A stretch of DNA of 64,000 nt. Origin: Prosthecobacter sp. SYSU 5D2 (GTDB lineage: Bacteria; Verrucomicrobiota; Verrucomicrobiia; Verrucomicrobiales; Verrucomicrobiaceae). The stretch lies in the NCBI RefSeq assembly GCF_039655865.1, contig NZ_JBBYXL010000008.1, positions 186,001-250,000 on the forward strand, written 5' to 3'. Position numbers and translations under genes: made by a program. Of the stretch, positions 1 to 64,000 are shown piece by piece (positions within the stretch are counted from its first letter, which is position 1; every line of letters begins with the position of its first letter). The notes under the pieces were generated by a model. It worked only from the letters and a program-made list of their open reading frames with translations. It searched no databases and was not told the origin of the DNA.

Positions 1-2
1 GG

Positions 3-302
3 CACCGCAACCAGCTCGACCAGGAACTGGACAAGGCCATCTCCGCCCTCATCGAGGCCGAGACCAGCTTTGAAAAAGGCATCCGTCGCGTCACCTCCCA
101 CCGCGCCGTGGAGAGCGCCCACCACCGCCAGGACCTGGACGAAGCTGGCGGTGAAGGCGAATACAGCGTCACCGGCCGCTTCTCCCAGTCCCTGTCCGGC
201 AAGGATGACCTCATCACCTGGACCCGTCGCGGCTTTGCCTTCACGCTGCCGCTCATGGTCACCGTCCTGATCGCCGTCATTCTGGCCAAGCTGATGTTTT
301 AG
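3..302 (+). CDS. Tail-anchored protein of unknown function, 3' part only
   Basis: The reading frame is open from the window edge to the TAG at 300-302, so only the last 99 residues are visible. They form a charged, probably helical segment (LDQELDKAISALIEAETSFE) followed by one hydrophobic C-terminal segment (FTLPLMVTVLIAVILAKLMF) that reaches the stop. This suggests a tail-anchored membrane protein whose bulk faces the cytoplasm. I do not recognise the family. The next gene starts 15 bp downstream and also ends in a single membrane helix, so the two may be co-transcribed partners. Confidence 0.7.
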   Translation, partial: HRNQLDQELDKAISALIEAETSFEKGIRRVTSHRAVESAHHRQDLDEAGGEGEYSVTGRFSQSLSGKDDLITWTRRGFAFTLPLMVTVLIAVILAKLMF

Positions 303-317
303 CACCCTCCCGTCCCT

Positions 318-689
318 ATGAACAAACGCGTCGCCTCCCGTCGTCCGAAAACCGTTCAAACCGCCGCCCAGGAGATCCAGCCTGCCCGGCTCAACCAGTT
401 GCGCAGCCGCTCCCGTAGCCTGCAGGAGGAGATCCATACCCTGGAGTGCGCCATCGTCGCCGCCCCCAGCGCCATGCGCCGCCGCCGCCTGGCCACCAAG
501 GACGTGCTACCCGCGCCCGAGCCTCTCTTTTCCAAAAAGTCCCTCCGCTCCCCCCAGCGCATCCCCCTGCACATGCGCAAGGCCGCCAGCCGCCGCCGCA
601 TGGCTCTCGTCATCGAGTTCGCCGTCGTCGTCGCCACCCTCGCCGCCGCCCTGGGCTGGATGAACCAGTGGTTCAACTGGTGGACGTGA
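318..689 (+). CDS. Small basic protein with C-terminal membrane helix
   Basis: This 123-aa protein has an Arg/Lys-rich N-terminal two thirds, with a possible short coiled coil around residues 25-45 (RLNQLRSRSRSLQEEIHTLE). It has one hydrophobic helix near the C-terminus (residues about 95-115) and ends in aromatic residues. It follows the preceding tail-anchored gene by 15 bp, with which it probably forms a transcription unit. I do not recognise the family. The regular high-GC codon use and an ATG at the expected spacing support a real gene. An overlapping frame on the opposite strand is Arg-rich and looks like a shadow. Confidence 0.6.
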   Translation: MNKRVASRRPKTVQTAAQEIQPARLNQLRSRSRSLQEEIHTLECAIVAAPSAMRRRRLATKDVLPAPEPLFSKKSLRSPQRIPLHMRKAASRRRMALVIEFAVVVATLAAALGWMNQWFNWWT

Positions 690-776
690 ATTGGGGCTAA
701 CTGATGAGGAATTGATTCGGGGTGAATGATTCCCCGTTGCCGCCGCGCCGTTGCTTTTCACAGTGGGCTTCCACCC

Positions 777-2417
777 ATGCCCACGCCCCCTTTTCATTAT
801 CAGGAACTGTTTGAACTCGGTCAGGATGACACTGAATACCGGCTGCTGACGAAGGACCACGTCAGCGTCAAGGAATTCAATGGCAAAGAGGTGCTTTGCG
901 TGGAGCCACAGGCGCTGACGCTGCTGGCCAGCCAGGCGTTTCATGACATCAATTTTTTCCTCCGGCCCAAGCACTTGAAACAGGTGGCCGCCATCCTGGA
1001 CGATCCGGAAGCCAGCGAGAATGACCGCATGGTGGCGCTGACTCTGTTGAAAAATGCGGATGTCTCCTCTGCCGGTCTCCTGCCCTTCTGCCAGGACACA
1101 GGCACCGCCATCATCATGGGGAAAAAGGGCCAGCAGGTCTGGACTGGCAGCAGCGATGAAGCCGCCCTGTCCAAAGGCGTGTATGAGGCCTACACCGAGA
1201 ACAATCTGCGCTATTCCCAGAATGCGGCGCTGGACATGTTCACGGAGAAGAATACCGGCACAAACCTGCCCGCCCAGTTCGACCTGTATGCGACGGAGGG
1301 TGAGGCGTATAAGTTCCTCTTCATCTCCAAAGGCGGCGGCTCGGCAAACAAGTCCTATCTCTACCAGGAGACTCGCGCGGTGCTGAATCCGAAGAGCATC
1401 GTCCCTTTCCTCACGGAGAAAATGCTATCCCTGGGCACAGCGGCCTGCCCACCGTATCACCTCAGTTTTGTCATCGGCGGCACCTCCGCCGAGGCGACGA
1501 TGAAGCATGTGAAACTGGCCTCCACCAAGTATTACGACAACCTCCCCACCACAGGCAACGAGCATGGCCGCGCCTTCCGTGATGTGGAGCTGGAAGCACA
1601 GATGCTGGAGGCAGCTCGCACCTGCGGCATCGGCGCGCAGTTTGGCGGCAAATACTTCGCCCTGGATGTCCGCGTCATCCGCCTGCCACGGCATGGGGCC
1701 TCCCTGCCCATCGGCATCGGCGTCTCCTGCTCGGCCGACCGCCAGGCCAAGGCCAAGATCACCCGCGACGGGGTCTTCATTGAAAAGCTGGAGATGAATC
1801 CGCTTCAATACATCCCGGAAGAGCTGCGGCACCGGAAGGATACAAACGCGGTGCGCATTGACCTAAACCAGCCCATGGCCGCCATCCGTGCCGAACTGAG
1901 CAAACACCCGGTCACCACCCGGCTTCTCCTCAACGGCCCCATTGTGGTGGCCCGTGACATTGCCCACGCCAAGCTGAAGGAGCGCCTGGATGCCGGTGAG
2001 CCGCTGCCCGAATACTTCAAGGAGCATCCGGTGTATTATGCCGGTCCTGCCAAGACCCCGGCAGGCATGCCCAGCGGCAGCTTCGGCCCGACGACGGCCG
2101 GTCGCATGGACAGCTACGTGGACCTGTTCCAGTCCCAGGGCGGCAGCATGGTGATGATCGCCAAAGGCAACCGCGGCCAGCAGGTCACGGATGCCTGTAA
2201 AAAACACGGCGGCTTTTACCTGGGCAGCATTGGCGGCCCGGCGGCCATCCTGGCCAAGGAGAACATCAAAAAGGTCGAGGTGGTGGAATTCCCTGAATTG
2301 GGCATGGAGGCCATCTGGAAAATTGAAGTGCAGGACTTCCCGGCCTTCATTTTGGTGGATGACAAGGGAACAGACTTTTTCCAGAGCGTCGGCACCGGCT
2401 GCACGGTTCACCATTGA
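777..2417 (+). CDS. fumA: Class I fumarate hydratase (4Fe-4S, single chain)
   Basis: Catalyses reversible hydration of fumarate to malate in the TCA cycle. The 546-aa product has nearly the length of E. coli FumA (548 aa) and its known layout. The three cluster-ligand cysteines fall at C105 (CQDTGTA), C224 (AACPPYH) and C318 (VSCSADR), the same positions as in FumA. Other conserved stretches are [25 protein letters not shown] and TTAGRMDSY. The frame is open upstream to 726, but family alignment ([20 protein letters not shown]) supports the ATG at 777; no clear Shine-Dalgarno precedes it. The enzyme is expected to be cytoplasmic and oxygen-sensitive. The call is very secure at family level; fumA versus fumB is only a naming choice. 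Confidence 0.95.
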
Positions 2418-2438
2418 TTGAATGACCGATTGCAGATC

Positions 2439-2462
2439 CAGGGCTGCGATTTGGTAGCCCTG
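2439..2462 (+). terminator. Possible terminator after fumarase
   Basis: A 7-bp perfect stem, CAGGGCT (2439-2445) with AGCCCTG (2456-2462), encloses a 10-nt loop and begins 21 bp after the fumarase stop. The downstream sequence is only moderately T-rich, so this may be a stabilising 3' hairpin rather than an intrinsic terminator. Confidence 0.35.
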
Positions 2463-2651
2463 GGCGTGTCACTACATTTTGTTCCTTTTCTGATTGGATT
2501 GATCCAGTGCTTCTGCACTGCCTTCTCTTCGGATGTGGAAGAGATAGGAGTAAACTGCCTTTGGGCTCAGGACCTCAGATTCTGTAACAAAGACAAGACT
2601 CATGTCCCCGCCTGAGCGGCACGAGTCTCAACCCTAGCCAGGCGCACCCAC

Positions 2652-2679
2652 AAAAAACGGAGCCGGGTGGCCGGCTCCG
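2652..2679 (-). terminator. Intrinsic terminator for the small metal-binding protein gene
   Basis: Read on the minus strand, a perfect 9-bp GC-rich stem (2671-2679 with 2658-2666) closes a 4-nt loop and is followed at once by six T residues (2652-2657). It lies about 40 bp beyond the stop of the minus-strand gene at 2718-2924 and matches the classical Rho-independent pattern. Confidence 0.8.
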
Positions 2680-2717
2680 CTGGGGGAAATTGGGAATAAG
2701 GATTTCCCGAGGCTCAA

Positions 2718-2924
2718 TTACTTCTTGATATACTTCTCAGGGTCGGCCTTGAATTTGCCAAGGCAGCCTTTGCAGCAGAAGGCGTATTCTTTGCCACCGT
2801 GCTTGGCGGTCAGCTCAGCCTTCACAGGCTTGCCTTCTTTCACCGGGCATTCGGTATTGACGGGAGCGGCGGCAGCGAAGCTGGCCATGGCGCTCAGGGC
2901 GAGGATGGAGAACAGAGTTTTCAT
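2718..2924 (-). CDS. Small secreted heavy-metal-binding (YHS/TRASH-like) protein
   Basis: The product has 68 aa starting at MKTLFSILAL; the frame extends upstream to 2984, but this ATG gives a proper signal peptide (hydrophobic to about residue 20, AAA before PVN). The mature part is about 48 residues. It carries a cysteine in NTECPVKEGK and a CCKGC motif followed by LGKFKADPEKYIKK, the pattern of YHS/TRASH metal-binding modules. A periplasmic metal-binding or chaperone role is likely, but the metal cannot be read from sequence. It is monocistronic, with its own terminator, and convergent with fumarase. Confidence 0.75.
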   Translation of the reverse strand: MKTLFSILALSAMASFAAAAPVNTECPVKEGKPVKAELTAKHGGKEYAFCCKGCLGKFKADPEKYIKK

Positions 2925-3073
2925 GAATGAGGTTATGCTAGTTATCGTGACGATGCCATGCCTGACGGCAGGACACTGCAACAACGTACGAACGCGGGCA
3001 TTTCTTTGTCTTACTTAATTTTTCTCGATCCGATGGACAAAACCGCTCTCCCTGGCAAGGAAAGGGCTGCCAC

Positions 3074-5233
3074 GTGACCGAACCCGACTCCATCGCCAGC
3101 TCCACGCCCATCCACGACGCCCGCGAGGCGTTGCGGAAGTATTTTGGCTTTCGCGAGTTTCTGGACGGGCAGGAAACGGTGATGGCGAATGTGCTGAGCG
3201 GGCGGGACACGCTGGTCATCATGCCCACGGGCGGCGGCAAATCCCTGTGCTACCAGCTCCCGGCCATGGTGATGGAGGGGGTGACGCTCGTCGTCAGCCC
3301 GCTCATCGCGCTGATGAAGGACCAGGTGGATGCGCTGGAGCGGCGCGGCATCCCGGCCACAGTCATCAACAGCACGCTGTCGCTGGCGGAGCAGCAGGAG
3401 CGCATCGCGGCGCTGCGGCGGGGGGAGTACCGGCTGGTCTATGTGGCGCCGGAGCGCTTCCGCAGCCGCCTGTTCCTGAGCGCGATGCAGCAGGTGGAGA
3501 TCGCCCTGTTTGCGGTGGATGAGGCGCACTGCCTGTCGCAGTGGGGGCATGATTTCCGCCCGGATTACTTTCGGTTAGGCGAGGCGCTGACCGCCCTGGG
3601 CCGTCCGCAGGTGGTGGCCCTCACCGCCACGGCCACGCCGGAGGTGCGGGAGGACATCGCCCGCGTACTGGACCTGCGGGACCCGTTCATTACCATCCAG
3701 GGTTTTGAGCGGCCCAACCTGAGCCTGCACATCACCCACACGAAGAAGGGCGATGATAAGTACACGCGGCTGAAAAAGATCGTCGAGGACTATAAAAAGG
3801 GCATCATTTACTGCTCCACCCGCAAGCGCGTGGAGGAGGTGGGCGATGCCCTGCGCGAATTCGGCATCCGCGCCATCCAGTATCACGGCGGCCTGGATGA
3901 CAAGGAGCGGGAGGACCGGCAGAACAAGTTCATCTCCAAAAAGTACGACATCGCCGTGGCCACGAATGCCTTTGGCATGGGCATTGACCGGTCGGATGTG
4001 CGCTTTGTCATCCACTATGACATTCCCGGCAGCGTGGAGGCCTATTATCAGGAGGCGGGCCGAGCCGGGCGCGATGGCGAGCCGTCCCACTGCGAGCTGT
4101 TTTTTAACTTTGCCGATACCAAGACGCAGGACTTTTTCATTGATGGGAACAACCCCACCATCGAGACCATCCAGAGCATCTACCAGGCCCTGCTGAATGC
4201 CGCCAATGAGCAGCATGAGGTGGAGCTGAGCATCGATGACCTGACGGACCGCGCCGGGCTGAAGAACAGCATGGCCGTGGGCTCCGCGCTCAGCCATCTG
4301 GGCCGCGCGGGCTACATCGAGCGCTACGACATCCCTGGCAAGCGCATCCGCGGCACCCGGCTCCTGCAGCCGCAGGTGCTGACGCGCAGCCTGAAATTTG
4401 ACGTCACCGCGCTGCGTGAAAAGGAGCGCCGAGATCGCTCCAAGCTGAAGGCCATGGTGGACCTCTGCTATGACGAGCACCGCTGCCGCCAGGAGCAGAT
4501 TTTGGCCTACTTTGGCGAGACGGAAAGCCAGCCCTGCGGCACCTGCGATGTGTGCCGACGCAGCGGGGTGCAGGTGGCCAGGGAAGGGGATGCGGCGGAG
4601 GTGACGCTGCTGCGCCAGGCGCTGAGCGGCATCGCCCGTATGTCCACGCGCCGGGCGGATGGCACTTGGGAGGGCCGCTTTGGCAAAGGCCGCATCATCC
4701 AGATGCTGGTGGGCAGCAAGTCCAAGGAGATCGTGGATGCCGGACTGGACCAGCTCAGCACCTACGGCCTGCTGAAGCACATCGGCACGCATGGGCTGCA
4801 CCCGCTGTTTGCGGAGATGGAGCGGCAAGGCCTCATCGAAACCAGCACGGGTGACTACCCAATGGTCACCCTGACGGTGAAAGGTGCGGACGTTATGAAA
4901 CGCGGAGCCAATGTCCGCATGATGTGGCCCGCCACCGCGCCAAAATCCAGCACGCCGCTGAAGCCCGGCACGAAGCTCACCCCGGCGGAGATCTCCACCC
5001 GCGAGCTCGGGTTTGACGACGCGCTTTTTGAAAAACTGAAGCGCCACCGCAATGTCCTGGCCATGGCCGAAGGCGTGCCGCCGTACGTCATCTTCAGCAA
5101 TCAGACCCTCGAGTTCCTGACCCGCCTGAAGCCCACCAGCATTGAGGCCGGATTAAAGATCCGCGGTGTCGGCGACAAGAAAGCCCAGACCTACCTGCCG
5201 GAGTTCATCCAGGTCATCAAAAAGCACGGCTGA
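3074..5233 (+). CDS. recQ: ATP-dependent DNA helicase RecQ
   Basis: A 3'-5' superfamily 2 helicase for recombination and replication-fork repair. Over 719 aa it has Walker A PTGGGKS (residues 51-57), DEAH box (149-152) followed by [13 protein letters not shown], and helicase motifs [17 protein letters not shown] and [11 protein letters not shown] zinc site (CRQEQIL then CGTCDVC) and RQC winged helix follow, and the C-terminus is a clear HRDC domain ([10 protein letters not shown] to the end). It is about 110 residues longer than E. coli RecQ, mostly between RQC and HRDC. The start is GTG at 3074, preceded by a purine-rich stretch (AAGGAAAGGG). Confidence 0.96.
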
Positions 5234-5307
5234 GAAGGAAGGCAGCCTTGCGCGGCAGAGAATCGGCGGGAGGATGGAGGAGCAACTGACCCTTTGACCT
5301 TTTCCCA

Positions 5308-6150
5308 ATGAACCTGCGCTTCCCTTTCCTTTTGTCCGTCCTTTTGACCACCTGCGCCCTGGAGGCCGAGATGCCGGAGGCGCTGCCGCTTTGGGAAAAA
5401 GGGGCACCGGGATCGGAGGGGAGGATGGCGGAGGCGGAGCGGACGGAGGGGAAGAATGTGGTGAATGTCCACAGCCCGTCCATCACGCCTTTTATTCCGG
5501 CCAAGGACGGCACGGGCGTGGCGGTGATCATTGCGCCGGGCGGCGGGCATTCGAAGCTGTGCCTGGGGCATGAAGGGTATGCGCTGGCGGAGTGGTTCCA
5601 GGCGCGCGGCATCGCGGCCTTTGTGCTGAAGTACCGGCTGGCCCGCGAAAAGGGCAGCACCTATACCATCCAGGACCACGCGATGGCGGACATGCGCCGG
5701 GCCATCCGTACGGTGCGGACGCGGGCCAAGGACTGGGGAATCAATCCAGAGCGCATCGGCGTGCTGGGCTTTTCCGCAGGCGGCGAGCTGGCAGCGTTTG
5801 CGGCGATGAAGAATGATCCGGGCAATGCCGAAGCGACGGAGGTCATCGAGCAGGCCAGCAGCCGGCCGGATTTCCAGGCGCTGATTTATCCGGGCACCTC
5901 CGGCCTGTTCTCAGCGGAAAAGGGCATGCCGCCGCTGTTCATCGCCTGTGGTTACGGCGACCGCCCGGACATCGCCGAAGGCATGGCCACGCTGTATCTG
6001 AAATACAAGGCTGCCGGAGTGAAGGCGGAGCTGCACATTTACAGCAATGCCGGCCATGGCTTCGGCTACAAACCCGATTCGACCACCGCCGCCGGCCGCT
6101 GGCCGGAAAGGTTCACGGAATGGCTGCAGGACAGCGGGCTGCTGAAGTGA
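5308..6150 (+). CDS. Secreted alpha/beta hydrolase (acetyl-xylan-esterase-like)
   Basis: A 280-aa hydrolase with an N-terminal signal peptide (MNLRFPFLLSVLLTTCALEA); the Cys near the cleavage region could make it a lipoprotein. The oxyanion loop is IIAPGGGHSKL, the nucleophile elbow GFSAGGE, a likely Asp lies in ACGYGDRPDIAEG, and the His in SNAGHGFGYKP. This is the arrangement of the BD-FAE/esterase-lipase family, often active on acetylated polysaccharides. It lies 74 bp after recQ and upstream of the DUF1501 pair. A carbohydrate-esterase role is inference from family and context. Confidence 0.85.
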   Translation: MNLRFPFLLSVLLTTCALEAEMPEALPLWEKGAPGSEGRMAEAERTEGKNVVNVHSPSITPFIPAKDGTGVAVIIAPGGGHSKLCLGHEGYALAEWFQARGIAAFVLKYRLAREKGSTYTIQDHAMADMRRAIRTVRTRAKDWGINPERIGVLGFSAGGELAAFAAMKNDPGNAEATEVIEQASSRPDFQALIYPGTSGLFSAEKGMPPLFIACGYGDRPDIAEGMATLYLKYKAAGVKAELHIYSNAGHGFGYKPDSTTAAGRWPERFTEWLQDSGLLK

Positions 6151-6196
6151 GGGGGCAACGTCTTGACATTCGGGGATCTGACATCACTTTTTTTGC

Positions 6197-6346
6197 ATGG
6201 AAACCGAAGCTGATACGCCGCCGAAAATCCAGGCCAAGCTGGATGAAGCTGCCCATGGTACCTTTATGGAAGGCAGCCGCGCTTCCATCGAACTCATCAT
6301 CGCCCGCAGCGGAGGCGAGACCTCGACGAACGCCTCTGAAAAATAG
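6197..6346 (+). CDS. Possible 49-aa small protein
   Basis: An ATG at 6197 opens a 49-codon frame ending with TAG at 6344-6346 (starts METEADTPPKIQAKLDEAAH, ends in STNASEK). The product is hydrophilic and acidic with no recognised family. A perfect TTGACA lies at 6163-6168, but I see no good -10 hexamer at the right distance. It fills the gap between the esterase and DUF1501 genes. Codon choice resembles the neighbours. No homology was available, so confidence is low. Confidence 0.4.
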   Translation: METEADTPPKIQAKLDEAAHGTFMEGSRASIELIIARSGGETSTNASEK

Positions 6347-6396
6347 GTTTCCCTATTGTCTCAACTTTGGTTAGAACCTCTTTGCTGGCGGCGTCT

Positions 6397-7818
6397 ATGT
6401 CCGCAGCAGAGATGAGCGCTGATTTCCATCCAGTACTGTCGCGACGCCGGTTCATCGGCGGGGCGGGCGTGGGCTTGTCCAGCGTCGCGTTTTCGCATCT
6501 GCTGGGAGCGGAGGCGATGGGCGCGAGCACGGGCGGGCAGCGGTCGCATTTTCCGGCGAAGGCGAAGCGGGTGATCTGGCTGTTCATGCACGGCGGGCCC
6601 AGCCATGTGGATTTGTTTGATCCCAAGCCGGAGCTGATCCGCCATGCGGGCAGGCCGCTGCCGGAGAGTTTTGGCCCGGTGGAGACGCGGCGGAAGGTGG
6701 CGCAAAATCCGCTGCTGGGGCCGGTGAAACCGTTCCGGCCACGCGGGAGGAGCGGCATCGAGATCAGCGATTTCCTGCCGCACATGGCGGAGCTGGCGGA
6801 TGAGATGTGTGTGATCCGAAGCTGCCACGGGGACAGCGTGAACCATCCGCAGAGCGTGTACCAGATGAATACGGGCTCCATCCTGATGGGCAAGCCGAGC
6901 CTGGGGAGCTGGGTGGCGTATGGCCTGGGGTCGGACAATCAGAACATGCCGTCCTTTGTGGTGATGCCGGATCCTGGCGGCGGGCTCAAGGGCGGGCCGC
7001 CGGCGTGGGGCAACGGCTTCCTTCCGGCCACGTATCAGGGCACAACGATGCGGCCAGGTGAGAACCCGATTTTGCATCTGAACCCGGCCCATGACCGCAG
7101 CCCGGCCCGGCAGCGGGCGACGCTGGACCTGGTGAACCGCTTCAATGCCCTGCACCAGGAACGGCGCGGGGAGGACACGCATCTGGATGCGCGCATCCGC
7201 TCTTATGAACTGGCTTTCCGGATGCAAACAGCGGCCCCGGATACAGTGGACCTGTCCCAGGAATCCGAGGCGACGAAAAACCTCTACGGCCTGGACCAGC
7301 CCGTGACGCGGGAGTTTGGCACACGCTGCCTGCTGGCGCGGCGGATGATCGAGCGCGGCGTGCGATTTGTGCAGCTTTATTCCGGCGATACCAATGGCTG
7401 GGATGCGCATGAGGACGTGCTGAAAAATCACACCGACTACGCCGCCCGGACCGACAAACCGGTGGCCGGCCTGATCCGCGATCTCAAGCAGCGCGGCCTG
7501 CTGGAGGACACGCTGGTCATTTGGGGCGGCGAGTTTGGCCGCATGCCGATGAGCGAAAAAGGCGTGGGCCGCGACCACAATCCGTGGGGTTACTCGACCG
7601 TGCTTTTTGGTGCCGGTGTGAAGCATGGCCATGTGCACGGAGCCACGGATGACATCGGCCTGCGGGCGGTGCATGACAAGGTGCATGTGCATGACCTGCA
7701 TGCCACGATTTTGCATCTCCTGGGCATGGATCACGAAAGCCTGACCTACCGCCACAATGGCCGTGACGAGCGGCTGACGGATGTGGCCGGTCATGTGGTG
7801 AAAGGCATCCTTACCTGA
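6397..7818 (+). CDS. DUF1501 family secreted protein (sulfatase-like fold)
   Basis: The start ATG at 6397 was chosen over a TTG at 6367; another ATG at 6412 is possible. The N-terminus has a twin-arginine-like signal (LSRRRFIGGAGVGLSS). The body has the DUF1501 landmarks: VIWLFMHGGPSHVDLFDPKP near the start, DNQNMPSFVV, the RCLLARRMIERGVRFVQLY block, and WGGEFGRMP with GRDHNPWGYS near the end. DUF1501 proteins are related to the alkaline phosphatase/sulfatase superfamily, are abundant in Planctomycetes and Verrucomicrobia, and typically pair with DUF1549/DUF1553 genes. The next gene is exactly such a partner, 5 bp downstream. The substrate is unknown. Confidence 0.93.
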   Translation: MSAAEMSADFHPVLSRRRFIGGAGVGLSSVAFSHLLGAEAMGASTGGQRSHFPAKAKRVIWLFMHGGPSHVDLFDPKPELIRHAGRPLPESFGPVETRRKVAQNPLLGPVKPFRPRGRSGIEISDFLPHMAELADEMCVIRSCHGDSVNHPQSVYQMNTGSILMGKPSLGSWVAYGLGSDNQNMPSFVVMPDPGGGLKGGPPAWGNGFLPATYQGTTMRPGENPILHLNPAHDRSPARQRATLDLVNRFNALHQERRGEDTHLDARIRSYELAFRMQTAAPDTVDLSQESEATKNLYGLDQPVTREFGTRCLLARRMIERGVRFVQLYSGDTNGWDAHEDVLKNHTDYAARTDKPVAGLIRDLKQRGLLEDTLVIWGGEFGRMPMSEKGVGRDHNPWGYSTVLFGAGVKHGHVHGATDDIGLRAVHDKVHVHDLHATILHLLGMDHESLTYRHNGRDERLTDVAGHVVKGILT

Positions 7819-7823
7819 CCGTG

Positions 7824-9647
7824 ATGAAGGCGCTCCACTGGCTTTCGTTGTTATGCCTGGCGGTCACGTCCGCACAGGGCCGCGCCATCCGGGCTTCCAG
7901 TGATCCGGTCAAGGATGAGCCGCCCATCGCGGAGAAGGACCGGCAGCACTGGGCCTTCAAACCGCTGTCGGATGCGCCTAACCAAAAGAATGATCAGGCA
8001 GGCCAAAATCTGGATGCGCTGATCCGGGCGCGGCTGGCAGCGGCGGGGCTGAAACCATCGCCCCAAGCGGATGCGGCGACGCTGATCCGCAGGATCACCT
8101 TTGACCTCATCGGCCTGCCGCCTGCGCCTGAGGAGGTGGCGGTGTTTGAGGTGGAATTTAAAACCGCGCCTGCCGCAGCATTGAATGCCCTGGTGGACCG
8201 GCTGCTGGCCAGTCCGCGCTATGGCGAGCACTGGGCGCAGTGGTGGCTGGACATCGCCCGCTTTGCGGAAACGGACGGCTTTGAGCATGACCGCGAGCGC
8301 AACCGCGCGTGGCAGTACCGGGACTGGGTCATCGCCGCGCTGAACCAGGACCAGCCGTTCGATGACTTCGTGCGCCAGCAGATCGCCGGGGACCTGCTGC
8401 CGGAGGGGGAGGTGGCGGCCACAGGCTTTCTGTTTTCCGGCCCGGACATGCCAGATCTGAACAACCAGGACGAACGCCGCCACGTGGTGCTGAACGAGAT
8501 CACCAGCACGGTGGGGTCCGCCTTTCTTGGCCTAACCATCGGTTGCGCACAGTGCCATGATCATGCGTATGATCCGGTGAGCCAGGCGGACTTTTACCGG
8601 CTGCGCGCCTTTTTTAACCAGGCGGTCGTGCCCAAATCCGACCGGCAGCTTGGGCCGTCGGTGCGTGAATTTACGGAGGGCGTGCCTGCCAGCGTGGTCT
8701 ATGTGCGCGGAGACTTCCGGCGGCCTGGGCCGGAGATCCGGCCGGGCTTTCCACGCATCGGCGGCGGCCTGGAGATGACGGCGGCGGACCGCACCGGACT
8801 GGCCCGGTGGATCACCCGCGCGGACAACGGGCTCTTTCTGCGGGCCACGGTGAACCGCCTCTGGCAGCAGCACTTTGGCCGCCCCATTGCTCCCACGCCG
8901 GGCGACCTGGGGCTGCAAAGCGAAGAGCCCACGCACCCGGAGCTGCTGGACTGGCTGGCCGCCGAGCTGCCGCGTCAGGGCTGGAGTTTAAAGCGGCTGC
9001 ACAAGCTCATCCTCATGTCCGATACCTATCAGCAGGCCACGCAGCCACCCGGCATGGACGCGGCGGCGGTGGACCTGTATGCTGCCATGCCGCGCCGGCG
9101 TGTGAGCGGGGAGGTGCTGCGGGATGCGATGCTCAGCGTAACCGGCCAGCTTCATTTCAAAGCGGGCGGCCCGGGTGTGCACCTGCCGCTGCCACGGGAG
9201 GTCAGCGGCACGCTGCTGAAAAAGCAGGCCCCGGTGGTTTCGGCGGCGTCCGAGCAGCGCCGCCGCAGCATCTACGTCTTCGCCCGGCGCAATGCGCGGC
9301 AGCCCATTTTTGAGCTGTTCGACCGTCCGGATGCGCTGGCCAGCTGCTCACGCCGCCAGCAGTCCACCACGGCTCCGCAGGCCCTGCTGCTGATGAATTC
9401 CGAGTTCAGTCTGGAGATGGCCGCCACCCTGGCGCGTCAGGCCGTGGCAAAACACGGCTCCGATGCCGCAGCGATCCTCACCTGGGTGACGGAGAGGTGC
9501 TTTTCACGGAAGCCGAGGGATGTGGAGGTGGCCCTGGGCCAGGATTTCATCCGCGAACAAACGATGCTGACCGGCAGCTTTGAGGCGGCGGTGGCGGACT
9601 ACTGCCTGGCGGTGATGAATGCGAATGAGTTTGTGTATGTGGATTGA
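7824..9647 (+). CDS. DUF1549 + DUF1553 (PSCyt2/PSD1) secreted protein
   Basis: A 607-aa protein from ATG 7824 (an in-frame GTG precedes it directly) with a signal peptide to about residue 20. The DUF1549 part shows ITFDLIGLPPAPEEV, DRLLASPRYGEHWAQWWLD and the double-Cys motif CAQCHDHAYDP. The DUF1553 part shows ATVNRLWQQHFGRPI, LHKLILMSDTYQQ, RRVSGEVLRDAML and NARQPIFELFDRPDALASCS, ending with NANEFVYVD. No N-terminal PSCyt1 cytochrome domain is present, so this is a shorter member than many planctomycete copies. It is translated with the DUF1501 gene (5-bp gap). Function is unknown; a role in complex carbohydrate use is often proposed. Confidence 0.93.
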   Translation: MKALHWLSLLCLAVTSAQGRAIRASSDPVKDEPPIAEKDRQHWAFKPLSDAPNQKNDQAGQNLDALIRARLAAAGLKPSPQADAATLIRRITFDLIGLPPAPEEVAVFEVEFKTAPAAALNALVDRLLASPRYGEHWAQWWLDIARFAETDGFEHDRERNRAWQYRDWVIAALNQDQPFDDFVRQQIAGDLLPEGEVAATGFLFSGPDMPDLNNQDERRHVVLNEITSTVGSAFLGLTIGCAQCHDHAYDPVSQADFYRLRAFFNQAVVPKSDRQLGPSVREFTEGVPASVVYVRGDFRRPGPEIRPGFPRIGGGLEMTAADRTGLARWITRADNGLFLRATVNRLWQQHFGRPIAPTPGDLGLQSEEPTHPELLDWLAAELPRQGWSLKRLHKLILMSDTYQQATQPPGMDAAAVDLYAAMPRRRVSGEVLRDAMLSVTGQLHFKAGGPGVHLPLPREVSGTLLKKQAPVVSAASEQRRRSIYVFARRNARQPIFELFDRPDALASCSRRQQSTTAPQALLLMNSEFSLEMAATLARQAVAKHGSDAAAILTWVTERCFSRKPRDVEVALGQDFIREQTMLTGSFEAAVADYCLAVMNANEFVYVD

Positions 9648-9793
9648 AGGGGGGTGAGTGAGGGTGGGATTTCGACCCGTTCGCCAGCCCTGCCGGCTCA
9701 GGAGCTGGGCATGAGCACGGAGCGGGGAGAGATGAAGGTCTTGAACCAGGTTTTGATGAAGAGGCAGGAGTGCTTACCCAACTGGACCCGGGG

Positions 9794-10351
9794 TCAGTCC
9801 ATCGGCGGAATGCTGGCGCGGATCTCTTCAAGGAGGGCGCGGGTGCCGTGCTGGTCGCACCAGTTCTCGATGTAGGGCCAGTCGAGGTTGGGGGACTGGA
9901 CGCCAATCATCTCGCGGACGTCCATTTTATCCCGGTCACGTTGCCAGCGGAGTTTTTGAATGATCATGTCCTCGGCAGTGGGTGTCCACGCCTCCCGCTT
10001 GGAAAAGACAAGCCGTCTCTGAGTCTTGCGGTCCCACATGGACAGATGGTGAGGGTCCTGGCTTTTGATGAAAAGCTCCACTTCGAAAGCCGTGGTTCGG
10101 TGCTGGAGAATGAAGCGCTTGGTGCCCGTCAGGCTCTCCAAATAGATTTGCGGGTCCAAGGTAAAAAAGGGATCCACGGCCTTCAGGAAAGAAGTGAATT
10201 CCGGTTCATGAACATCAATCACGAGGTCGAAGTCCTTGGTCGCCCGTGGAATGCCATAGTTCATGGAGGCAATGGAACCGCCTACCATGTATTTGATCCC
10301 GGTGCTTTCGACGCAGTCCAAGATCAGATTGACGCACTTGGTCTGATTCAT
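9794..10351 (-). CDS. Nucleotidyltransferase-fold protein (AbiEii-like)
   Basis: A 185-aa protein with the DNA polymerase beta-like nucleotidyltransferase core: GGSIASMNYGIPRATKDFD (residues 24-42; catalytic pair D40/D42) and a third acidic strand FEVELF (E90/E92). The later segment TPTAEDMIIQKLRWQRDRDKMD is typical of AbiEii-like and related stand-alone NTases. The start overlaps the stop of the upstream 91-aa gene by 4 bp (10348-10351), so translation is coupled. Such pairs are often toxin-antitoxin or defence modules, but this NTase could equally modify an RNA or protein. The C-terminus ends at a TAG about 145 bp from the convergent DUF1553 gene. Confidence 0.8.
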   Translation of the reverse strand: MNQTKCVNLILDCVESTGIKYMVGGSIASMNYGIPRATKDFDLVIDVHEPEFTSFLKAVDPFFTLDPQIYLESLTGTKRFILQHRTTAFEVELFIKSQDPHHLSMWDRKTQRRLVFSKREAWTPTAEDMIIQKLRWQRDRDKMDVREMIGVQSPNLDWPYIENWCDQHGTRALLEEIRASIPPMD

Positions 10352-10623
10352 AGGACTTTGCGCGGTGGAAAGAAGATGCCCCGGTCGTCCATGTGGCGGA
10401 GGCGGGAGAGCTTTTTCCTCAGTATCTGGGTCACTTCTTCATCCGTGGCATCGGGGTGGTCATGGCGGACGCCGCTTTCCATGACCTCATAGGAAAAGTC
10501 CATGAGGTCCATGGCTTCGGCGAAGCGTTCCTCTGGCGTCATTTTGCGGGCGCGCATGATCTGGTCCCGGTGGATGGCGTCCACCATCGGGCGGAGGCCA
10601 GGGTGTACGGAATCGAAGTTCAT
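10348..10623 (-). CDS. Small partner protein of the nucleotidyltransferase
   Basis: A 91-aa hydrophilic, mostly helical protein with the stretch MTPEERFAEAMDLMDFSYEV then SGVRHDHPDATDEEVTQILR. From memory, small proteins with this helical pattern (MTPEER..A..L, G.R..HPDA..EEV) often sit directly upstream of stand-alone nucleotidyltransferase genes; this was not checked by search. The 4-bp overlap with the NTase gene supports co-translation. If the pair is a toxin-antitoxin module, this protein is the likely antitoxin or regulatory partner; that is inference. Confidence 0.7.
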   Translation of the reverse strand: MNFDSVHPGLRPMVDAIHRDQIMRARKMTPEERFAEAMDLMDFSYEVMESGVRHDHPDATDEEVTQILRKKLSRLRHMDDRGIFFPPRKVL

Positions 10624-10953
10624 GGGAGAAGTTTAGCCACGGGCTGGCTTTTGCCAAGCGCGGAAGTTTACAGAGGCAGGGCAATGAACAGTCCTCGATC
10701 CTCCAGCGGCGCTGGCGGTCCAGGCGCTGGGCGAGGATGCGGCGGGCGGAACAGATGAGAGCTTCAATCAGGCACGCTTTTGGATTGACGAATGTTTTGT
10801 CGTGCCGAGGCAGATGTTCCGGCCTGCGGTTACGGGCAGGAGTGCCCGCAGTACGTCAAAACGCCCCCGGCGTGGCCGAGATTCGGCAGGCACGCTGGGG
10901 GCGCTGGGGGGCTAACAAGGATTGCTCCTTGAAATATTTACCCTTGGCCGGGT
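10624..10953. other. 330-bp intergenic region between two minus-strand units
   Basis: No convincing gene is present. Near 10840 there is a small hairpin built on GGGCAGGAGTGCCC. The end near the surface-protein gene holds the terminator listed separately. The promoter of the NTase pair should lie in the part near 10624-10720, but I see no clear -35/-10 pair. An open plus-strand frame from 10737 is interrupted by these hairpins and has no recognisable protein. Confidence 0.5.
10857..10903 (-). terminator. Terminator of the DUF4394 surface-protein gene
   Basis: Read on the minus strand, a long imperfect GC-rich hairpin (arms 10883-10903 and 10862-10879, with paired blocks GGGGCG/CGCCCC, CACGC/GCGTG and TCGGC/GCCGA) is followed by TTTT at 10857-10860. 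It lies about 50 bp past the stop of the gene at 10954-14430. Confidence 0.65.
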
Positions 10954-13900
10954 TTAGAAGGTCAGCAGCTCAGGCAGCAGTTCCACGCGACCGGAAAGGA
11001 TCGGTGAGGTCTTGGCAGTCTGGCCTTCGACGGGAATCTGCGGCAGCAGGAAGTAGCCTTTGGCGGTGGTGCCATCGTCACTCCGGACCAGCATGGCCTG
11101 GAACTTCACGGTGCGTTTCAGGCTGCCGTCCACCAGCTTGAAGCTGCCGGTCAGGGCGCCGGTGGCGGGCTTGAAGGCGAGCGTGGTGCGGGCCGGGTTG
11201 GCCTCGCTGCCGAGGGCGGGAACCACCGGCTTCAGGGTGGGCCGCGGGAAGCGGACGGAGTTCACCAGGCTGGGGTTCAGCGCGGCGAGTTCAATGCCAC
11301 CACCAGTGAAGATGAGGCTTGAGGGAGGGGTCGCGGCCGGCAGGCCAAGGACGATGCCTTTGGCAGCACGCGCCATGTATTTGCCTTCCACATTCAGGGG
11401 GATGAGGGTCAGCGCGGCGGGATACAGCCGGCCGGTGGTGGCAGGCTTGGTCAGCGAGAGGATGCCTTCGATGCTGTTTTCGGCAATGTCGCCGGACGCA
11501 CCATTGGTCTGCTCCAGCATACCGGAGATGCTGCCCTGCTTTTTGGCCAGGGGCGCATAGACCAGGATCTCACCGTCGGTGCCCAGGAAGGCGGTGGTGG
11601 TCAGCGTGCTGCCGTCAGCCGCCTTGCCCACCACCTTGGTGCTGCCGTCCAGGCCGATGGTAATGGCGGCGAAGCCGTGACCCTGGGGTACCTGCGGGTC
11701 GGCGGAGCCCGCCTCCAGCGCCACGGTGTAGTAGCCCATTTCCTGGCTGGCCGGTGTGAGCACACGGTCATAAACCTTGCGCCAGCCGGTGACGGGCGCC
11801 ACATCCGCGCTGATGCTGATCTGGCCGTCCAGGGTGTCATCGGACTCCAGGGTCAGGTTCACCACGGTGCCGTCTTTCAGCAGTACATTCAAAAGCGGTG
11901 TAGTGCCGACGGAGGTCGTCAGGAAACCTTTGCCGCTGACGGTCTTGCCGTTGCGGATCATCTTGACGGTGAAACTGCCCTTGGTGGTGGTCTTCACATC
12001 CACACGACCGCCCAGGTTGCTGTTCAATGCATTGTTAGGCTGAATGTAGCCGACATAGGTGCCGACGGCGGAATTAGGCAGCGCCTGCACGGTCAGCGTG
12101 GTGATGTAGCTGGAGGAGATGCCGCCGCCGGCCTTCACCGTGACGCTGATCTGGTACACGCCCGGGCTGCTGATGCGGCCGCTGAGCACGCCGGTGGCGC
12201 GGTCCAGTTTCAGTCCGGGGGGCAGGCCCTTCACCGTGGCCGTCGTGCCTTCAGGCAGATTCAGGTTCACGGCATACTCCTGGCTCACCACCGCATCGGG
12301 CAGGACGGGTTCTGTCACAAACAGAACTGGCGTAAACGATGCCACGTCAGAATAGCTGACACCGGCGGCATTGATGGCATAGGCGCGGAAGGTGTAAGGC
12401 TCATCTGTCTCCAGACCGGTAACATTGGTGGTAAAGGTGCCGGTGGTGGTGCCTGCGGCGATCACTTTGGTCACCTCTTCCCCGTCAATTTCCGGAGTGG
12501 CATTGTCCGCCGTAATGGCGTACACCACACCGCGCTCGGTGATGGCGCTGCCGCCATCTTCCGTCACTGTGCCGCCCAGGGTGGCGCTGGCGGGGCCGAT
12601 ATCAGCCACCGTCGGCATCGTCACCAGCGGAGCGCTGGAGATGGAAGACATGGCCAGGCTGGATAGCGGCACACTGACCGTGCCCAGGCTGGTGGCCACG
12701 CCTGACGTCAGGTCCAGACGGTAAAGCTGCGTCCCGCCTGCATCCGTGGCTGTGAAATAACCCACGCCCGTGGCGGGATCGCTTGAGTTGGCAACCACCA
12801 CATCACTAAGGATGTCGAATCCAACAGGAACGGCAAAGTCCAGTGCTGCGCCGCCTGCCAGGGTCACTGGGACGCCTGCTGTCTGCGTGCCGACGTTAGG
12901 CGGGTTCTGAATGTAGAGGCTGTTGGTCGTCGCATCCAGCGTGTACTGGGTGGTCACCGCTGTGCCGTTGAAGCTGTTGGTATAGGCCGTCGCGGAGATC
13001 GTCGTGGTGCCGCCATTGGCGGAGCCGTCCGTGTTGATGCCAGCCACGCTGTCTGCCGCACCGCCCTGGTTGCCGTCCACCGGCGTTCCGGTGATCTGGT
13101 TGGCGCGCATGTTCAGGCCTGTGCCGGTGACGATCCGCATGCGGTCCACCGTGGGGTTGAAATCAATGTCATAGCCGGCGCTGACAGGCGGAAAGTCCAC
13201 CGGATCACCCTCTTCATCCACATAGGCAATGGAGCCGGGAATGCCGACGACCGTGACGGTGGCCAGTTGCGGGTCCACCAGATAGATGCTGCCGGTATCC
13301 GTCTCCGGGTTGATGCCCAGGGCATAAAGCTGGCCCGTCGCGGGCCGGTAATCCACTGCCACCAGGGTCTCACCGGCGGTCACGCCGGTCACCGCTGCGG
13401 TCGTGGTTTCCTCCGGGGTCAGCGGATTGAAGCGGACCAGGGTCAGCCCGATCTCATCCAGGCCGAGGGCGCCACCCGTGCCGGCATTGATGGCCAGGCT
13501 GCGTGCCTCCAGTGCGCCCACCAGCGTAACGGCCGCCGTCGTCAGATCTATCTGGTAAAGGCCGCCCGTGCCCCCCACGGTCAGAACCGCGTAGCCCACA
13601 CCGGCAGTCACTGCGGTGTTGGAGGCTGCTGTGGCCACTCCAGGAGCGATGTCAAAACCGCTCACAGAGGCGAAATCCAGCGGATTGCCGTTCAGGGTCA
13701 GCTGAATCCCCATCGTCTGGTTGCCATTGTTAGGCGGGTTCTGGATGTAAAGAGAGTCTGTGACCGAATCCAGCGTGTACTGGGTGGTGATGCCGCCATT
13801 GTTAGGCGTGCTGTTGGTGTAGGCTGTACCGCTCACCGTCGTCGTGCCGTCATTGGCAGCGCCGTCCGGGTTGGTTCCCAGCACCAGCGGATCACCATCC

Positions 13901-14430
13901 ACCAGCGCACCGTTGTTTGGGTTCATGCGGAAGTTCAGCCCGGTCTGGGACATCACGCGCACGCGGTCCACCGCCGGATTGAAGTCAATGTCCCAGGTCG
14001 TGTCCGGGAGGTCCACCGTCTGCAGCCCGTCGCTCAGGCTGTCGGGGCTTCCCAGTGGCACCGCCTGTCCGGTCTGTGGGGAGAGACGGTACAGTTGGAC
14101 TGTATCCGCCGTCGCATTCACCCCCAGCGCATACAGCGCCTGGTTTTGCGGCCGCACATCCATGGCCACCAGCGTATCCCCCGCCTCCACACCCGTCAGC
14201 ACTGTCGGGGCGCCTGGCGTGCCCGGTGCATCCAGGGTGATTGTGGCCAGCTCGCCGGCGGGCGTCAGCACATAGGCCGGAGTCGCCGGGACCTGAGCCA
14301 GGGCGGGCAGGGCCAGGGCGGAAAAACAGGCCAGCAGGCAGGCGCGGACCCGCCCTCCAGAAGCAGCCCGCAGCAATCCGGCAGAGGGCGTTGTCCCGTG
14401 GGGTAAGAGAATGTGTCTTTTTTGTTTCAT
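10954..14430 (-). CDS. Large secreted protein with two DUF4394 domains and Ig-like modules
   Basis: A 1158-aa protein with a long signal region ending near PALAQVPATP (about residue 45). Two tandem DUF4394 modules follow (about 50-335 and 335-605). Each contains the repeated landmarks ETLVAVDYRPATGQLYALGI or its equivalent, DIDFNPTVDRMRIV, TTTISATAYTN and TTQYTLDATTNSLYIQNPPN. Next come a fibronectin-III-like segment (about 615-720, ERGVVYAITADN and TFRAYAINAAGVSYS) and a putative-Ig module (GLPPGLKLDRATGVLSG). The last 360 residues are beta-rich and not assigned. The product is probably exported to the cell surface or medium. The DNA shows matching internal repeats around 12890-13010 and 13725-13850. 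Confidence 0.85.
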   Translation of the reverse strand: MKQKRHILLPHGTTPSAGLLRAASGGRVRACLLACFSALALPALAQVPATPAYVLTPAGELATITLDAPGTPGAPTVLTGVEAGDTLVAMDVRPQNQALYALGVNATADTVQLYRLSPQTGQAVPLGSPDSLSDGLQTVDLPDTTWDIDFNPAVDRVRVMSQTGLNFRMNPNNGALVDGDPLVLGTNPDGAANDGTTTVSGTAYTNSTPNNGGITTQYTLDSVTDSLYIQNPPNNGNQTMGIQLTLNGNPLDFASVSGFDIAPGVATAASNTAVTAGVGYAVLTVGGTGGLYQIDLTTAAVTLVGALEARSLAINAGTGGALGLDEIGLTLVRFNPLTPEETTTAAVTGVTAGETLVAVDYRPATGQLYALGINPETDTGSIYLVDPQLATVTVVGIPGSIAYVDEEGDPVDFPPVSAGYDIDFNPTVDRMRIVTGTGLNMRANQITGTPVDGNQGGAADSVAGINTDGSANGGTTTISATAYTNSFNGTAVTTQYTLDATTNSLYIQNPPNVGTQTAGVPVTLAGGAALDFAVPVGFDILSDVVVANSSDPATGVGYFTATDAGGTQLYRLDLTSGVATSLGTVSVPLSSLAMSSISSAPLVTMPTVADIGPASATLGGTVTEDGGSAITERGVVYAITADNATPEIDGEEVTKVIAAGTTTGTFTTNVTGLETDEPYTFRAYAINAAGVSYSDVASFTPVLFVTEPVLPDAVVSQEYAVNLNLPEGTTATVKGLPPGLKLDRATGVLSGRISSPGVYQISVTVKAGGGISSSYITTLTVQALPNSAVGTYVGYIQPNNALNSNLGGRVDVKTTTKGSFTVKMIRNGKTVSGKGFLTTSVGTTPLLNVLLKDGTVVNLTLESDDTLDGQISISADVAPVTGWRKVYDRVLTPASQEMGYYTVALEAGSADPQVPQGHGFAAITIGLDGSTKVVGKAADGSTLTTTAFLGTDGEILVYAPLAKKQGSISGMLEQTNGASGDIAENSIEGILSLTKPATTGRLYPAALTLIPLNVEGKYMARAAKGIVLGLPAATPPSSLIFTGGGIELAALNPSLVNSVRFPRPTLKPVVPALGSEANPARTTLAFKPATGALTGSFKLVDGSLKRTVKFQAMLVRSDDGTTAKGYFLLPQIPVEGQTAKTSPILSGRVELLPELLTF

Positions 14431-14568
14431 AAGGGTATGTTTGTTCGCGGGCGCACAAAGAACCGGTTGTCACCGGGAGAAGAAAAAACCCCATTCTCTG
14501 CGCACCTGGTTTGTCCGATGCCGCATCGGCATCGGATTCAAAAAACCTCAAAAACGAATTAGGCTTAT

Positions 14569-14597
14569 TTTATACCTATTGGAAACGCCTGGGGCAA
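14569..14597 (-). promoter_or_regulatory. Candidate sigma-70-type promoter for the DUF4394 gene
   Basis: On the minus strand, TTGCCC (14592-14597; four of six consensus bases) is followed after 17 bp by TATAAA (14569-14574; five of six). Transcription would start about 130 nt upstream of the ATG at 14430. It lies in an AT-richer stretch that stands out from the surrounding high-GC DNA. Confidence 0.4.
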
Positions 14598-14711
14598 AGC
14601 ATCAGGAAGAACAAGATTTCAACATTCTCATCATGAAGAATACTGGCATCAAAAAAATCGCAGGCCAAAAGCTGCGATACGGCCCCCCTTCCGCGCGTTC
14701 ATGTCCTCATC

Positions 14712-16142
14712 ATGCGCCGTCTTTTTCGTTTCCTTGCCGTACTCATCGCGCTCAGCTCTGCACTTTTTGCCCAGGAGAAACCCAACGTTGTCATCATCCT
14801 GGCGGATGACCTGGGTTACGGCGACCTCAGCTGCTATGGGGCCACGCAGATCCAGACGCCGAACATTGACCGCCTGGCGGCTGAAGGCATGCGCTTCACC
14901 GATGCGCACTCCGCCGCATCCGTCTGCTCCCCATCACGATACGGCCTGCTCTCCGGCCGCTCCCCGTGGCGCCTGCACAAAAAGGGGAATGACTACGCCT
15001 TGGAAAAAGACCGCCTGAACATTGCCTCCCTGCTCAAGACCCAGGGCTACCGCTCCGCCGCCATTGGCAAATGGCATCTGGGCTACAGCAAGGACTGGAA
15101 CAAGCTGCCCATCACCGGCCCGCTGGAGGTGGGTTTTGACTACCACTTCGGCGTGCCACAGAACCACAACGACCACTACCGCGCCTTCATTGAAAATCAC
15201 GACCTCGTGGGCCGTCAGCCCGGTGTGCCTTTTCAGGTGGTCAAAGGCAAAGACTTTCCCGAAGGCATCGCTGAATTCCGCGTGGAAGACCAGGTGGACA
15301 CCACCCTCACGGCCAAGGCCACTGGCTTCATCCGCGAGAACAAGGACCGCCCCTTCTTCCTCTACTTTACTCCCTGCGCGCCCCACACCCATGTCACCCC
15401 CGCGGCCACCTTTCGCGGCAGCAGCCAGGCCGGCCTTTTTGGCGACCACATCCAGGAACTGGACGCGCATGTCGGTGAGGTCCTGGCGGCTTTAGAGGAA
15501 CTCGGCCTAACTAAAAGTACGCTCGTCATCTTCAGCAGCGACAACGGCAGCACACCCAATGACTTCAAAGGCACGCAGAAAACAAAGCTCAACCTGGCCA
15601 GCGAAGCCGGTGGCGTGCGCGAAAAGGCCCGCTCCGCCAAGCGCGATGCCCGTGCGCTCGGCCACATGACCAATGGCCCCTGGCACGATGGCAAAGGCAC
15701 TCCCTTTGAAGGCGGCCACCGCATCCCCTTCATCGCCCGCTGGCCCGGCCACATCCCGGCGGCCAGCACTTCCGCCCAGACTCTCTGTCACACTGATCTT
15801 CTGGCCACCACCGCCGCCATCGTCGGAGCGGAGCTGCCCCAGGATGCCGGGGAGGACTCCTTCAATCTCCTGCCCGCGCTCCTCAATCCCGCCCTTTCTA
15901 CCCCCGTCCGCCGCTACACCATTATCCAGGGAGACACTCGCGACAATGCCCTCGCCCTCCGCTCAGGTCCCTGGAAGTTCATTGAAGGCAAAGCCGCCGA
16001 CGGCCAGACGGATACGCAGCTCTACGATCTGACCCAAGACCCCGGCGAAACCCGGAACATCTCCGCCGAACATCCGAAAATCGTCAAGGAGCTGAGCGCC
16101 GCCCTCGCCACCGCACGCCAGGATGGGCGGACGAGGAAGTGA
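14712..16142 (+). CDS. Secreted arylsulfatase-type sulfatase
   Basis: A type I sulfatase of 476 aa with a signal peptide (MRRLFRFLAVLIALSSALFA). The metal-site motif PNVVIILADDLGYGDLSCYG opens the mature protein. C72 in VCSPSR (residues 71-76) fits the C-x-P-S-R formylglycine signature, so activation by a formylglycine-generating enzyme encoded elsewhere is expected. Other family landmarks are IGKWHLGY, TLVIFSSDNGS and EGGHRIPFIARWPG. It probably removes sulfate esters from algal or host polysaccharides. It stands alone and diverges from the DUF4394 gene. Confidence 0.94.
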   Translation: MRRLFRFLAVLIALSSALFAQEKPNVVIILADDLGYGDLSCYGATQIQTPNIDRLAAEGMRFTDAHSAASVCSPSRYGLLSGRSPWRLHKKGNDYALEKDRLNIASLLKTQGYRSAAIGKWHLGYSKDWNKLPITGPLEVGFDYHFGVPQNHNDHYRAFIENHDLVGRQPGVPFQVVKGKDFPEGIAEFRVEDQVDTTLTAKATGFIRENKDRPFFLYFTPCAPHTHVTPAATFRGSSQAGLFGDHIQELDAHVGEVLAALEELGLTKSTLVIFSSDNGSTPNDFKGTQKTKLNLASEAGGVREKARSAKRDARALGHMTNGPWHDGKGTPFEGGHRIPFIARWPGHIPAASTSAQTLCHTDLLATTAAIVGAELPQDAGEDSFNLLPALLNPALSTPVRRYTIIQGDTRDNALALRSGPWKFIEGKAADGQTDTQLYDLTQDPGETRNISAEHPKIVKELSAALATARQDGRTRK

Positions 16143-16341
16143 GGTGGCGGTTAGCTCAACGATAGAGGGCACGCGTTCCGTTGGCTGAATGCTCGCGCAG
16201 AACTGTTCTGTCAGCCCCCTCCCCAAGGCGCCCTAACACTCTTAGACCGGCCTTAAATCATTAGCCGGAAAACGCGAAATGCACTCCCGAGCACTTCCAG
16301 ATTGAGCCTCCCGGCCAGCCGCGTAGCCTTGCAGGCCCTTC

Positions 16342-17244
16342 ATGACCGACAAAAACGCCATTGCTTCCAGCACCGTCGTCAAGAGCATCTTCATCAATGC
16401 CTGCCTGGCGGCGGTGAAGATCATCACCGGTGTGGTGGGCAATTCCTATGCCCTCATTGCGGATGGCATTGAGTCGTTGAACGACCTTTTTTCTTCCCTC
16501 GTCGTCTGGTGCTCTCTCCGCATCGCCAGCCGTCCTCCCAGTGACCGCTACCACTATGGCCAGGGAAAGGCGGAGCAGCTCGGTGCCCTCTTTTCCGCCG
16601 TCTCCCTGCTGGGCGCGGGGGTGGTCATCGTCATCCAGAGCGTGCAGAACATCTTCACCCGCCATGAGGCCCCCGCCTGGTTCACCCTGCCCGTCCTCAT
16701 CGTCGTTATCATCACCAAAGAACTGCTTTCCCGCTACGCCCTGGAAAAGAGCGAGGAGACCCTGAGCACCTCGTTGAAGGGGGATGCCTGGCACCACCGG
16801 TCGGATGCAATCACCTCCGCCGCAGCCTTTGGTGGGATTCTTGTCGCGCTCATTGGCGGCCCCGGTTTTGAAAAGGCGGATGATGTCGGCGCCCTCATCG
16901 GCTGCGCTGTTATCGGCATCAACGGCTATCTACTCTTAAAGACTGCCCTGCATGAAAACCTGGACGGCGCGCCCCCGCCGGAGCTGCTCCTGAAAGTCCG
17001 CCAGGTCGCCGCCGCCGTGCCGGAAGTCCTGGGCGTGGAAAAGCTGCGCATGAAAAAAATGGGCCTCGGCTATTTCATGGACATCCACATTGAGGTCAGC
17101 CCGGTCAAAACGGTCGAAGAAGGCCACTCCATCGCCCACGCCGTCAAAGACGCCCTCCACAGCCAGGTGCCCCAGGTCAACGACATCGTCACCCATGTCG
17201 AGCCCTACGATGGGCCGCTGCCTGAAGGTAAAACAACTGCCTGA
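16342..17244 (+). CDS. Cation diffusion facilitator (CDF) metal exporter
   Basis: A 300-aa inner-membrane protein that probably exports Zn2+, Fe2+ or Mn2+ by proton antiport. The hydrophobic helices and the two metal-site motifs of the family are visible: YALIADGIESLND (helix II) and DAWHHRSDAITS (helix V, H-x-x-x-D). The cytoplasmic C-terminal domain shows KLRMKKMGLGYFMDIHIEV and ends in NDIVTHVEPYD, the usual CDF ferredoxin-like fold. Metal specificity cannot be assigned from the sequence. The gene is monocistronic. Confidence 0.93.
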   Translation: MTDKNAIASSTVVKSIFINACLAAVKIITGVVGNSYALIADGIESLNDLFSSLVVWCSLRIASRPPSDRYHYGQGKAEQLGALFSAVSLLGAGVVIVIQSVQNIFTRHEAPAWFTLPVLIVVIITKELLSRYALEKSEETLSTSLKGDAWHHRSDAITSAAAFGGILVALIGGPGFEKADDVGALIGCAVIGINGYLLLKTALHENLDGAPPPELLLKVRQVAAAVPEVLGVEKLRMKKMGLGYFMDIHIEVSPVKTVEEGHSIAHAVKDALHSQVPQVNDIVTHVEPYDGPLPEGKTTA

Positions 17245-17259
17245 CCCCGGCCATAAGTC

Positions 17260-17296
17260 AAAAAAACGGCGCAGCACCCCAGAGGGCACCGCGCCG
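17260..17296 (-). terminator. Intrinsic terminator of the 114-aa secreted protein gene
   Basis: On the minus strand, CGGCGC (17291-17296) pairs with GCGCCG (17267-17272), enclosing further paired GC-rich bases. The hairpin is followed by seven T residues (17260-17266). It sits 16 bp past the stop at 17312 and also lies between the converging CDF gene and this gene. Confidence 0.8.
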
Positions 17297-17311
17297 GATG
17301 GACGGAGAGGC

Positions 17312-17656
17312 TTATTCCGTGATCTTCACCGAGACGGGCTTCAGTTTCTTGCCCATTTTCTCGACCTGCACTTCCAGGTTCTGGCCTTCCTTCAGGGCGT
17401 CGAATTCCACCTTTTTGCCGTCCTGGGTCAGTTCCGTGTCCTTTTTCAGATAAAGCTCCAGGATCTTGCCGTCAGCGGTTTTGACATAAATTTCCTTTTC
17501 ACCGGGATCCACCTTGTGGGCCTTTCCCTGATAGGTTCCAGATTCCACCACATCGGTTTTGGCGATTTCCGCCCCCTCCGTTTTCTTGTCTCCGGCGTGG
17601 AGAGATCCGAGAAAGGCAAAGGCGATGGTGGCGAGGATAGCAATGTTTTTCATCAT
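17312..17656 (-). CDS. Small secreted protein of unknown function
   Basis: A 114-aa product with a clear signal peptide (MMKNIAILATIAFAFLGSLHA); two adjacent ATGs at 17656 and 17653 are equivalent starts. The mature part is rich in Lys and Glu and looks all-beta: KTDVVESGTYQGKAHKV, then GEKEIYVKTADGKILEL, then FDALKEGQNLEVQVEK. This pattern resembles small OB/SH3-like periplasmic domains, but I cannot name a family. It has its own terminator, so it is probably monocistronic and well expressed. Confidence 0.75.
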   Translation of the reverse strand: MMKNIAILATIAFAFLGSLHAGDKKTEGAEIAKTDVVESGTYQGKAHKVDPGEKEIYVKTADGKILELYLKKDTELTQDGKKVEFDALKEGQNLEVQVEKMGKKLKPVSVKITE

Positions 17657-17845
17657 TCAGTAAGGTTAGGTTTTGGAGCCGGGGCCTCCGCCTTCAGCGG
17701 CAGGGAAAACCGGCAGTTGAATTTTCTTCGCCCCCCGTCCGCCGTCTGCGCCCATGCCGGCTGAAAAACTTCCCTTTCTCCCCCGAAGAGAAAAAGTCAT
17801 CCCTGATCCAGTTCCCTTGCCGGTCCATGATCGCCATTCTGGCTT

Positions 17846-19165
17846 TCACTGCATCGGCAGCATCAACGTCTTGGACTGGTCTCCGCGTAAAACCCGCACA
17901 GAGACTTCTTCTCCGGCCATTTTATTTTTGAGCAAATGTCCCATCACACGGCTTTCAGTATGCCGGTTCGTCAGGCCATCCAGCTCCACGATGACATCCT
18001 CCTTTTGAAATCCGGCTTTTTTTGCCGCCCCATGACGGCCATGCATCCCCATCCCTTTCACCCACAGAGCCATCCCCTGGGTACTCAGACCACGGGTTTG
18101 GCGTTCCGCATCCGTGAGGTCCACCAGGATCAGGCCGCCAAGAGCCATGGCCCGCATGGACCAGGCCGAAACGCGCGCTGAGTTGTCCGTCTCTAGCTTC
18201 CATCCCTCCGCCAGAGCCAGTTTCACCGGCACTTTTTGACCTCCACGCCCAACCAGGACATCCAGCTCAGTCGCAGCTTCCGGCGTCCGGTGCAGGATCC
18301 AGCTCACATCCGCCGTCGAGACCAGACGCTGCCCCGCGAGGCTCATAAGAACATCCCCTGGCTGCAAGCCTGCCGCCGCCGCCGCACTCCCCTCCTTAAC
18401 TTCCAAAACCCGGGCCACTTCATCCGCTGCAAGAGTCAGCCCCACCGTCTGCGGGGCGGGCATCGGGTATATCCATTCGGTCGGCAAAGGCTGTTTTTGC
18501 TCCCGGTAGGAAACCCGCAGGGAATCCCCGATCATGTGACAATGGATGCAACTGCCCACCACCTTGCCATCCCAGTCCAATTCCCGTTGATAGCGCCCCG
18601 CCAGATTCGGCATGTCCGTCGGGTTCACAAAGGGCAAGGGCCCGCCCTGCTTGCCGGCCAGTTGCGCCTTGTTCGCCGGGTACTCAGCATGGATTTCCAA
18701 GGCTGCCTCCAGGGCCTTTTGATAACCTTTGACCGTTGCATCAGCCGAATTCTTCTGGTGCGTCCACGACCCATAGCGCCCATAGACGGTGCCGTCCCCG
18801 TTGAAAAACAGCGTGGAAAAAGAAAGATCGAAGTCGAATTGAAACCGGGTCAAATCCAGCGCGTTCGCATTGATCACCCGCACACAAATGAACTGGTCCA
18901 GCAGCGGCTCCAGCTCCCCTCCCTGCATCAGCACCGCACTGTCCAGGCCCATGCAGGCCAGGCAGGGCACACACCTCAGCACCACCAACAGCGGTTTCCC
19001 CGTCAACTGCGCCTGCTTGAAGCCGCTCTCAATATCATTGTACGCCCACCGTTTGTCATTTTCCATCGCCGCCCGGTCCGCGCGCACAGCCCCCTCACGA
19101 TCCTTCACCGCCTCAGCCCAGGCACTGGCCCCCAGCAGAACGAAACTCAGAATCAACCTTTTCAT
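17846..19165 (-). CDS. Periplasmic thioredoxin-fold / CxxCH / double PDZ fusion
   Basis: A 439-aa protein with a signal peptide (MKRLILSFVLLGASAWAEA). Residues about 40-160 form a thioredoxin-like module whose usual CxxC region is CVPCLAC (C65, C68, C71). A single CIHCH motif (206-210) fits covalent heme attachment. Two PDZ domains follow (about 237-320, GLQPGDVLMSLAGQ; about 330-438, GFQKEDVIVELDG). PDZ plus a redox or heme centre points to a periplasmic sensor or scaffold. The CxxCH could also be a metal or disulfide site. The gene stands alone on this strand. Confidence 0.8.
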   Translation of the reverse strand: MKRLILSFVLLGASAWAEAVKDREGAVRADRAAMENDKRWAYNDIESGFKQAQLTGKPLLVVLRCVPCLACMGLDSAVLMQGGELEPLLDQFICVRVINANALDLTRFQFDFDLSFSTLFFNGDGTVYGRYGSWTHQKNSADATVKGYQKALEAALEIHAEYPANKAQLAGKQGGPLPFVNPTDMPNLAGRYQRELDWDGKVVGSCIHCHMIGDSLRVSYREQKQPLPTEWIYPMPAPQTVGLTLAADEVARVLEVKEGSAAAAAGLQPGDVLMSLAGQRLVSTADVSWILHRTPEAATELDVLVGRGGQKVPVKLALAEGWKLETDNSARVSAWSMRAMALGGLILVDLTDAERQTRGLSTQGMALWVKGMGMHGRHGAAKKAGFQKEDVIVELDGLTNRHTESRVMGHLLKNKMAGEEVSVRVLRGDQSKTLMLPMQ

Positions 19166-19383
19166 GGCCGCATGCTGTCAAAACCGCCCCAGCAGTTCAA
19201 GCCAGCAATTTAGATCCCAAATCCTATCACATTTTTAATCTTTTCGCCAGTGTGCCCCCATTCCCCCTCCCCCGCCCCAAATCATCAGTCATCAATCATA
19301 AATCATAAATCCCACCCCTTTGGCACTGAATCTGTTTCCTTGCTTGATCCCGCCAGCGTGGCGATGAAGGAATAACCCGCCTA

Positions 19384-21921
19384 ATGCCCCACCCATCGTC
19401 CGTCCCCAGTGAGCCCCTTCCGTCCCCATCGTCGGCGGGGCCGGCCCCTGCCCTGGAGGCCTGCCTGCTGAACTACCGGCCGGTGCCGGGTGTGTTTGAT
19501 GAAATGGTCCTGCCCAACGGCGGGCTGCGGGCGCATTGGAAGACCTTTGGCAGTTTTCTGGCCCAGTGCTCCGAGGCCGACTTCAAACAACGCGCCGAGA
19601 CCATCCAGCGCCTGCTGGTGGATCATGGAGCTACTTATAACATTTATGACGATGCCCAGGGGGCCAGCCGCCCCTGGATGCTGGACCTGCTGCCCTTCAT
19701 CGTGGCGGAGCAGGACTGGCGGCAGGTGCAGGAGGGACTGGACCAGCGAGGCCGCCTCCTCAATGCCATCCTGATGGACCTTTATGGCCCGCAGCACCTC
19801 GTCCGCGACGGCCTTCTGCCGCCGGGCATCGTCCATGCCAATCCCGGTTTTTTGCGGCCCGTCATGGGCGTGAATCCTCCGGGGGGGAAATTCATCTTTT
19901 CGCTCGGTTGTGACCTGGTGCGGGATGCGGGCGGCTTTTGGCGGGTGCTGGCGGACCGCGCCCAGGCGCCCAGCGGCCAGGGTTACACGCTGGAAAACCG
20001 CATCGTCATGTCCAATGTATATGCGGAGGAGTTCAATGCCTCCCGCGTCCGCCGCCTGGCCAACTACTTCGAGATGAAGCGGGAGATGCTGCGCTCCCTG
20101 GCCCCCAAGCACCGCCATGGCGATGCCGGCATCCTGATGCTGACACCCGGCCCGTACAATGAGACCTACTTTGAGCATGCCTTCCAGGCCCGTTACCTCG
20201 GCTTTCCCCTGGTGGAAGGCGCGGACCTGACCGTGCGCGACCGCCATGCCCAGCTCAAAACGTTGGAAGGCCTGCGCCGCCTGGAAGTGATGGTGCGGCA
20301 TGTGGATGATGTTTTCTGCGATCCGCTGGAGCTGAACTCCGGCTCGCTGCTCGGCACCCCGGGTCTCATGGAGGCCTGGCGCAGCGGCAACCTCGCCCTG
20401 GCCAATGGCCTGGGCACCGGACTCATTGAAACGCCTGCGCTGCATCCCTTCATGCCCGGCCTGTGCCGCCATCTCCTGGGGGAAGAATTAAAGCTCCCCT
20501 GCGTGCCCACCTGGTGGTGCGGTCAGAAGCGGGAGCTGGGCATGGTGCTGGCGGATCCTGACCGCTGGGTCATCAAGCCCGCCTTTGTGAGAGGTGCGCG
20601 AGATCCCGTCTTCATCCGGGACCTGGACAAGGAGGCCAAGGCCCGCCTGCTGGACAACATCCGCGCCACGCCGCATGCCTTCGTCGCGCAGGAGGTGCTG
20701 AGCCTTTCCACCACCCCCACCTGGACGGGCACCCGCATGGAGCCGCGCTCCCTCGTCTGGCGCGCCTTCGCCATCGCCCAGGGAGACCATTTTGCCACCA
20801 TGCCCGGCGGCCTGTCCCGCGTCAGCCCGGAGGCACAGCGCTGGCTGGTCACCATGCGCAGCGGCGGCATCAGCAAGGACACGTGGGTGCTGGGAGACGG
20901 CACGGAGGACACCCGCTACGGCCACATGAACCAGCAGCCTCTGGTCATCCGCCCCGCCCGCCCGCCCAGCGGCGTGCCCAGCCGTGCGGCTGATCATCTC
21001 TTTTGGTTAGGCCGTTATGCCGAGCGGCTGGAGCTCACCGTGCGCACCACCCGTGTGCTCATGCAGCGGCTCACCAGCGAGCGCGGCCAGGTGGAAAGCC
21101 ACGAGGCTCAGAGCTGCCTGTCCCTGATGGTGGACATTGGTCTGGTACCCAAAGAGGCCACCAGCCTGCGCGAGCATCTGCAGGCCATCATGCAGGACCC
21201 CAAGCGCGAAGGCAGCGTGCCCGGCCTGCTCAGCCGTCTGCGATTCAATGCCTCCGCAGCCCGCGACCGTCTCTCGGATGACATGTGGCGTCTGTTTAAT
21301 CGCATTGACCGGGATGCCCGCGCCCCGGCCGGCCCCTTCAGTTTTTCCGCCGCTCAAAGCTGCCTGGACACCCTGGTGCTGGACCTGGCCGCGATCAGCG
21401 GCATGCAGCATGAAAACATGACCCGCGGCCACGGCTGGCGCTTCCTGGAGATCGGCCGCCGGCTGGAGCGTGCAACCATCATCCTGACACTGCTGAAAGG
21501 CACCCTGGCCCAGACAGAGCACGATGACAGCATCCTCACTCCGTTGCTGGAAATCTGCGACAGCGCCATGACCTACCGGCGGCTCCACTTCGCCCGCCCC
21601 GTCCTGGCCCCGGTGCTGGACCTGCTGCTGCTCAATGACAGCAACCCGCGCTCCGTGGCCCACCAGCTCATGGTTCTGGGCCGTCAGGCCACCCAGCTCC
21701 CCATTGACCGCAGCCCCGATGGCGGCATGCGGGAAAAGCAGCAGACGGATGTGCTCCTTTCCACCCTCGGCTCGCTGAACCTCGTCTCACTCGCCCGCAG
21801 CAGCACCCAGCTTCCCGCCACCGTCACCACCCTTTGCGACACCCTCACGGACGGTCTTGAAAGGCTGTCCGACCTGATCACCGAGCACTACTTCAGCCAC
21901 GCCATCCGCCGTACTGAATAG
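19384..21921 (+). CDS. Circularly permuted ATP-grasp + alpha-E fusion protein
   Basis: An 845-aa fusion. Residues about 25-490 form the circularly permuted ATP-grasp domain (former DUF404/DUF407): FDEMVLPNGGLRAHW, TYNIYDDAQGASRPWMLD, IVMSNVYAEEFNASR and WVIKPAFVRGARDPVFIRDL. From about residue 530 (SRAADHLFWLGRYAERLE) to the end is the helical alpha-E domain (former DUF403). In many bacteria these two parts are separate genes next to a transglutaminase. Such ATP-grasps are predicted peptide- or amide-forming ligases, possibly making a small peptide or polypeptide tag. The transglutaminase gene follows 44 bp later. Confidence 0.92.
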   Translation: MPHPSSVPSEPLPSPSSAGPAPALEACLLNYRPVPGVFDEMVLPNGGLRAHWKTFGSFLAQCSEADFKQRAETIQRLLVDHGATYNIYDDAQGASRPWMLDLLPFIVAEQDWRQVQEGLDQRGRLLNAILMDLYGPQHLVRDGLLPPGIVHANPGFLRPVMGVNPPGGKFIFSLGCDLVRDAGGFWRVLADRAQAPSGQGYTLENRIVMSNVYAEEFNASRVRRLANYFEMKREMLRSLAPKHRHGDAGILMLTPGPYNETYFEHAFQARYLGFPLVEGADLTVRDRHAQLKTLEGLRRLEVMVRHVDDVFCDPLELNSGSLLGTPGLMEAWRSGNLALANGLGTGLIETPALHPFMPGLCRHLLGEELKLPCVPTWWCGQKRELGMVLADPDRWVIKPAFVRGARDPVFIRDLDKEAKARLLDNIRATPHAFVAQEVLSLSTTPTWTGTRMEPRSLVWRAFAIAQGDHFATMPGGLSRVSPEAQRWLVTMRSGGISKDTWVLGDGTEDTRYGHMNQQPLVIRPARPPSGVPSRAADHLFWLGRYAERLELTVRTTRVLMQRLTSERGQVESHEAQSCLSLMVDIGLVPKEATSLREHLQAIMQDPKREGSVPGLLSRLRFNASAARDRLSDDMWRLFNRIDRDARAPAGPFSFSAAQSCLDTLVLDLAAISGMQHENMTRGHGWRFLEIGRRLERATIILTLLKGTLAQTEHDDSILTPLLEICDSAMTYRRLHFARPVLAPVLDLLLLNDSNPRSVAHQLMVLGRQATQLPIDRSPDGGMREKQQTDVLLSTLGSLNLVSLARSSTQLPATVTTLCDTLTDGLERLSDLITEHYFSHAIRRTE

Positions 21922-21965
21922 CCCAGGCTGGCGCAACCCACTGCCGACAACCGCCCCTTTTTCCT

Positions 21966-22847
21966 GTGCGTTACAACATCATCCATCGCACCACGTACAA
22001 ATACGAGAGCCCGGTCACGGTGGGCCACTACATGGCCCGGCTGGAGCCTCGCACCCTGCCCTTTCAGGAGTGTCCGTGGCATGAGCTGACCATCTTTCCA
22101 TCGCCCATAGAACGCGCCGAAAGGTCAGATTACTTTGGCAACACCAACGTCTATTTCGAGATCGAAGGCTCCCATCAAAAGCTGGAAGTCATCGCCCGCA
22201 GCCTCGTGGAAGTCATCCGTGCGCAGCCCTTTGACCCCGCCTCCACTCCGCCTTGGGAAACCATCCGCGACTCCTGCCGCAGCGATGTTTATAATCCCGC
22301 CACGCCTGCCGGTGAGCTGACGTTTGCCTCCACACTGATTCCGGTCGGCGTACCCTATGCGGACTATGCCCGCCCGTCCTTTCTCCCCGGCCGCCCCATC
22401 CTCCAAGGCGTCTGCGACCTGAACCGCCGCATCCACCGGGATTTCGTTTTCGACCCCAAGGCCACTGATGCCGCCACTCCGGTGGAAAAGGTGCTCAAGC
22501 AGCGCCGGGGCGTCTGCCAGGACTTCGCCCAGGTCATGATCGCCTGCCTGCGCTCCCTGGGCCTGCCCGCCCGTTACGTCAGCGGTTATCTGGAGACCGT
22601 GCCTCCCCCCGGTGTGGTAAAACTGGTCGGGGCGGATGCCTCCCACGCCTGGGTTTCCGTCTATTGCGGTGAGGTCTGCGGCTGGATGGATGCCGATCCC
22701 ACCAACGATGTGCTGCCCTCCGAGCGGCACATCACCGTCGCCTGGGGGCGCGACTTCGCTGATGTCAGCCCCCTGCGCGGCGTCACCACCGGGGCCGGTG
22801 AGCAGCGGTTGAAAGTGGCCGTGGATGTGCTGCCGGACAAAGACTGA
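21966..22847 (+). CDS. Transglutaminase-like cysteine protease domain protein
   Basis: A 293-aa protein starting at GTG 21966. The N-terminal beta domain (MRYNIIHRTTYKYESPVTVG, then ARLEPRTLPF) is the bacterial transglutaminase N-terminal region. The core has the catalytic Cys in RRGVCQDFAQVM (C184), His in ASHAWVSVYC (H227) and the Asp in MDADPTND (D242 or D244). No signal peptide is present. It is the standard operon partner of ATP-grasp/alpha-E proteins and probably hydrolyses or crosslinks the peptide they make. The 103-aa gene follows 20 bp later. Confidence 0.93.
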   Translation: MRYNIIHRTTYKYESPVTVGHYMARLEPRTLPFQECPWHELTIFPSPIERAERSDYFGNTNVYFEIEGSHQKLEVIARSLVEVIRAQPFDPASTPPWETIRDSCRSDVYNPATPAGELTFASTLIPVGVPYADYARPSFLPGRPILQGVCDLNRRIHRDFVFDPKATDAATPVEKVLKQRRGVCQDFAQVMIACLRSLGLPARYVSGYLETVPPPGVVKLVGADASHAWVSVYCGEVCGWMDADPTNDVLPSERHITVAWGRDFADVSPLRGVTTGAGEQRLKVAVDVLPDKD

Positions 22848-22867
22848 CCCGCTTCATTGGACGAGCC

Positions 22868-23179
22868 ATGCAGCTTCATCGCCATCCCTGCGGCTTCTAC
22901 TATTCCCAAAGCTTTGCCGACTTCCTTCAGTCCAGGCAGGAGGAGGAAGGACCGGCGCATCCAGGGGAGCTGCTGGCTCTGGACTACCTCCGCTGCCGGG
23001 AGGGCAGCCAGGCGGGCAGCGCTTGGTGGCAGCTGGACTGGATCTCCCTGCATACCGTGCCCGCCCACACACGCCACACCATCGGCAGCATTGAGCTGGC
23101 GCTTTCCAAGCAGACACTGCGCGGACTCTCCGGTCATTTGCTGCACTATGAAAACGGCCAGGTCATCGTGAGGAAGTGA
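22868..23179 (+). CDS. Small protein in the ATP-grasp/transglutaminase operon
   Basis: A 103-aa cytoplasmic-looking protein starting MQLHRHPCGFYYSQSFADFL. I do not recognise a family. It contains many aromatic and His residues and a central acidic stretch (QEEEGPAHPGELLALDYLR). An overlapping frame (22857 to 23171) is a less likely reading because it is Ser/Pro-rich and shadow-like. Its place 20 bp after the transglutaminase makes it a candidate third component, substrate or regulator of that system. Confidence 0.6.
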   Translation: MQLHRHPCGFYYSQSFADFLQSRQEEEGPAHPGELLALDYLRCREGSQAGSAWWQLDWISLHTVPAHTRHTIGSIELALSKQTLRGLSGHLLHYENGQVIVRK

Positions 23180-23235
23180 TTACCGCAGCTTTGCCGATAG
23201 TTCCTCACCGCCCGCACAGTTTTACCTGACCGACC

Positions 23236-24282
23236 ATGAACCGCCGAACCCTCCTGGCTGCAGCCGCCACCACTTTTACCGCACCTTTTGTTAGGTCACA
23301 GAGCAAGACCTCCCTCCAAGGCAGCATCATCGGCCATGGCACCCACCGTTATCAGGTGGACCTGGAATGGTGCAAGGCCAGGCGGGAGACCCACCCGGTG
23401 AAGGACTGCCATGAGATGGCAATGGACTCCCAGCAGCGCCTCATCATGATCACCAATGAGGCCCGCAACAACATCCTCATCTTCAGCAAAGACGGCCAGG
23501 TGCTGGATGCCTGGACCCTCAAGATGAAAGCCGGTCACGGGCTGACCCTGGACGCACGCGACGGCAAGGAATCCCTTTGGTTATGCGACTCCGGCGGTGC
23601 CCGTGTGGTGAAGACCACCCTGCAAGGCGAAGTGCTGCTGACCCTGCCCCATGCCCGCGACTGCGGGGCCTATGATGAAGCCATGAAGTATGCCCCCACC
23701 GAGGCCGCCGCCGGTCCGAATGGCGATGTCTTTGTGGCGGACGGCTACGGCTCCCAGTTCATCCTCCAGTTCGATGCGCAGGGGAAGTTCATCCGCAAGT
23801 TTGGCGGTGTCAGCACCCAGGCCATGAACCCCGGCAAGTTCATGCAGGCCCATGGCGTCACCATTGACCACCGTGGCCCGGAGCCGCTGGTGCTCTGCAC
23901 GGAGCGCGTGCGCAATGAGTTCCACTGGTTCACCCTCCAGGGAGAATACGTACGCTCCGTTTATCTTCCCGGCGCTTTCATGAGCCGGCCCGTCATCGCG
24001 GGTGATCTGCTCCTCTCCGGCGTCTGCTTTGGCATGAAACCGGGCGACTACCGCATGTGGCGTGACCGGGGGTTCATCATCATCCTGGACAAGGACAACC
24101 GCGTCATCTCCGCCCCTGGTGGCCATGCGCCCGAATACGAGGGCGACCAGGTGAAGCTGCTCCTTCAGGACCAGCCTGTCTTCCGCAATGTACACGACGT
24201 CTGCGTGGATGACGTCGGCGACCTCTACGGCTGCCAATGGAATGCTGACAAAGCCTACCCGTACAAGCTGCGCCGGGTGTAG
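23236..24282 (+). CDS. Tat-exported NHL/six-bladed beta-propeller protein
   Basis: A 348-aa protein with a twin-Arg-like leader (MNRRTLLAAAATTFTAPFVR). Repeating beta-propeller blades read as DSQQRLIMITNEARNNILIF, SGGARVVKTTLQGEVLL, NGDVFVADGYGSQFILQFD and DVGDLYGCQWNADKAYPYKL, matching NHL-repeat proteins of the 6-bladed type (lactonase/peptidylamidoglycolate lyase fold). Repeated His and Asp residues near blade ends could bind a metal. It follows the 103-aa gene by 56 bp on the same strand, but its export makes a shared role with the cytoplasmic operon doubtful. Confidence 0.82.
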   Translation: MNRRTLLAAAATTFTAPFVRSQSKTSLQGSIIGHGTHRYQVDLEWCKARRETHPVKDCHEMAMDSQQRLIMITNEARNNILIFSKDGQVLDAWTLKMKAGHGLTLDARDGKESLWLCDSGGARVVKTTLQGEVLLTLPHARDCGAYDEAMKYAPTEAAAGPNGDVFVADGYGSQFILQFDAQGKFIRKFGGVSTQAMNPGKFMQAHGVTIDHRGPEPLVLCTERVRNEFHWFTLQGEYVRSVYLPGAFMSRPVIAGDLLLSGVCFGMKPGDYRMWRDRGFIIILDKDNRVISAPGGHAPEYEGDQVKLLLQDQPVFRNVHDVCVDDVGDLYGCQWNADKAYPYKLRRV

Positions 24283-24287
24283 CCAGG

Positions 24288-25475
24288 CTACCGCCTCAGC
24301 TTCTCCAGCCCCGCAGCATCCGCTCCGGGCAGGGGCGAATCCACATCACAAATCACACTTTCCGTTAGGCCAAGCCTGCCCGTTCCCAGCACCTGCGTCT
24401 GCAGGCCGATGAAGGTGCATTGCTGCACATCCAGCTGGCTGTTGGCATTCACCTTCAGCGCCCCCGGCAGGCCTGGCGCGCGGCGGCAGAGCACGTTTTT
24501 AAAGGTCACCACACAGGGGGCCAGCTCCGGCCTGAGGGTCCCCTGGCCGATGGTGACAGCGGAGGCCGCGCTGCTTTCCACAAGTACATTCTCCATGCTG
24601 TGCGCCGTATCCCCGATGAAGAAGATGTCATGCCCATGGCAGCCGCTGATGAAGACATTCTTGTAATGGGTCACGCTGGAGCCGATGTCACAAAGCCCAG
24701 TGGAATTGCCCATGCTGGTGAAGCCGTCTATGCGGCATTCCCCCGTCTCATGGGCGCTGAAGCCATCGTCGCCACAATCAATGGCGGCGATGTTTTCAAA
24801 CACCGTATCCACCTGGTCGCCATGGACGTTGAAGCCGTCATTATACACATGCGTGCACGTCAGGTTGCGAATGACCAGATGCGCCCCCGTGCGGCTCAGG
24901 CTCACACCATTGGCGCGAATGGGACAGCGGATGCTAGCCTCATCAAGCTTCTGGCCCTCGGGCAGCTTCAGGTAAAAAGCATCCTCCGCCTCCACATAGG
25001 TCCATTCATCCGCCAGCAGTTCATCCACCTTTTTGAACGTGGCGCTGGGGCCTTTGGAGGTGCGGCCCATGCGGTTCATGCGGCCGTTCCACAGGAAGTA
25101 CCAGCGGCCCAGGTAGCTACGGTTGGTGCCCGGCATCACTCCTGTTTTGCGGAACAGGCCGCCGCCCAGAGCTTCCCATTCGGCCGCAATGATCGGGTCG
25201 CTGCCATCAATGACGGCCCCATGCCCATCCACCGTGATGGGCTGGCCGGGCAGGCCGTGTTTGCTGCCCAGGTTCACCGATTCATAATACGTGGCCGGGG
25301 CCAGGTCCACCGTATCCCCAGGCTGCGCCAGACTGACCGCGCGGGCGATGGTCTTCACCGCCGCAGCCACGCCATCCTGGGTGTCATCCCCCGTCACAGG
25401 ATCCACCTTTAAAGAGCGGGCGGATGCAGAAGAAAAAGTGAGGGCGAGGAGGAGGCACAGGGGAAGCAACTTCAT
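24288..25475 (-). CDS. Secreted right-handed beta-helix protein
   Basis: A 395-aa protein starting at ATG 25475 (MKLLPLCLLLALTFSSASA, signal peptide). The open frame runs on to 25646, but that extension overlaps the divergent PhoD gene and lacks a leader. The mature part begins with a DUF1565-like opening (VDPVTGDDTQDGVAAAVKTI and PGDTVDLAPATYYESVNLG) and continues with parallel beta-helix rungs (THVYNDGFNVHGDQVDTVFE, GECRIDGFTSMGNSTGL, VTHYKNVFISGCHGHDIFF). Such folds are often polysaccharide lyases or glycosidases, but no catalytic set could be fixed. The stop lies 5 bp from the stop of the NHL gene. Confidence 0.85.
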   Translation of the reverse strand: MKLLPLCLLLALTFSSASARSLKVDPVTGDDTQDGVAAAVKTIARAVSLAQPGDTVDLAPATYYESVNLGSKHGLPGQPITVDGHGAVIDGSDPIIAAEWEALGGGLFRKTGVMPGTNRSYLGRWYFLWNGRMNRMGRTSKGPSATFKKVDELLADEWTYVEAEDAFYLKLPEGQKLDEASIRCPIRANGVSLSRTGAHLVIRNLTCTHVYNDGFNVHGDQVDTVFENIAAIDCGDDGFSAHETGECRIDGFTSMGNSTGLCDIGSSVTHYKNVFISGCHGHDIFFIGDTAHSMENVLVESSAASAVTIGQGTLRPELAPCVVTFKNVLCRRAPGLPGALKVNANSQLDVQQCTFIGLQTQVLGTGRLGLTESVICDVDSPLPGADAAGLEKLRR

Positions 25476-25590
25476 GAATCGAATAAGGCAAAAAGGACAA
25501 ACGCAGTATACCCGACAGCTCTTCCGTTGAGTTGCCTGGAGGTGGTTTTGAAAGTGAAAGAGCAGCCCTTCAGCCACGTTTTCAAGCGCC

Positions 25591-28197
25591 ATGCCCTCCA
25601 CGACCCTGACCCGCAGAAAACTGCTCGCCGATTCCGCCACACTCACCGCCGGGGCCTTGATCGCACCTCACCTGAAAGGCCAGCAAGCCTCACCCGCGCC
25701 TGCACCGGAGTTCGCCAGCCGCTGGGAGAATGATCTGGACCGTGTGTGGCTGGGCGCGGACTATTGGGCCAATCCCATGCAGGACTGGCAGGTGAAGGAT
25801 GGCCGCGCCGAATGCATCGAGGCCAAGGCCAACCGCAATGTTCATGTGCTGACCCGCCAGCTTGGCGACCACAGCGGTGATCTGCACATGAAGGTCCGCA
25901 TCGGCCGCGTGGGCGGTGGGTCACTGGCTGGTGATGGCAAGGGCAGCGCGGGTTTTAAAATCGGCATCCTTGGCACTTTGCGGGACCACCCGGAGCTGCG
26001 CGATTACCGCAACAACCTCGCCTTCAGCAGCGGCTGGGACGTCGGCTTCACCGCCGCAGGCGGCCTGTTCTTTGGCGACTCCCGCCAGGCTGAAAAAGAG
26101 GCCGTGGCTTTGGGTGAAGCCGAGGCCGTGGAGCTGGAGCTGCAAGTGCAGCCTGCGGGGGCAAACTACGCCCTCACCCTCACCGTGCGCGATGCCGCAG
26201 GAGGCAAGATGCTGGGCGAACTGAAGCGCAACGACGTCCGCCCGCTCCAGCTCATTGGCAACCTGGCCATCGGCTGCAACTTCGGCCCGGAGACCGGGCC
26301 GCGTGCTGCTGCGAAGAAAAAGGGCGGTGGCCCAGGACCGGGCCTCGGCCAGTTTTGGTTCAGCCACTGGACGGTGAAGGGCAGCAAGGTCGTCGCGAAT
26401 GAAGACCACCGTTTTGGCCCCATCCTCTTCAATCATTACACGCTCAGCCATCGGGTGATGAAAATGAGCGCGCAGATGCCGCCGCTGGGCGCTGATGATG
26501 TGCAGGAGGTGGTGATTGAGACCAAGGCTTCCGGTGCAGACTGGAAAGCGGTGGCCACTGCCCCCATCCATCCCCAGGCCCGCACGGCCACCTTTGAAAT
26601 TCCCGGCTGGCAGGATGACCAGGACGTCCCTTACCGCCTGGCTTATACCTTGAAGTCCAAAAGCGGCCAGACCGTGCATCATTACCCAGGCACCATCCGC
26701 GCCAATCCTGTTTCGCAGGAGGTCTTCAGCATCGCCGACATCTCCTGCAACATCCACACGGCTTTCCCGAATGCGCCGTATGTGGACAGCGTGGCGAAGC
26801 TAAACCCGGACTTCATGGCCTTTGTCGGCGACCAGTTTTATGAAAGCACCGCCGGTTACGGCGTGCAGCGTGAGCCCCTGCAACCCGCCATTCTGGACTA
26901 CCTGCGCAAGTGGTACTTCCATGGCTGGACCTGGCGCGATCTGACCCGCGACCGCCCCAGCGTCTCCCTGCCGGATGACCATGATGTGTATCAGGGAAAT
27001 CTGTGGGGAAGAAATGGTGCCCCCCAGACCCAGAGCCAGGAGGCCGGCGGCTACCAGATGAATCCGGAATGGGTCAATGTCGTCCACCGCACCCAGACCG
27101 CGCACCATCCTGCCGCCTATGACCCGGATCCCAGCCAGCAGGGTATAACCAACTATTACGGAGCCATGACTTATGGCGGCATCAGCTTTGCCATCCTGGC
27201 CGACCGCCAGTTCAAATCCGCACCGGAGGGCAATGTGCCTCCCACCGACAGCCGCGCCGACCACGTCATCAATCCGGCGTTCGATCCCAAATCCGCCGAC
27301 CTCCCCGGCCTGGAGCTGCTCGGGGCCAGACAGCTCCAGTTTCTGGAAGAGTGGGCACACGACTGGAAGGACGCGGAAATGAAGGCCGTGCTTTCCCAGA
27401 CCATCTTCACCGGCATGGCCACCACCCACGGCGGCGAGCGCGAAGTGCTGCGCATTGACTATGACCAGAACGGCTGGCCGCAGACCGCCCGCAATGCCGC
27501 CCTGAAGGCCATCCGCAAATCCTTCGCCTACCACATCGCCGGGGACCAGCATCTGCCCGGCTTGGTTCATTACGGCATTGATGAGCACCGCGATGCCGGG
27601 GTCGGCTTTGCCGGGCCTGCCGTCAATGTGGGCTACCAGCGCTGGTGGGAGCCCAATGAACAGGTGCATGCCAGCAAGCCCGGACAGGGCCTCACCGGAG
27701 ACTTCACCGACCACTTCGGCCATCCCATGACCGTGCTCGCTGTGAAAAACGGCGTACTGGAGCCGCGCAAGGATGCCATGGGCAACTGCACAGACAAGGC
27801 CTCCGGCTTTGGCATGGTTCGGTTTAACAAAAAGGATCGCACCATCCTCTGCGAGTGCTGGCCCTTTGGCATCGACTTCGGCCAGCCCGGTGCCGCCCAG
27901 TTTGACACCTGGCCCGTCCTCAGCCGCCAGCTTGAGCAGTACGGCCGCAAGCCCGCCGCCCACCTGCCCAAGCTCACCATCACCGGGGCTGAAAAACCCC
28001 TGGTCGAAGTTTTGGATGCCGAGGGCAGCCTCGTCTATGCCTTGCGCCTCGCCACCTCCGAGTTCCAGCCGCATGTCTTCAGCGAGGGGAAATACAGCGT
28101 CCGCATCAGCCATCCGGAAACCGGTGCCCACAAGATTCTGGAAGCGCTGCCCGCCAAACCCGGCAACAGCGAGACACTGGCTGTGGCGCTGGGGTGA
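25591..28197 (+). CDS. PhoD-like alkaline phosphatase/phosphodiesterase
   Basis: An 868-aa Tat-type protein (TRRKLLADSATLTAG near the N-terminus). The first about 350 residues form an extra beta-rich domain (WANPMQDWQVKDGRAECIEA, then SGFKIGILGTLRDHPEL-like strands). The PhoD core starts with FSIADISCNIHT, then PDFMAFVGDQFYE, SVSLPDDHDVYQGNLWG and GISFAILADRQFK, ending with a His-rich region (YHIAGDQHLPGLVHYG). These Asp, Asn and His residues fit the metal-binding calcineurin-like PhoD fold. It probably releases phosphate from organic phosphodiesters outside the cytoplasm. Confidence 0.88.
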   Translation: MPSTTLTRRKLLADSATLTAGALIAPHLKGQQASPAPAPEFASRWENDLDRVWLGADYWANPMQDWQVKDGRAECIEAKANRNVHVLTRQLGDHSGDLHMKVRIGRVGGGSLAGDGKGSAGFKIGILGTLRDHPELRDYRNNLAFSSGWDVGFTAAGGLFFGDSRQAEKEAVALGEAEAVELELQVQPAGANYALTLTVRDAAGGKMLGELKRNDVRPLQLIGNLAIGCNFGPETGPRAAAKKKGGGPGPGLGQFWFSHWTVKGSKVVANEDHRFGPILFNHYTLSHRVMKMSAQMPPLGADDVQEVVIETKASGADWKAVATAPIHPQARTATFEIPGWQDDQDVPYRLAYTLKSKSGQTVHHYPGTIRANPVSQEVFSIADISCNIHTAFPNAPYVDSVAKLNPDFMAFVGDQFYESTAGYGVQREPLQPAILDYLRKWYFHGWTWRDLTRDRPSVSLPDDHDVYQGNLWGRNGAPQTQSQEAGGYQMNPEWVNVVHRTQTAHHPAAYDPDPSQQGITNYYGAMTYGGISFAILADRQFKSAPEGNVPPTDSRADHVINPAFDPKSADLPGLELLGARQLQFLEEWAHDWKDAEMKAVLSQTIFTGMATTHGGEREVLRIDYDQNGWPQTARNAALKAIRKSFAYHIAGDQHLPGLVHYGIDEHRDAGVGFAGPAVNVGYQRWWEPNEQVHASKPGQGLTGDFTDHFGHPMTVLAVKNGVLEPRKDAMGNCTDKASGFGMVRFNKKDRTILCECWPFGIDFGQPGAAQFDTWPVLSRQLEQYGRKPAAHLPKLTITGAEKPLVEVLDAEGSLVYALRLATSEFQPHVFSEGKYSVRISHPETGAHKILEALPAKPGNSETLAVALG

Positions 28198-28250
28198 GCA
28201 GGTTTTTGGAGACTTGCCAGCACTCCAAATTGGGCTAACTTGCATGCATC

Positions 28251-28454
28251 ATGAGCCTCACCACCTTGATGCATGAAGCCGCCCAACTGGATACCGAAAG
28301 CCAGCGCAAGCTGATCGGATACCTGGTGAGTCTTCGTGATGAGCAGATGCCCGGACACCGCCAGGAAATGGCCCGGAGGATTGATGACCAGACGCCCGAA
28401 AAATGGCTGACGCTTGACCAGCTTGATGCAAAACTTGCGATGCTGGATTCATGA
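28251..28454 (+). CDS. Antitoxin-like small protein of a toxin-antitoxin pair
   Basis: A 67-aa helical protein (starts MSLTTLMHEAAQLDTESQRK) that ends with LTLDQLDAKLAMLDS. The size and the leucine-rich helices resemble antitoxins that neutralise ParE/RelE toxins. It overlaps the following toxin gene by 4 bp (28451-28454, ATGA), the usual arrangement. No DNA-binding motif can be firmly identified, so autoregulation is only assumed. Confidence 0.7.
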   Translation: MSLTTLMHEAAQLDTESQRKLIGYLVSLRDEQMPGHRQEMARRIDDQTPEKWLTLDQLDAKLAMLDS

Positions 28455-28708
28455 ACGAATACTGTCTTCTCATCGCTTACGAGGTGTTAATATTTCTCGA
28501 GAGACTGCCCTCCAAAGATCGAAAAAAGTTGAGAGACAGTTTTGTGCAAATCAATTCCTGGCCCTCTCAGTATTCTGATTTCAAAGAACCCGATGGTACG
28601 GGCCGGGCACTTGATGTCCACATCTGTGGCCGCTATGCAATCCGTTATTGGGAGGACTTCGCTGACCGCCACGTAAAGATACTGGACGTTTCAATGGCTG
28701 ACCGTTAA
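28451..28708 (+). CDS. ParE/RelE-family toxin
   Basis: An 85-aa protein with the RelE-superfamily fold pattern: helical FLERLPSKDRKKLRDSFVQI, then the beta-strand core LDVHICGRYAIRYWEDFADR, ending in VKILDVSMADR. The GRYAIRYW strand and the terminal VKILDV strand are typical. It would act as an mRNA interferase (RelE-like) or gyrase inhibitor (ParE-like); sequence alone does not decide which. The gene has visibly more A/T than its neighbours (TTAATATTTCTCG near the start), suggesting recent acquisition. Confidence 0.8.
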   Translation: MNEYCLLIAYEVLIFLERLPSKDRKKLRDSFVQINSWPSQYSDFKEPDGTGRALDVHICGRYAIRYWEDFADRHVKILDVSMADR

Positions 28709-28779
28709 GCCAGGCGAGAGTGATTCAGTCACTCCTACTTGCAGTCCGCCGAATCCGGGCGCAGCATCGGGGTCACATT

Positions 28780-29619
28780 ATGAGCCAACCTACTTCCATC
28801 GGCATTCTCGGACTGGGCATCATCGGCAGCCGCGTGGCTGAAAACCTGCGCCAGGCAGGGCACGACGTGCATGTCTGGAGCCACACGGCCCGCGAGGTGG
28901 CTGGGGCGCAGCCCAGCCCGCAGGCCGTGGCTAGCGTGGCGAAGGTGATCCAGATCTTTGTGCGTGATGGGGAAGCGCTGATTCAGGCGGTGCGCGACAT
29001 GCAGCCAGCACTGACTGCGGAGCATGTGGTCATCAACCACGCGACCGTGAGCAAGGAGGCGACGCTGGAGGCGGCCGCCCTCTGCCAGCAGAGCGGAGCC
29101 GCCTTTCTGGATGCGCCTTTTACCGGCAGCAAGATGGCGGCGCAGAATGCGAAGCTGGTGTATTACGTTGGCGGCTCTGCGGAGGTGCTGGAGCGGGTGC
29201 GCCCCATCCTGGAAGTCTCCTCCACCAAGATCCTGCCGCTGGGTGAGGTGGGCGATGCGATGGTGCTGAAGATCGTCACCAACCTGGTCACGGCTGTCAC
29301 GGTGAAGGCGGTGGCGGAAGCGGCGGCCATCACCCACAGCCAGGGCATTCCCCTGCCCCATCTGCTGACGGCGCTGGAAAACAATGCGAACTATTCCCCC
29401 CTCATCGGCATGAAGCTGCCGACCATCATCAAGGAGGATTTTGAGGCGCATTTTTCCCTGCGCAACATGCTGAAGGATGCGGACTTCGCGCGGGATCTGG
29501 CGGCCCAGGCCAGCCTGCCTACACCCGCGCTGGACTGCACGACGGAGGCGATGCGCAGCGGTGTGGAAGCTGGGCAAGGCGACCAGGATTTCTCCATCAT
29601 CGGCAAAATTTCTGCCTAA
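28780..29619 (+). CDS. NAD(P)-dependent beta-hydroxyacid dehydrogenase
   Basis: A 279-aa 3-hydroxyisobutyrate dehydrogenase-like enzyme (GLYR/6PGDH family). The ATG at 28780 gives MSQPTSIGILGLGIIGSRVA with the Rossmann GxGxxG. The substrate-binding strand reads FLDAPFTGSKMAA and the catalytic Lys lies in VLKIVTNLVTAV, within the family's NLLxAxx-like helix. The C-terminal helical domain ends in DQDFSIIGKISA. The frame extends upstream to 28720 but that part looks non-coding. The natural substrate (3-hydroxyisobutyrate, glyoxylate or succinic semialdehyde) cannot be decided. The next gene starts 2 bp later. Confidence 0.9.
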   Translation: MSQPTSIGILGLGIIGSRVAENLRQAGHDVHVWSHTAREVAGAQPSPQAVASVAKVIQIFVRDGEALIQAVRDMQPALTAEHVVINHATVSKEATLEAAALCQQSGAAFLDAPFTGSKMAAQNAKLVYYVGGSAEVLERVRPILEVSSTKILPLGEVGDAMVLKIVTNLVTAVTVKAVAEAAAITHSQGIPLPHLLTALENNANYSPLIGMKLPTIIKEDFEAHFSLRNMLKDADFARDLAAQASLPTPALDCTTEAMRSGVEAGQGDQDFSIIGKISA

Positions 29620-29621
29620 CC

Positions 29622-30473
29622 ATGATTGCTAATCTTTACAATACTGTGACCACCATCGGGGCCTGCGTGAACCTTTCCAGCCGGGCCAAATGGCGGCTGT
29701 CCGGTGGTGACCGCATCCGCTACCTGAACGGCCAGGTGACCAATGATGTACGCATGGCCAAAGACAATGCGGCGCTGTATGCCTGTGTGACCAATTTGAA
29801 GGGCAAGATTGAAGCGGACATTTTTATTCATGCCGCGCCGGATGGGGAAAGCCTGCTGCTGGATGCCGATGCCAGCCTGCGCGAAAGCCTGGGCCTGAGG
29901 CTGGAGAAGTACATCATCGCGGATGATGCAGTGCTGGAGGATGTGACGGATGACTGGCAGCTCTGGCACCTGCTGGGCAGCCAGCAGCCGCCGGAGGGCG
30001 GACATGCGCTGGCGAATGACCTGCGCTTTGGTCTGCCGGGCACGGATGTGTGGCTGCCAGCGGGCACGGATGTTTCCTCGCTGAGCACTCTTTCCGCTGA
30101 AGAGGCAGAGACACTGCGCATCCTGCAAAAGGTGCCTGCCTTTCCCCATGAGCTGAATGCGGACACCTTCCCCCAGGAGGCCGGTTTGGAAGACACGGCG
30201 ATGAGCTATACCAAGGGTTGCTACATCGGCCAGGAGATCCTTTCACGCATCAAAACCACGGGCAAGATGCCGCGCCAGCTCATCGCCTGGAGCAGTGAAA
30301 CTAGCCTGGCTGTGGGTGAGGTCATCGTGAATGAAGAAGGCAAGGAAGTGGGTCGCATCACCAGTGCCGCCTGGCATCCCGTCAAAGAGGTTTTTGTGGG
30401 GCTGGCGTATGTAAAGCAGTCCTCGGCTGAGGGTGTTTTAAAGACGGCGGCGGCAGACCTGCAGATCGTTTAA
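29622..30473 (+). CDS. ygfZ: YgfZ/GcvT-family folate-binding protein
   Basis: A 283-aa protein with the YgfZ signature KGCYIGQEILSRI (K-G-C-Y-x-G-Q-E) near residue 200. The N-terminus has the GcvT-like opening RYLNGQVTNDVRMAKDN and the mature fold resembles aminomethyltransferase. YgfZ binds a folate and helps assemble or repair Fe-S enzymes in the cytoplasm. It starts 2 bp after the dehydrogenase, indicating an operon. The oxygen-sensitive Fe-S fumarase in this window is a possible client, but that link is inference. Confidence 0.88.
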   Translation: MIANLYNTVTTIGACVNLSSRAKWRLSGGDRIRYLNGQVTNDVRMAKDNAALYACVTNLKGKIEADIFIHAAPDGESLLLDADASLRESLGLRLEKYIIADDAVLEDVTDDWQLWHLLGSQQPPEGGHALANDLRFGLPGTDVWLPAGTDVSSLSTLSAEEAETLRILQKVPAFPHELNADTFPQEAGLEDTAMSYTKGCYIGQEILSRIKTTGKMPRQLIAWSSETSLAVGEVIVNEEGKEVGRITSAAWHPVKEVFVGLAYVKQSSAEGVLKTAAADLQIV

Positions 30474-30513
30474 TGTCTTCTCATCGCTTTTTGTTTCGCT
30501 CCGTACGTGCCCC

Positions 30514-33063
30514 ATGTCCGCCCCTGCCCTGCCTATTTTTGAAATCCGTGATGCCGTCGTTTCGTGCCTGCATGACCCGAAGGTTCCGAACCTGCTGATC
30601 AAGGCCCCGACGGGTTCAGGCAAGTCCACGCAGGTGCCGCAGTTTGTCCTGGATGCGGGCATTCTCAAGGAAGGCCAGCGCTGCATCGTGCTCCAGCCGC
30701 GCCGCATCGCCGCGCGCATGCTGGCACAGCGGGTGGCGCGGGAGCGCAATGCCCGGCTGGGCGGCGAGGTGGGCTATCAGGTGCGGTTTGATAATGTGAC
30801 CTCCCGTGACACGCGGCTCATCTATGTGACCGAAGGCGTGATGCTGCGGCTGCTGATGGAGGACCCGGAACTGTCCAAGGTGGGCTGCATCGTCATTGAT
30901 GAATTTCACGAACGGCATCTGGATGGTGATCTGGTGCTGGCTTGGGCCATCGCCCTGCAACGGGCGCGCCGGCCGGACCTGAAGATCATTGTCATGTCCG
31001 CCACACTGACCCCGGGGCCGCTGACGGAATTCATGCAGCCGGTGGAGCTGCTGGAATCCAAAGGCCGCACCTTCCCGGTGACGGTGCGTTATCAGTCACC
31101 TAACAAAAACGTACGGACGAATGAGCTGGAGCCCGTTTGGGAGCAGGCCGCACGCGCCTGCGAAGCTCTCGCTGCCGAGCTGGGAAGCAGCGGCGACATC
31201 CTGGTTTTCATGCCCGGTGCGTTTGAGATCCGCAAGACGATGATGACGATGCAGGGTCGCAGTTTTGCCAAAGGCCGCCGCATTGTGGCGCTCCATGGTG
31301 AACTTTCCCCGCAGGACCAGGATGCGGCGGTAACGCCCGGGGAGCAGCCGAAGATCATCGTCAGCACCAACGTGGCGGAAACCTCCCTCACCATCGAAGG
31401 CGTGCGCGCCGTGGTGGATGCAGGGCTGGCACGCATCGCCAGTTATGATCCGCGCCGTGGCATCAATACGCTGACCATTCAGAAGATCAGCCGCGCGAGT
31501 GCCGAGCAGCGGGCGGGGCGTGCAGGTCGTCTGGGCCCTGGCATCGCGCTGCGGCTATGGCCTGAGCGGGAGCACATTCATCGCGCGGAAAGCGAAGCCC
31601 CGGAAATTCAACGCTTGGAGTTAGGCGAGGCGCTCCTGGCCCTGCATGTGGCCTCGGCCAAGGCCAGGCTGGAGATTGAATGGTTTGAGAAACCGGCGGA
31701 GGCAGCCCTGGCACGGGCGGAGGGTCTGCTGCATGACCTGGGAGCCATTTCGCAGGGGCGGCTGACCCCCACAGGACTGAAAATGTCCGCCTTTCCCACA
31801 CACCCGCGTTTTTCACGCATGTTGTTAGCCGCCTCTGAAAACGGCTGTGTAAGGGAGGCTGCCCTCTGCGCGGCCATCGCCCAGGGGCGGGACATCCTGA
31901 TGGTGGGCAAGAACAATGCCTCGCATAAAAACGAGGACTTTTGGGAGCCGGGCGACCTGACGGAGTTTCAGGCGCTGCTGCGTGCCTTCATCCGCGCGGA
32001 GGCCATGAACTTCGATCCGCAGGCCTGCATTCCCCTGAATGTCCACGCGATGGCCTCGCGCGAGGCCGCACGCAGCTATGACCAGTTTTTACGCCTGGCC
32101 CAGCGGGCCGGCCTGGTCATCAATGACGAGGTGGCCGAGGCAGAATCTTTGGCGAAAACTTTGTTAGCCGCCTTCAGCGACCACCTGGGTGTGGAGACCA
32201 GCGGCGGCAGCCGCATCTACCGCGTAGCCGGTGGCTACAGTGGAAACCTGGCCAAGGATGCCCACATCAAACCGCCGCGCCTGCTTGTGGCGGCGGAGAT
32301 CACGGAGGTGCAGGGAAAGGCGCTGACGGTGCAGCTCAACCTCGTGACCAAAGTGGAGGAGGACTGGCTGCGTGAGATGTTCCCGGATGACTTCACCGTG
32401 GGCAAGCGGGCGCAGTATGATGCGGTGAACCGCCGGGTGATGAACCTGGAGGAGGTGCGCTTTCGCAGCCTGGTGCTGAGCAGTCGTGAAAAGGGCGAGC
32501 CGGATCACAATACCGCCGCCACTCTGCTGGCAGATGAGGTCATCGCCGGACGGCTGACGCTGACGCTGTGGAACGAGCGTGTGGAGCAGTGGATCACCCG
32601 GGTGAACTGCCTGGCCAAATGGATGCCTGACCTCGAGATCCCGCCCATCACAGAGGAGGACCGCCGCATCATCATCGAGCAGGTGTGCCACGGCGCCACC
32701 GCCTACCGCCAGCTCAAGGACAAGGATGTCTTCCCGGCCCTGCACCAGTGGCTGAGTCATGCGCAGCGGGATCTGCTGGACCGCTATGCCCCTGAGCGGC
32801 TGAACCTGAAAAACGGCAAGACCGCCCGCATCGTCTATGATGAAAAGCAGCCGCCCAGCGTCAGCGTGGTGCTGCAGCAGATGTATGATGTGAACGAGAA
32901 TCCGAAGGTGGCCGGCGGCCGCGTGACGGTGACTGTTCACCTCCTCTCCCCCGCCCAGCGCCCCATCCAGACCACCGGTGACATTGGCCGCTTTTGGAAG
33001 GAAGGTTACCCAGCCGTGCGCACGCAGCTAAGAGGACGCTATCCGAGGCATGAGTGGCGGTGA
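30514..33063 (+). CDS. hrpB: ATP-dependent helicase HrpB (DEAH type)
   Basis: An 849-aa superfamily 2 helicase, close to E. coli HrpB (809 aa). Walker A is APTGSGKST (residues 31-39); the DEAH box reads DEFH (129-132) followed by ERHLDGDL; motif III is VMSATL, and helicase motif V/VI is VSTNVAETSLTIEGV and ASAEQRAGRAGRLGPG. HrpB has a specific C-terminal domain, visible as the region from about residue 700 that ends with GRFWKEGYPAVRTQL. Substrate and cellular role of HrpB are poorly known; an RNA helicase role is assumed. It follows ygfZ by 40 bp. Confidence 0.92.
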   Translation: MSAPALPIFEIRDAVVSCLHDPKVPNLLIKAPTGSGKSTQVPQFVLDAGILKEGQRCIVLQPRRIAARMLAQRVARERNARLGGEVGYQVRFDNVTSRDTRLIYVTEGVMLRLLMEDPELSKVGCIVIDEFHERHLDGDLVLAWAIALQRARRPDLKIIVMSATLTPGPLTEFMQPVELLESKGRTFPVTVRYQSPNKNVRTNELEPVWEQAARACEALAAELGSSGDILVFMPGAFEIRKTMMTMQGRSFAKGRRIVALHGELSPQDQDAAVTPGEQPKIIVSTNVAETSLTIEGVRAVVDAGLARIASYDPRRGINTLTIQKISRASAEQRAGRAGRLGPGIALRLWPEREHIHRAESEAPEIQRLELGEALLALHVASAKARLEIEWFEKPAEAALARAEGLLHDLGAISQGRLTPTGLKMSAFPTHPRFSRMLLAASENGCVREAALCAAIAQGRDILMVGKNNASHKNEDFWEPGDLTEFQALLRAFIRAEAMNFDPQACIPLNVHAMASREAARSYDQFLRLAQRAGLVINDEVAEAESLAKTLLAAFSDHLGVETSGGSRIYRVAGGYSGNLAKDAHIKPPRLLVAAEITEVQGKALTVQLNLVTKVEEDWLREMFPDDFTVGKRAQYDAVNRRVMNLEEVRFRSLVLSSREKGEPDHNTAATLLADEVIAGRLTLTLWNERVEQWITRVNCLAKWMPDLEIPPITEEDRRIIIEQVCHGATAYRQLKDKDVFPALHQWLSHAQRDLLDRYAPERLNLKNGKTARIVYDEKQPPSVSVVLQQMYDVNENPKVAGGRVTVTVHLLSPAQRPIQTTGDIGRFWKEGYPAVRTQLRGRYPRHEWR

Positions 33064-33270
33064 TGGCCGGAGACCCAGGACTGTTCGTGTTTATTGCCGG
33101 GTATTGGTGTTAATTGGAAAGATCTTTTTAAAACCATTAATGCTCACTAAGACACTAATGTTAAAAACTAAAAATGGATGTTTCTGTCATGTGCTTATCC
33201 GCCGTCCGGAGCACCGTCGCTGCACGCAGGGCAGAATCTTTGATCGCACGAAGCTCTCCCAATCCCCGCA

Positions 33271-34215
33271 TCAGGGCACTTCTTCGCCGGAGCCGGTGTA
33301 GATCCATTTTTCGACACGGCCGTTCTTGATCTGGGCTTGGGCTTCGGTGTCAAATTTGCCGAACATGGTCTGCGTTTCGTATTTCACGATGACGGTCCAC
33401 ACGCCGTCCGTATTTTGGGGCTCGCCCCATTCCTTGATGGCTTCGGGTTTGATCTCGGTGACCTGACCGGAGTTCATGCTGGCCAGCAGCAGAGGATAGG
33501 TGCCGTCTTTGTCGCGGGCAGGCTTGTCATTGCTGGCGCTGACGCTGGCGGTGGCGCCTTTCGTCGGTGGCGGTGCGTTCTTGGCGCGCTCAGCGGCGGC
33601 GAGTTTAAATTCATGCGCACGGCGGAGAGTCTCCACGCGGGCGACCTTCCATTTGTCATAGATTTCCGTGAGGACTTCCTTCAGGTTGGTGTCGTCCATA
33701 CCCACTTTGCCGCGCATGGGGGAGGTGTCGGTGGGGGAGACGAGGATTTCATTTCCCTCCTGGCCGACGGCGAAGATGGAGCCGCCTGCCTTCACCTGGG
33801 TGGAAGCGGTGGAATTGCCGATCTTCATTTGCAGGTTGAGGTCCTTTTTCAGGATGACCTGGCGTGGAAAGGCGCTCTTGGGAATGTTGGTCCAGTTTTG
33901 AGTGGCCACATCAATCGGATCAAAGACAGGCGGCACGAACTCCCCTTCCTTGGGCATGACAGGCGCCGGGGCCGGAGCCTCCACCATCGGTGCGGGCTTG
34001 GGTGCCTCCATGACCGGTTTAGGCTCTTCCATCACCGGCTTCGGCGGGGCCACGACTGCCACTTCCTTTTTAGGCTCCGGCTTGGGTGCTTCCACGACTT
34101 CCTCCTGGGGCTTGTGCTTCTCAAACTTCATTGCATCTGCAATCTGCGGATACACATATTGATAGGCCGCATAACCAACAGCAGCGGCGAGAATGAGAAC
34201 GAGGATGCCTTTCAT
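33271..34215 (-). CDS. Membrane-anchored protein with Pro/Lys-rich spacer
   Basis: A 314-aa protein with an N-terminal membrane helix (MKGILVLILAAAVGYAAYQY). Residues about 36-90 form a Pro/Lys/Glu-rich spacer of repeated PKP-like units (EAPKPEPKK, EEPKPVMEAPKPAP), probably spanning the periplasm. The folded rest contains DLNLQMKIGNSTASTQVKAG and the C-terminal MFGKFDTEAQAQIKNGRVEK. I do not recognise the family. The spacer layout is like TonB-type or tip-anchored periplasmic adaptors. A 207-bp AT-rich spacer without a gene separates it from hrpB. Confidence 0.7.
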   Translation of the reverse strand: MKGILVLILAAAVGYAAYQYVYPQIADAMKFEKHKPQEEVVEAPKPEPKKEVAVVAPPKPVMEEPKPVMEAPKPAPMVEAPAPAPVMPKEGEFVPPVFDPIDVATQNWTNIPKSAFPRQVILKKDLNLQMKIGNSTASTQVKAGGSIFAVGQEGNEILVSPTDTSPMRGKVGMDDTNLKEVLTEIYDKWKVARVETLRRAHEFKLAAAERAKNAPPPTKGATASVSASNDKPARDKDGTYPLLLASMNSGQVTEIKPEAIKEWGEPQNTDGVWTVIVKYETQTMFGKFDTEAQAQIKNGRVEKWIYTGSGEEVP

Positions 34216-34370
34216 AGCAGTGGAACAATGGGGGAAATTGCGGGAAACTCAAGGACAGCCTTCTGCTCCCTTCGTGGAATAAAACGCGGCTGCACGCTTA
34301 ATCTTGGGATTGAAGTGCGTTTCCGCAAAAATGAGAAAATTCCTTGGGGTGGCGGGGAGGAAAAACTCTC

Positions 34371-36632
34371 TCAGACTTCGTCCGTCTGGGTGAGCGTCTG
34401 GATCGCCGCTTTCAGTTCCGGCCAGTTGACGGGTTTGGTCAGATGGCGTGCGAAGCCTGCCACCAGGCTTTTTTTAATGTCTTCCTCCATGCCGTAGCCG
34501 CTGAGGGCGATGGCTGGCAGCGGACGCCGGGCGGCGAGCTGCTCCATGAGTTCATGCCCGCTGCCATCCGGCAGGCCGAGATCGCTGATCAGGAGATCGA
34601 AGCCGCCCGCCAGGCCTTTTTCCAGCCCTTCTGCAAGGGTGGTGGCGCAGGTGACCTGATGACCGGCACGCCTGAGCAGACGCGCCATCTGCTGGGCGCT
34701 GTCCTCATGGTCTTCCACCAGAAGGATGCGCGTGGACGCCTGGGGCGCGGGCTGTTGGTCAGGCTTGACCGGTGGGAGCAAACTGCGGGTGGAGGGCTCT
34801 GCCTGGGTGGGCAGGCGGATGGTAAAGGTGGCGCCGAGATCCTTTCCGCCACTGCTGGCGGTGAGGGTGCCGCCGTGCATGCCAATGATGGCCCGGCTGA
34901 TGGCCAGGCCCAGCCCCAGACCGCCGAAGCGGCGTGTGCGGGAGCGCTCCCCCTGCTCAAAGGCATCAAAAATGCGTGGCAGGATTTCCGGATCAATGCC
35001 GATGCCCGTATCGGTCACCTGGATGACCAGGTGCGGCTGGGCGGCCGGGTCAGCGGCCGGTTTCTCATTGTAAGCGCGGATGGTGATGCTGCCATTTTCC
35101 GGGGTGAATTTGCAGGCGTTTTGCAGCAGGTTCCACAGCACCTGGGTGATTCGGGCGGCATCCGCATGGATCCACGGAAAGTCAGGTTCATTCTCCAGGT
35201 TCACCCTCACGCCTTTCGCTGCGGCAGGGTCACGCAGGTAATTGTTCACCGCATGGATCAGCAGCGGTCGCAGGTCCACCGTCTGCGAATGCAGTTCCAG
35301 CTTGCCCCGGGCGATGCGGGTGACATCCAGCAGATCATCAATGATCCGCGCCTCCACCTCCACATTGCGGCGGATCATTTCCAAGTCCGGCTGCAGGGCT
35401 GCAGGCGTGGTTTTGTCCTCCTCCAGCAGGGCCAGCGTGGCCAGCACGGGGGAGAGCGGCGTGCGCAGTTCATGACTGAGGATGGCCAGAAACTCATCTT
35501 TGGCACGGTTGGCCGCCTCGGCGTTGTTTTTGGCATTTTGCAGGGCCACCTCCGTCTGCTTGGCCTGGGTGACGTCCATGCTGACGCCGCTCATGCGGAC
35601 CGGCTTCCCGTGCAGATCCTGGAAGACGCGGCCGCGGCTGGCCATGTGCCGGATTTCTTCATTGGGACCGCAAATGCGGAAGGCCACGTGGATGTCTTTC
35701 TGGCTGACGATGGCCTGTTTAAACTGCCGCTCCACTTCAAAACGGTCATCTCCATGGATCAACGAGAAAAAACCCTGGGGCGAGCCGTCCCAGTCCGTTT
35801 TTTGAATGCCATAAAGCGGAAACATGTAGTCATCCCAGGTCATCTGGTTGGTGGCCAGATTCCAGTCCCAGGTACCCGTTTCAGATCCTTCCAGGGCCAG
35901 CCGCAGGCGCTCCTCACTGTCCGCCAGGGCGGAGCTGGCCTCATCAATGCGCGTGAGCATCTGATTGAAGGCATCTGTCAGCTCGCCGATTTCATCACTG
36001 CCGTACTGCGTGGCGCGGACGGAATAATCCTGCCGCTCGGAGACCGCACGGGCCGTTTTGGCCAGCAGGCCGATGGGCCGGGTGATGAGCCGCTGCAGGG
36101 TGGTGGAGACCGCCAGGGAGCCGATGATGGCCCCCACGCAGGCAATGAGCACCAGGCCGCCATAGGCGAACAGCCGGGAATACATCTCGCTGAGGTCGGC
36201 CCGCAGGTAGATGGTGCCCAGGCGCTTGTTCTTTTCCATAATGGGCTGGAACATGATGAGGTGGGCCGCACCAAAGGCGCTGCCATCCGCCCCGGGCTCG
36301 GCGGGTATGGCCCGCAGGCCCGCCATGCTGGGATACTGGGCAAACAGTTTTCCCTGGCTGTCATAGATGGCCGCAGCGGTGATCTGCGGCTCGGCAGAAA
36401 GCACGCTGAGCACCTCCGTGGCATCCTCCTGGTCTGCAAAAGCCAGGGAGCTGGTGCTGATGGAGCCGATCACCCTGGCCAGCACACTGGTATTGTTTGT
36501 CAGGGCCGAGCTGAAAGTCAGCGCCTCGTAGGCCATCACCGCCCCACCCATCAGGACAAGCGCGAGACTGGTGGTCAAAAGAAGGACCACCATCAACTTG
36601 CGTTTGATGGGTGCATTGCGGAGGGCAATCAT
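34371..36632 (-). CDS. CHASE8-like hybrid histidine kinase with receiver domain
   Basis: A 753-aa inner-membrane signalling protein. TM1 is about residues 13-35, followed by a CHASE8-like sensor (SSALTNNTSVLARVIGSIST and EPQITAAAIYDSQGKLFAQY), TM2 about 155-178, and HAMP (RLITRPIGLLAKTARAVSER). A PAS domain (about 235-360) leads into HisKA with H387 in AILSHELRTPLS and the ATPase region (N-box NLLQNACKF, DTGIGI, GLGLGLAISR). The C-terminal receiver (about 634-750) has phosphoacceptor D684 in ISDLGLPDG and K733 in LTKP. It is the last gene of an operon after a YfiR-family protein, 3 bp downstream of it. Confidence 0.9.
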   Translation of the reverse strand: MIALRNAPIKRKLMVVLLLTTSLALVLMGGAVMAYEALTFSSALTNNTSVLARVIGSISTSSLAFADQEDATEVLSVLSAEPQITAAAIYDSQGKLFAQYPSMAGLRAIPAEPGADGSAFGAAHLIMFQPIMEKNKRLGTIYLRADLSEMYSRLFAYGGLVLIACVGAIIGSLAVSTTLQRLITRPIGLLAKTARAVSERQDYSVRATQYGSDEIGELTDAFNQMLTRIDEASSALADSEERLRLALEGSETGTWDWNLATNQMTWDDYMFPLYGIQKTDWDGSPQGFFSLIHGDDRFEVERQFKQAIVSQKDIHVAFRICGPNEEIRHMASRGRVFQDLHGKPVRMSGVSMDVTQAKQTEVALQNAKNNAEAANRAKDEFLAILSHELRTPLSPVLATLALLEEDKTTPAALQPDLEMIRRNVEVEARIIDDLLDVTRIARGKLELHSQTVDLRPLLIHAVNNYLRDPAAAKGVRVNLENEPDFPWIHADAARITQVLWNLLQNACKFTPENGSITIRAYNEKPAADPAAQPHLVIQVTDTGIGIDPEILPRIFDAFEQGERSRTRRFGGLGLGLAISRAIIGMHGGTLTASSGGKDLGATFTIRLPTQAEPSTRSLLPPVKPDQQPAPQASTRILLVEDHEDSAQQMARLLRRAGHQVTCATTLAEGLEKGLAGGFDLLISDLGLPDGSGHELMEQLAARRPLPAIALSGYGMEEDIKKSLVAGFARHLTKPVNWPELKAAIQTLTQTDEV

Positions 36633-36635
36633 GTG

Positions 36636-37208
36636 TCAGCGTCTTATATCGGCTATGCGAAGCAATTTGGAGCTAATTTCCACTTTGGCCGCGCTGACTG
36701 GCTGTAGAAATATGCGCACCCGGATCTTATTTTGCTCCGAGGTCAGGGCGATCATGCCGCCTTTGTCTAAAAAAGTGTCACTTTCGCCGACGGTCACGAC
36801 GCTGTGGCCGTTAAGAGTGGTGAAGACGCCGGGATGGCGCGCCAGCTCCGCGTCGCTGATGAACAGGAGGTGGCAGTTTCGTGCTTCCGCAGGGCTCTTG
36901 TAGTATTCCAGACGGATGCCGCGTCCGCGCACCATCTCTCCCTCAACGGTCTCGCTCAGGAGCGAGCCGAAAGGGTTGCTGCCCAGCACGCCGATGACAA
37001 AGGGGGTCTTGTCAGTCGTGAAAGACTGGGGCGGCCAGTCAATGAACTGGCAGAAATTGTACAAGAACACCGCTTTCAGCGAGTATTCCCGGTTGTTGAT
37101 CTGGGCCTCGGCCGTGACCTTGGGCACGCCCGGCAGCAGCAGGAGCAGCAGCGCCAGCACTGCTGCAGTCCATCCTCGTTGGGCGGTTTTACGGGTTAAA
37201 AGGTCCAT
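36636..37208 (-). CDS. YfiR-family (DUF4154) periplasmic protein
   Basis: A 190-aa secreted protein with a hydrophobic leader (WTAAVLALLLLLLPGVPKVT). The DUF4154/YfiR pattern is clear: REYSLKAVFLYNFCQFIDWP, then PFVIGVLGSNPFG, then NCHLLFISDAELAR, then SVVTVGESDTFLDKGGMIAL and the C-terminal EISSKLLRIADI. In Pseudomonas YfiR binds the CHASE8 domain of the diguanylate cyclase YfiN and represses it. Here the partner encoded 3 bp downstream is a CHASE8-like histidine kinase. The start overlaps the stop of the TonB receptor by 13 bp. Confidence 0.9.
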   Translation of the reverse strand: MDLLTRKTAQRGWTAAVLALLLLLLPGVPKVTAEAQINNREYSLKAVFLYNFCQFIDWPPQSFTTDKTPFVIGVLGSNPFGSLLSETVEGEMVRGRGIRLEYYKSPAEARNCHLLFISDAELARHPGVFTTLNGHSVVTVGESDTFLDKGGMIALTSEQNKIRVRIFLQPVSAAKVEISSKLLRIADIRR

Positions 37209-39166
37209 GTGGCCATGAGATAAACACTGCGACCCACTTCACGGGTCGGGACCCGCCGAAATTCCGGATGCGCTTCGTCCAGCAGATTCCGCCCCACGAT
37301 GGCCAGCTCCAGGTCCTTCGTCGCCTGCCAGCCCAGCCGCAGGTCAAAGGTGGAATAGGACGGTGTATCGGACAGTGTCGCCTGGGCCAGCTCGTCCACA
37401 TGCCGGAAGGTGACATCCAGTTCCAGGTTCCCCGGCAGGTCCATGGAGGAGCGGGCCACGAGGATGTGGTTAGGATCATTGCGCTCCCCGGCACCCCCAT
37501 TGGCGTCCCTGCTGCCGGGACTGCGACGCAGATACGTTTGCATCAGCGTATAGCCCACGTTGATCCGCCACCAAGCAGCAGGCTGCCACTTCACATCCAG
37601 TTCGGCTCCATAAGACTCCCCCTCGACACCGTTGGCTAAAATAATAGGAAACGCGGCCGCGCCTACTGGCTCCAGGCTTCGTACATTATCGTGATCATTA
37701 TAGAAGAGTGCCAGGTCAGTGGTGAGATTAGAACGCCATTTAGCGCGGTAACCGAGTTCGTAGGCAATCGTCACTTCAGATTCAAAATCACGATTGCTGA
37801 GCAATAAAGGCGTGGCGAAATCCGGATTGGGGATGAGATAATCCTGGTCAATACGTGACGGCGTACGCACCGCCCGTGAAACCGCCCCCCAAAAAGTCTG
37901 CGTGTTCGTGGGGGTAAAGGCAAAGCGGATGCTGGGCTGGTATTCAAAACCGCTGAAGGTGTTGTATTCAAACTTGGACCCCAAAGTCAGCGTCAGCACA
38001 TCCGGCATCAGGTGGATTTCATCCTGTAAAAAGCCGCTGTATAGATAAAGCACCTCACTGGCCGGTATAAAAGCCGATCCGGGACCTTGGTCGGTGATGT
38101 CATCATGCGAGGACCGCAGATTGAGTCCCCAGACGAAATCCTGACGCGGACTGAGCTTAAAATTGTGCTGGAACTCCAGGTCATAAGTTTTGCGGGTCTC
38201 CCCCAACACGCCAGGAAGCTCCCGATGCGTGTGGTCATAATAAGCCTGGATAGAAAGGCTTTCCTCAGAAGAAATATGTCGCGTCCAGCGGAGCATCAGA
38301 TTGCCGCCGCCGACCTCAACGTCATCCGCCAGTCCGGCTCCGAAGCGCCCGGTGTAAAGATCCCCCTGGAAGGTCAGTTCATCTGTATCGGAGATTGCCG
38401 AATCCAGCCTGAAACCGCCCTTGGTCAGACTGTATTCGTCTTCCAAATCCGTTCCGCTGAACTCCTGGCTCAGGCTGTCCCGGTTTAGCGTGGTCACATA
38501 GGCGCGGTAATAGGTGCTGTCGCCGATCTTCCCGCCATAGCGCACCCCGCCGAATCCCCGGTCCTCATTGCCAGTTCCGCCCTGCATCATCCAGCCCTGG
38601 GTGTCGCGGGCGTGTTTGGAGCGGATGTTGATGACGCCATTGACCGCATTGGCCCCCCACAGGGTGGCCCCAGGGCCCCGGATGACTTCGATCTGCTCGA
38701 TGTCCGGCAGGAAGGTATGTTGCACGTCCCAAAACACCCCGGCATACAGCGGCGTGTAAAGGCTGCGGCCATCCATCAGCACCTGCATCTTGTTGGCCGT
38801 CGTCGAATTGAAACCTCGGGAGGTAATGGCCCAGTTGGACCCCGTCACCTGCGCCACATGCAGCCCGGTGGCCAGCCGCAGAGTGTCCGGCAGATTCGTG
38901 GCCCCGTACCGGCGAATGTCCTCATCCGTAATGACATCAATGGCACTGGCCGCCTTGAGCATGGATTCCGGCCGCCGGGAGACGGAGGTGATTTCCAGAT
39001 CCATGAGCTGCTCCAGCGGCAGCCGCTTGAGCGTCGCGGGCGCATAGTCTTCCGTTACCTGCCCCATCGTCATAGAACAGGACCCGCCAGCCAGCATCGT
39101 GCAAAGCACGATAGTGGGCCAGCCCGGGCATCTGTTCTGACATGACGCATACCTTTCACGAGTCAT
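37196..39166 (-). CDS. TonB-dependent outer-membrane receptor
   Basis: A 656-aa receptor with plug domain (LEITSVSRRPESMLKAASAI, then IEVIRGPGATLWGANAVNG) and an outer-membrane beta-barrel that ends in Phe (SVYLMATWTF). The leader region (IVLCTMLAGGSCSMTMGQ) is hydrophobic and contains a Cys. It has the short-plug layout common in receptors associated with YfiR (DUF4154) proteins. The ligand is unknown. It is first in a three-gene minus-strand unit with yfiR-like and histidine kinase genes; an inverted repeat in the upstream 85 bp may be the regulatory site. Confidence 0.92.
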   Translation of the reverse strand: MTRERYASCQNRCPGWPTIVLCTMLAGGSCSMTMGQVTEDYAPATLKRLPLEQLMDLEITSVSRRPESMLKAASAIDVITDEDIRRYGATNLPDTLRLATGLHVAQVTGSNWAITSRGFNSTTANKMQVLMDGRSLYTPLYAGVFWDVQHTFLPDIEQIEVIRGPGATLWGANAVNGVINIRSKHARDTQGWMMQGGTGNEDRGFGGVRYGGKIGDSTYYRAYVTTLNRDSLSQEFSGTDLEDEYSLTKGGFRLDSAISDTDELTFQGDLYTGRFGAGLADDVEVGGGNLMLRWTRHISSEESLSIQAYYDHTHRELPGVLGETRKTYDLEFQHNFKLSPRQDFVWGLNLRSSHDDITDQGPGSAFIPASEVLYLYSGFLQDEIHLMPDVLTLTLGSKFEYNTFSGFEYQPSIRFAFTPTNTQTFWGAVSRAVRTPSRIDQDYLIPNPDFATPLLLSNRDFESEVTIAYELGYRAKWRSNLTTDLALFYNDHDNVRSLEPVGAAAFPIILANGVEGESYGAELDVKWQPAAWWRINVGYTLMQTYLRRSPGSRDANGGAGERNDPNHILVARSSMDLPGNLELDVTFRHVDELAQATLSDTPSYSTFDLRLGWQATKDLELAIVGRNLLDEAHPEFRRVPTREVGRSVYLMATWTF

Positions 39167-39201
39167 GGTTGCGATTTAACATGCCTGCATTGTGAAGTGC
39201 C

Positions 39202-39233
39202 AAGTACTTTTTGTTGCATTCAAAAAGTAACTT
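39202..39233. repeat. Inverted repeat upstream of the TonB-receptor operon
   Basis: Near-perfect arms AAGTACTTTTTG (39202-39213) and CAAAAAGTAACTT (39221-39233) enclose a 7-nt loop. The site lies 36-67 bp upstream of the receptor start codon and between it and the stop of recD2. It could be an operator or a weak AT-rich terminator for recD2. Confidence 0.5.
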
Positions 39234-39251
39234 CTCTTTTTGTCCTACATA

Positions 39252-41474
39252 TTAAATGGCGGCGATTTTTAAGCCAGCCCGATGACTGCCGCTGAATGAT
39301 TCCATTGCGACCGTCAGTCCCGTCCACCTTTTCCGGCTTTCCTGCCTGCCCACCGCCAGGCTGAGCGCACGCGGATCTCCGACTAGCACCACCAGCTTTC
39401 GCGCCCGGGTGATGGCCGTGTAAATGAGGCTGCGCTCCAGCAAAACGTAATGCTGGGTGCTCACCGGAATGATCACACAGGGAAATTCGCTGCCCTGGCT
39501 TTTATGAATGGTCAGCGCGTAGGCCAGTTGTAGCTCATCCAGCTCCCCCGGTTCGTATTCAATCAGGCGCTCGCTTTCAAAGCGCACGTAGAGTTTCAGC
39601 GGCTCCGTCTCGATGCTGACAATGTGGCCAATGTCGCCATTGAAGACTTCCTTGTCATAGTTGTTTTGCGTCTGGATGACCTTGTCGCCCACGCGGTAGG
39701 TGGTCTGAAAACGCTCCAGTTCATACTTCAGCTCACTGGGCGGATTCAGCGCAGCTTGCAGCGCCTCATTCAGGCTGCGGGTGCCCAGGATGTGACGGTT
39801 CATCGGTGTCAGCACCTGGATGTCCTGGATGGGATCAAACTTGTACTTCGCCGGCAGCCGTTGATGCGCCAGTTGCACGATAAGGTCGCGGGTTTCCTCC
39901 GGTGACTGTGTTTCCAGGAAAAAGAAATCGCCATCGCGCTGCGGTTTCAGGTCCGGAACGCGGCCCCGGTTCATCTCATGGGCACTGGTGATGATGCGGC
40001 TGGTCGCAGCCTGGCGGAAGATCTCGGTGAGCTGCACGCACGGCACCTGGCCGCTGGCGATGAGGTCATTCAGCACCATGCCCGGCCCCACGGAGGGAAG
40101 CTGGTCCGCATCCCCCACCAGCAGCAGATGTGCGCCCTCCGGCAGCGCAGAGAGGAACTGCGCCATCAGCGGTGCATCCAGCATGGAGCATTCATCCACC
40201 ACGAAAAGATCTCCCGTCAGCGGCTTGCCCCGATGCCTTCCCCAGGTGCCGGTGCCCTGGTATTCTAACAAACGATGCAACGTCTTCGCCTCCAGCCCCG
40301 TGCTTTCGTTCAGCCGCTTCGCCGCCCGGCCTGTGGGCGCGGCCAGCACCCGCTTCACCTGCTGCTTACCCAGGATGGCCAGGATCGTCCGCAGAATGGT
40401 CGTTTTGCCCACGCCGGGCCCGCCGGTGATGATGAGACAGCGATTTTTCAATGCCTCTTTGACCGCCCGCTGCTGGCTATCCGCAAGCACCTTGCCCGTA
40501 TCCAGCGCCGCCTGCGCCATCAGCTTGTCCACATCCATCGGCGGATAAGACGCGGGCTGGCGGGTGAGCTCGCGGATGGATCTGGCGATGCTCTGCTCCG
40601 CCGCGCGCAGATGCGGCAGGTATAAAAAGTCCGCTCCATGCAGCGCATGCCGCTCCAGCAAAGTGCTCGCGATGAGCGCCTCCACCTCCGTTGGCACCAG
40701 TTCCTCCGCACAGCCTAAAAGCTGCACCGTCTGCTCCAGCACATAACGCTCCGGCGCGCAGCAATGGCCGCTGCTGGCCGCCGTCTCCAGCACATGCAAG
40801 ATCCCCGCCCGCAATCGCTCCGGCGCATCCTTCGCCACACCCATCTGATGCGCGATACCGTCCGCCGTTTTAAACCCGATGCCGTGGATGTCCTGCGCCA
40901 GCCGGTAAGGGTTCGTCGTCAGCACCGAAAGCGCTTCATCCCCATAGGTCTTGTGGATGCGCAGCGCCCGCGAGGAGCTGATGCCGTTCTGGTGCAGAAA
41001 CAGCATGATGTTGTGCACGGACTTCTGCTTCATCCACGACTCGCGGATCTCCTGCCGCCGCTTTTTGCCGATGCCCTCCACACCCTCCAGCTTGGCCGAC
41101 TCGTTCTCGATGATCTCGAAGATGTCCTTGCCGAATTTCTTCACCAGCCGCTTCGCATACGCCGGGCCGATGCCTTCAATCAACCCGCTGCCCAGATACT
41201 TCTCGATGCCCTCGCGGGAGTCCGGCCGCGTCAGCTTCAGCTTCTCCGCTTTAAACTGCTGCCCATAGTCACGCGTGGCCTCCCAGCGGCCCACGGCTTC
41301 AAACTGCTCCCCCGCTACCACACGCGGAGATTTGCCGATCAGGCTCACCGCCTCGCGCCGCCCCTGGGGGAGGACCTTCAGGATGCAATAACCCGTCTCC
41401 TCCGTGTGATACACCACCCGCTCCACCAGCCCATGCAGGGTCTCGGTGGGGGCTGGAGAGGCATCACGGTTCAT
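39252..41474 (-). CDS. recD2: RecD2-type ATP-dependent DNA helicase
   Basis: A 740-aa 5'-3' helicase of the stand-alone RecD2 type, not part of a RecBCD complex. The N-terminal OB-like and HhH region contains GIGPAYAKRLVKKFG and GVEGIGKKRRQEIRESW. Walker A is GGPGVGKTT (residues 351-359), with motif II VVDECSMLDAPLMAQ, LLLVGDADQLPSVGPGMVL, and the C-terminal LAYALTIHKSQGSEFPCVI and YTAITRARKLVVLVGD. It acts in DNA repair. The nearby recQ and hrpB are unrelated single genes. It stands alone on the minus strand. Confidence 0.95.
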   Translation of the reverse strand: MNRDASPAPTETLHGLVERVVYHTEETGYCILKVLPQGRREAVSLIGKSPRVVAGEQFEAVGRWEATRDYGQQFKAEKLKLTRPDSREGIEKYLGSGLIEGIGPAYAKRLVKKFGKDIFEIIENESAKLEGVEGIGKKRRQEIRESWMKQKSVHNIMLFLHQNGISSSRALRIHKTYGDEALSVLTTNPYRLAQDIHGIGFKTADGIAHQMGVAKDAPERLRAGILHVLETAASSGHCCAPERYVLEQTVQLLGCAEELVPTEVEALIASTLLERHALHGADFLYLPHLRAAEQSIARSIRELTRQPASYPPMDVDKLMAQAALDTGKVLADSQQRAVKEALKNRCLIITGGPGVGKTTILRTILAILGKQQVKRVLAAPTGRAAKRLNESTGLEAKTLHRLLEYQGTGTWGRHRGKPLTGDLFVVDECSMLDAPLMAQFLSALPEGAHLLLVGDADQLPSVGPGMVLNDLIASGQVPCVQLTEIFRQAATSRIITSAHEMNRGRVPDLKPQRDGDFFFLETQSPEETRDLIVQLAHQRLPAKYKFDPIQDIQVLTPMNRHILGTRSLNEALQAALNPPSELKYELERFQTTYRVGDKVIQTQNNYDKEVFNGDIGHIVSIETEPLKLYVRFESERLIEYEPGELDELQLAYALTIHKSQGSEFPCVIIPVSTQHYVLLERSLIYTAITRARKLVVLVGDPRALSLAVGRQESRKRWTGLTVAMESFSGSHRAGLKIAAI

Positions 41475-41535
41475 GGCCCATAGACTACGGTGCAGTGCGG
41501 GCAGGCTGCAAACACTCTTCGTCTAATGCCCGCCG

Positions 41536-41889
41536 CTAGGAGCGCATGAGCAGCCAGATGACCACCGCAAACAACATCACAAGACCGCCGAAAAACACAA
41601 ACGGGGTGAGCTTGAGAATCAACCGTCGCTGCTGCACTCCAGGATGGCTTTCGATGCGTTCCATTTCGGCCATGACCGCCTGGACCTGCTCCGGCAAGAA
41701 CTGCGGTTTCCTGCCCGCCTGAATCTCACGCGAGACAGCTTCCAGCTTTTCAGGCTTCAGGTAATGATCCGTGATGATAAGGTGGCGCGCCCGGTCCTCC
41801 AGGCTCTGCGGCAGATAGCGGCAACCAGGGCAGGTCGTCCACGCCCCGGTTTTCATGTGTCCACATTCCAGGCAAACGGCAGCAGTCAT
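41536..41889 (-). CDS. Zinc-ribbon protein with C-terminal membrane helix
   Basis: A 117-aa protein from ATG 41889 (an in-frame start at 41901 is possible). A four-Cys zinc ribbon opens it (VCLECG and TCPGCR: C6, C9, C20, C23). A charged helical middle follows (LTLSEDRARH-like stretch at about 35-85), and one hydrophobic helix near the end (VFFGGLVMLFAVVIWLLM) makes it tail-anchored. I do not recognise the family beyond the zinc ribbon. It is monocistronic in the same direction as recD2, 61 bp upstream of it. Confidence 0.65.
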   Translation of the reverse strand: MTAAVCLECGHMKTGAWTTCPGCRYLPQSLEDRARHLIITDHYLKPEKLEAVSREIQAGRKPQFLPEQVQAVMAEMERIESHPGVQQRRLILKLTPFVFFGGLVMLFAVVIWLLMRS

Positions 41890-42123
41890 GGTGTTAATCA
41901 ATTTCGATGCCGACGAGAATCATCGGAGCTGAGTGTCTTTTCAATCGGAGCGAGCTAAAATTTGATCCGCCTTCAGCATTGCGATGATCCAAATGGATTT
42001 GCGGAATTTTGGCAAGCCGGGAAGTAAAATGAGTCTGGCTTTTGCTGGAAAAACAGACGCCTTGTGAATTCTGGATAAGTTTATGCGCCACGGTTCGTCC
42101 TTCTGCTGATCCCTTTTTTCACC

Positions 42124-43371
42124 ATGCGCCTTTTGTTTCCCCTCCTCGCCATTACCACCTTTGCATCGGCTGAAGACTGGCCGGAATTTCGCGGACCTTC
42201 CAGCCAGGGCCAGACCGCCGTCACCGGCCTGCCCACGGAGTGGAACCCGGACTTCAAAAAGAACATCCTGTGGAAAGCTCCGGTGCCGGGCATCGGCTGG
42301 TCATCGCCGGTGGTGGTGGGCGACCGCATTTATCTGACCTCCGCCGTGGCTGCGGGCGGCACGGACAAACCGGAAGTGGATCGCAGTCTGCGCACCCTTT
42401 GCCTCCAGGCCGCCGATGGAAAAGTGGTGTGGGATGTGGAGGTGTTTGTGCAGCCGAAAGATGCGCCCCAGGTGCACAAAAAGAACAGCCACGCCAGCCC
42501 CACGCCCGTGCACGAGGACGGCAAGCTGTATGTCCACTTTGGCCACCAGGGCAGCGCCTGCCTGAATGCCGCCGACGGCAGCGTGGTGTGGAAGACGCAG
42601 GCCTTTGCGTACAATCCGGTGCATGGCAACGGCGGCAGCCCTGTCATCGAAGGCGGGCTGTTTATCTTCAATGCCGATGCCGATGTGAACCCGTCCGTCA
42701 TCGCTCTGGACAAGACCACCGGCAAGCAGGTGTGGAAATTTGCCCGCGTCAGCGAGGCGAAGAACAAGTTCTCCTTCAGCACGCCGCTGATGATCGAGGT
42801 CAACGGCCAGCGCCAGCTCATCAGCGCCGGCAGCGGTGTGGTGAATGCGCTGGACCCGCAGACCGGCAAGGAAATCTGGAAGGCGCGTTATGACCAGGGC
42901 TACTCCGTCGTACCGCGCCCACTTTATGCGCATGGCATGATCTACGTCACCACCGGTTATGGCAAACCTGTCGCCCTGGCCATCCGCGCCGACGGGAAGG
43001 GCGATGTCACGGATACCCACATCGCCTGGAAGATTGAGAAATTTGTCCCGCACAATCCCAGCATGGTCGTGGTGGGAGATGAACTGTACTTTGTGGCGGA
43101 CAATGGCGTGCTGACCTGTGCCGATGTGAAGACCGGCACGGTGCATTATCAGGAGCGCTGCACCGGCCCCATCAGCGCCTCCATCCTGCATGCCGACGGC
43201 AGGCTGTACCTCCAGGATGAAAAAGGCCTGGGCGTGGTGGTGCAGCCGGGGAAGAGCTTTCGCATCCTGGCCAAGAACGACATGAAAGAGCGCTCCCTGG
43301 CCTCCTATGCCGTGGTGGAGAATGATTTCCTGATCCGCACGGAAAGCCACCTGTGGCGTGTTGGGAAATGA
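42124..43371 (+). CDS. Secreted PQQ-like beta-propeller protein
   Basis: A 415-aa protein with a signal peptide (MRLLFPLLAITTFASA). The mature part has PQQ-type propeller blades: DWPEFRGPSSQGQ (typical opening), WSSPVVVGDRIYLTSAV, GKLYVHFGHQGSACLNAADG, NPSVIALDKTTGKQVWKFAR and SAGSGVVNALDPQTGKEIWK. These families are common in Planctomycetes and Verrucomicrobia and act as secreted scaffolds or BamB-like proteins; a PQQ cofactor is not implied. It has no clear operon partner. The following gene is also a propeller-like protein 77 bp later. Confidence 0.9.
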   Translation: MRLLFPLLAITTFASAEDWPEFRGPSSQGQTAVTGLPTEWNPDFKKNILWKAPVPGIGWSSPVVVGDRIYLTSAVAAGGTDKPEVDRSLRTLCLQAADGKVVWDVEVFVQPKDAPQVHKKNSHASPTPVHEDGKLYVHFGHQGSACLNAADGSVVWKTQAFAYNPVHGNGGSPVIEGGLFIFNADADVNPSVIALDKTTGKQVWKFARVSEAKNKFSFSTPLMIEVNGQRQLISAGSGVVNALDPQTGKEIWKARYDQGYSVVPRPLYAHGMIYVTTGYGKPVALAIRADGKGDVTDTHIAWKIEKFVPHNPSMVVVGDELYFVADNGVLTCADVKTGTVHYQERCTGPISASILHADGRLYLQDEKGLGVVVQPGKSFRILAKNDMKERSLASYAVVENDFLIRTESHLWRVGK

Positions 43372-43394
43372 GGCCGTTTTGAGCGGCATCACAT

Positions 43395-43441
43395 TCATAC
43401 GCATCTTGGTCGTAACAAGGCGGCCAGGTGTCTGCGTATGA
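43395..43441 (+). repeat. Two-tier inverted repeat just upstream of the 452-aa gene
   Basis: Outer arms TCATACGCA (43395-43403) and TGCGTATGA (43433-43441) are perfect; inside lies CTTG...CAAG around a 7-nt loop. The right arm ends 7 bp before the ATG at 43449, so it could be an operator or could occlude the ribosome-binding region. Confidence 0.45.
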
Positions 43442-43448
43442 TCCGCCC

Positions 43449-44807
43449 ATGACATTTCTCCGCTGCACCCTTCCCTTGTTCCTGGCTGTCTCCTTGCAGG
43501 CAGCAGAACCCGCCTTTGAATGGGTGGCTGCCGGAGGAGGCGTCAAAAACGACAAGACCCGCGCCGTCAATGTGGATGCTGAGGGCAATGTTTTCCTGGC
43601 TGGCGAGACCACCGGCGAGGGCAGCTTCGGCGAGCTGAAGCGGGAAGCTCTGGGTACTTCCGATTTCTTCCTGGCCAAGGTTTCCCCCGAAGGCAAATTC
43701 CTGTGGGTGCGCAGCCTGGGAGGCAGCCTGGTGGATCGCGGTTACGGCGTGGTGACCGATCCCACCGGCAATGCCTACGTAACCGGCCATTACCAAAGCA
43801 CAGACGCCAAAGCCCTGGGCCAGGTGCTGCCCAATGCCGGTGATTATGACATTTTTGTGGCCAAGTACGGACCGGACGGTGACCTGCTCTGGATCCGCAC
43901 GGCCGGTGGTGCGGGTTATGACTACGGGCACGGCATCGCCCTGGACAGCAAGGGCCATATCGTGGTCTCCGGTGCCCTGGTGGGTGAGAGCAAGTTTGGC
44001 GACGTGGTGGTCAATGCAGGCAGCAAATCCAGGGCCGTCTGGTGGGCCAAGTATGATGCGCAGGGTTCCTTGATGTGGGTCAAAACCACTTCTGGTAAAT
44101 TCTCCGGCAGCGGTCATGGCATCGCCGTGGACGGGCAGGACAACATCTATGTGGGCGGCAGTGGCAGCGGTGCGGGCCAGGCGGGCCAAGTGGCACTCGG
44201 CTCCCCCACCGGGCAGGCCGCCTGGGTGATGAAGACCGCTCCGGACGGTGAGGCCGTCTGGGCTTCTGTCATTCCCGGAGCCCCAAGCGCGGGCTTTCAT
44301 GAAATCACCGTGGATGCCCAGGGGCGCGTCTGGGGAGCGGGCATGTTCAAAGAGAAGCTCGCCTTTGGCATCGAGGTTTTCGCAACGACGGGTGCGAAAG
44401 ACAGCGACGGTTTTCTGGCTCATTTTTCCCCAGAAGGGAAGCCGCAATGGTGCCGGGTGGTCCAGGGTCCGGGCGTGGATTATTGCCTGGGCGTGGCCAC
44501 GGACGGCACCGGGCGGGCCTTTGTGACCGGGGAGTTTTCTGCCACCGCCCTGATGGCCGGACAAAAGCTGGTCTCCCAGGGAGCCACGGACATCTACACG
44601 GCAGCTTTCGACTCCGCAGGCAAGCTGGAATGGGTGTATCCGAATGGCGGCATCAAAGGCGACAATGCCTATTCCCTGGTCTGGAGGCCCGGATATTTGA
44701 TCCTGGGCGGAGCCACCACGGGCCCCTCCACCTTTGGCGAGCATCCGATGAATTTATCCGGCGCGGCGGAGGCTCATGCCGCCAAGTTTAAACTGAATTC
44801 CAAATAA
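43449..44807 (+). CDS. Secreted SBBP-type beta-propeller protein
   Basis: A 452-aa protein with a signal peptide (MTFLRCTLPLFLAVSLQA). The repeats match the SBBP/beta-propeller type: AVNVDAEGNVFLAGETTGEG, FFLAKVSPEGKFLWVRSLGG, GVVTDPTGNAYVTGHYQST, IFVAKYGPDGDLLWIRTAGG and GIALDSKGHIVVSGALVGES. About eight such units fill the protein. The frame is open to 43428, but ATG 43449 gives the proper leader. Function unknown; these proteins are exported and often cell-surface. Confidence 0.85.
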   Translation: MTFLRCTLPLFLAVSLQAAEPAFEWVAAGGGVKNDKTRAVNVDAEGNVFLAGETTGEGSFGELKREALGTSDFFLAKVSPEGKFLWVRSLGGSLVDRGYGVVTDPTGNAYVTGHYQSTDAKALGQVLPNAGDYDIFVAKYGPDGDLLWIRTAGGAGYDYGHGIALDSKGHIVVSGALVGESKFGDVVVNAGSKSRAVWWAKYDAQGSLMWVKTTSGKFSGSGHGIAVDGQDNIYVGGSGSGAGQAGQVALGSPTGQAAWVMKTAPDGEAVWASVIPGAPSAGFHEITVDAQGRVWGAGMFKEKLAFGIEVFATTGAKDSDGFLAHFSPEGKPQWCRVVQGPGVDYCLGVATDGTGRAFVTGEFSATALMAGQKLVSQGATDIYTAAFDSAGKLEWVYPNGGIKGDNAYSLVWRPGYLILGGATTGPSTFGEHPMNLSGAAEAHAAKFKLNSK

Positions 44808-44819
44808 GCAGGTTCCCGG

Positions 44820-45317
44820 TTACTGAAACGATTGCACCTGCAGTTCAGGATGGTGGATGCGGGTGAGCTTCCAGTCCCAATGCCAGGGGCCGTCCTTGCG
44901 CCAGTGAAAGAGCCAGGGCTGCTGCAACGCATTGACCCGGTCCATGACAATGGGGCTGAGGCCGAGGCCACGACCATCCATCCGGATGCGGACCTGCACC
45001 TGTGCTGCCGGAGGTGAAGGACTGGGCTGGAAAGGGAGGACGCTGGTCTCGAGCGTGAGAAAGAGGAAGCCTTTCAGCACTTCAGCCGCCGTGCCGGGGG
45101 CCGTTTCACGATTCAGGCCGTAGGAATCCGAGTAGTCGTCGGCGAGGAAGGACTGTACCTTTTTCCAATTGCGTTTTTCCACGGCGACGAGGAATTTCCC
45201 CTGGGCGGAACGAACCTGCTTTTCAGCCGACTGGCCGAAGAGCCACCAGCCCAGCCAGACAATGGCGATGAGGCCGGGCACCAAAAAGAGCCAGCGAGGA
45301 GGGCGGTTCATGGACAT
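44820..45317 (-). CDS. Membrane-anchored NTF2-like protein
   Basis: A 165-aa protein with an N-terminal hydrophobic helix (WLFLVPGLIAIVWLGWWLFG) serving as anchor or signal. The rest resembles the NTF2/SnoaL cone fold: QGKFLVAVEKRNWKKVQSFL then ADDYSDSYG in the first helix and strands, and ending DWKLTRIHHPELQV. No catalytic residues can be named. It is convergent with the propeller gene (13-bp gap) and divergent from the Nudix gene. Confidence 0.65.
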   Translation of the reverse strand: MSMNRPPRWLFLVPGLIAIVWLGWWLFGQSAEKQVRSAQGKFLVAVEKRNWKKVQSFLADDYSDSYGLNRETAPGTAAEVLKGFLFLTLETSVLPFQPSPSPPAAQVQVRIRMDGRGLGLSPIVMDRVNALQQPWLFHWRKDGPWHWDWKLTRIHHPELQVQSFQ

Positions 45318-45472
45318 GTTATTTCAAAGACAGCGGGCAGGGACAAGCCTAAACCGAGGCCTGGCAAACAGAACGGCTGCCGGGCCTGGCAGGTCCCGCT
45401 CCATGGACGGGTTTTTGGATTGCGGAATTGACCGGGAAGCTGGGCGGGCCACACTCGGGGTCACTTTTCATC

Positions 45473-46075
45473 ATGGAACACGTTCTTGTCATCCCCCGCG
45501 CACTTTTTGATTCTCTCGGCAGCTTTCAGGGCTTTCAACCGGAGGTGGACCGCTATCTCGAGGCGATGCTGGCGCACGGAGCCAACTTTTTCATGGAGCG
45601 GCCCCAGGCGGAGGCGGACCCGACGCACAAGCAGCTCATCCCCTATTCCATCTTCAAACATGAGGACCGGTACCTGAGCTACACACGCGGCGGCAGCTCG
45701 GGGGAGAAGCGGCTCGTGGCCAAGCGGAGCATCGGCATCGGCGGGCACATCAACCCCATTGACCAGAACCAGGATGAAATGGGCGAGGCGATGTACTACA
45801 ACAGCATCGAGCGTGAAATCGCGGAGGAACTGCAACTGGGCGGGGCGCATACGCAGACGGTGATCGGCCTGATCAACGATGACTCCAGCGAGGTGGGCAG
45901 CGTACACCTGGGCGTGGTGCATGTGTTTGAGCTCGGCACGGCGGATGTGAAGTCCAACGAAGAAGCGATCCAGGACCTGCGCTTCGTGACCCTGGATGAA
46001 CTGGTGGCAGAAAAGGACAGCCTGGAGAGCTGGTCGAAGATCTGCGTGGAGTATCTGGCGGGAAAGATCCAGTAA
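45473..46075 (+). CDS. Nudix-like phosphohydrolase
   Basis: A 200-aa protein from ATG 45473 (the frame is open to 45428, but the N-terminus MEHVLVIPRALFDSLGSF fits). The Nudix box is visible with GIGGHINPID at about residues 88-97 and REIAEEL at 114-120, the Glu residues binding the metal. The N-terminal half includes a HKQLIPYSIFKHEDRYLSYT strand-rich part. The family (phosphoesterase of the YpgQ/predicted type) removes toxic nucleotides; its substrate is unknown. It is followed by a strong hairpin region. Confidence 0.85.
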   Translation: MEHVLVIPRALFDSLGSFQGFQPEVDRYLEAMLAHGANFFMERPQAEADPTHKQLIPYSIFKHEDRYLSYTRGGSSGEKRLVAKRSIGIGGHINPIDQNQDEMGEAMYYNSIEREIAEELQLGGAHTQTVIGLINDDSSEVGSVHLGVVHVFELGTADVKSNEEAIQDLRFVTLDELVAEKDSLESWSKICVEYLAGKIQ

Positions 46076-46083
46076 ACAGTCTT

Positions 46084-46133
46084 CAGTTTTCAGTCTTCGA
46101 TTCAGTCAGCCTTTCATGGCTGACTGAAAACTG
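46084..46133. terminator. Bidirectional hairpin region between convergent genes
   Basis: A perfect 11-bp stem TTCAGTCAGCC (46101-46111) with GGCTGACTGAA (46118-46128) around a 6-nt loop lies between the Nudix gene (+) and the 127-aa gene (-). A second, overlapping 12-bp inverted repeat pairs CAGTTTTCAGTC (46084-46095) with GACTGAAAACTG (46122-46133), so the two stems exclude each other. It probably serves as the shared terminator. Confidence 0.6.
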
Positions 46134-46137
46134 CCTC

Positions 46138-46521
46138 TTACCACCGGCGGCGGGAGAGGTAATCCCGGGCGGCGCGGGTGGCGATGATGAGCTCGGCCTT
46201 GCTGCAGGAATTTTCTTTGAGGACGCGGCCATAAGCGTCACAGATGACGTAGCAGCCACCGCGCAGGGTGGCCTGGACGCCGCCGTTGGGCAGAGGCCGG
46301 ATGGAGACGGGATTCATCGGGCGGCGGAAGGGAGGCCAGCCGACGGTGTGCACGTTTTGATCAATGCCGGAGCCTGCGCCGGCAAAGGCTAGGCTGGCAG
46401 CAGCCGCACCCGCACTGAAGCTGCCGCCACCCGGCATGGGTGTAATGCTGGCGGCAAGTCCGGCCAGGGGCAGAAGGCAAAGGCTGCAGATGAAGGACTT
46501 CAGAGTGTTTTTCGTTTTCAT
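46138..46521 (-). CDS. Small secreted protein of unknown function
   Basis: A 127-aa protein with a signal peptide (FICSLCLLPLAGLAA, cleavage near residue 24). The mature part begins with a Gly/Ala-rich stretch (GGGSFSAGAAAASLAFAGAG) and ends with a helical, Arg-rich tail (RAARDYLSRRRW). The middle contains RGGCYVICDAYGRVLKENSC, which may form a disulfide. I do not recognise the family. It shares the convergent hairpin terminator with the Nudix gene. Confidence 0.6.
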   Translation of the reverse strand: MKTKNTLKSFICSLCLLPLAGLAASITPMPGGGSFSAGAAAASLAFAGAGSGIDQNVHTVGWPPFRRPMNPVSIRPLPNGGVQATLRGGCYVICDAYGRVLKENSCSKAELIIATRAARDYLSRRRW

Positions 46522-46743
46522 AAGTTTCCGGGGGAAAGGGTTGAGATGAGACGGAACCGGACCTCGGATTATTCACAAAGCAGCGGCTCTAGCGAGCCCT
46601 GGACAGGCCGCCCGCATCGGCAAAGAACGTATCTGGATCGTATGAGGAAAGAAAAACGCGTGTACTTTCATCTGGCACTTCTCCTTGCCGGGGGTGAGTG
46701 ATTTGAACCGCACTTTGAGTGCACACTGACAGGCTCACACAAC

Positions 46744-46774
46744 AAAAAAAGAGGGAACCCCGGAAGGCTCCCTC
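46744..46774 (-). terminator. Intrinsic terminator of the peroxiredoxin gene
   Basis: On the minus strand, GAGGGAGCC pairs with GGTTCCCTC (one mismatch) around a short loop and is followed by seven T residues (46744-46750). It lies 25 bp past the peroxiredoxin stop at 46799. Confidence 0.75.
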
Positions 46775-46798
46775 TTCGTGAAATCTGACTGCTGATGA

Positions 46799-47293
46799 TT
46801 ACGCCAGTTCCTTCAGCTTCGCCTGGATGGCGGTGAAGTCCGGCAGGTCCCCGGGGCTTTCCAGGACTTCGGCGTACTGGATGATTCCGGCCTTGTCAAT
46901 GATGAAGGCGGAGCGCTTGGGCACGCCACCCATGATGAGGTTCTTGGCTGGCAGGAAGCTCTCGTAGGCGATGCCGTAGGCCTCCGTCACCTTGTGGTCG
47001 TAATCGCTCAGGAGCTGCAGGGTGATGCTTTCTTTTTCCGCCCAGGCCTTCTGCGCAAACGGATTGTCACCGCTGATGCCGACGACTTTCGCGTTCAGGG
47101 AATTGTAGGCATTGATGTTCTTGGACAGGTCGCAAAGCTCCGTGGAGCAGACGCCCGTGAAGGCCATGGGGACAAACAGCAGCAGGATGCTGGAGGTGCC
47201 GATGTGCTCGGAAAGCTTGAACAGCTCCGGGCCATTGGCGCCGAGGGTGGTCAGGGTAAAATCAGGGGCGGTAGAACCGACGGAGAGTGCCAT
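46799..47293 (-). CDS. Peroxiredoxin (AhpE/BCP-like)
   Basis: A 164-aa thiol peroxidase. The peroxidatic cysteine is C49 in PMAFTGVCS (P42, T46, C49 form the PxxxTxxC motif). A second Cys, C54 (STELC), lies five residues later, which could be a resolving residue or not. Other family marks are VGISGDNPFAQKAWAE and KRSAFIIDKAGIIQYAEV. It reduces peroxides in the cytoplasm with an unspecified thiol donor. It has its own terminator and diverges from the ECF sigma gene. Confidence 0.9.
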   Translation of the reverse strand: MALSVGSTAPDFTLTTLGANGPELFKLSEHIGTSSILLLFVPMAFTGVCSTELCDLSKNINAYNSLNAKVVGISGDNPFAQKAWAEKESITLQLLSDYDHKVTEAYGIAYESFLPAKNLIMGGVPKRSAFIIDKAGIIQYAEVLESPGDLPDFTAIQAKLKELA

Positions 47294-47591
47294 GGTGGTA
47301 AGAGTGGGTTGAATTCAAATACGCCGGAAGTCCGGCACCTCCCATTGGAACGCGGCAGCGGCGCTCGGTCAAGCGGGGATGCGCAAGGTGAAATAATCAT
47401 TACTTAACCCCTGGCCTATGGGAAAATTAGAGGATCAATGCCGTGGGAAGAAATCGCCCTCCGAATCGATAGATCGCAGGACCTTTTGGCCAAAATCTGC
47501 TGCAAACATCGTTGTCAACTACGCGCAGGCTTCATTTATGGCAAAAATGGAACCTTTTCATCCCCCGCCGGTATTCATCATAGGACAACGA

Positions 47592-48119
47592 ATGAACGAA
47601 GCCGACGAACTCCAAATCATCCGACGCATTGTGGACGGGGAAATCGAGGCGTTTGAGCATCTCGTTCTTCATTACCAGGATCGCCTGCTCCGTATGATTG
47701 CCACACTTTTAAATGACGAAAGACGCCACGCCGAAGACCTCGCGCAGATCGTCTTCGTGGAAGCGTTTCGGCGCCTCAAGGATTTCGATCCCGCACGAAG
47801 CCGGTTCTCCACCTGGCTGTTTATGATCGCCCGCAGCCGCTCGCTCAACGCCCTCCAGAAAAAGAGCCCGGCTCTCTTGGCTGAACTTCCCGAACAATAC
47901 GCCGACACACCCGAAACCGAAGACCGAGACCGCATGAGAACCCTCGATCAAGCCCTCCATCAGCTCCCCGGAAAACAAAAACGTGCCTTCACTCTCGTCG
48001 CCCTCGAAGACCTTTCCTACGCCGAAGCCGCCCAACTCGAATCCACCACCGTCGGCACCATCAAGTCCCGCGTTAGCCGCGCCCGTGAGTTCCTCAAAGC
48101 CAGCCTCACCCACCCCTGA
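47592..48119 (+). CDS. ECF-type RNA polymerase sigma factor
   Basis: A 175-aa extracytoplasmic-function sigma factor from ATG 47592. The frame is open to 47418, but the family starts about here. Region 2 shows IEAFEHLVLHYQDRLLRMI, then HAEDLAQIVFVEAFRRLKDF and FSTWLFMIARSRSLNALQKK. Region 4 shows LPGKQKRAFTLVALEDLSYA and GTIKSRVSRAREFLKASL. It recruits RNA polymerase to a specific promoter set. A short membrane protein follows 3 bp later in the position of an anti-sigma factor. About 300 bp upstream to the peroxiredoxin gene hold no other gene; the sigma promoter is probably there but I see no clear ECF-type motif. Confidence 0.88.
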   Translation: MNEADELQIIRRIVDGEIEAFEHLVLHYQDRLLRMIATLLNDERRHAEDLAQIVFVEAFRRLKDFDPARSRFSTWLFMIARSRSLNALQKKSPALLAELPEQYADTPETEDRDRMRTLDQALHQLPGKQKRAFTLVALEDLSYAEAAQLESTTVGTIKSRVSRAREFLKASLTHP

Positions 48120-48122
48120 ACC

Positions 48123-48350
48123 ATGACCATGTCATCTGATCCCGATCACGAACTCGACCTCTGGATTGCAGCGCGAAAGCGAGATCCATCCGCGCACCTA
48201 GCCCCCTCTGTCATGAGGGAGATCCATAGAGCATCCCAACCCGCTCCCCATGCTTCAGCCAGAACTGCCCCCCCCCCCTGGCTCCTTGCTTCCGCCTGTT
48301 TCATCGCAGGCATCGGGAAAATCAGCCTCATTCTTCGCCTCGCATTCTAA
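48123..48350 (+). CDS. Short membrane protein, possible anti-sigma factor
   Basis: A 75-aa protein whose N-terminal 45 residues are hydrophilic (DPDHELDLWIAARKRDPSAH) and whose C-terminal segment is one membrane helix (WLLASACFIAGIGKISLILR). It starts 3 bp after the ECF sigma gene. No zinc-binding HxxxCxxC anti-sigma motif is present, so the anti-sigma role is only positional inference. A run of 11 C residues (48268-48278) lies directly before the helix; a length change there would swap the membrane helix for another frame. Confidence 0.5.
   Translation: MTMSSDPDHELDLWIAARKRDPSAHLAPSVMREIHRASQPAPHASARTAPPPWLLASACFIAGIGKISLILRLAF
48268..48278 (+). repeat. Poly-C homopolymer tract inside a coding region
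   Basis: Eleven consecutive C residues, encoding the end of an Ala and three Pro codons just before the Trp of the membrane helix in the preceding entry. This is the longest homopolymer I noticed in the window and the kind of tract prone to slippage. Confidence 0.7.
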
Positions 48351-48374
48351 CAACGAAAACAAATATCCAGGACA

Positions 48375-49175
48375 ATGCACACCCTTCCTTCAAACGAACT
48401 GGCCCTTGGCCCCGTCAGCAAACGGAAGCCATCCACAGCCATCAACCTGTCACTCTTTCTCCCCGGTCTCGGACAGGTTTACTGCGGTGCCCTTGGTCGC
48501 GGACTTCTTCACCTCTGCGCACTTACGGCTCTCCTCGTCGTTGCCCTCGTCTTTCTCGCGGCGCAGTCCGTCCCCCCGAAGAATATTCTCATCACCGTCG
48601 CCATTCTCTCAGTGATCCCCACCGCCTACTCCACATGGGATGCCCGCCGAATGGCGCTCGCCAGCCGCGAAGACTATCGCCTCAAAGATTACAACCGTAT
48701 TTCCGTCTATGTCGCCCTCATCTTCCTCACAATGCCCATCATCACCGGCCTCGGCTTCTCCGTTCGCGAAAACTTTCTCCACATCTTCACCATGACCGGC
48801 AGCTCGATGAGCCCTACATTTGACGAAGGTGACAGAATCTTTGTCCGCAAAGACAGCTACCGTGACCGCCAGCCCGAACACAACGACCTCGTCGCCTTCC
48901 TCAACCCCGCGAATCGTCGGCAAACTTGGGTTAAGCGAGTCATCGCCCTGCCAGGGGATGTCCTGGAGATCAAAGAAGGCATCGTCCACCTCAACGGGAT
49001 GGCCATCAAAGAAGCCGTCGGCGTCCATCTCGACAAAACCAACCTCCCCCCGATCACCATCCCTGACCACCACTGCTATGTGCTAGGAGACAACCGCGCC
49101 GACTCAAAAGACAGCCGTCACATCGGACCCGTGCCCATGATTGCTCTCGTCGGAAACGTTCTATCGTGGAGGTAG
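48375..49175 (+). CDS. lepB: Signal peptidase I with extra N-terminal helices
   Basis: A 266-aa inner-membrane leader peptidase (S26 family). The catalytic Ser is S144 in GSSMSPTF and the Lys is K187 in WVKRVIALPGD. The conserved later box reads LGDNRADSKDSRHIGPV. The first about 130 residues are unusual for the family: several hydrophobic segments (LFLPGLGQVYCGALGRGLLH, ALLVVALVFLAAQSV, SVYVALIFLTMPIITGLGF) before the catalytic domain. This part resembles the short TM2/DUF5683-type membrane domain. It cleaves signal peptides on the periplasmic side. The gene starts 24 bp after the possible anti-sigma gene. Confidence 0.9.
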   Translation: MHTLPSNELALGPVSKRKPSTAINLSLFLPGLGQVYCGALGRGLLHLCALTALLVVALVFLAAQSVPPKNILITVAILSVIPTAYSTWDARRMALASREDYRLKDYNRISVYVALIFLTMPIITGLGFSVRENFLHIFTMTGSSMSPTFDEGDRIFVRKDSYRDRQPEHNDLVAFLNPANRRQTWVKRVIALPGDVLEIKEGIVHLNGMAIKEAVGVHLDKTNLPPITIPDHHCYVLGDNRADSKDSRHIGPVPMIALVGNVLSWR

Positions 49176-49201
49176 AATCAAAGCTCATCGCGATTCAAAC
49201 C

Positions 49202-49300
49202 ATGAGTGACGATGAGCTCCTCGCTCTGCTGCACGACACGCCCGCCGCCTTGATGAAGAAGCCGGACGGCAGCAACGACCTTTTCATCATCGAACCATGA
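49202..49300 (+). CDS. Possible 32-aa ORF or gene remnant
   Basis: A short frame from ATG 49202 (open upstream in frame to a GTG at 49166) encodes MSDDELLALLHDTPAALMKK and ends in DLFIIEP. The stretch resembles the helical tail of ArsC/Spx-type arsenate reductases (a DDELL.LL...P...K.P pattern), so it may be a fragment. It lies between signal peptidase and the GH30-like gene. The evidence is thin. Confidence 0.3.
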   Translation: MSDDELLALLHDTPAALMKKPDGSNDLFIIEP

Positions 49301-49351
49301 CCGAAGTCATGGGAACCCGTCACAGACCCACCGCCAGCCGGGACACTATTC

Positions 49352-50872
49352 ATGAACATGCACACCAACTCATTCCCTGTCCTCCTCGCCACGACATTCG
49401 CCCTCACAGCTTCGACCGCCTTCTCTCAGATCGAAATTGATCCTGCTCAGCCCACTGGTGCCACGGTGCGCTACTTCGCTTGGGATTTGAAGGGGTGGAA
49501 GGATGTGGCGAACACTCCTGAACGCGCTCAGAAGCTCTATGGCGACACCCCGGCTAACATGGTCCGCATCTCTATGGAGGCGTATGCTCATCGTGAGGAT
49601 GGCAGCGTGGACGAGAGCCTCTATGGCCCGATGTTGATCAGCATCGAGAACATCCGCAAGGTGAATCCAGGCGTGAAAATCTTTGCCAGTCTCAAGCTGA
49701 AAAAGGAAGAGACCTTTCCAGCGTGGGTCGCATCCGACGAGGACGGCACGATCTTCAATGCCAAAGTCAAATGCCCGGACCCAAAGAAGTTTGGACGCCT
49801 GGTGGCGGACTACATTGTTTGGTTGAGCAAAAAGGACATTGCGCTCGATTTCCTGGGCCTGAACAACGAGGTCAATGAGGCGCTGACCGCGAAACGTTAC
49901 GTCGAGACCGCCAAGGTGCTGATGGAGGAACTCGGGAAGCGCGGACTCGATGCGAAGTTCCTTTCGTTCCAGTTCGTAGGAGCCGAGGGCTTCGGCGTGC
50001 CGACATCCATTCGCTATGCAGAGGCCACGAAGAGCAGTCGCGGCCTCGACTACGCGCACATATGGGGCAGCCACTACTATCCCGATTTGAACAGCGGCAG
50101 CATTGATGACTGGGTCAAGCTGGCAAAGGTCGCGCCAGACCGTCCGCTGTGGCACACGGAACTGCACATGCGCGAGAGTGATGACCCGGCGGAAAACATC
50201 ACCAAGGTCAGGGATGGACTCGCCATTCTGTTCAAGACAAACCAAATGGGCGTGCAAGGCTACGGCTGGTGGGCACGGGCACATGAGGACGACAAGTTTG
50301 CCAACCTCATCCGCCGCAAAGCCATCGTCAGCCTGCTCGGAGGAGCCTGCATCAAGACCTCCGGCCAATATGAAGCCAAGGACAACAAACCCGCAGCCGA
50401 ACTCGCCCAGGCCACCCGCGTGGGCGACACCGTTTGGCTCTGGTATTGCAATCCCGGCCAAGCCAAGGCCGAACTGCCGATTCTTTTGAAAAGCGGCAGC
50501 GCAACAAAGGCCACTGGCGAAACCTGGTCCGGCAGCGGCACCGCCGATGCACAGACAATAGGGACGCTCGATGTCTCCGTCACCGACGGAGCAACAGTCA
50601 TCCTCAAAAACCTGCCAGCGACTTCAGTGGCGCTCGTTCGTATTGACCTCACCGCCAGCGGCGCCATTCCAGCAAAGAGCGGAAGTATCCTCGTCGCCAA
50701 TCGCGACTGGAGTTCAGCAGATCCCAACGCACGCAAAATCCTGGCCGCCCTCGTCTCCGTGAGCAACGGCATCGGACACTTCAAACGCCCCGATGGCAGC
50801 ACCTTCGATTACCCATTGAACAAACTCTCCGCCGCAGATCGCCAAATCGCGGAAGACGCAGCGGCCAAGTAG
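49352..50872 (+). CDS. Secreted GH30-like glycoside hydrolase with SHD1-like tail
   Basis: A 506-aa exported hydrolase with a signal peptide (PVLLATTFALTASTAFS). The (beta/alpha)8 barrel contains the likely acid/base Glu173 (GLNNEVNEAL) and nucleophile Glu270 (LWHTELHMR), in the order of clan GH-A enzymes such as GH30. Further barrel strands read NMVRISMEAYA and LDYAHIWGSHYYPDLNSG. After a beta-sandwich part, the last about 60 residues (NRDWSSADPNARKILAALV, then GHFKRPDGSTFDYPLNKL) match an SHD1-like domain. The substrate may be a beta-linked glycan, but it cannot be read from the sequence. Confidence 0.8.
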   Translation: MNMHTNSFPVLLATTFALTASTAFSQIEIDPAQPTGATVRYFAWDLKGWKDVANTPERAQKLYGDTPANMVRISMEAYAHREDGSVDESLYGPMLISIENIRKVNPGVKIFASLKLKKEETFPAWVASDEDGTIFNAKVKCPDPKKFGRLVADYIVWLSKKDIALDFLGLNNEVNEALTAKRYVETAKVLMEELGKRGLDAKFLSFQFVGAEGFGVPTSIRYAEATKSSRGLDYAHIWGSHYYPDLNSGSIDDWVKLAKVAPDRPLWHTELHMRESDDPAENITKVRDGLAILFKTNQMGVQGYGWWARAHEDDKFANLIRRKAIVSLLGGACIKTSGQYEAKDNKPAAELAQATRVGDTVWLWYCNPGQAKAELPILLKSGSATKATGETWSGSGTADAQTIGTLDVSVTDGATVILKNLPATSVALVRIDLTASGAIPAKSGSILVANRDWSSADPNARKILAALVSVSNGIGHFKRPDGSTFDYPLNKLSAADRQIAEDAAAK

Positions 50873-51043
50873 GTGAAGCATTTGCCGAAGGCATGAGTCA
50901 TCAAAATAGCCGTCACAACCTCACCTTCTGCTGGGAAAGAGCTTCGACACCGATTTGCACGGCCCGGAAGTCTTGGAGCTTCGAGGCGGCTTTCCGCATG
51001 AGGATTCACTTCGCGGCGCTACGCTAGGTGCGGACCACTTTCT

Positions 51044-52171
51044 TTACTTCTGATAAATCGGCAGAAAGTGGTGATACACGCTGAGGCTCAGCAGGGACAG
51101 CGCGGTGGCATAGACAGGGCCGGCGCTCTTTTCATTGCCATTCCGCGGATACCATGCCCCGGATGGGTCCTGGGCGCTGACCAGCATCTGCTCGGTCTTT
51201 TGGCGGGCGGTGGCGGCGTGGTCGCCGCCGCGCTGATACATGCCCTGAGCATAATAATAGCAGCCGTAGTAAAACCAGGGTTCATTGAGCTCAGGCGGAA
51301 ATTTCAGCAGCCAGTTGGAGGAGCCAAGCACCTCCGGGGCATCGTAGATGCCCGCCACCTGCAGGGACAGAAGACCGGCAGCGGTGGTGGAGAAGGTCTG
51401 ACGGCCGCCGTAGGGTTCATAACTGAAGGCGGCCTCCAGCTGCTTCAATTTGCCATTGCTGTCGCGCTCGGCCCGGTAACTGCGCTTGATATAGGCGATG
51501 GCGTTATCAATGGCTTCCTTGGGTACCTCAATGCCGCTGTTCTTTGCCGCTCGCAGGGACATGAGCTGCCAGACGCTGACGCTGATGTCGCTGTCGCTGC
51601 TTTGCGGCTCATAGCGCCAGCCGCCTTTGTTGGCATCGCTCTTGGGCACGCTCTGCGCGCGGACGATGAGCTTGATGGCGTTCTCCGTCATGGAGCGCAC
51701 CTTCTTATCCGTCTCCTCATCCGGGGACATGCCGAGCATCTCCGTTAGCATGAGGGTCATGATGCCGTGGCCATACATGCGGCTGCGGTCACTGCGGCCC
51801 AGGTAGCCGTTCTCATCCGGCTCCACATTGTCCACGATGAACTTCAGCGCCCGCTGGGCAGCCATGCCCTCCGGTGTGGGATCGCCGGGCAGGTGGCCCA
51901 CAGAGGCCAGGCCCATGAGGGTGAGCGCCGTCATGGCCGCCGTGTGGCTGGGGATGTCGCCACGCCGGGGCACCTTGTCCGTTTTCTGCTCAGAGAAGTA
52001 CCCGGCGGGCTGCTGCTGTTTCAAGAGCCAGGCCAGTCCCTTGTCCACGGCGCTTTTCACCTGAGGGGAGATGATCTCCGGACGCGGTGCCTGAGCCTGC
52101 AATCCGGTGGATGCAAACCAGGCTGCCAGCATCAGCATCAAACCGGCAGGAGGGGTGAAAAGGGAGGTCAT
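51044..52171 (-). CDS. Secreted prenyltransferase/squalene-oxidase-repeat protein
   Basis: A 375-aa protein from ATG 52171 (other in-frame starts at 52186 and 52183), with a leader (GLMLMLAAWFASTGLQAQ). The alpha/alpha-toroid repeats are typical: VDKGLAWLLKQQQPAGYFS, SHTAAMTALTLMGLASVGHL, GHGIMTLMLTEMLGM, ISVSVWQLMSLRAAKNSGI and YATALSLLSLSVYHHFL. No DxDD catalytic motif of true squalene cyclases is visible, so it is probably a non-enzymatic or uncharacterised secreted member, a group common in Planctomycetes and Verrucomicrobia. It diverges from the SWIB gene. Confidence 0.85.
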   Translation of the reverse strand: MTSLFTPPAGLMLMLAAWFASTGLQAQAPRPEIISPQVKSAVDKGLAWLLKQQQPAGYFSEQKTDKVPRRGDIPSHTAAMTALTLMGLASVGHLPGDPTPEGMAAQRALKFIVDNVEPDENGYLGRSDRSRMYGHGIMTLMLTEMLGMSPDEETDKKVRSMTENAIKLIVRAQSVPKSDANKGGWRYEPQSSDSDISVSVWQLMSLRAAKNSGIEVPKEAIDNAIAYIKRSYRAERDSNGKLKQLEAAFSYEPYGGRQTFSTTAAGLLSLQVAGIYDAPEVLGSSNWLLKFPPELNEPWFYYGCYYYAQGMYQRGGDHAATARQKTEQMLVSAQDPSGAWYPRNGNEKSAGPVYATALSLLSLSVYHHFLPIYQK

Positions 52172-52345
52172 AATGGAAATCATCACAGAGCGGCAATCAC
52201 GGCTCTCAACACATTCCTAACGCATGTGGCGCGGATTCCTCACGGAATCACCCGGATTTTTGCACTTCTGTCCCCTGCCCGCCCCAGGTGAAATCCCCTG
52301 CATCAGGGGTGTTGACTTATTCGGCGTACTCTGCGAAAAGGGGAA

Positions 52346-52624
52346 ATGGCTAAAACAGCATCTACCACACCACGCAAACCCAACCCAGCCCTGATGAAAC
52401 CCGTCCAGCCGGATGAAGTCCTGGCTGCTGTCGTTGGCTCCACCCCCCTTTCCCGCGGCGAACTGACCAAAAAAGTCTGGGACTACATCAAGGCCAAAGG
52501 CCTGCAGGACCAGAACAAGAAGACCCTGATCAATGCGGACGAAGCCTTGAAGAAGGTTTTCGGTGGCAAAGAACAGGTGACCATGTTTGAGATGACCAAG
52601 CTCATCTCCGGTCACGTGAAGTAA
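52346..52624 (+). CDS. Stand-alone SWIB/MDM2-domain protein
   Basis: A 92-aa protein that is essentially one SWIB domain after a basic N-terminus (MAKTASTTPRKPNPALMKPV). The domain reads DEVLAAVVGSTPLSRGELTK, VWDYIKAKGLQDQNKKTLIN, then DEALKKVFGGKEQVTMFEMT. SWIB domains are known in eukaryotic chromatin remodellers and in a few bacteria such as chlamydiae, where they occur alone or fused to topoisomerase I. A DNA- or nucleoid-related role is likely but undetermined. The gene is alone, with a probable promoter in the gap to 52186. Confidence 0.92.
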   Translation: MAKTASTTPRKPNPALMKPVQPDEVLAAVVGSTPLSRGELTKKVWDYIKAKGLQDQNKKTLINADEALKKVFGGKEQVTMFEMTKLISGHVK

Positions 52625-52644
52625 GCTGCACGTCACCCAGTGAT

Positions 52645-52968
52645 TTAAGATGGCTGGAGGTTCGCCTCCAGCCATTTTTCTTTTTGGGCACGGCCCAGCG
52701 CCTTGAAGACCCGCTCTGCCTTCAGCGCGGCGGACATGTCCGCATGGCACCAGGAGCCGATGAGCCATAGCGGGCCGCGCCCGCGTGTGTATTTGGCCCC
52801 CTTCCCCTCCCGGTGCATGTCCAGCCGCCGGGGCAGGTCATTGGTGATGCCGCAGTAGAGGCTGCCATCCCGGCAGCGCAGCACATACAGGCACCAGGGC
52901 TTGGGCACTGCAGCTAAGTCAGCGACAGCGGTGTCAACAGCGGCAGCCGCTTCAGCAGAGGGGTTCAT
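52645..52968 (-). CDS. GIY-YIG nuclease domain protein
   Basis: A 107-aa protein from ATG 52968 (52983 also possible). The GIY-YIG core reads CLYVLRCRDGSLYCGITNDL, then RRLDMHREGKGAKYTRGRGP, then a short helix (ALKAERVFKALGRAQKEKW). It is close to the UPF0213/YhbQ type of small GIY-YIG proteins of unknown role. The longer frame up to 53187 is not supported by the family. It is convergent with the SWIB gene. Confidence 0.88.
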   Translation of the reverse strand: MNPSAEAAAAVDTAVADLAAVPKPWCLYVLRCRDGSLYCGITNDLPRRLDMHREGKGAKYTRGRGPLWLIGSWCHADMSAALKAERVFKALGRAQKEKWLEANLQPS

Positions 52969-53052
52969 GGCAGGCGTTAGCATGGGCAAGCGCAGTATGT
53001 TCCACCCCTTGTTAAAGGAAGGCAAAACGTTTGATGTGCCACTCTGTGGGCT

Positions 53053-53250
53053 GGATGTGTTCTGCGAAGGTGAGTTCGCGGTCCCAAAGGCGGTCGCCCG
53101 CAGAACTATCCGGCTTCTTTGGCGGTGCCCTTTTCCCAACGTCCGTCTTTGCCGAAAACGAATGCGGTGGGTCATCCGCACACTCAAAGACGGCCGGATA
53201 GTTCGGCGAAGGAATCCAGGGCAGCGATCCGTATGACGCCGAACACATCC
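53053..53250. repeat. Nested inverted-repeat element between map and GIY-YIG genes
   Basis: The gap from 52969 to 53321 (353 bp) has no convincing gene but is densely structured. Outer arms GGATGTGTTC (53053-53062) and GAACACATCC (53241-53250) are perfect; inside lie GAACTATCCGG (53103-53113) with CCGGATAGTTC (53194-53204), and CCGTCTTTG with CAAAGACGG (left copy near 53143, right copy near 53184). The centre has GCGG...CCGC. It may be a MITE-like mobile element, a structured RNA or an orphan repeat; its downstream location after map suggests also a termination role. Confidence 0.6.
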
Positions 53251-53321
53251 GGCCTACGGCCCGGCGCGACGATTGACACAGGGCAAGCGCCCATGTGACC
53301 GGCAATCGCGGATTGCTCGAC

Positions 53322-54149
53322 CTAAAACAAAGCACTCACCGGTAGCGGGGTCAGGTCCTCGACACCTTTGGGGAACATGCGCTTGCGCAGCGTCAGTACT
53401 TCGGGCTCTTTCTCGGTCACCAGCACCACATGCTCAAAGTGAGCACTGGGCTTACGGTCCTGGGTGATGGCAGTCCAGTTGTCAGAGAGCACACGCGTTT
53501 TGGCGGTGCCCAGATTGATCATGGGCTCAATGGCCAGCGTCATGCCAGACTTCAGCCGGGGGCGGTCACCTTTGCGGCCATAGTTCGGGATCTGCGGCTC
53601 TTCATGAAGCTTGCGCCCCACCCCGTGGCCGACGAATTCACGCACCACAGTGTAACCGTACTGGATGACATGCTCCTCCACGGAGGCGCACAGATCACCC
53701 AGCATCCAGCCATCGCGGGCGTGGCGGATGGCGACGTGGAGGGATTCCTCCGTGGCCGCCAGCAGGTGCAGGGTTTCTTTGGCCACATTGCCGACGGGCA
53801 CCGTCAGGGCGTTGTCACCGATCCAGCCATTGTATTCAATCCCGACATCAATTTTCACAATGTCGCCGTCCTGGATCACGCGGGGGCCGCCGATGCCGTG
53901 GACGACTTCTTCATTGATGGAGATGCAGATGTGGCCGGGAAATTTGCGATAGCCCAAGAAGGCGCTTTTGCAGCCCCGGGCTTTCATTTCTGCCGCAGCG
54001 GCGCGGTCCACCTCGCCGGTAGTGATGCCCACCTGGGCCAGGGCGGCCGTTTTCAGCAGGATGTCGCGGGCCATCTGGCAGGCCTCGCGGATGCCCTGCT
54101 GTTGGGCACCGTGGCGGGTGAAGATCTTGTTGCTGCTGAGTAAACCCAT
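53322..54149 (-). CDS. map: Type I methionine aminopeptidase
   Basis: A 275-aa cytoplasmic enzyme that removes the N-terminal Met from new proteins. Metal and catalytic residues are visible: H84 in EVVHGIGG, D101 and D112 in IVKIDVGIEYNGWIGDNA, His in VGHGVGRKLHEEP, and Glu in LAIEPMIN and FEHVVLV. It begins 10 bp past the secY stop as last gene of the ribosomal cluster. adk, which often lies between secY and map, is not here. Confidence 0.95.
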   Translation of the reverse strand: MGLLSSNKIFTRHGAQQQGIREACQMARDILLKTAALAQVGITTGEVDRAAAAEMKARGCKSAFLGYRKFPGHICISINEEVVHGIGGPRVIQDGDIVKIDVGIEYNGWIGDNALTVPVGNVAKETLHLLAATEESLHVAIRHARDGWMLGDLCASVEEHVIQYGYTVVREFVGHGVGRKLHEEPQIPNYGRKGDRPRLKSGMTLAIEPMINLGTAKTRVLSDNWTAITQDRKPSAHFEHVVLVTEKEPEVLTLRKRMFPKGVEDLTPLPVSALF

Positions 54150-54159
54150 GTGCTCCGGA

Positions 54160-55665
54160 TTACATGCCCTTGTTGTAGATCAGCCAGGCCACACCCACCA
54201 GGGTGATGACGGCGATCCCGGACCAGAGCATGACCACGGTGGCCGGATTGGCCACATTGCCGCTCTGCTGCATGCGGTCGAAACGGCCACGGATGCGGCC
54301 CTTCTTCAGGAAGCCGTCATAATGGCTCTGCAGGAGGTGCGTTTCAATCTGGCGCATGACGTCAAGGACGACACCGACAAGAATCAGCAGGCTGGTGCCG
54401 CCGAAGAACTGGGCAGTCTGTGGCGCAATACCCAGGCCGGCACTGACCAGACCTGGCATGATGAAAAGGAAGGTCAGGAAAATGGCACCAGCGAAAGTGA
54501 GGCGGCTCATCGTGAAGTCCAGGAAATCAGCCGTCGGCTTGCCAGGGCGGATGCCAGGGATGTAACCACCGCTCTTCTTGAGGTCTTCCGAGATCTGCGT
54601 GGGCTGGAACATAGTGGCCACCCAGAAATAGCTGAAGAAGAAAATCAAGGCACCGGAGATGGCATAATAAACCCAGCCGGAGGCGATGGCCTGGGAGAAG
54701 CGCTGTACCCAGCCCACATCCGGGAACATGGAGGAGATAATGGAGGAAGGGAACAGCAGGATGGCCTGGGCAAAGATGATCGGCATCACACCGGAATAAT
54801 TGATCTTCAGGGGCAGATACTGCGTCTGGCCGCCATAAACCTTCCGGCCGACCACGCGCTTGGCATACTGGATGACAATCCGCCGGGTGGCCTGGGTAAG
54901 GGCGATGACCCCTGCGATGACCAAAATCATGAAGGCTAACAGCAACACCAGCGTGGCCGGCTTGCTCATGTCACCGTCCACATTGCCGACGTAGGTCTGC
55001 CAGACCTGCACCATGGCACCAGGGAGATCAGAGACGATGTTCACACAGATCAGCAGGGAGACACCGTTGCCGATGCCGCGCTCAGTGATCATTTCACCCA
55101 GCCACATCATCAGCATCGTACCAGCCGTGATGGTGATGACCGTGGTAAAAACAAACCCCATGTTAAAGTCAGGTACCAATGGCCGCCCCAGGCGATCAAT
55201 CGTGTCCTGCAAACCACCGAGGAAGATGTTCTGGCCGGGATTCTCCAGCGACTGTGCCAGAAGGTAACCCTGAAACACGCAAAGCGCGATGGTGGCCAAG
55301 CGGGTGTATTGGGTGATCTTCTGCCGTCCGCCGTCTTCACGGGCCAGCTTGCTCAGCTTCGGCACCACTGCCGTGAGCAGCTGCATCATGATGGATGCCG
55401 AAATGTAAGGCATGATGCCCAGGGCGAAAATCGCACAGTTCTGCAATCCTCCACCACTGAAGACGTTCAGCAAAGCAGCAACCTGGGCAGCTCCGGAGCC
55501 GGCATCAGCCGTGCGGTTCTTGATCCATTCATCCAGCACGGTCACGTCCACACCAGGCAGGGTGATGGAAGCACCGATGCGCACAATGACGATCATCGCC
55601 AGAGTGAAAAGGATGCGCGAGCGTAGGTCAGGAATTTTGAAGCTGTTGGCGAAGGCAGAAATCAT
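54160..55665 (-). CDS. secY: Preprotein translocase subunit SecY
   Basis: A 501-aa, about ten-helix channel of the Sec translocon, longer than E. coli SecY (443 aa). Family marks include FSGGGLQNCAIFALGIMPYI, RLATIALCVFQGYLLAQSL, TAGTMLMMWLGEMITERGIG and AKRVVGRKVYGGQTQYLPLK. The N-terminus is MISAFANSFKIPDLRSRI, with the first membrane segment directly after. It follows rplO with a 96-bp gap that contains a strong hairpin. Confidence 0.96.
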   Translation of the reverse strand: MISAFANSFKIPDLRSRILFTLAMIVIVRIGASITLPGVDVTVLDEWIKNRTADAGSGAAQVAALLNVFSGGGLQNCAIFALGIMPYISASIMMQLLTAVVPKLSKLAREDGGRQKITQYTRLATIALCVFQGYLLAQSLENPGQNIFLGGLQDTIDRLGRPLVPDFNMGFVFTTVITITAGTMLMMWLGEMITERGIGNGVSLLICVNIVSDLPGAMVQVWQTYVGNVDGDMSKPATLVLLLAFMILVIAGVIALTQATRRIVIQYAKRVVGRKVYGGQTQYLPLKINYSGVMPIIFAQAILLFPSSIISSMFPDVGWVQRFSQAIASGWVYYAISGALIFFFSYFWVATMFQPTQISEDLKKSGGYIPGIRPGKPTADFLDFTMSRLTFAGAIFLTFLFIMPGLVSAGLGIAPQTAQFFGGTSLLILVGVVLDVMRQIETHLLQSHYDGFLKKGRIRGRFDRMQQSGNVANPATVVMLWSGIAVITLVGVAWLIYNKGM

Positions 55666-55685
55666 GTGTCAGGGGAGTATGAGAA

Positions 55686-55737
55686 AGCGGGCCTGGCCAA
55701 CTGACAACCTTTTCGGTTGGTCGGTGACCGGCCCGCT
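55686..55737 (-). promoter_or_regulatory. Strong hairpin in the rplO-secY intergenic region
   Basis: Perfect arms AGCGGGCC (55686-55693) and GGCCCGCT (55730-55737) close a longer imperfect stem with AACC/GGTT near the loop. The 96-bp gap is unusually long for this cluster. The hairpin could attenuate transcription into secY or protect an mRNA end; there is no T-tract typical of a terminator. Confidence 0.5.
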
Positions 55738-55761
55738 GACGGGTTGAGTTCGATCTTAATC

Positions 55762-56202
55762 TCAGGCGGCGATGGTGCCACCGGCCTTCTCAATCTTCTC
55801 GCGGGCAGAGGCACTGACGTTCTTGACTTCAACAGTCAGCTTGCGGGTCAGTTCGCCATTGCCGAGGATCTTGATGGCATCGCAGTTGCGGTTCACGATA
55901 TTGTGCTCACGCAGGAAAGCTTCGTTGACGACGGTGCCGTCTTCAAAAGCGTTCAGGGCGCCCACGTTGACCACTTCATAGACGTCGCGGAACTGCACGT
56001 TGCTGAAGCCCTTCTTCGGAAGGCGGCGGTGAAGGGGCATCTGGCCGCCTTCGAAACCAGGGCGGATACCGGCACCTGCGCGGGCCTTCTGACCTTTGTG
56101 TCCTTTACAGGAGGTCTTGCCGTGACCGGAGCTTTCACCGCAGCCGATACGCTTGCGGCGCTTTTTCGCCCCTGGGCGAGGTTGGACATCATGAAGTTGC
56201 AT
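55762..56202 (-). CDS. rplO: 50S ribosomal protein L15
   Basis: A 146-aa large-subunit protein from ATG 56202 (MQLHDVQPRPGAKKRRKRIG), which is the family start; the open frame runs on to 56244. Typical marks are GCGESSGHGKTSCKGHKGQK and GGQMPLHRRLPKKGFSN. It is placed after rpsE with no rpmD (L30) between them. Confidence 0.96.
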   Translation of the reverse strand: MQLHDVQPRPGAKKRRKRIGCGESSGHGKTSCKGHKGQKARAGAGIRPGFEGGQMPLHRRLPKKGFSNVQFRDVYEVVNVGALNAFEDGTVVNEAFLREHNIVNRNCDAIKILGNGELTRKLTVEVKNVSASAREKIEKAGGTIAA

Positions 56203-56257
56203 AAAAATGAAAAACTGAAAATTGAAACTGGAACTTAAAACCAATCGAAGTGCTCAA

Positions 56258-56785
56258 TTACAGAGCCTTCTTCTCTTTGATCTCTTTGCCGCGGGCGCGG
56301 AAGATTTCGTCACGTGGGCGCAGGGCGCCGAGGGCAGCCAGGGTGGCCTTCACGACGTTGGCGTGATTGCTGGAACCCAGGGACTTGCCGATGACGTCAC
56401 GGACACCGGCTGCTTCCAGCACGGCACGTGCGCCACCACCGGCGATGATGCCCGTACCCGGCGTGGCGGGCTTGAGCATGATGCAACCGCCACCGTGCTC
56501 ACCGATCACCTCATGAGGGATGGTGTTGTTGTTAAGGTGCACGCGGTTCATGTTTTTGCGGGAGGCTTCCGTGGCTTTCTTGATCGCGTCAGCGACCTCG
56601 TTGGCCTTGCCGAAACCGCAACCGACTTTGCCCTGCTGGTCGCCGGCGACGACGAGAGCGGAAAAGCTGAAACGACGACCGCCTTTCACGACCTTGGCGC
56701 ATCGGTTGATGTGCACCACTTTTTCGATGGTATCAGGGCGGGAATCAGAGGATTCGCCTGCGGGACTGAGTGTAGCTGCTGCCAT
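56258..56785 (-). CDS. rpsE: 30S ribosomal protein S5
   Basis: A 175-aa small-subunit protein needed for decoding accuracy. The family marks are [40 protein letters not shown] and [20 protein letters not shown]. An N-terminal extension of about 15 residues ([18 protein letters not shown]) precedes the domain. It lies between rplR and rplO. Confidence 0.97.
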
Positions 56786-56803
56786 AAGTGGGATTCGTCG
56801 GGA

Positions 56804-57160
56804 TTAGAATTTCAGACCCTTTTCGCGGGCGGCGTCGGCCAGTGCTTTCACTTTGCCGTGATAGGTGAAGCCGCCACGGTCGAAAACCACGGCTGTGACA
56901 TTGGCGGCCAGGGCGCGCTCGGCAACAGCCTGGCCCACCTTCGCGGCGGTAGCACTGTTGGCACGGCTTTCGCCAAAGCCTTTTTCCTTGGTGGAGGCGG
57001 ACACGATGGTCTTGCCTGCCACATCGTCAATGAGCTGGGCATACACGTTGGAGTTTGAAAAATAAACTGCCAGACGTGGACGCTGAGAGGTGCCACTGAG
57101 AGTCTTGCGGATGCGCGCGTGGATACGCGAGCGGGTGAGTTTGCGGTTCTTCGCTGCCAT
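56804..57160 (-). CDS. rplR: 50S ribosomal protein L18
   Basis: A 118-aa protein that binds 5S rRNA. Start [20 protein letters not shown], then [20 protein letters not shown], and the typical C-terminus [20 protein letters not shown]. It is 16 bp downstream of rplF and 18 bp upstream of rpsE. Confidence 0.97.
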
Positions 57161-57176
57161 GATGACTTTCCTCCAA

Positions 57177-57716
57177 TTACTTCACACTCTTGCCGGCCTT
57201 GCGGCGGATTTGCTCGCCTGCATAACGGACCCCCTTGGCCTTGTAAGGCTCCGGCGGGTAATAGGCGCGGATATCAGCGGCGAGCTGCCCGACGACCTGC
57301 TTGTCAATGCCTTCAATCGCGATCTTGGTGTTGTCCGCGACGGTGACTTTCACACCTTCGGGGATCGGATGGAGACGTGGGTGGGACTGGCCCAGGTTCA
57401 GGTCAATCACGTTGCCCTTCACCGCTGCGCGGAAACCGACGCCGTGGATCTCAAGGTTGCGGATGTAGCCTTTGCTGACGCCTTCGATCATGTTGCTGAT
57501 CAGGCGCTGGGAGGTGCCGTGCATGGCACGGACCCGGCGGTCCTCACTGGAACGGGTGACGGAGAGTTCCTTGCCTTCATTGGCGACGGAGACGCCCACC
57601 GGAAGAGTCCAGGTGAGTTTGCCCTTGGGGCCTTCGACCAGGACACTGCGGTCTTCGCCAATCTTGACGGTGACCTTGTCTGGGAGAGAAATGGGTTGTT
57701 TACCGACTCGTGACAT
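57177..57716 (-). CDS. rplF: 50S ribosomal protein L6
   Basis: A 179-aa protein with two L6 repeats. Landmarks are [40 protein letters not shown] and the C-terminal [17 protein letters not shown]. It sits near the GTPase centre of the ribosome. It follows rpsH by 15 bp. Confidence 0.97.
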
Positions 57717-57731
57717 AATGTATTCCTCGTG

Positions 57732-58121
57732 TTACCAGATTTGTGCCAGGAGTTCGCCGCCCACTTTGGCTTTCTTCGCACGGGCACCAGTCATGATGCC
57801 GCGTGAGGTGGACAGGATGGAAATGCCAAGGCCGCCGAGCACGCGAGGGATCTCGGTGGCACCAACGTATTTGCGCAGGCCGGGCTTGCTGATGCGGGTC
57901 AGGCTGCGAAGGACCGGGGAACGGCCCTGGTACTTGAGCTTCAGTTTCAGGCGTGGGTGGGCATCTGTGGTGTCCACCTCGTAGCTCCAGATGTAGCCTT
58001 CTTCCTGAAGGATGCGGGAGAGCTCAGCCTTCATTTTGGAGAAGGGGATGAACACTTCCTGCAGGCCTGCGGCGGAGGCATTACGGATGCGGGTAAGAAA
58101 ATCGGAAATCGGGTCAGTCAT
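57732..58121 (-). CDS. rpsH: 30S ribosomal protein S8
   Basis: A 129-aa protein that binds 16S rRNA and often autoregulates the spc operon. Start MTDPISDFLTRIRNASAAGL, and the C-terminal GLGISILSTSRGIMTGARAK, with the family Ser-Thr-rich motif. It follows rplE directly (26-bp gap), leaving no room for rpsN. Confidence 0.97.
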   Translation of the reverse strand: MTDPISDFLTRIRNASAAGLQEVFIPFSKMKAELSRILQEEGYIWSYEVDTTDAHPRLKLKLKYQGRSPVLRSLTRISKPGLRKYVGATEIPRVLGGLGISILSTSRGIMTGARAKKAKVGGELLAQIW

Positions 58122-58147
58122 GGGACGCGGAATATCGGCTGTTAGAA

Positions 58148-58735
58148 TTAAGCGGCGGCTTCAACGGACTCACCAGCCTTGTTCACGGCGGTCTTGCCAC
58201 GGAAGGGCATACCGAGGGCGCGCAACAATTCACGCGCATGGTCATCGTTGTTGGTCGAGGTCACGAATGTGATGTCGAAGCCGAGAGTGCGCTTGACCTT
58301 GTCGAGCTCGATCTCAGGGAAAATGGACTGGTCGTTGATGCCGAGGGTGTAGTTGCCACGGCCGTCAAAGGCTTTCGGGGCGACACCGCGGAAGTCACGA
58401 ATGCGGGGAATGGCGGTCTTCACCAGGCGCATGAGGAAGTCATACATGCGGGTGCCACGAAGGGTGACCTTCACACCGACAGGCTCACCCTGGCGGAGTT
58501 TGAAGTTGGCGATGGCCTTCTTGGAAAGAGTGACGACGGGCTTTTGGCCGGTGATCAGGGTCACTTCGTTGACGGCGTCTTCAATGGCCTGCTTGCGCTC
58601 ACCTTGAGAGCCGACCGAGCAGTTGAGGACGATCTTCTCAAGCTTCGGGACTTGATGGACGTTACCGAGTTCGAGCTGAGTCTTCAGCGCGTCGCGGACA
58701 GTATCTTTATAGAGCTTTTGCAGCAGGGGTTCCAT
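58148..58735 (-). CDS. rplE: 50S ribosomal protein L5
   Basis: A 195-aa 5S rRNA-binding protein. Typical blocks are VPKLEKIVLNCSVGSQGERK, TGQKPVVTLSKKAIANFKLR, then RDFRGVAPKAFDGRGNYTLG and the C-terminal LGFDITFVTSTNNDDHARE. It has a short Ala/Glu-rich tail of about 15 residues. The 84-bp gap from rplX holds a two-tier hairpin (CCTTTG 58762-58767 with CAAAGG 58795-58800; GCCCCG with CGGGGC inside). Confidence 0.97.
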   Translation of the reverse strand: MEPLLQKLYKDTVRDALKTQLELGNVHQVPKLEKIVLNCSVGSQGERKQAIEDAVNEVTLITGQKPVVTLSKKAIANFKLRQGEPVGVKVTLRGTRMYDFLMRLVKTAIPRIRDFRGVAPKAFDGRGNYTLGINDQSIFPEIELDKVKRTLGFDITFVTSTNNDDHARELLRALGMPFRGKTAVNKAGESVEAAA

Positions 58736-58819
58736 GGATCAGATTTGGCTGAGCTTCCTTTCCTTTGCAGGCCCCGCGAAGACGGGGCGCGAAACAAAGG
58801 GGGTGAGCATATTCGTTGA

Positions 58820-59101
58820 CTACTTCTTCTTCGCAACTTTCTTCTTCGTCGTTTTTGCTTTTGTTTTCTCTTCAGCAAGTTTGACGTTGGAGATATGAAT
58901 CGGGCCTTCCTGCTCGATGATGCCGCCACCCGGACGTTCCTGGGTTGGCTTGACCGCCTTCTTGATCATGCGCACGCCTTCGATAAGGACGCGGTTTTTG
59001 GCGGTCTGCACTTCGATGATGGTGCCCTGCGCACCTTTATGGGCGCCGGAGGTGACGACGACAGTGTCGCCTTTTTTGACGTGGGTCTTGATCTGGCTCA
59101 T
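58820..59101 (-). CDS. rplX: 50S ribosomal protein L24
   Basis: A 93-aa assembly-initiation protein with a KOW motif: [20 protein letters not shown], then [20 protein letters not shown], and a lysine-rich tail ([13 protein letters not shown]). Its start overlaps the stop of rplN by 4 bp (59098-59101). Confidence 0.97.
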
Positions 59102-59466
59102 AGCACTTCAGGGGCAAGGGAGACGATCTTCATGAAATTCTTGTCGCGCAGCTCACGGGCTACAGGACCGAAGATGCGGGTTCCTTTAGGATTGTTGTCT
59201 TTGTCAATGATGACGATGGCATTCCGGTCAAAGCGCAGGATCGAGCCGTCATTGCGGCGGATTGGGTGCGCTGTGCGGACGACGACGGCGCGGACGACTT
59301 CGCCCTTCTTGACGCTGGCGGTCGGGGTGGATTCACGAACGTGGGCGGTGATAATATCACCGACGTAGGCGAAACGGGTGTTCTTCTTGCCGAGCACGCC
59401 GATCATTTTGGCGACGCGGGCACCGGTATTGTCGGCTACCGGGATTGATGACTCCATTTGCAACAT
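59098..59466 (-). CDS. rplN: 50S ribosomal protein L14
   Basis: A 122-aa protein on the subunit interface. Landmarks are [20 protein letters not shown], then [20 protein letters not shown] and [20 protein letters not shown]. The standard length and order support a functional gene. Confidence 0.97.
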
Positions 59467-59517
59467 AACTTTTCTTCCTCAGATGAATGGGTTGAGAATC
59501 TAACGTGACCGGGCGGT

Positions 59518-59814
59518 TTAGTGCTTCTGCACTTCGACCAGGTTCCAGCGCTTCAGCTTGCTGAGGGGGCGGCACTCCGAGATGAGGACCTTGTCTCCCA
59601 CCTTGGCCTGCTCGTTTTCATCATGGGCATAGAACTTGGAAGTCTTGCGGATGATCTTTTTGAACCGTGGGTGCGGCACGCGGCGCTCCACTTCGACCAC
59701 GATGGTCTTGTTCATCTTGTCGGAAACCACCACGCCCACGCGTTCCTTGCGGACGGGAGCCTTGACGGGTTGCGCTTCTGCGGATGGCGCTTCTGCTGTT
59801 GTAGCCTCACTCAT
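59518..59814 (-). CDS. rpsQ: 30S ribosomal protein S17
   Basis: A 98-aa primary 16S rRNA-binding protein, about 14 residues longer than E. coli S17 (84 aa). The extra part is an N-terminal Ala/Glu/Pro-rich extension ([20 protein letters not shown]). The core begins [20 protein letters not shown] and ends with [13 protein letters not shown]. Confidence 0.96.
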
Positions 59815-59849
59815 GATTTTGAAAAGGGGTCAATATGGATTGGGTTGCC

Positions 59850-60059
59850 TCAGGCAGCCTTGGCGGCGGCGGCATGGGTGCGGTCGGTGATGATGGTCTC
59901 AATCCGGGCCACTTCACGACGCAGCACCTTGATGCGGGACGGGTTTTCGAGCTGGCCGCTCTGCTGCTGCATGCGCAGGTTCAGCATCTCCTGGCGCAAC
60001 TCACGGCGGCGTGCGTTGAGCTCATCTACGGAGAGTTCACGGAGTTCTTTGATCTTCAT
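59850..60059 (-). CDS. rpmC: 50S ribosomal protein L29
   Basis: A 69-aa helical-hairpin protein near the peptide exit tunnel. It starts at ATG 60059 (MKIKELRELSVDELNARRRE); the open frame runs on to 60092. The rest reads LNLRMQQQSGQLENPSRIKV and a short Ala-rich tail. Confidence 0.96.
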   Translation of the reverse strand: MKIKELRELSVDELNARRRELRQEMLNLRMQQQSGQLENPSRIKVLRREVARIETIITDRTHAAAAKAA

Positions 60060-60078
60060 GATGGTCTGGGGCGGGGAA

Positions 60079-60498
60079 TTAGATGGAGGCACCGCGCGTC
60101 ACAAAACGTGTGCGGAGGCCGAGTTTGTTGGCTGCCAGGCGGCAGGCTTCACGGGCGGTCGCTTCATTGACGCCGGAGACTTCGAAAAGCATGTGACCAG
60201 GGAGAACCACCGCCACCCAGAATTCCGGGGAGCCTTTGCCTTTACCCATTCGGGTTTCTGGCGGGCGGGCGGTCACAGGCTTGTGAGGGAAGATGCGGAT
60301 GAAAACCTTACCCTTACGCTTGAGGTAACGGTTGATCGCGACACGGCAGGCCTCGATCTGGTTGTTTTTGATCCACCCACGGTCCAGGGTCTGAAGGCCA
60401 AACTCACCGAAGTCGAGTTTGTTGCCACGGGAGGCGGTGCCAGAGCGGCTGCCGCGCTGGGTCTTGCGATGTTTTACACGACTGGGAAGAAGGGCCAT
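60079..60498 (-). CDS. rplP: 50S ribosomal protein L16
   Basis: A 139-aa protein near the A site. Landmarks are [20 protein letters not shown], then [20 protein letters not shown] and [20 protein letters not shown]. The final part is [19 protein letters not shown]. It follows rpsC by 49 bp. Confidence 0.97.
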
Positions 60499-60547
60499 AA
60501 GTCAAGTCCGGGTAGGATTCCTGAAGGAAAGGTTGCTTGGGTATAGA

Positions 60548-61390
60548 TTACTGGGCTGCAGGGGCTGCCTCGGCAGGGGCTGCGGCAGGAGCCGGAGCGG
60601 AGGACTGCTGGTAGGAGGACTGTCCACCCTGCTGATAACGTGGCGGGCCGGAGCGCTCACCACCGCGACGTCCGATGCCGCCGGCACCACCGCCACCACC
60701 ACCAGGGCCGCTGTTGCGGTCGCCACGCTCACGACGGCGGTCGTTACGCGGAGTGGTGTTTTCAGGGGCATTGCCACGGTTCATCCAGACTTTCACGCCG
60801 ATGATGCCGTAAACGGTGCGGGCTTCGGTGAAGCCGTAATCAATCGGGATACGCAGGGTCTGGAGAGGCACTTTGCCCTGACGATACTGCTCAGCACGGG
60901 CGATGTCGGCACCGCCGAGACGGCCGGCGACGCGGATACGGATGCCTTCGCCGCCCATTTCCATGGCGGTCTGGACAGCCCGCTTCATGGCGCGGCGGAA
61001 GGAAATACGGCGCTCCAGCTGGACGGCGACGCTTTCAGCAATGAGCTGGGCATCAAGCTCAGGCTGCTTGATCTCAAAGATGTCAATCTTGACCTGCTTG
61101 CCACCGCACATTTCGGAGACTTTCTGGCTCATCACTTCGATCTCCTGGCCTTTACGGCCGATCACCAGACCCGGACGGGCGGTGTGGAGGGTCACGCGGA
61201 CCTGGTTCCAGGCGCGCTCGATGATGATCTTCGACAAGGCGGCCTGCATGAGCTTGTCCTTGAGGTACTTGCGGATGGCAAGGTCGCTATGCAGAGCATC
61301 GGCGTATTCTTTCTCCGGAGCATACCACTTGGAGCGCCAGTCTTTGGTGACTGCGAGGCGGAAGCCGATTGGATTAACTTTCTGTCCCAT
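60548..61390 (-). CDS. rpsC: 30S ribosomal protein S3 with long low-complexity tail
   Basis: A 280-aa protein; residues 1-204 are typical S3 (MGQKVNPIGFRLAVTKDWRS, the KH domain around VIGRKGQEIEVM, then GGADIARAEQYRQGKVPLQT). Residues about 205-280 are an unusual tail rich in Gly, Arg, Gln, Pro and Ala (GPGGGGGGAGGIGRRGG, then SSAPAPAAAPAEAAPAAQ). E. coli S3 has 233 aa. The tail is probably disordered and might bind RNA. Confidence 0.96.
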   Translation of the reverse strand: MGQKVNPIGFRLAVTKDWRSKWYAPEKEYADALHSDLAIRKYLKDKLMQAALSKIIIERAWNQVRVTLHTARPGLVIGRKGQEIEVMSQKVSEMCGGKQVKIDIFEIKQPELDAQLIAESVAVQLERRISFRRAMKRAVQTAMEMGGEGIRIRVAGRLGGADIARAEQYRQGKVPLQTLRIPIDYGFTEARTVYGIIGVKVWMNRGNAPENTTPRNDRRRERGDRNSGPGGGGGGAGGIGRRGGERSGPPRYQQGGQSSYQQSSAPAPAAAPAEAAPAAQ

Positions 61391-61417
61391 AAATCAGTGT
61401 GTGGTGGCTGAGTGAAA

Positions 61418-61822
61418 TTATTCGGCGGCAGCGGTGGCGGCCTTGGCCTTTGGAGACCGGTTTTTGCGGACGGGCTTTTCAGCCTCTTCCGGCTTGGCAC
61501 CCAGGATGACGGTGATGTGCGTCATGCGCTTTTTGATGGGTGATGCAGAACCGCGAGCACGTGGCGTGATGCGCTTCAGGGCAGGCCCTGGAGTGGCGAC
61601 GGCACTGCGGACGACGAGTTCCTCGGCATCCAGTTCGTGATTGTTTTCTGCATTGGCCACAGCCGAACGCAGCACTTTTCCCACCAGGAAAGCGGCCTTC
61701 TTCGGAGTGAAGTCGAGGACGCTGAGAGCCTGTGACACCGGCATACCGGTGATTGCCCGTGTAACTTGACGCGCCTTCTGCGACGAGATTCGGGCGTATT
61801 TATAGATTGAACGCACTTCCAT
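61418..61822 (-). CDS. rplV: 50S ribosomal protein L22
   Basis: A 134-aa protein lining the exit tunnel. Landmarks are MEVRSIYKYARISSQKARQV, then LDFTPKKAAFLVGKVLRSAV and GSASPIKKRMTHITVILG. The C-terminus has a short basic/Ala extension (RKNRSPKAKAATAAAE). Its start codon lies only 4 bp after the stop of an unrelated secreted-protein gene. Confidence 0.96.
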   Translation of the reverse strand: MEVRSIYKYARISSQKARQVTRAITGMPVSQALSVLDFTPKKAAFLVGKVLRSAVANAENNHELDAEELVVRSAVATPGPALKRITPRARGSASPIKKRMTHITVILGAKPEEAEKPVRKNRSPKAKAATAAAE

Positions 61823-61826
61823 AACC

Positions 61827-62621
61827 TTAGAATGATCTGTTGATATCCACTTTGCCTCTGTCTCCGACCTTCACCGGATCAGTTGCGTTTGCTAACTCCT
61901 GAACCACTGCACCGCTGACAGAGCTGCGCACTTCAGTGACGAGGATTTTCGCGATGGGTTTGTCCTCGCGGTAAATTTCAAAGGGCATCCCCGGCTTGAC
62001 GCCGTCACGGGACCCCACGGACAGGACGGCGATGCCGAGATCCTGTTTGAGACTGACAACCCGCGCATCCATAAGGCTGGCGGTTTCAGCTCCTGCCAGT
62101 TCAGCCTCTGGGGCTGCGGCGGCGGTGAGAACCTGCTCGGCAGCGGCGATGGCCTTGGACAGGCGATCGCTGGCGGCGGCATCAGGTGTCTGCACCGTGT
62201 TGGCAAACTGGAGGGAGGCTTCTGCCAGCTCCATCAGCCCTTCCGCCAGCTTCTGGCGGGATGTTTCAGCGATGCGGAGATCGCTGAGGGAAGCGAGGAG
62301 GCGCTCCTGCGTCTCCCCAGTTGAGTTTTCCAGGGCGGCGATGCCCAGGCCTTCCAAAAGACCGCGAAGTCTTTCGTAACGGTCCTTCAGCTCAGTCGCT
62401 TCCTGGTTGGCTGCCGCAGCACTCTGCGTCAGCGCATCATTTTTGTCCTTGGCAGCCGCAAGCTGAGATTCCAGAGCCTGGATCTTCTGGGCGGCCACCT
62501 GCAGCGTCATGTTCAGCTCCTGCACCTCAAAGGACTGCGCCTGTGCACCGCCCAGCATCACCACCACTGCCAGAAGCAGCGTAGCGCACGGGTTAAAACG
62601 GTGGTGGAGGCGGGAGATCAT
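61827..62621 (-). CDS. Secreted coiled-coil protein embedded between rpsS and rplV
   Basis: A 264-aa protein from ATG 62621 (the frame is open to 62654). A signal peptide (CATLLLAVVVMLGGAQAQ, cleavage about residue 29) is followed by a coiled coil (about 32-95: TLQVAAQKIQALESQLAAAK). A helical middle (about 100-180) precedes a C-terminal domain of about 75 residues (LGIAVLSVGSRDGVKPGMPF, then EIYREDKPIAKILVTEV) resembling the FlgT C-terminal/OB-like type. It is not a ribosomal protein. It lies 34 bp after rpsS and 4 bp before rplV, so it is very likely co-transcribed with them. A periplasmic role is inferred from the leader; its function is unknown. Confidence 0.85.
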   Translation of the reverse strand: MISRLHHRFNPCATLLLAVVVMLGGAQAQSFEVQELNMTLQVAAQKIQALESQLAAAKDKNDALTQSAAAANQEATELKDRYERLRGLLEGLGIAALENSTGETQERLLASLSDLRIAETSRQKLAEGLMELAEASLQFANTVQTPDAAASDRLSKAIAAAEQVLTAAAAPEAELAGAETASLMDARVVSLKQDLGIAVLSVGSRDGVKPGMPFEIYREDKPIAKILVTEVRSSVSGAVVQELANATDPVKVGDRGKVDINRSF

Positions 62622-62655
62622 TAAGGTGAGGTGATAAACAGTGCGCTGGGCCAAA

Positions 62656-62934
62656 TTACTTGGCGGCCTTGACGGTGTGAGCGCCGTGGCCCTTGAACAG
62701 ACGGGTCAGGGCGAATTCGCCGAGACGGTGACCGACCATGTTTTCCGTGACGTAAACGCTCACGAAGTCCTTGCCGTTGTGCACCAGGAAGGTGTGACCG
62801 ACAAGGTCAGGGGTGATCATTGAACTGCGGGCCCAGGTTTTAATCGGGCGCTTCTGTCCAGCGTCGTTGAGCTTGTCCACTTTGTCGAGCAGGGCTTGCT
62901 GGACGAACGGGCCTTTTTTGAGTGAGCGTGCCAT
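62656..62934 (-). CDS. rpsS: 30S ribosomal protein S19
   Basis: A 92-aa protein of the small-subunit head. Landmarks are [20 protein letters not shown], then [20 protein letters not shown] and [19 protein letters not shown]. Its downstream neighbour in transcription is not rplV but the embedded secreted-protein gene. Confidence 0.97.
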
Positions 62935-62965
62935 AGGGCTATTGAATCAGGATTCGGAAAACAGG

Positions 62966-63805
62966 TTACTTCTTGGCGTGACGGGTCTGAACAATGAGCT
63001 TGTTCGTCGCCTTCTTCTTGTTGCGGGTCTTCTCGCCCTTCGCATGGCCCCAGGGGCTGAGCAGGTGCTGACGACCACCACCGGACTTCGAGCGGCCTTC
63101 ACCACCACCGTTCGGGTGGTCGATCGGGTTCATACACATGCCGCGGACAGTCGGGCGGGTGCCCTGCCAGCGTGTGCGGCCAGCCTTGCCGGAAACCACG
63201 TTCATGTGCTCGGTGTTGCCCACCTGGCCAATGGTTGCGTAGCACTCGGAGTGAATCTTGCGGACCTCACCGGAGGGCATGCGCACCAGGGCGTATTCAC
63301 CTTCACGGTTGGAGAGGATGGCGGCCTGGCCGGCGGCACGGGCGGCGACACCCCCACGGCCTGCGGTCAGCTCGATGTTGTGGATCTGCGTTCCCAGGGG
63401 GATCTTCCGGAGAGGAAGTGCATTGCCCACGTCAGGAGCGGCTTTTTCACCGGCCATCACGCTGGCGCCGACGCCCAGGTTGTTCGGGGCCAGGATGTAA
63501 GCGCGCTGACCGTCTTTGTATTCCACAAGGGCGATACGGGCGGAGCGGTTGGGATCGTACTCGATGGCGATCACCTTGGCGGCTTCATCACGGCGGACGC
63601 GCTTGAAATCAATCAGGCGGTAGCGGCGCTCATGACCACCACCAATGTGGCGGGTTGTGATACGGCCGGTGTTGTTGCGGCCACCGGACTTGCGAAGGGC
63701 GACCGTGAGGCTGCGCTGCGGGCTGTCCTTGGTGATCTCCTCAAAGGAGTTCCACTCCTTGTAGCGGTTTGAGGGGGTATTGGGCTTGAAAGTTTTCAGC
63801 GCCAT
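62966..63805 (-). CDS. rplB: 50S ribosomal protein L2
   Basis: A 279-aa protein of the peptidyl-transferase region. Landmarks are [20 protein letters not shown], then [20 protein letters not shown], the [15 protein letters not shown] block and [20 protein letters not shown] near the C-terminus. It is 31 bp upstream of rpsS. Confidence 0.97.
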
Positions 63806-63849
63806 GGCTCTGCGTCTTTCTGTTGAAAAGGGTTACCGAAATTTGAAAA

Positions 63850-64000
63850 TTACACGAGATCCAGCGTCTCGCCGTCTTTCAGACGCACGATGGCTTTTTT
63901 CCAGTGGTTGGTGCGGCCAGAGTCAGCACGACGTTCGCGACGGGCTTTGCCTGCATAGTTGGCGGTGCGGACACCGGTCACTTTCTTGCCGAAATGCTTT
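63850..64000 (-). CDS. rplW: 50S ribosomal protein L23, C-terminal part
   Basis: A frame running off the window edge reads (N to C) KHFGKKVTGVRTANYAGKAR, then GRTNHWKKAIVRLKDGETLD and LV, ending with TAA at 63850-63852. It matches the C-terminal part of L23, which docks the trigger factor and SRP at the exit tunnel. Its position directly upstream of rplB fits the S10 operon order. About 49 residues are visible. Confidence 0.93.
   Translation of the reverse strand, partial: KHFGKKVTGVRTANYAGKARRERRADSGRTNHWKKAIVRLKDGETLDLV

Follow-up and report, generated by a model that had tools for sequence, protein, structure and literature searches.

A gene for a predicted exported coiled-coil protein lies upstream of rplV in the S10 operon across Verrucomicrobiota

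The window, that is, the whole stretch of 64,000 nucleotides analysed in this study, carries a ribosomal-protein gene cluster on its minus strand. The genes run in the order rplB, rpsS, an additional gene (hereafter the insert gene), rplV, and rpsC, and onward through S10/spc genes; secY (window 54160-55665) belongs to the adjoining spc operon. Few stretches of bacterial gene order are as well conserved as that around rpsS-rplV. The features of the locus, in window coordinates, are as follows.

63805 to 62966, minus strand: rplB, upstream of rpsS
62656 to 62934, minus strand: rpsS (S19), upstream neighbour of the insert gene (Pfam Ribosomal_S19, E=8.5e-36)
61827 to 62621, minus strand: insert gene, 264 aa, ATG start, for a putatively exported coiled-coil/beta-domain protein (open reading frame and translation)
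62538 to 62621, minus strand: predicted signal peptide, residues 1-28, with a cleavage-like site between AQA and Q (read by eye from the translation)
62199 to 62534, minus strand: long helix, probably a coiled coil, residues 30-141 (AlphaFold2, pLDDT mostly about 90)
61845 to 62072, minus strand: C-terminal FlgT-C/MreC-like beta domain, residues ~184-259 (AlphaFold2 and Foldseek)
61418 to 61822, minus strand: rplV (L22), the gene after the insert and its stable partner in evolution (Pfam Ribosomal_L22, E=7.7e-37)
60548 to 61390, minus strand: rpsC (S3), next operon gene after rplV

The original prediction described a 264-aa gene between rpsS and rplV with spacings of 34 and 4 nt. Re-reading of the sequence returned exactly these gaps, 34 nt to rpsS and 4 nt to rplV, and both neighbours were identified by Pfam. 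The insert gene is present as a single copy in its genome. The S3 protein encoded farther downstream (window 60548-61390) is extended at its C-terminus by a long stretch rich in Gly, Ala, Pro, and Gln (RRERGDRNSGPGGGGG...APAAAPAEAAPAAQ).

The N-terminus of the insert protein, MISRLHHRFNPCATLLLAVVVMLGGAQA followed by QS, resembles a cleavable signal peptide; the stretch ends in GGAQA immediately before QS. AlphaFold2, supplied with an alignment of 20 homologs, predicted two helices, at residues 30-141 and 148-169, and a beta domain at residues ~186-258, with pLDDT values mostly of 87-96. The overall pTM was low (0.39), as is expected when a long helix is joined to a small domain. In a Foldseek search of the PDB, FlgT structures took the first two ranks (8z5n_0, E=5.5e-5; 3w1e, E=5.8e-5; probability 1.00) and MreC the third (2j5u, E=2.4e-4); the whole-query TM-scores were low because the alignment covers the domain alone. 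FlgT is an H-ring protein of Vibrio, TsaP has a similar domain, and both FlgT and MreC are periplasmic. Model searches of Pfam, NCBIfam, and PHROGs revealed no family that claims the insert protein: it fell below the cut-off of the Pfam model FlgT_C (PF16538) and had no match above the cut-off to MreC (PF04085) in Pfam or NCBIfam. A phage origin was rejected, since PHROGs gave no meaningful match. The "FlgT-C-like" end of the original prediction is therefore upheld at the level of the fold, where FlgT ranked first, and not at the level of the Pfam FlgT_C model. Its wider description, of an exported coiled-coil protein whose gene lies within the S10 operon, is likewise supported, the gene being co-directional with its neighbours and closely packed among them.

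The structural matches to FlgT and MreC could mean that the elongasome has in this protein another scaffold resembling MreC, or that it belongs to a flagellar or pilus ring of the FlgT/TsaP kind, and weak sequence matches to TsaP (E=0.11) and MreC (E=2e-4) point the same way. However, a genuine mreC adjoins mreB elsewhere in the genome (contig C3), hhalign with the genome's own MreC aligned the coil only, and the FlgT_C model stayed below its cut-off in this genome. FlhA, moreover, is absent here and from 9/13 other tested insert-carrying genomes. We consider this reading very unlikely. Two narrower candidates, replacement of mreC by the insert gene and a flagellar role as the reason for its conservation, were rejected on the grounds of the true mreC beside mreB and of the missing FlhA, respectively.

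Homologs of the insert protein were found in 53/56 relatives (44/44 good-quality genomes), spanning 14 genera. When the rpsS-rplV interval was read in loci fetched via rpsS, independently of the insert, the gene occupied it throughout Verrucomicrobiaceae and Akkermansiaceae; it was also present in Roseibacillus and Akkermansia (235-248 aa), A. muciniphila (L044) among them. A short form of 105-117 aa, composed of a signal peptide and the beta domain with no coil, occupies the same slot in some Opitutaceae; short forms belonging to the Opitutales-like branch lack the coiled-coil helix. The long and short forms matched each other over the beta domain in hhalign (probability 96.6%, E=4.9e-10, 75 columns), and by this alignment they are homologous. 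The Foldseek match of the short form to the FlgT fold was weaker (E=4.9e-3). A hydrophobic N-terminal segment, be it a signal peptide, lipobox, or anchor, is found in nearly all homologs, and the beta domain is the conserved core of the family. With coil lengths that range from none to very long, the family has no one conserved partner geometry.

In the sampled loci of other phyla (Bacteroidota, Gemmatimonadota, Rokubacteria, Acidobacteriota, Nitrospirota, and others), only 15-151 nt separate rpsS from rplV. The rplV and rpsS genes of Chlamydia trachomatis bear the consecutive tags CTL0785 and CTL0786 (PMC8762339). The literature search found no paper on an insert between rpsS and rplV. The original prediction had also considered a gene missing from relatives and unconserved; the gene was instead found to be kept phylum-wide in the rplV slot. 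Assembly error and chance or recent insertion are ruled out by its phylum-wide occurrence, its single copy, and the purifying selection described below.

A further 80 loci were obtained from genomes drawn phylum-wide by their L22 gene and from order-level relatives. Among the 65 of these (L127-L191) that were drawn via rplV and not via the insert gene, the insert lies directly upstream of rplV in 38 and not in the other 27. By family code, 33/47 sampled Verrucomicrobiota families, including that of Akkermansia, possess the insert gene and 14/47 do not; these counts are descriptive and do not represent a random sample, as one or a few loci were chosen per family. The gene for the putatively exported protein in the rpsS-rplV slot has a conserved operon position across the phylum. 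With 14/47 sampled families lacking it, it is not essential throughout the phylum. Three loci (L138, L142, and L185) have an rpsS-rplV gap of 213-313 nt with no recognisable insert gene; pseudogene remnants were sought in these gaps, and none were recognised. In two genomes of one genus, the L22 domain lies inside a 426-codon open frame, ~3 times the usual length (G124:C54:14730-15038 and G171:C1:934352-934660), which may reflect an extended or fused L22.

The surroundings of the insert gene change in some lineages. Seventeen loci (within L157-L190), most of them from a single deep clade, lack an upstream rpsS. The rpsS gene is located elsewhere in the genome in 17/17 of these cases (in G166, for example, it is on the same contig at a distance of 37 kb), and the upstream flank of the insert is made up of unrelated genes that differ from genome to genome. 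The insert is nevertheless kept 1-101 nt before rplV in 15 of the 17 loci with a displaced rpsS, which indicates that the stable partner of the insert is rplV together with the genes that follow it, and not rpsS. One such locus (L188) falls in a different clade from the others in a tree of L22 and S3, suggesting that the split between rpsS and insert-rplV occurred at least twice.

In the same L22+S3 tree (103 rows), the insert gene is found in all main branches, and 16 presence/absence changes are needed; rpsC and rplV share a strand in 103/103 loci. Such counts alone do not separate gain from loss. Given homologous sequences at an identical site, early presence with repeated loss would be the simpler history. 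The placement directly upstream of rplV probably predates the divergence of most sampled Verrucomicrobiota lineages. Pairwise distances of the beta domain track those of L22+S3 (Mantel test, Spearman rho 0.54, 66 rows, 0/999 permutations as high), as expected if the insert gene is inherited vertically, and on this measure it is. Its dN/dS was 0.03-0.13 in 12 of 13 computable relative pairs and 0.30 in one Akkermansia pair, compared with 0.00-0.09 for rpsS, rplV, and rpsC. These ratios indicate that the insert gene is under purifying selection.

The history could also be that of a frozen accident, in which an ordinary envelope gene landed early and stays because excision that spares rplV is rare, its position having no regulatory meaning. 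This would agree with the ordinary codon usage of the insert, with its absence from the 14 families, and with its patchy absence from others, where often just a short gap is left. On the other hand, the protein is under purifying selection, clean losses seem to be repeated, so that excision is not prohibited, and the insert stayed with rplV when the operon broke. Retention with rplV after breakage is hard to explain by inertia alone, and we regard a frozen accident as rather unlikely.

On the coding strand from rplB to rpsC (rplB-rpsS-insert-rplV-rpsC), no promoter-like or terminator-like sites were found; together with the spacing, the absence of intervening sites is consistent with co-transcription of the insert with the ribosomal-protein genes. 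Translational coupling through the 4-nt gap, as originally proposed, finds no support as a general feature: that gap is peculiar to close relatives, the distance elsewhere is 1-101 nt, and the spacing is not conserved. The codon-usage score, computed on window genes only, was -0.056 for the insert and 0.00 to +0.15 for ribosomal proteins, with a background mean of -0.12 (sd 0.09). The codon usage of the insert is thus between that of background and ribosomal-protein genes and is not ribosomal-protein-like; dosage by ribosomal-protein-like codon usage was not seen in the insert. Considering this codon usage and a dS that is usually above that of the neighbour genes, the insert is probably translated less, or made in smaller amounts, than its neighbours. 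In a transcriptome of A. muciniphila, some ribosomal genes in the Amuc_0296-0304 range were upregulated (PMC13335675).

The insert might also act in cis, its translation or export setting the output of rplV, either as a stalling leader like SecM, VemP, or MifM or through a signal peptide that draws the polycistronic mRNA to the membrane. L22 lines the ribosome exit tunnel, and its synthesis would in this case respond to export capacity. Arrest leaders are exported proteins encoded directly upstream of their target gene, a likeness that favours the idea, as do the passage of the insert with rplV, not rpsS, through operon breakage and an N-terminal export signal that is the most constant feature besides the beta domain. 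However, purifying selection acts on the folded C-terminal domain, the C-terminal tail is variable across homologs and shows no arrest-like motif, and the intergenic spacing is not conserved. In 24 loci, RNA folding around the starts of rplV and of the insert revealed no excess structure (for rplV, mean z 0.24, with 2/24 below -2), which likewise speaks against cis-regulation; an RNA attenuator at the rplV start was rejected on this result. Control of rplV by export of the insert is highly improbable in our judgement, as is the response of L22 synthesis to export capacity that it entails. If true, it would give the phylum a previously unknown means of adjusting ribosome production to the capacity of the envelope.

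The explanation that we prefer, with a probability of roughly 0.6, is that the insert gene encodes a periplasmic envelope scaffold that is co-transcribed with the rplV cluster and whose supply tracks growth rate. The product would be exported via Sec to the periplasm, and would most likely serve the cell envelope as a structural element or scaffold. Its coiled coil may oligomerise or set spacing, and its beta domain may dock onto an envelope machine or another subunit. With expression tied to the rplV-rpsC ribosomal transcript, its supply would scale with growth rate; secY in the adjoining spc operon would be a precedent in the same cluster. Against this explanation stand a codon usage unlike that of ribosomal-protein genes, the 14 sampled families without the gene, and the variable coil length. 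From this arrangement we infer a possible link between envelope growth and translation capacity. The original observation of the gene is confirmed, and the sequence evidence makes it considerably stronger than first stated. Envelope building and ribosome making may run from one transcript. The whole phylum, including Akkermansia, appears to hold an uncharacterised exported protein at rpsS-rplV that is carried along with rplV. This family, which has no Pfam or NCBIfam model, offers a concrete way into the question of how cells match envelope growth to their translation capacity, and it gives genetic work in A. muciniphila or culturable relatives a defined target.

The genome also contains two tandem TM-anchored coiled-coil paralogs (G000:C12:135667-137568; L238, about 5668-7587) and a weaker paralog at C6:30965. 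A tandem pair similar to the C12 pair is found in a distant genome (G061:C8:75599-77089). Since the paralogs coexist with the insert gene in this genome, they are treated as a separate group, and their compensating for loss of the insert was rejected. TM-anchored Verrucomicrobiota paralogs resemble the insert protein in having a coiled coil and a C-terminal beta domain (A4 profile, E down to 4.4e-15), but their N-terminal anchor is uncleaved, and they are encoded elsewhere, also in genomes without the operon gene.

Among known systems, FlgT is likewise exported and has the beta-domain fold in common (Foldseek E=5.8e-5 to 3w1e, for the aligned part only), whereas the insert protein possesses a long coil in place of the FlgT N and M domains, leaves the FlgT_C model (PF16538) unmatched, and is encoded in a genome without FlhA. 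MreC (PF04085) has a similar layout, with an N-terminal membrane or signal segment, a coiled coil, and then a beta fold (2j5u, E=2.4e-4); it differs in having two beta barrels and in sitting with mreB, whereas the insert gene sits in the S10 operon. The SecM/VemP/MifM leaders share with the insert the encoding of an exported protein directly upstream of the gene that it would control; the insert, however, has a folded and conserved C-terminal domain and shows neither a conserved C-terminal motif nor an RNA switch. Finally, SecY is the translocon itself and is encoded in an spc-type operon in most bacteria, whereas the insert product would be an exported protein and is confined, as far as sampled, to one phylum; common to both is an export-related gene that is, or in the case of the insert may be, transcribed with ribosomal proteins.
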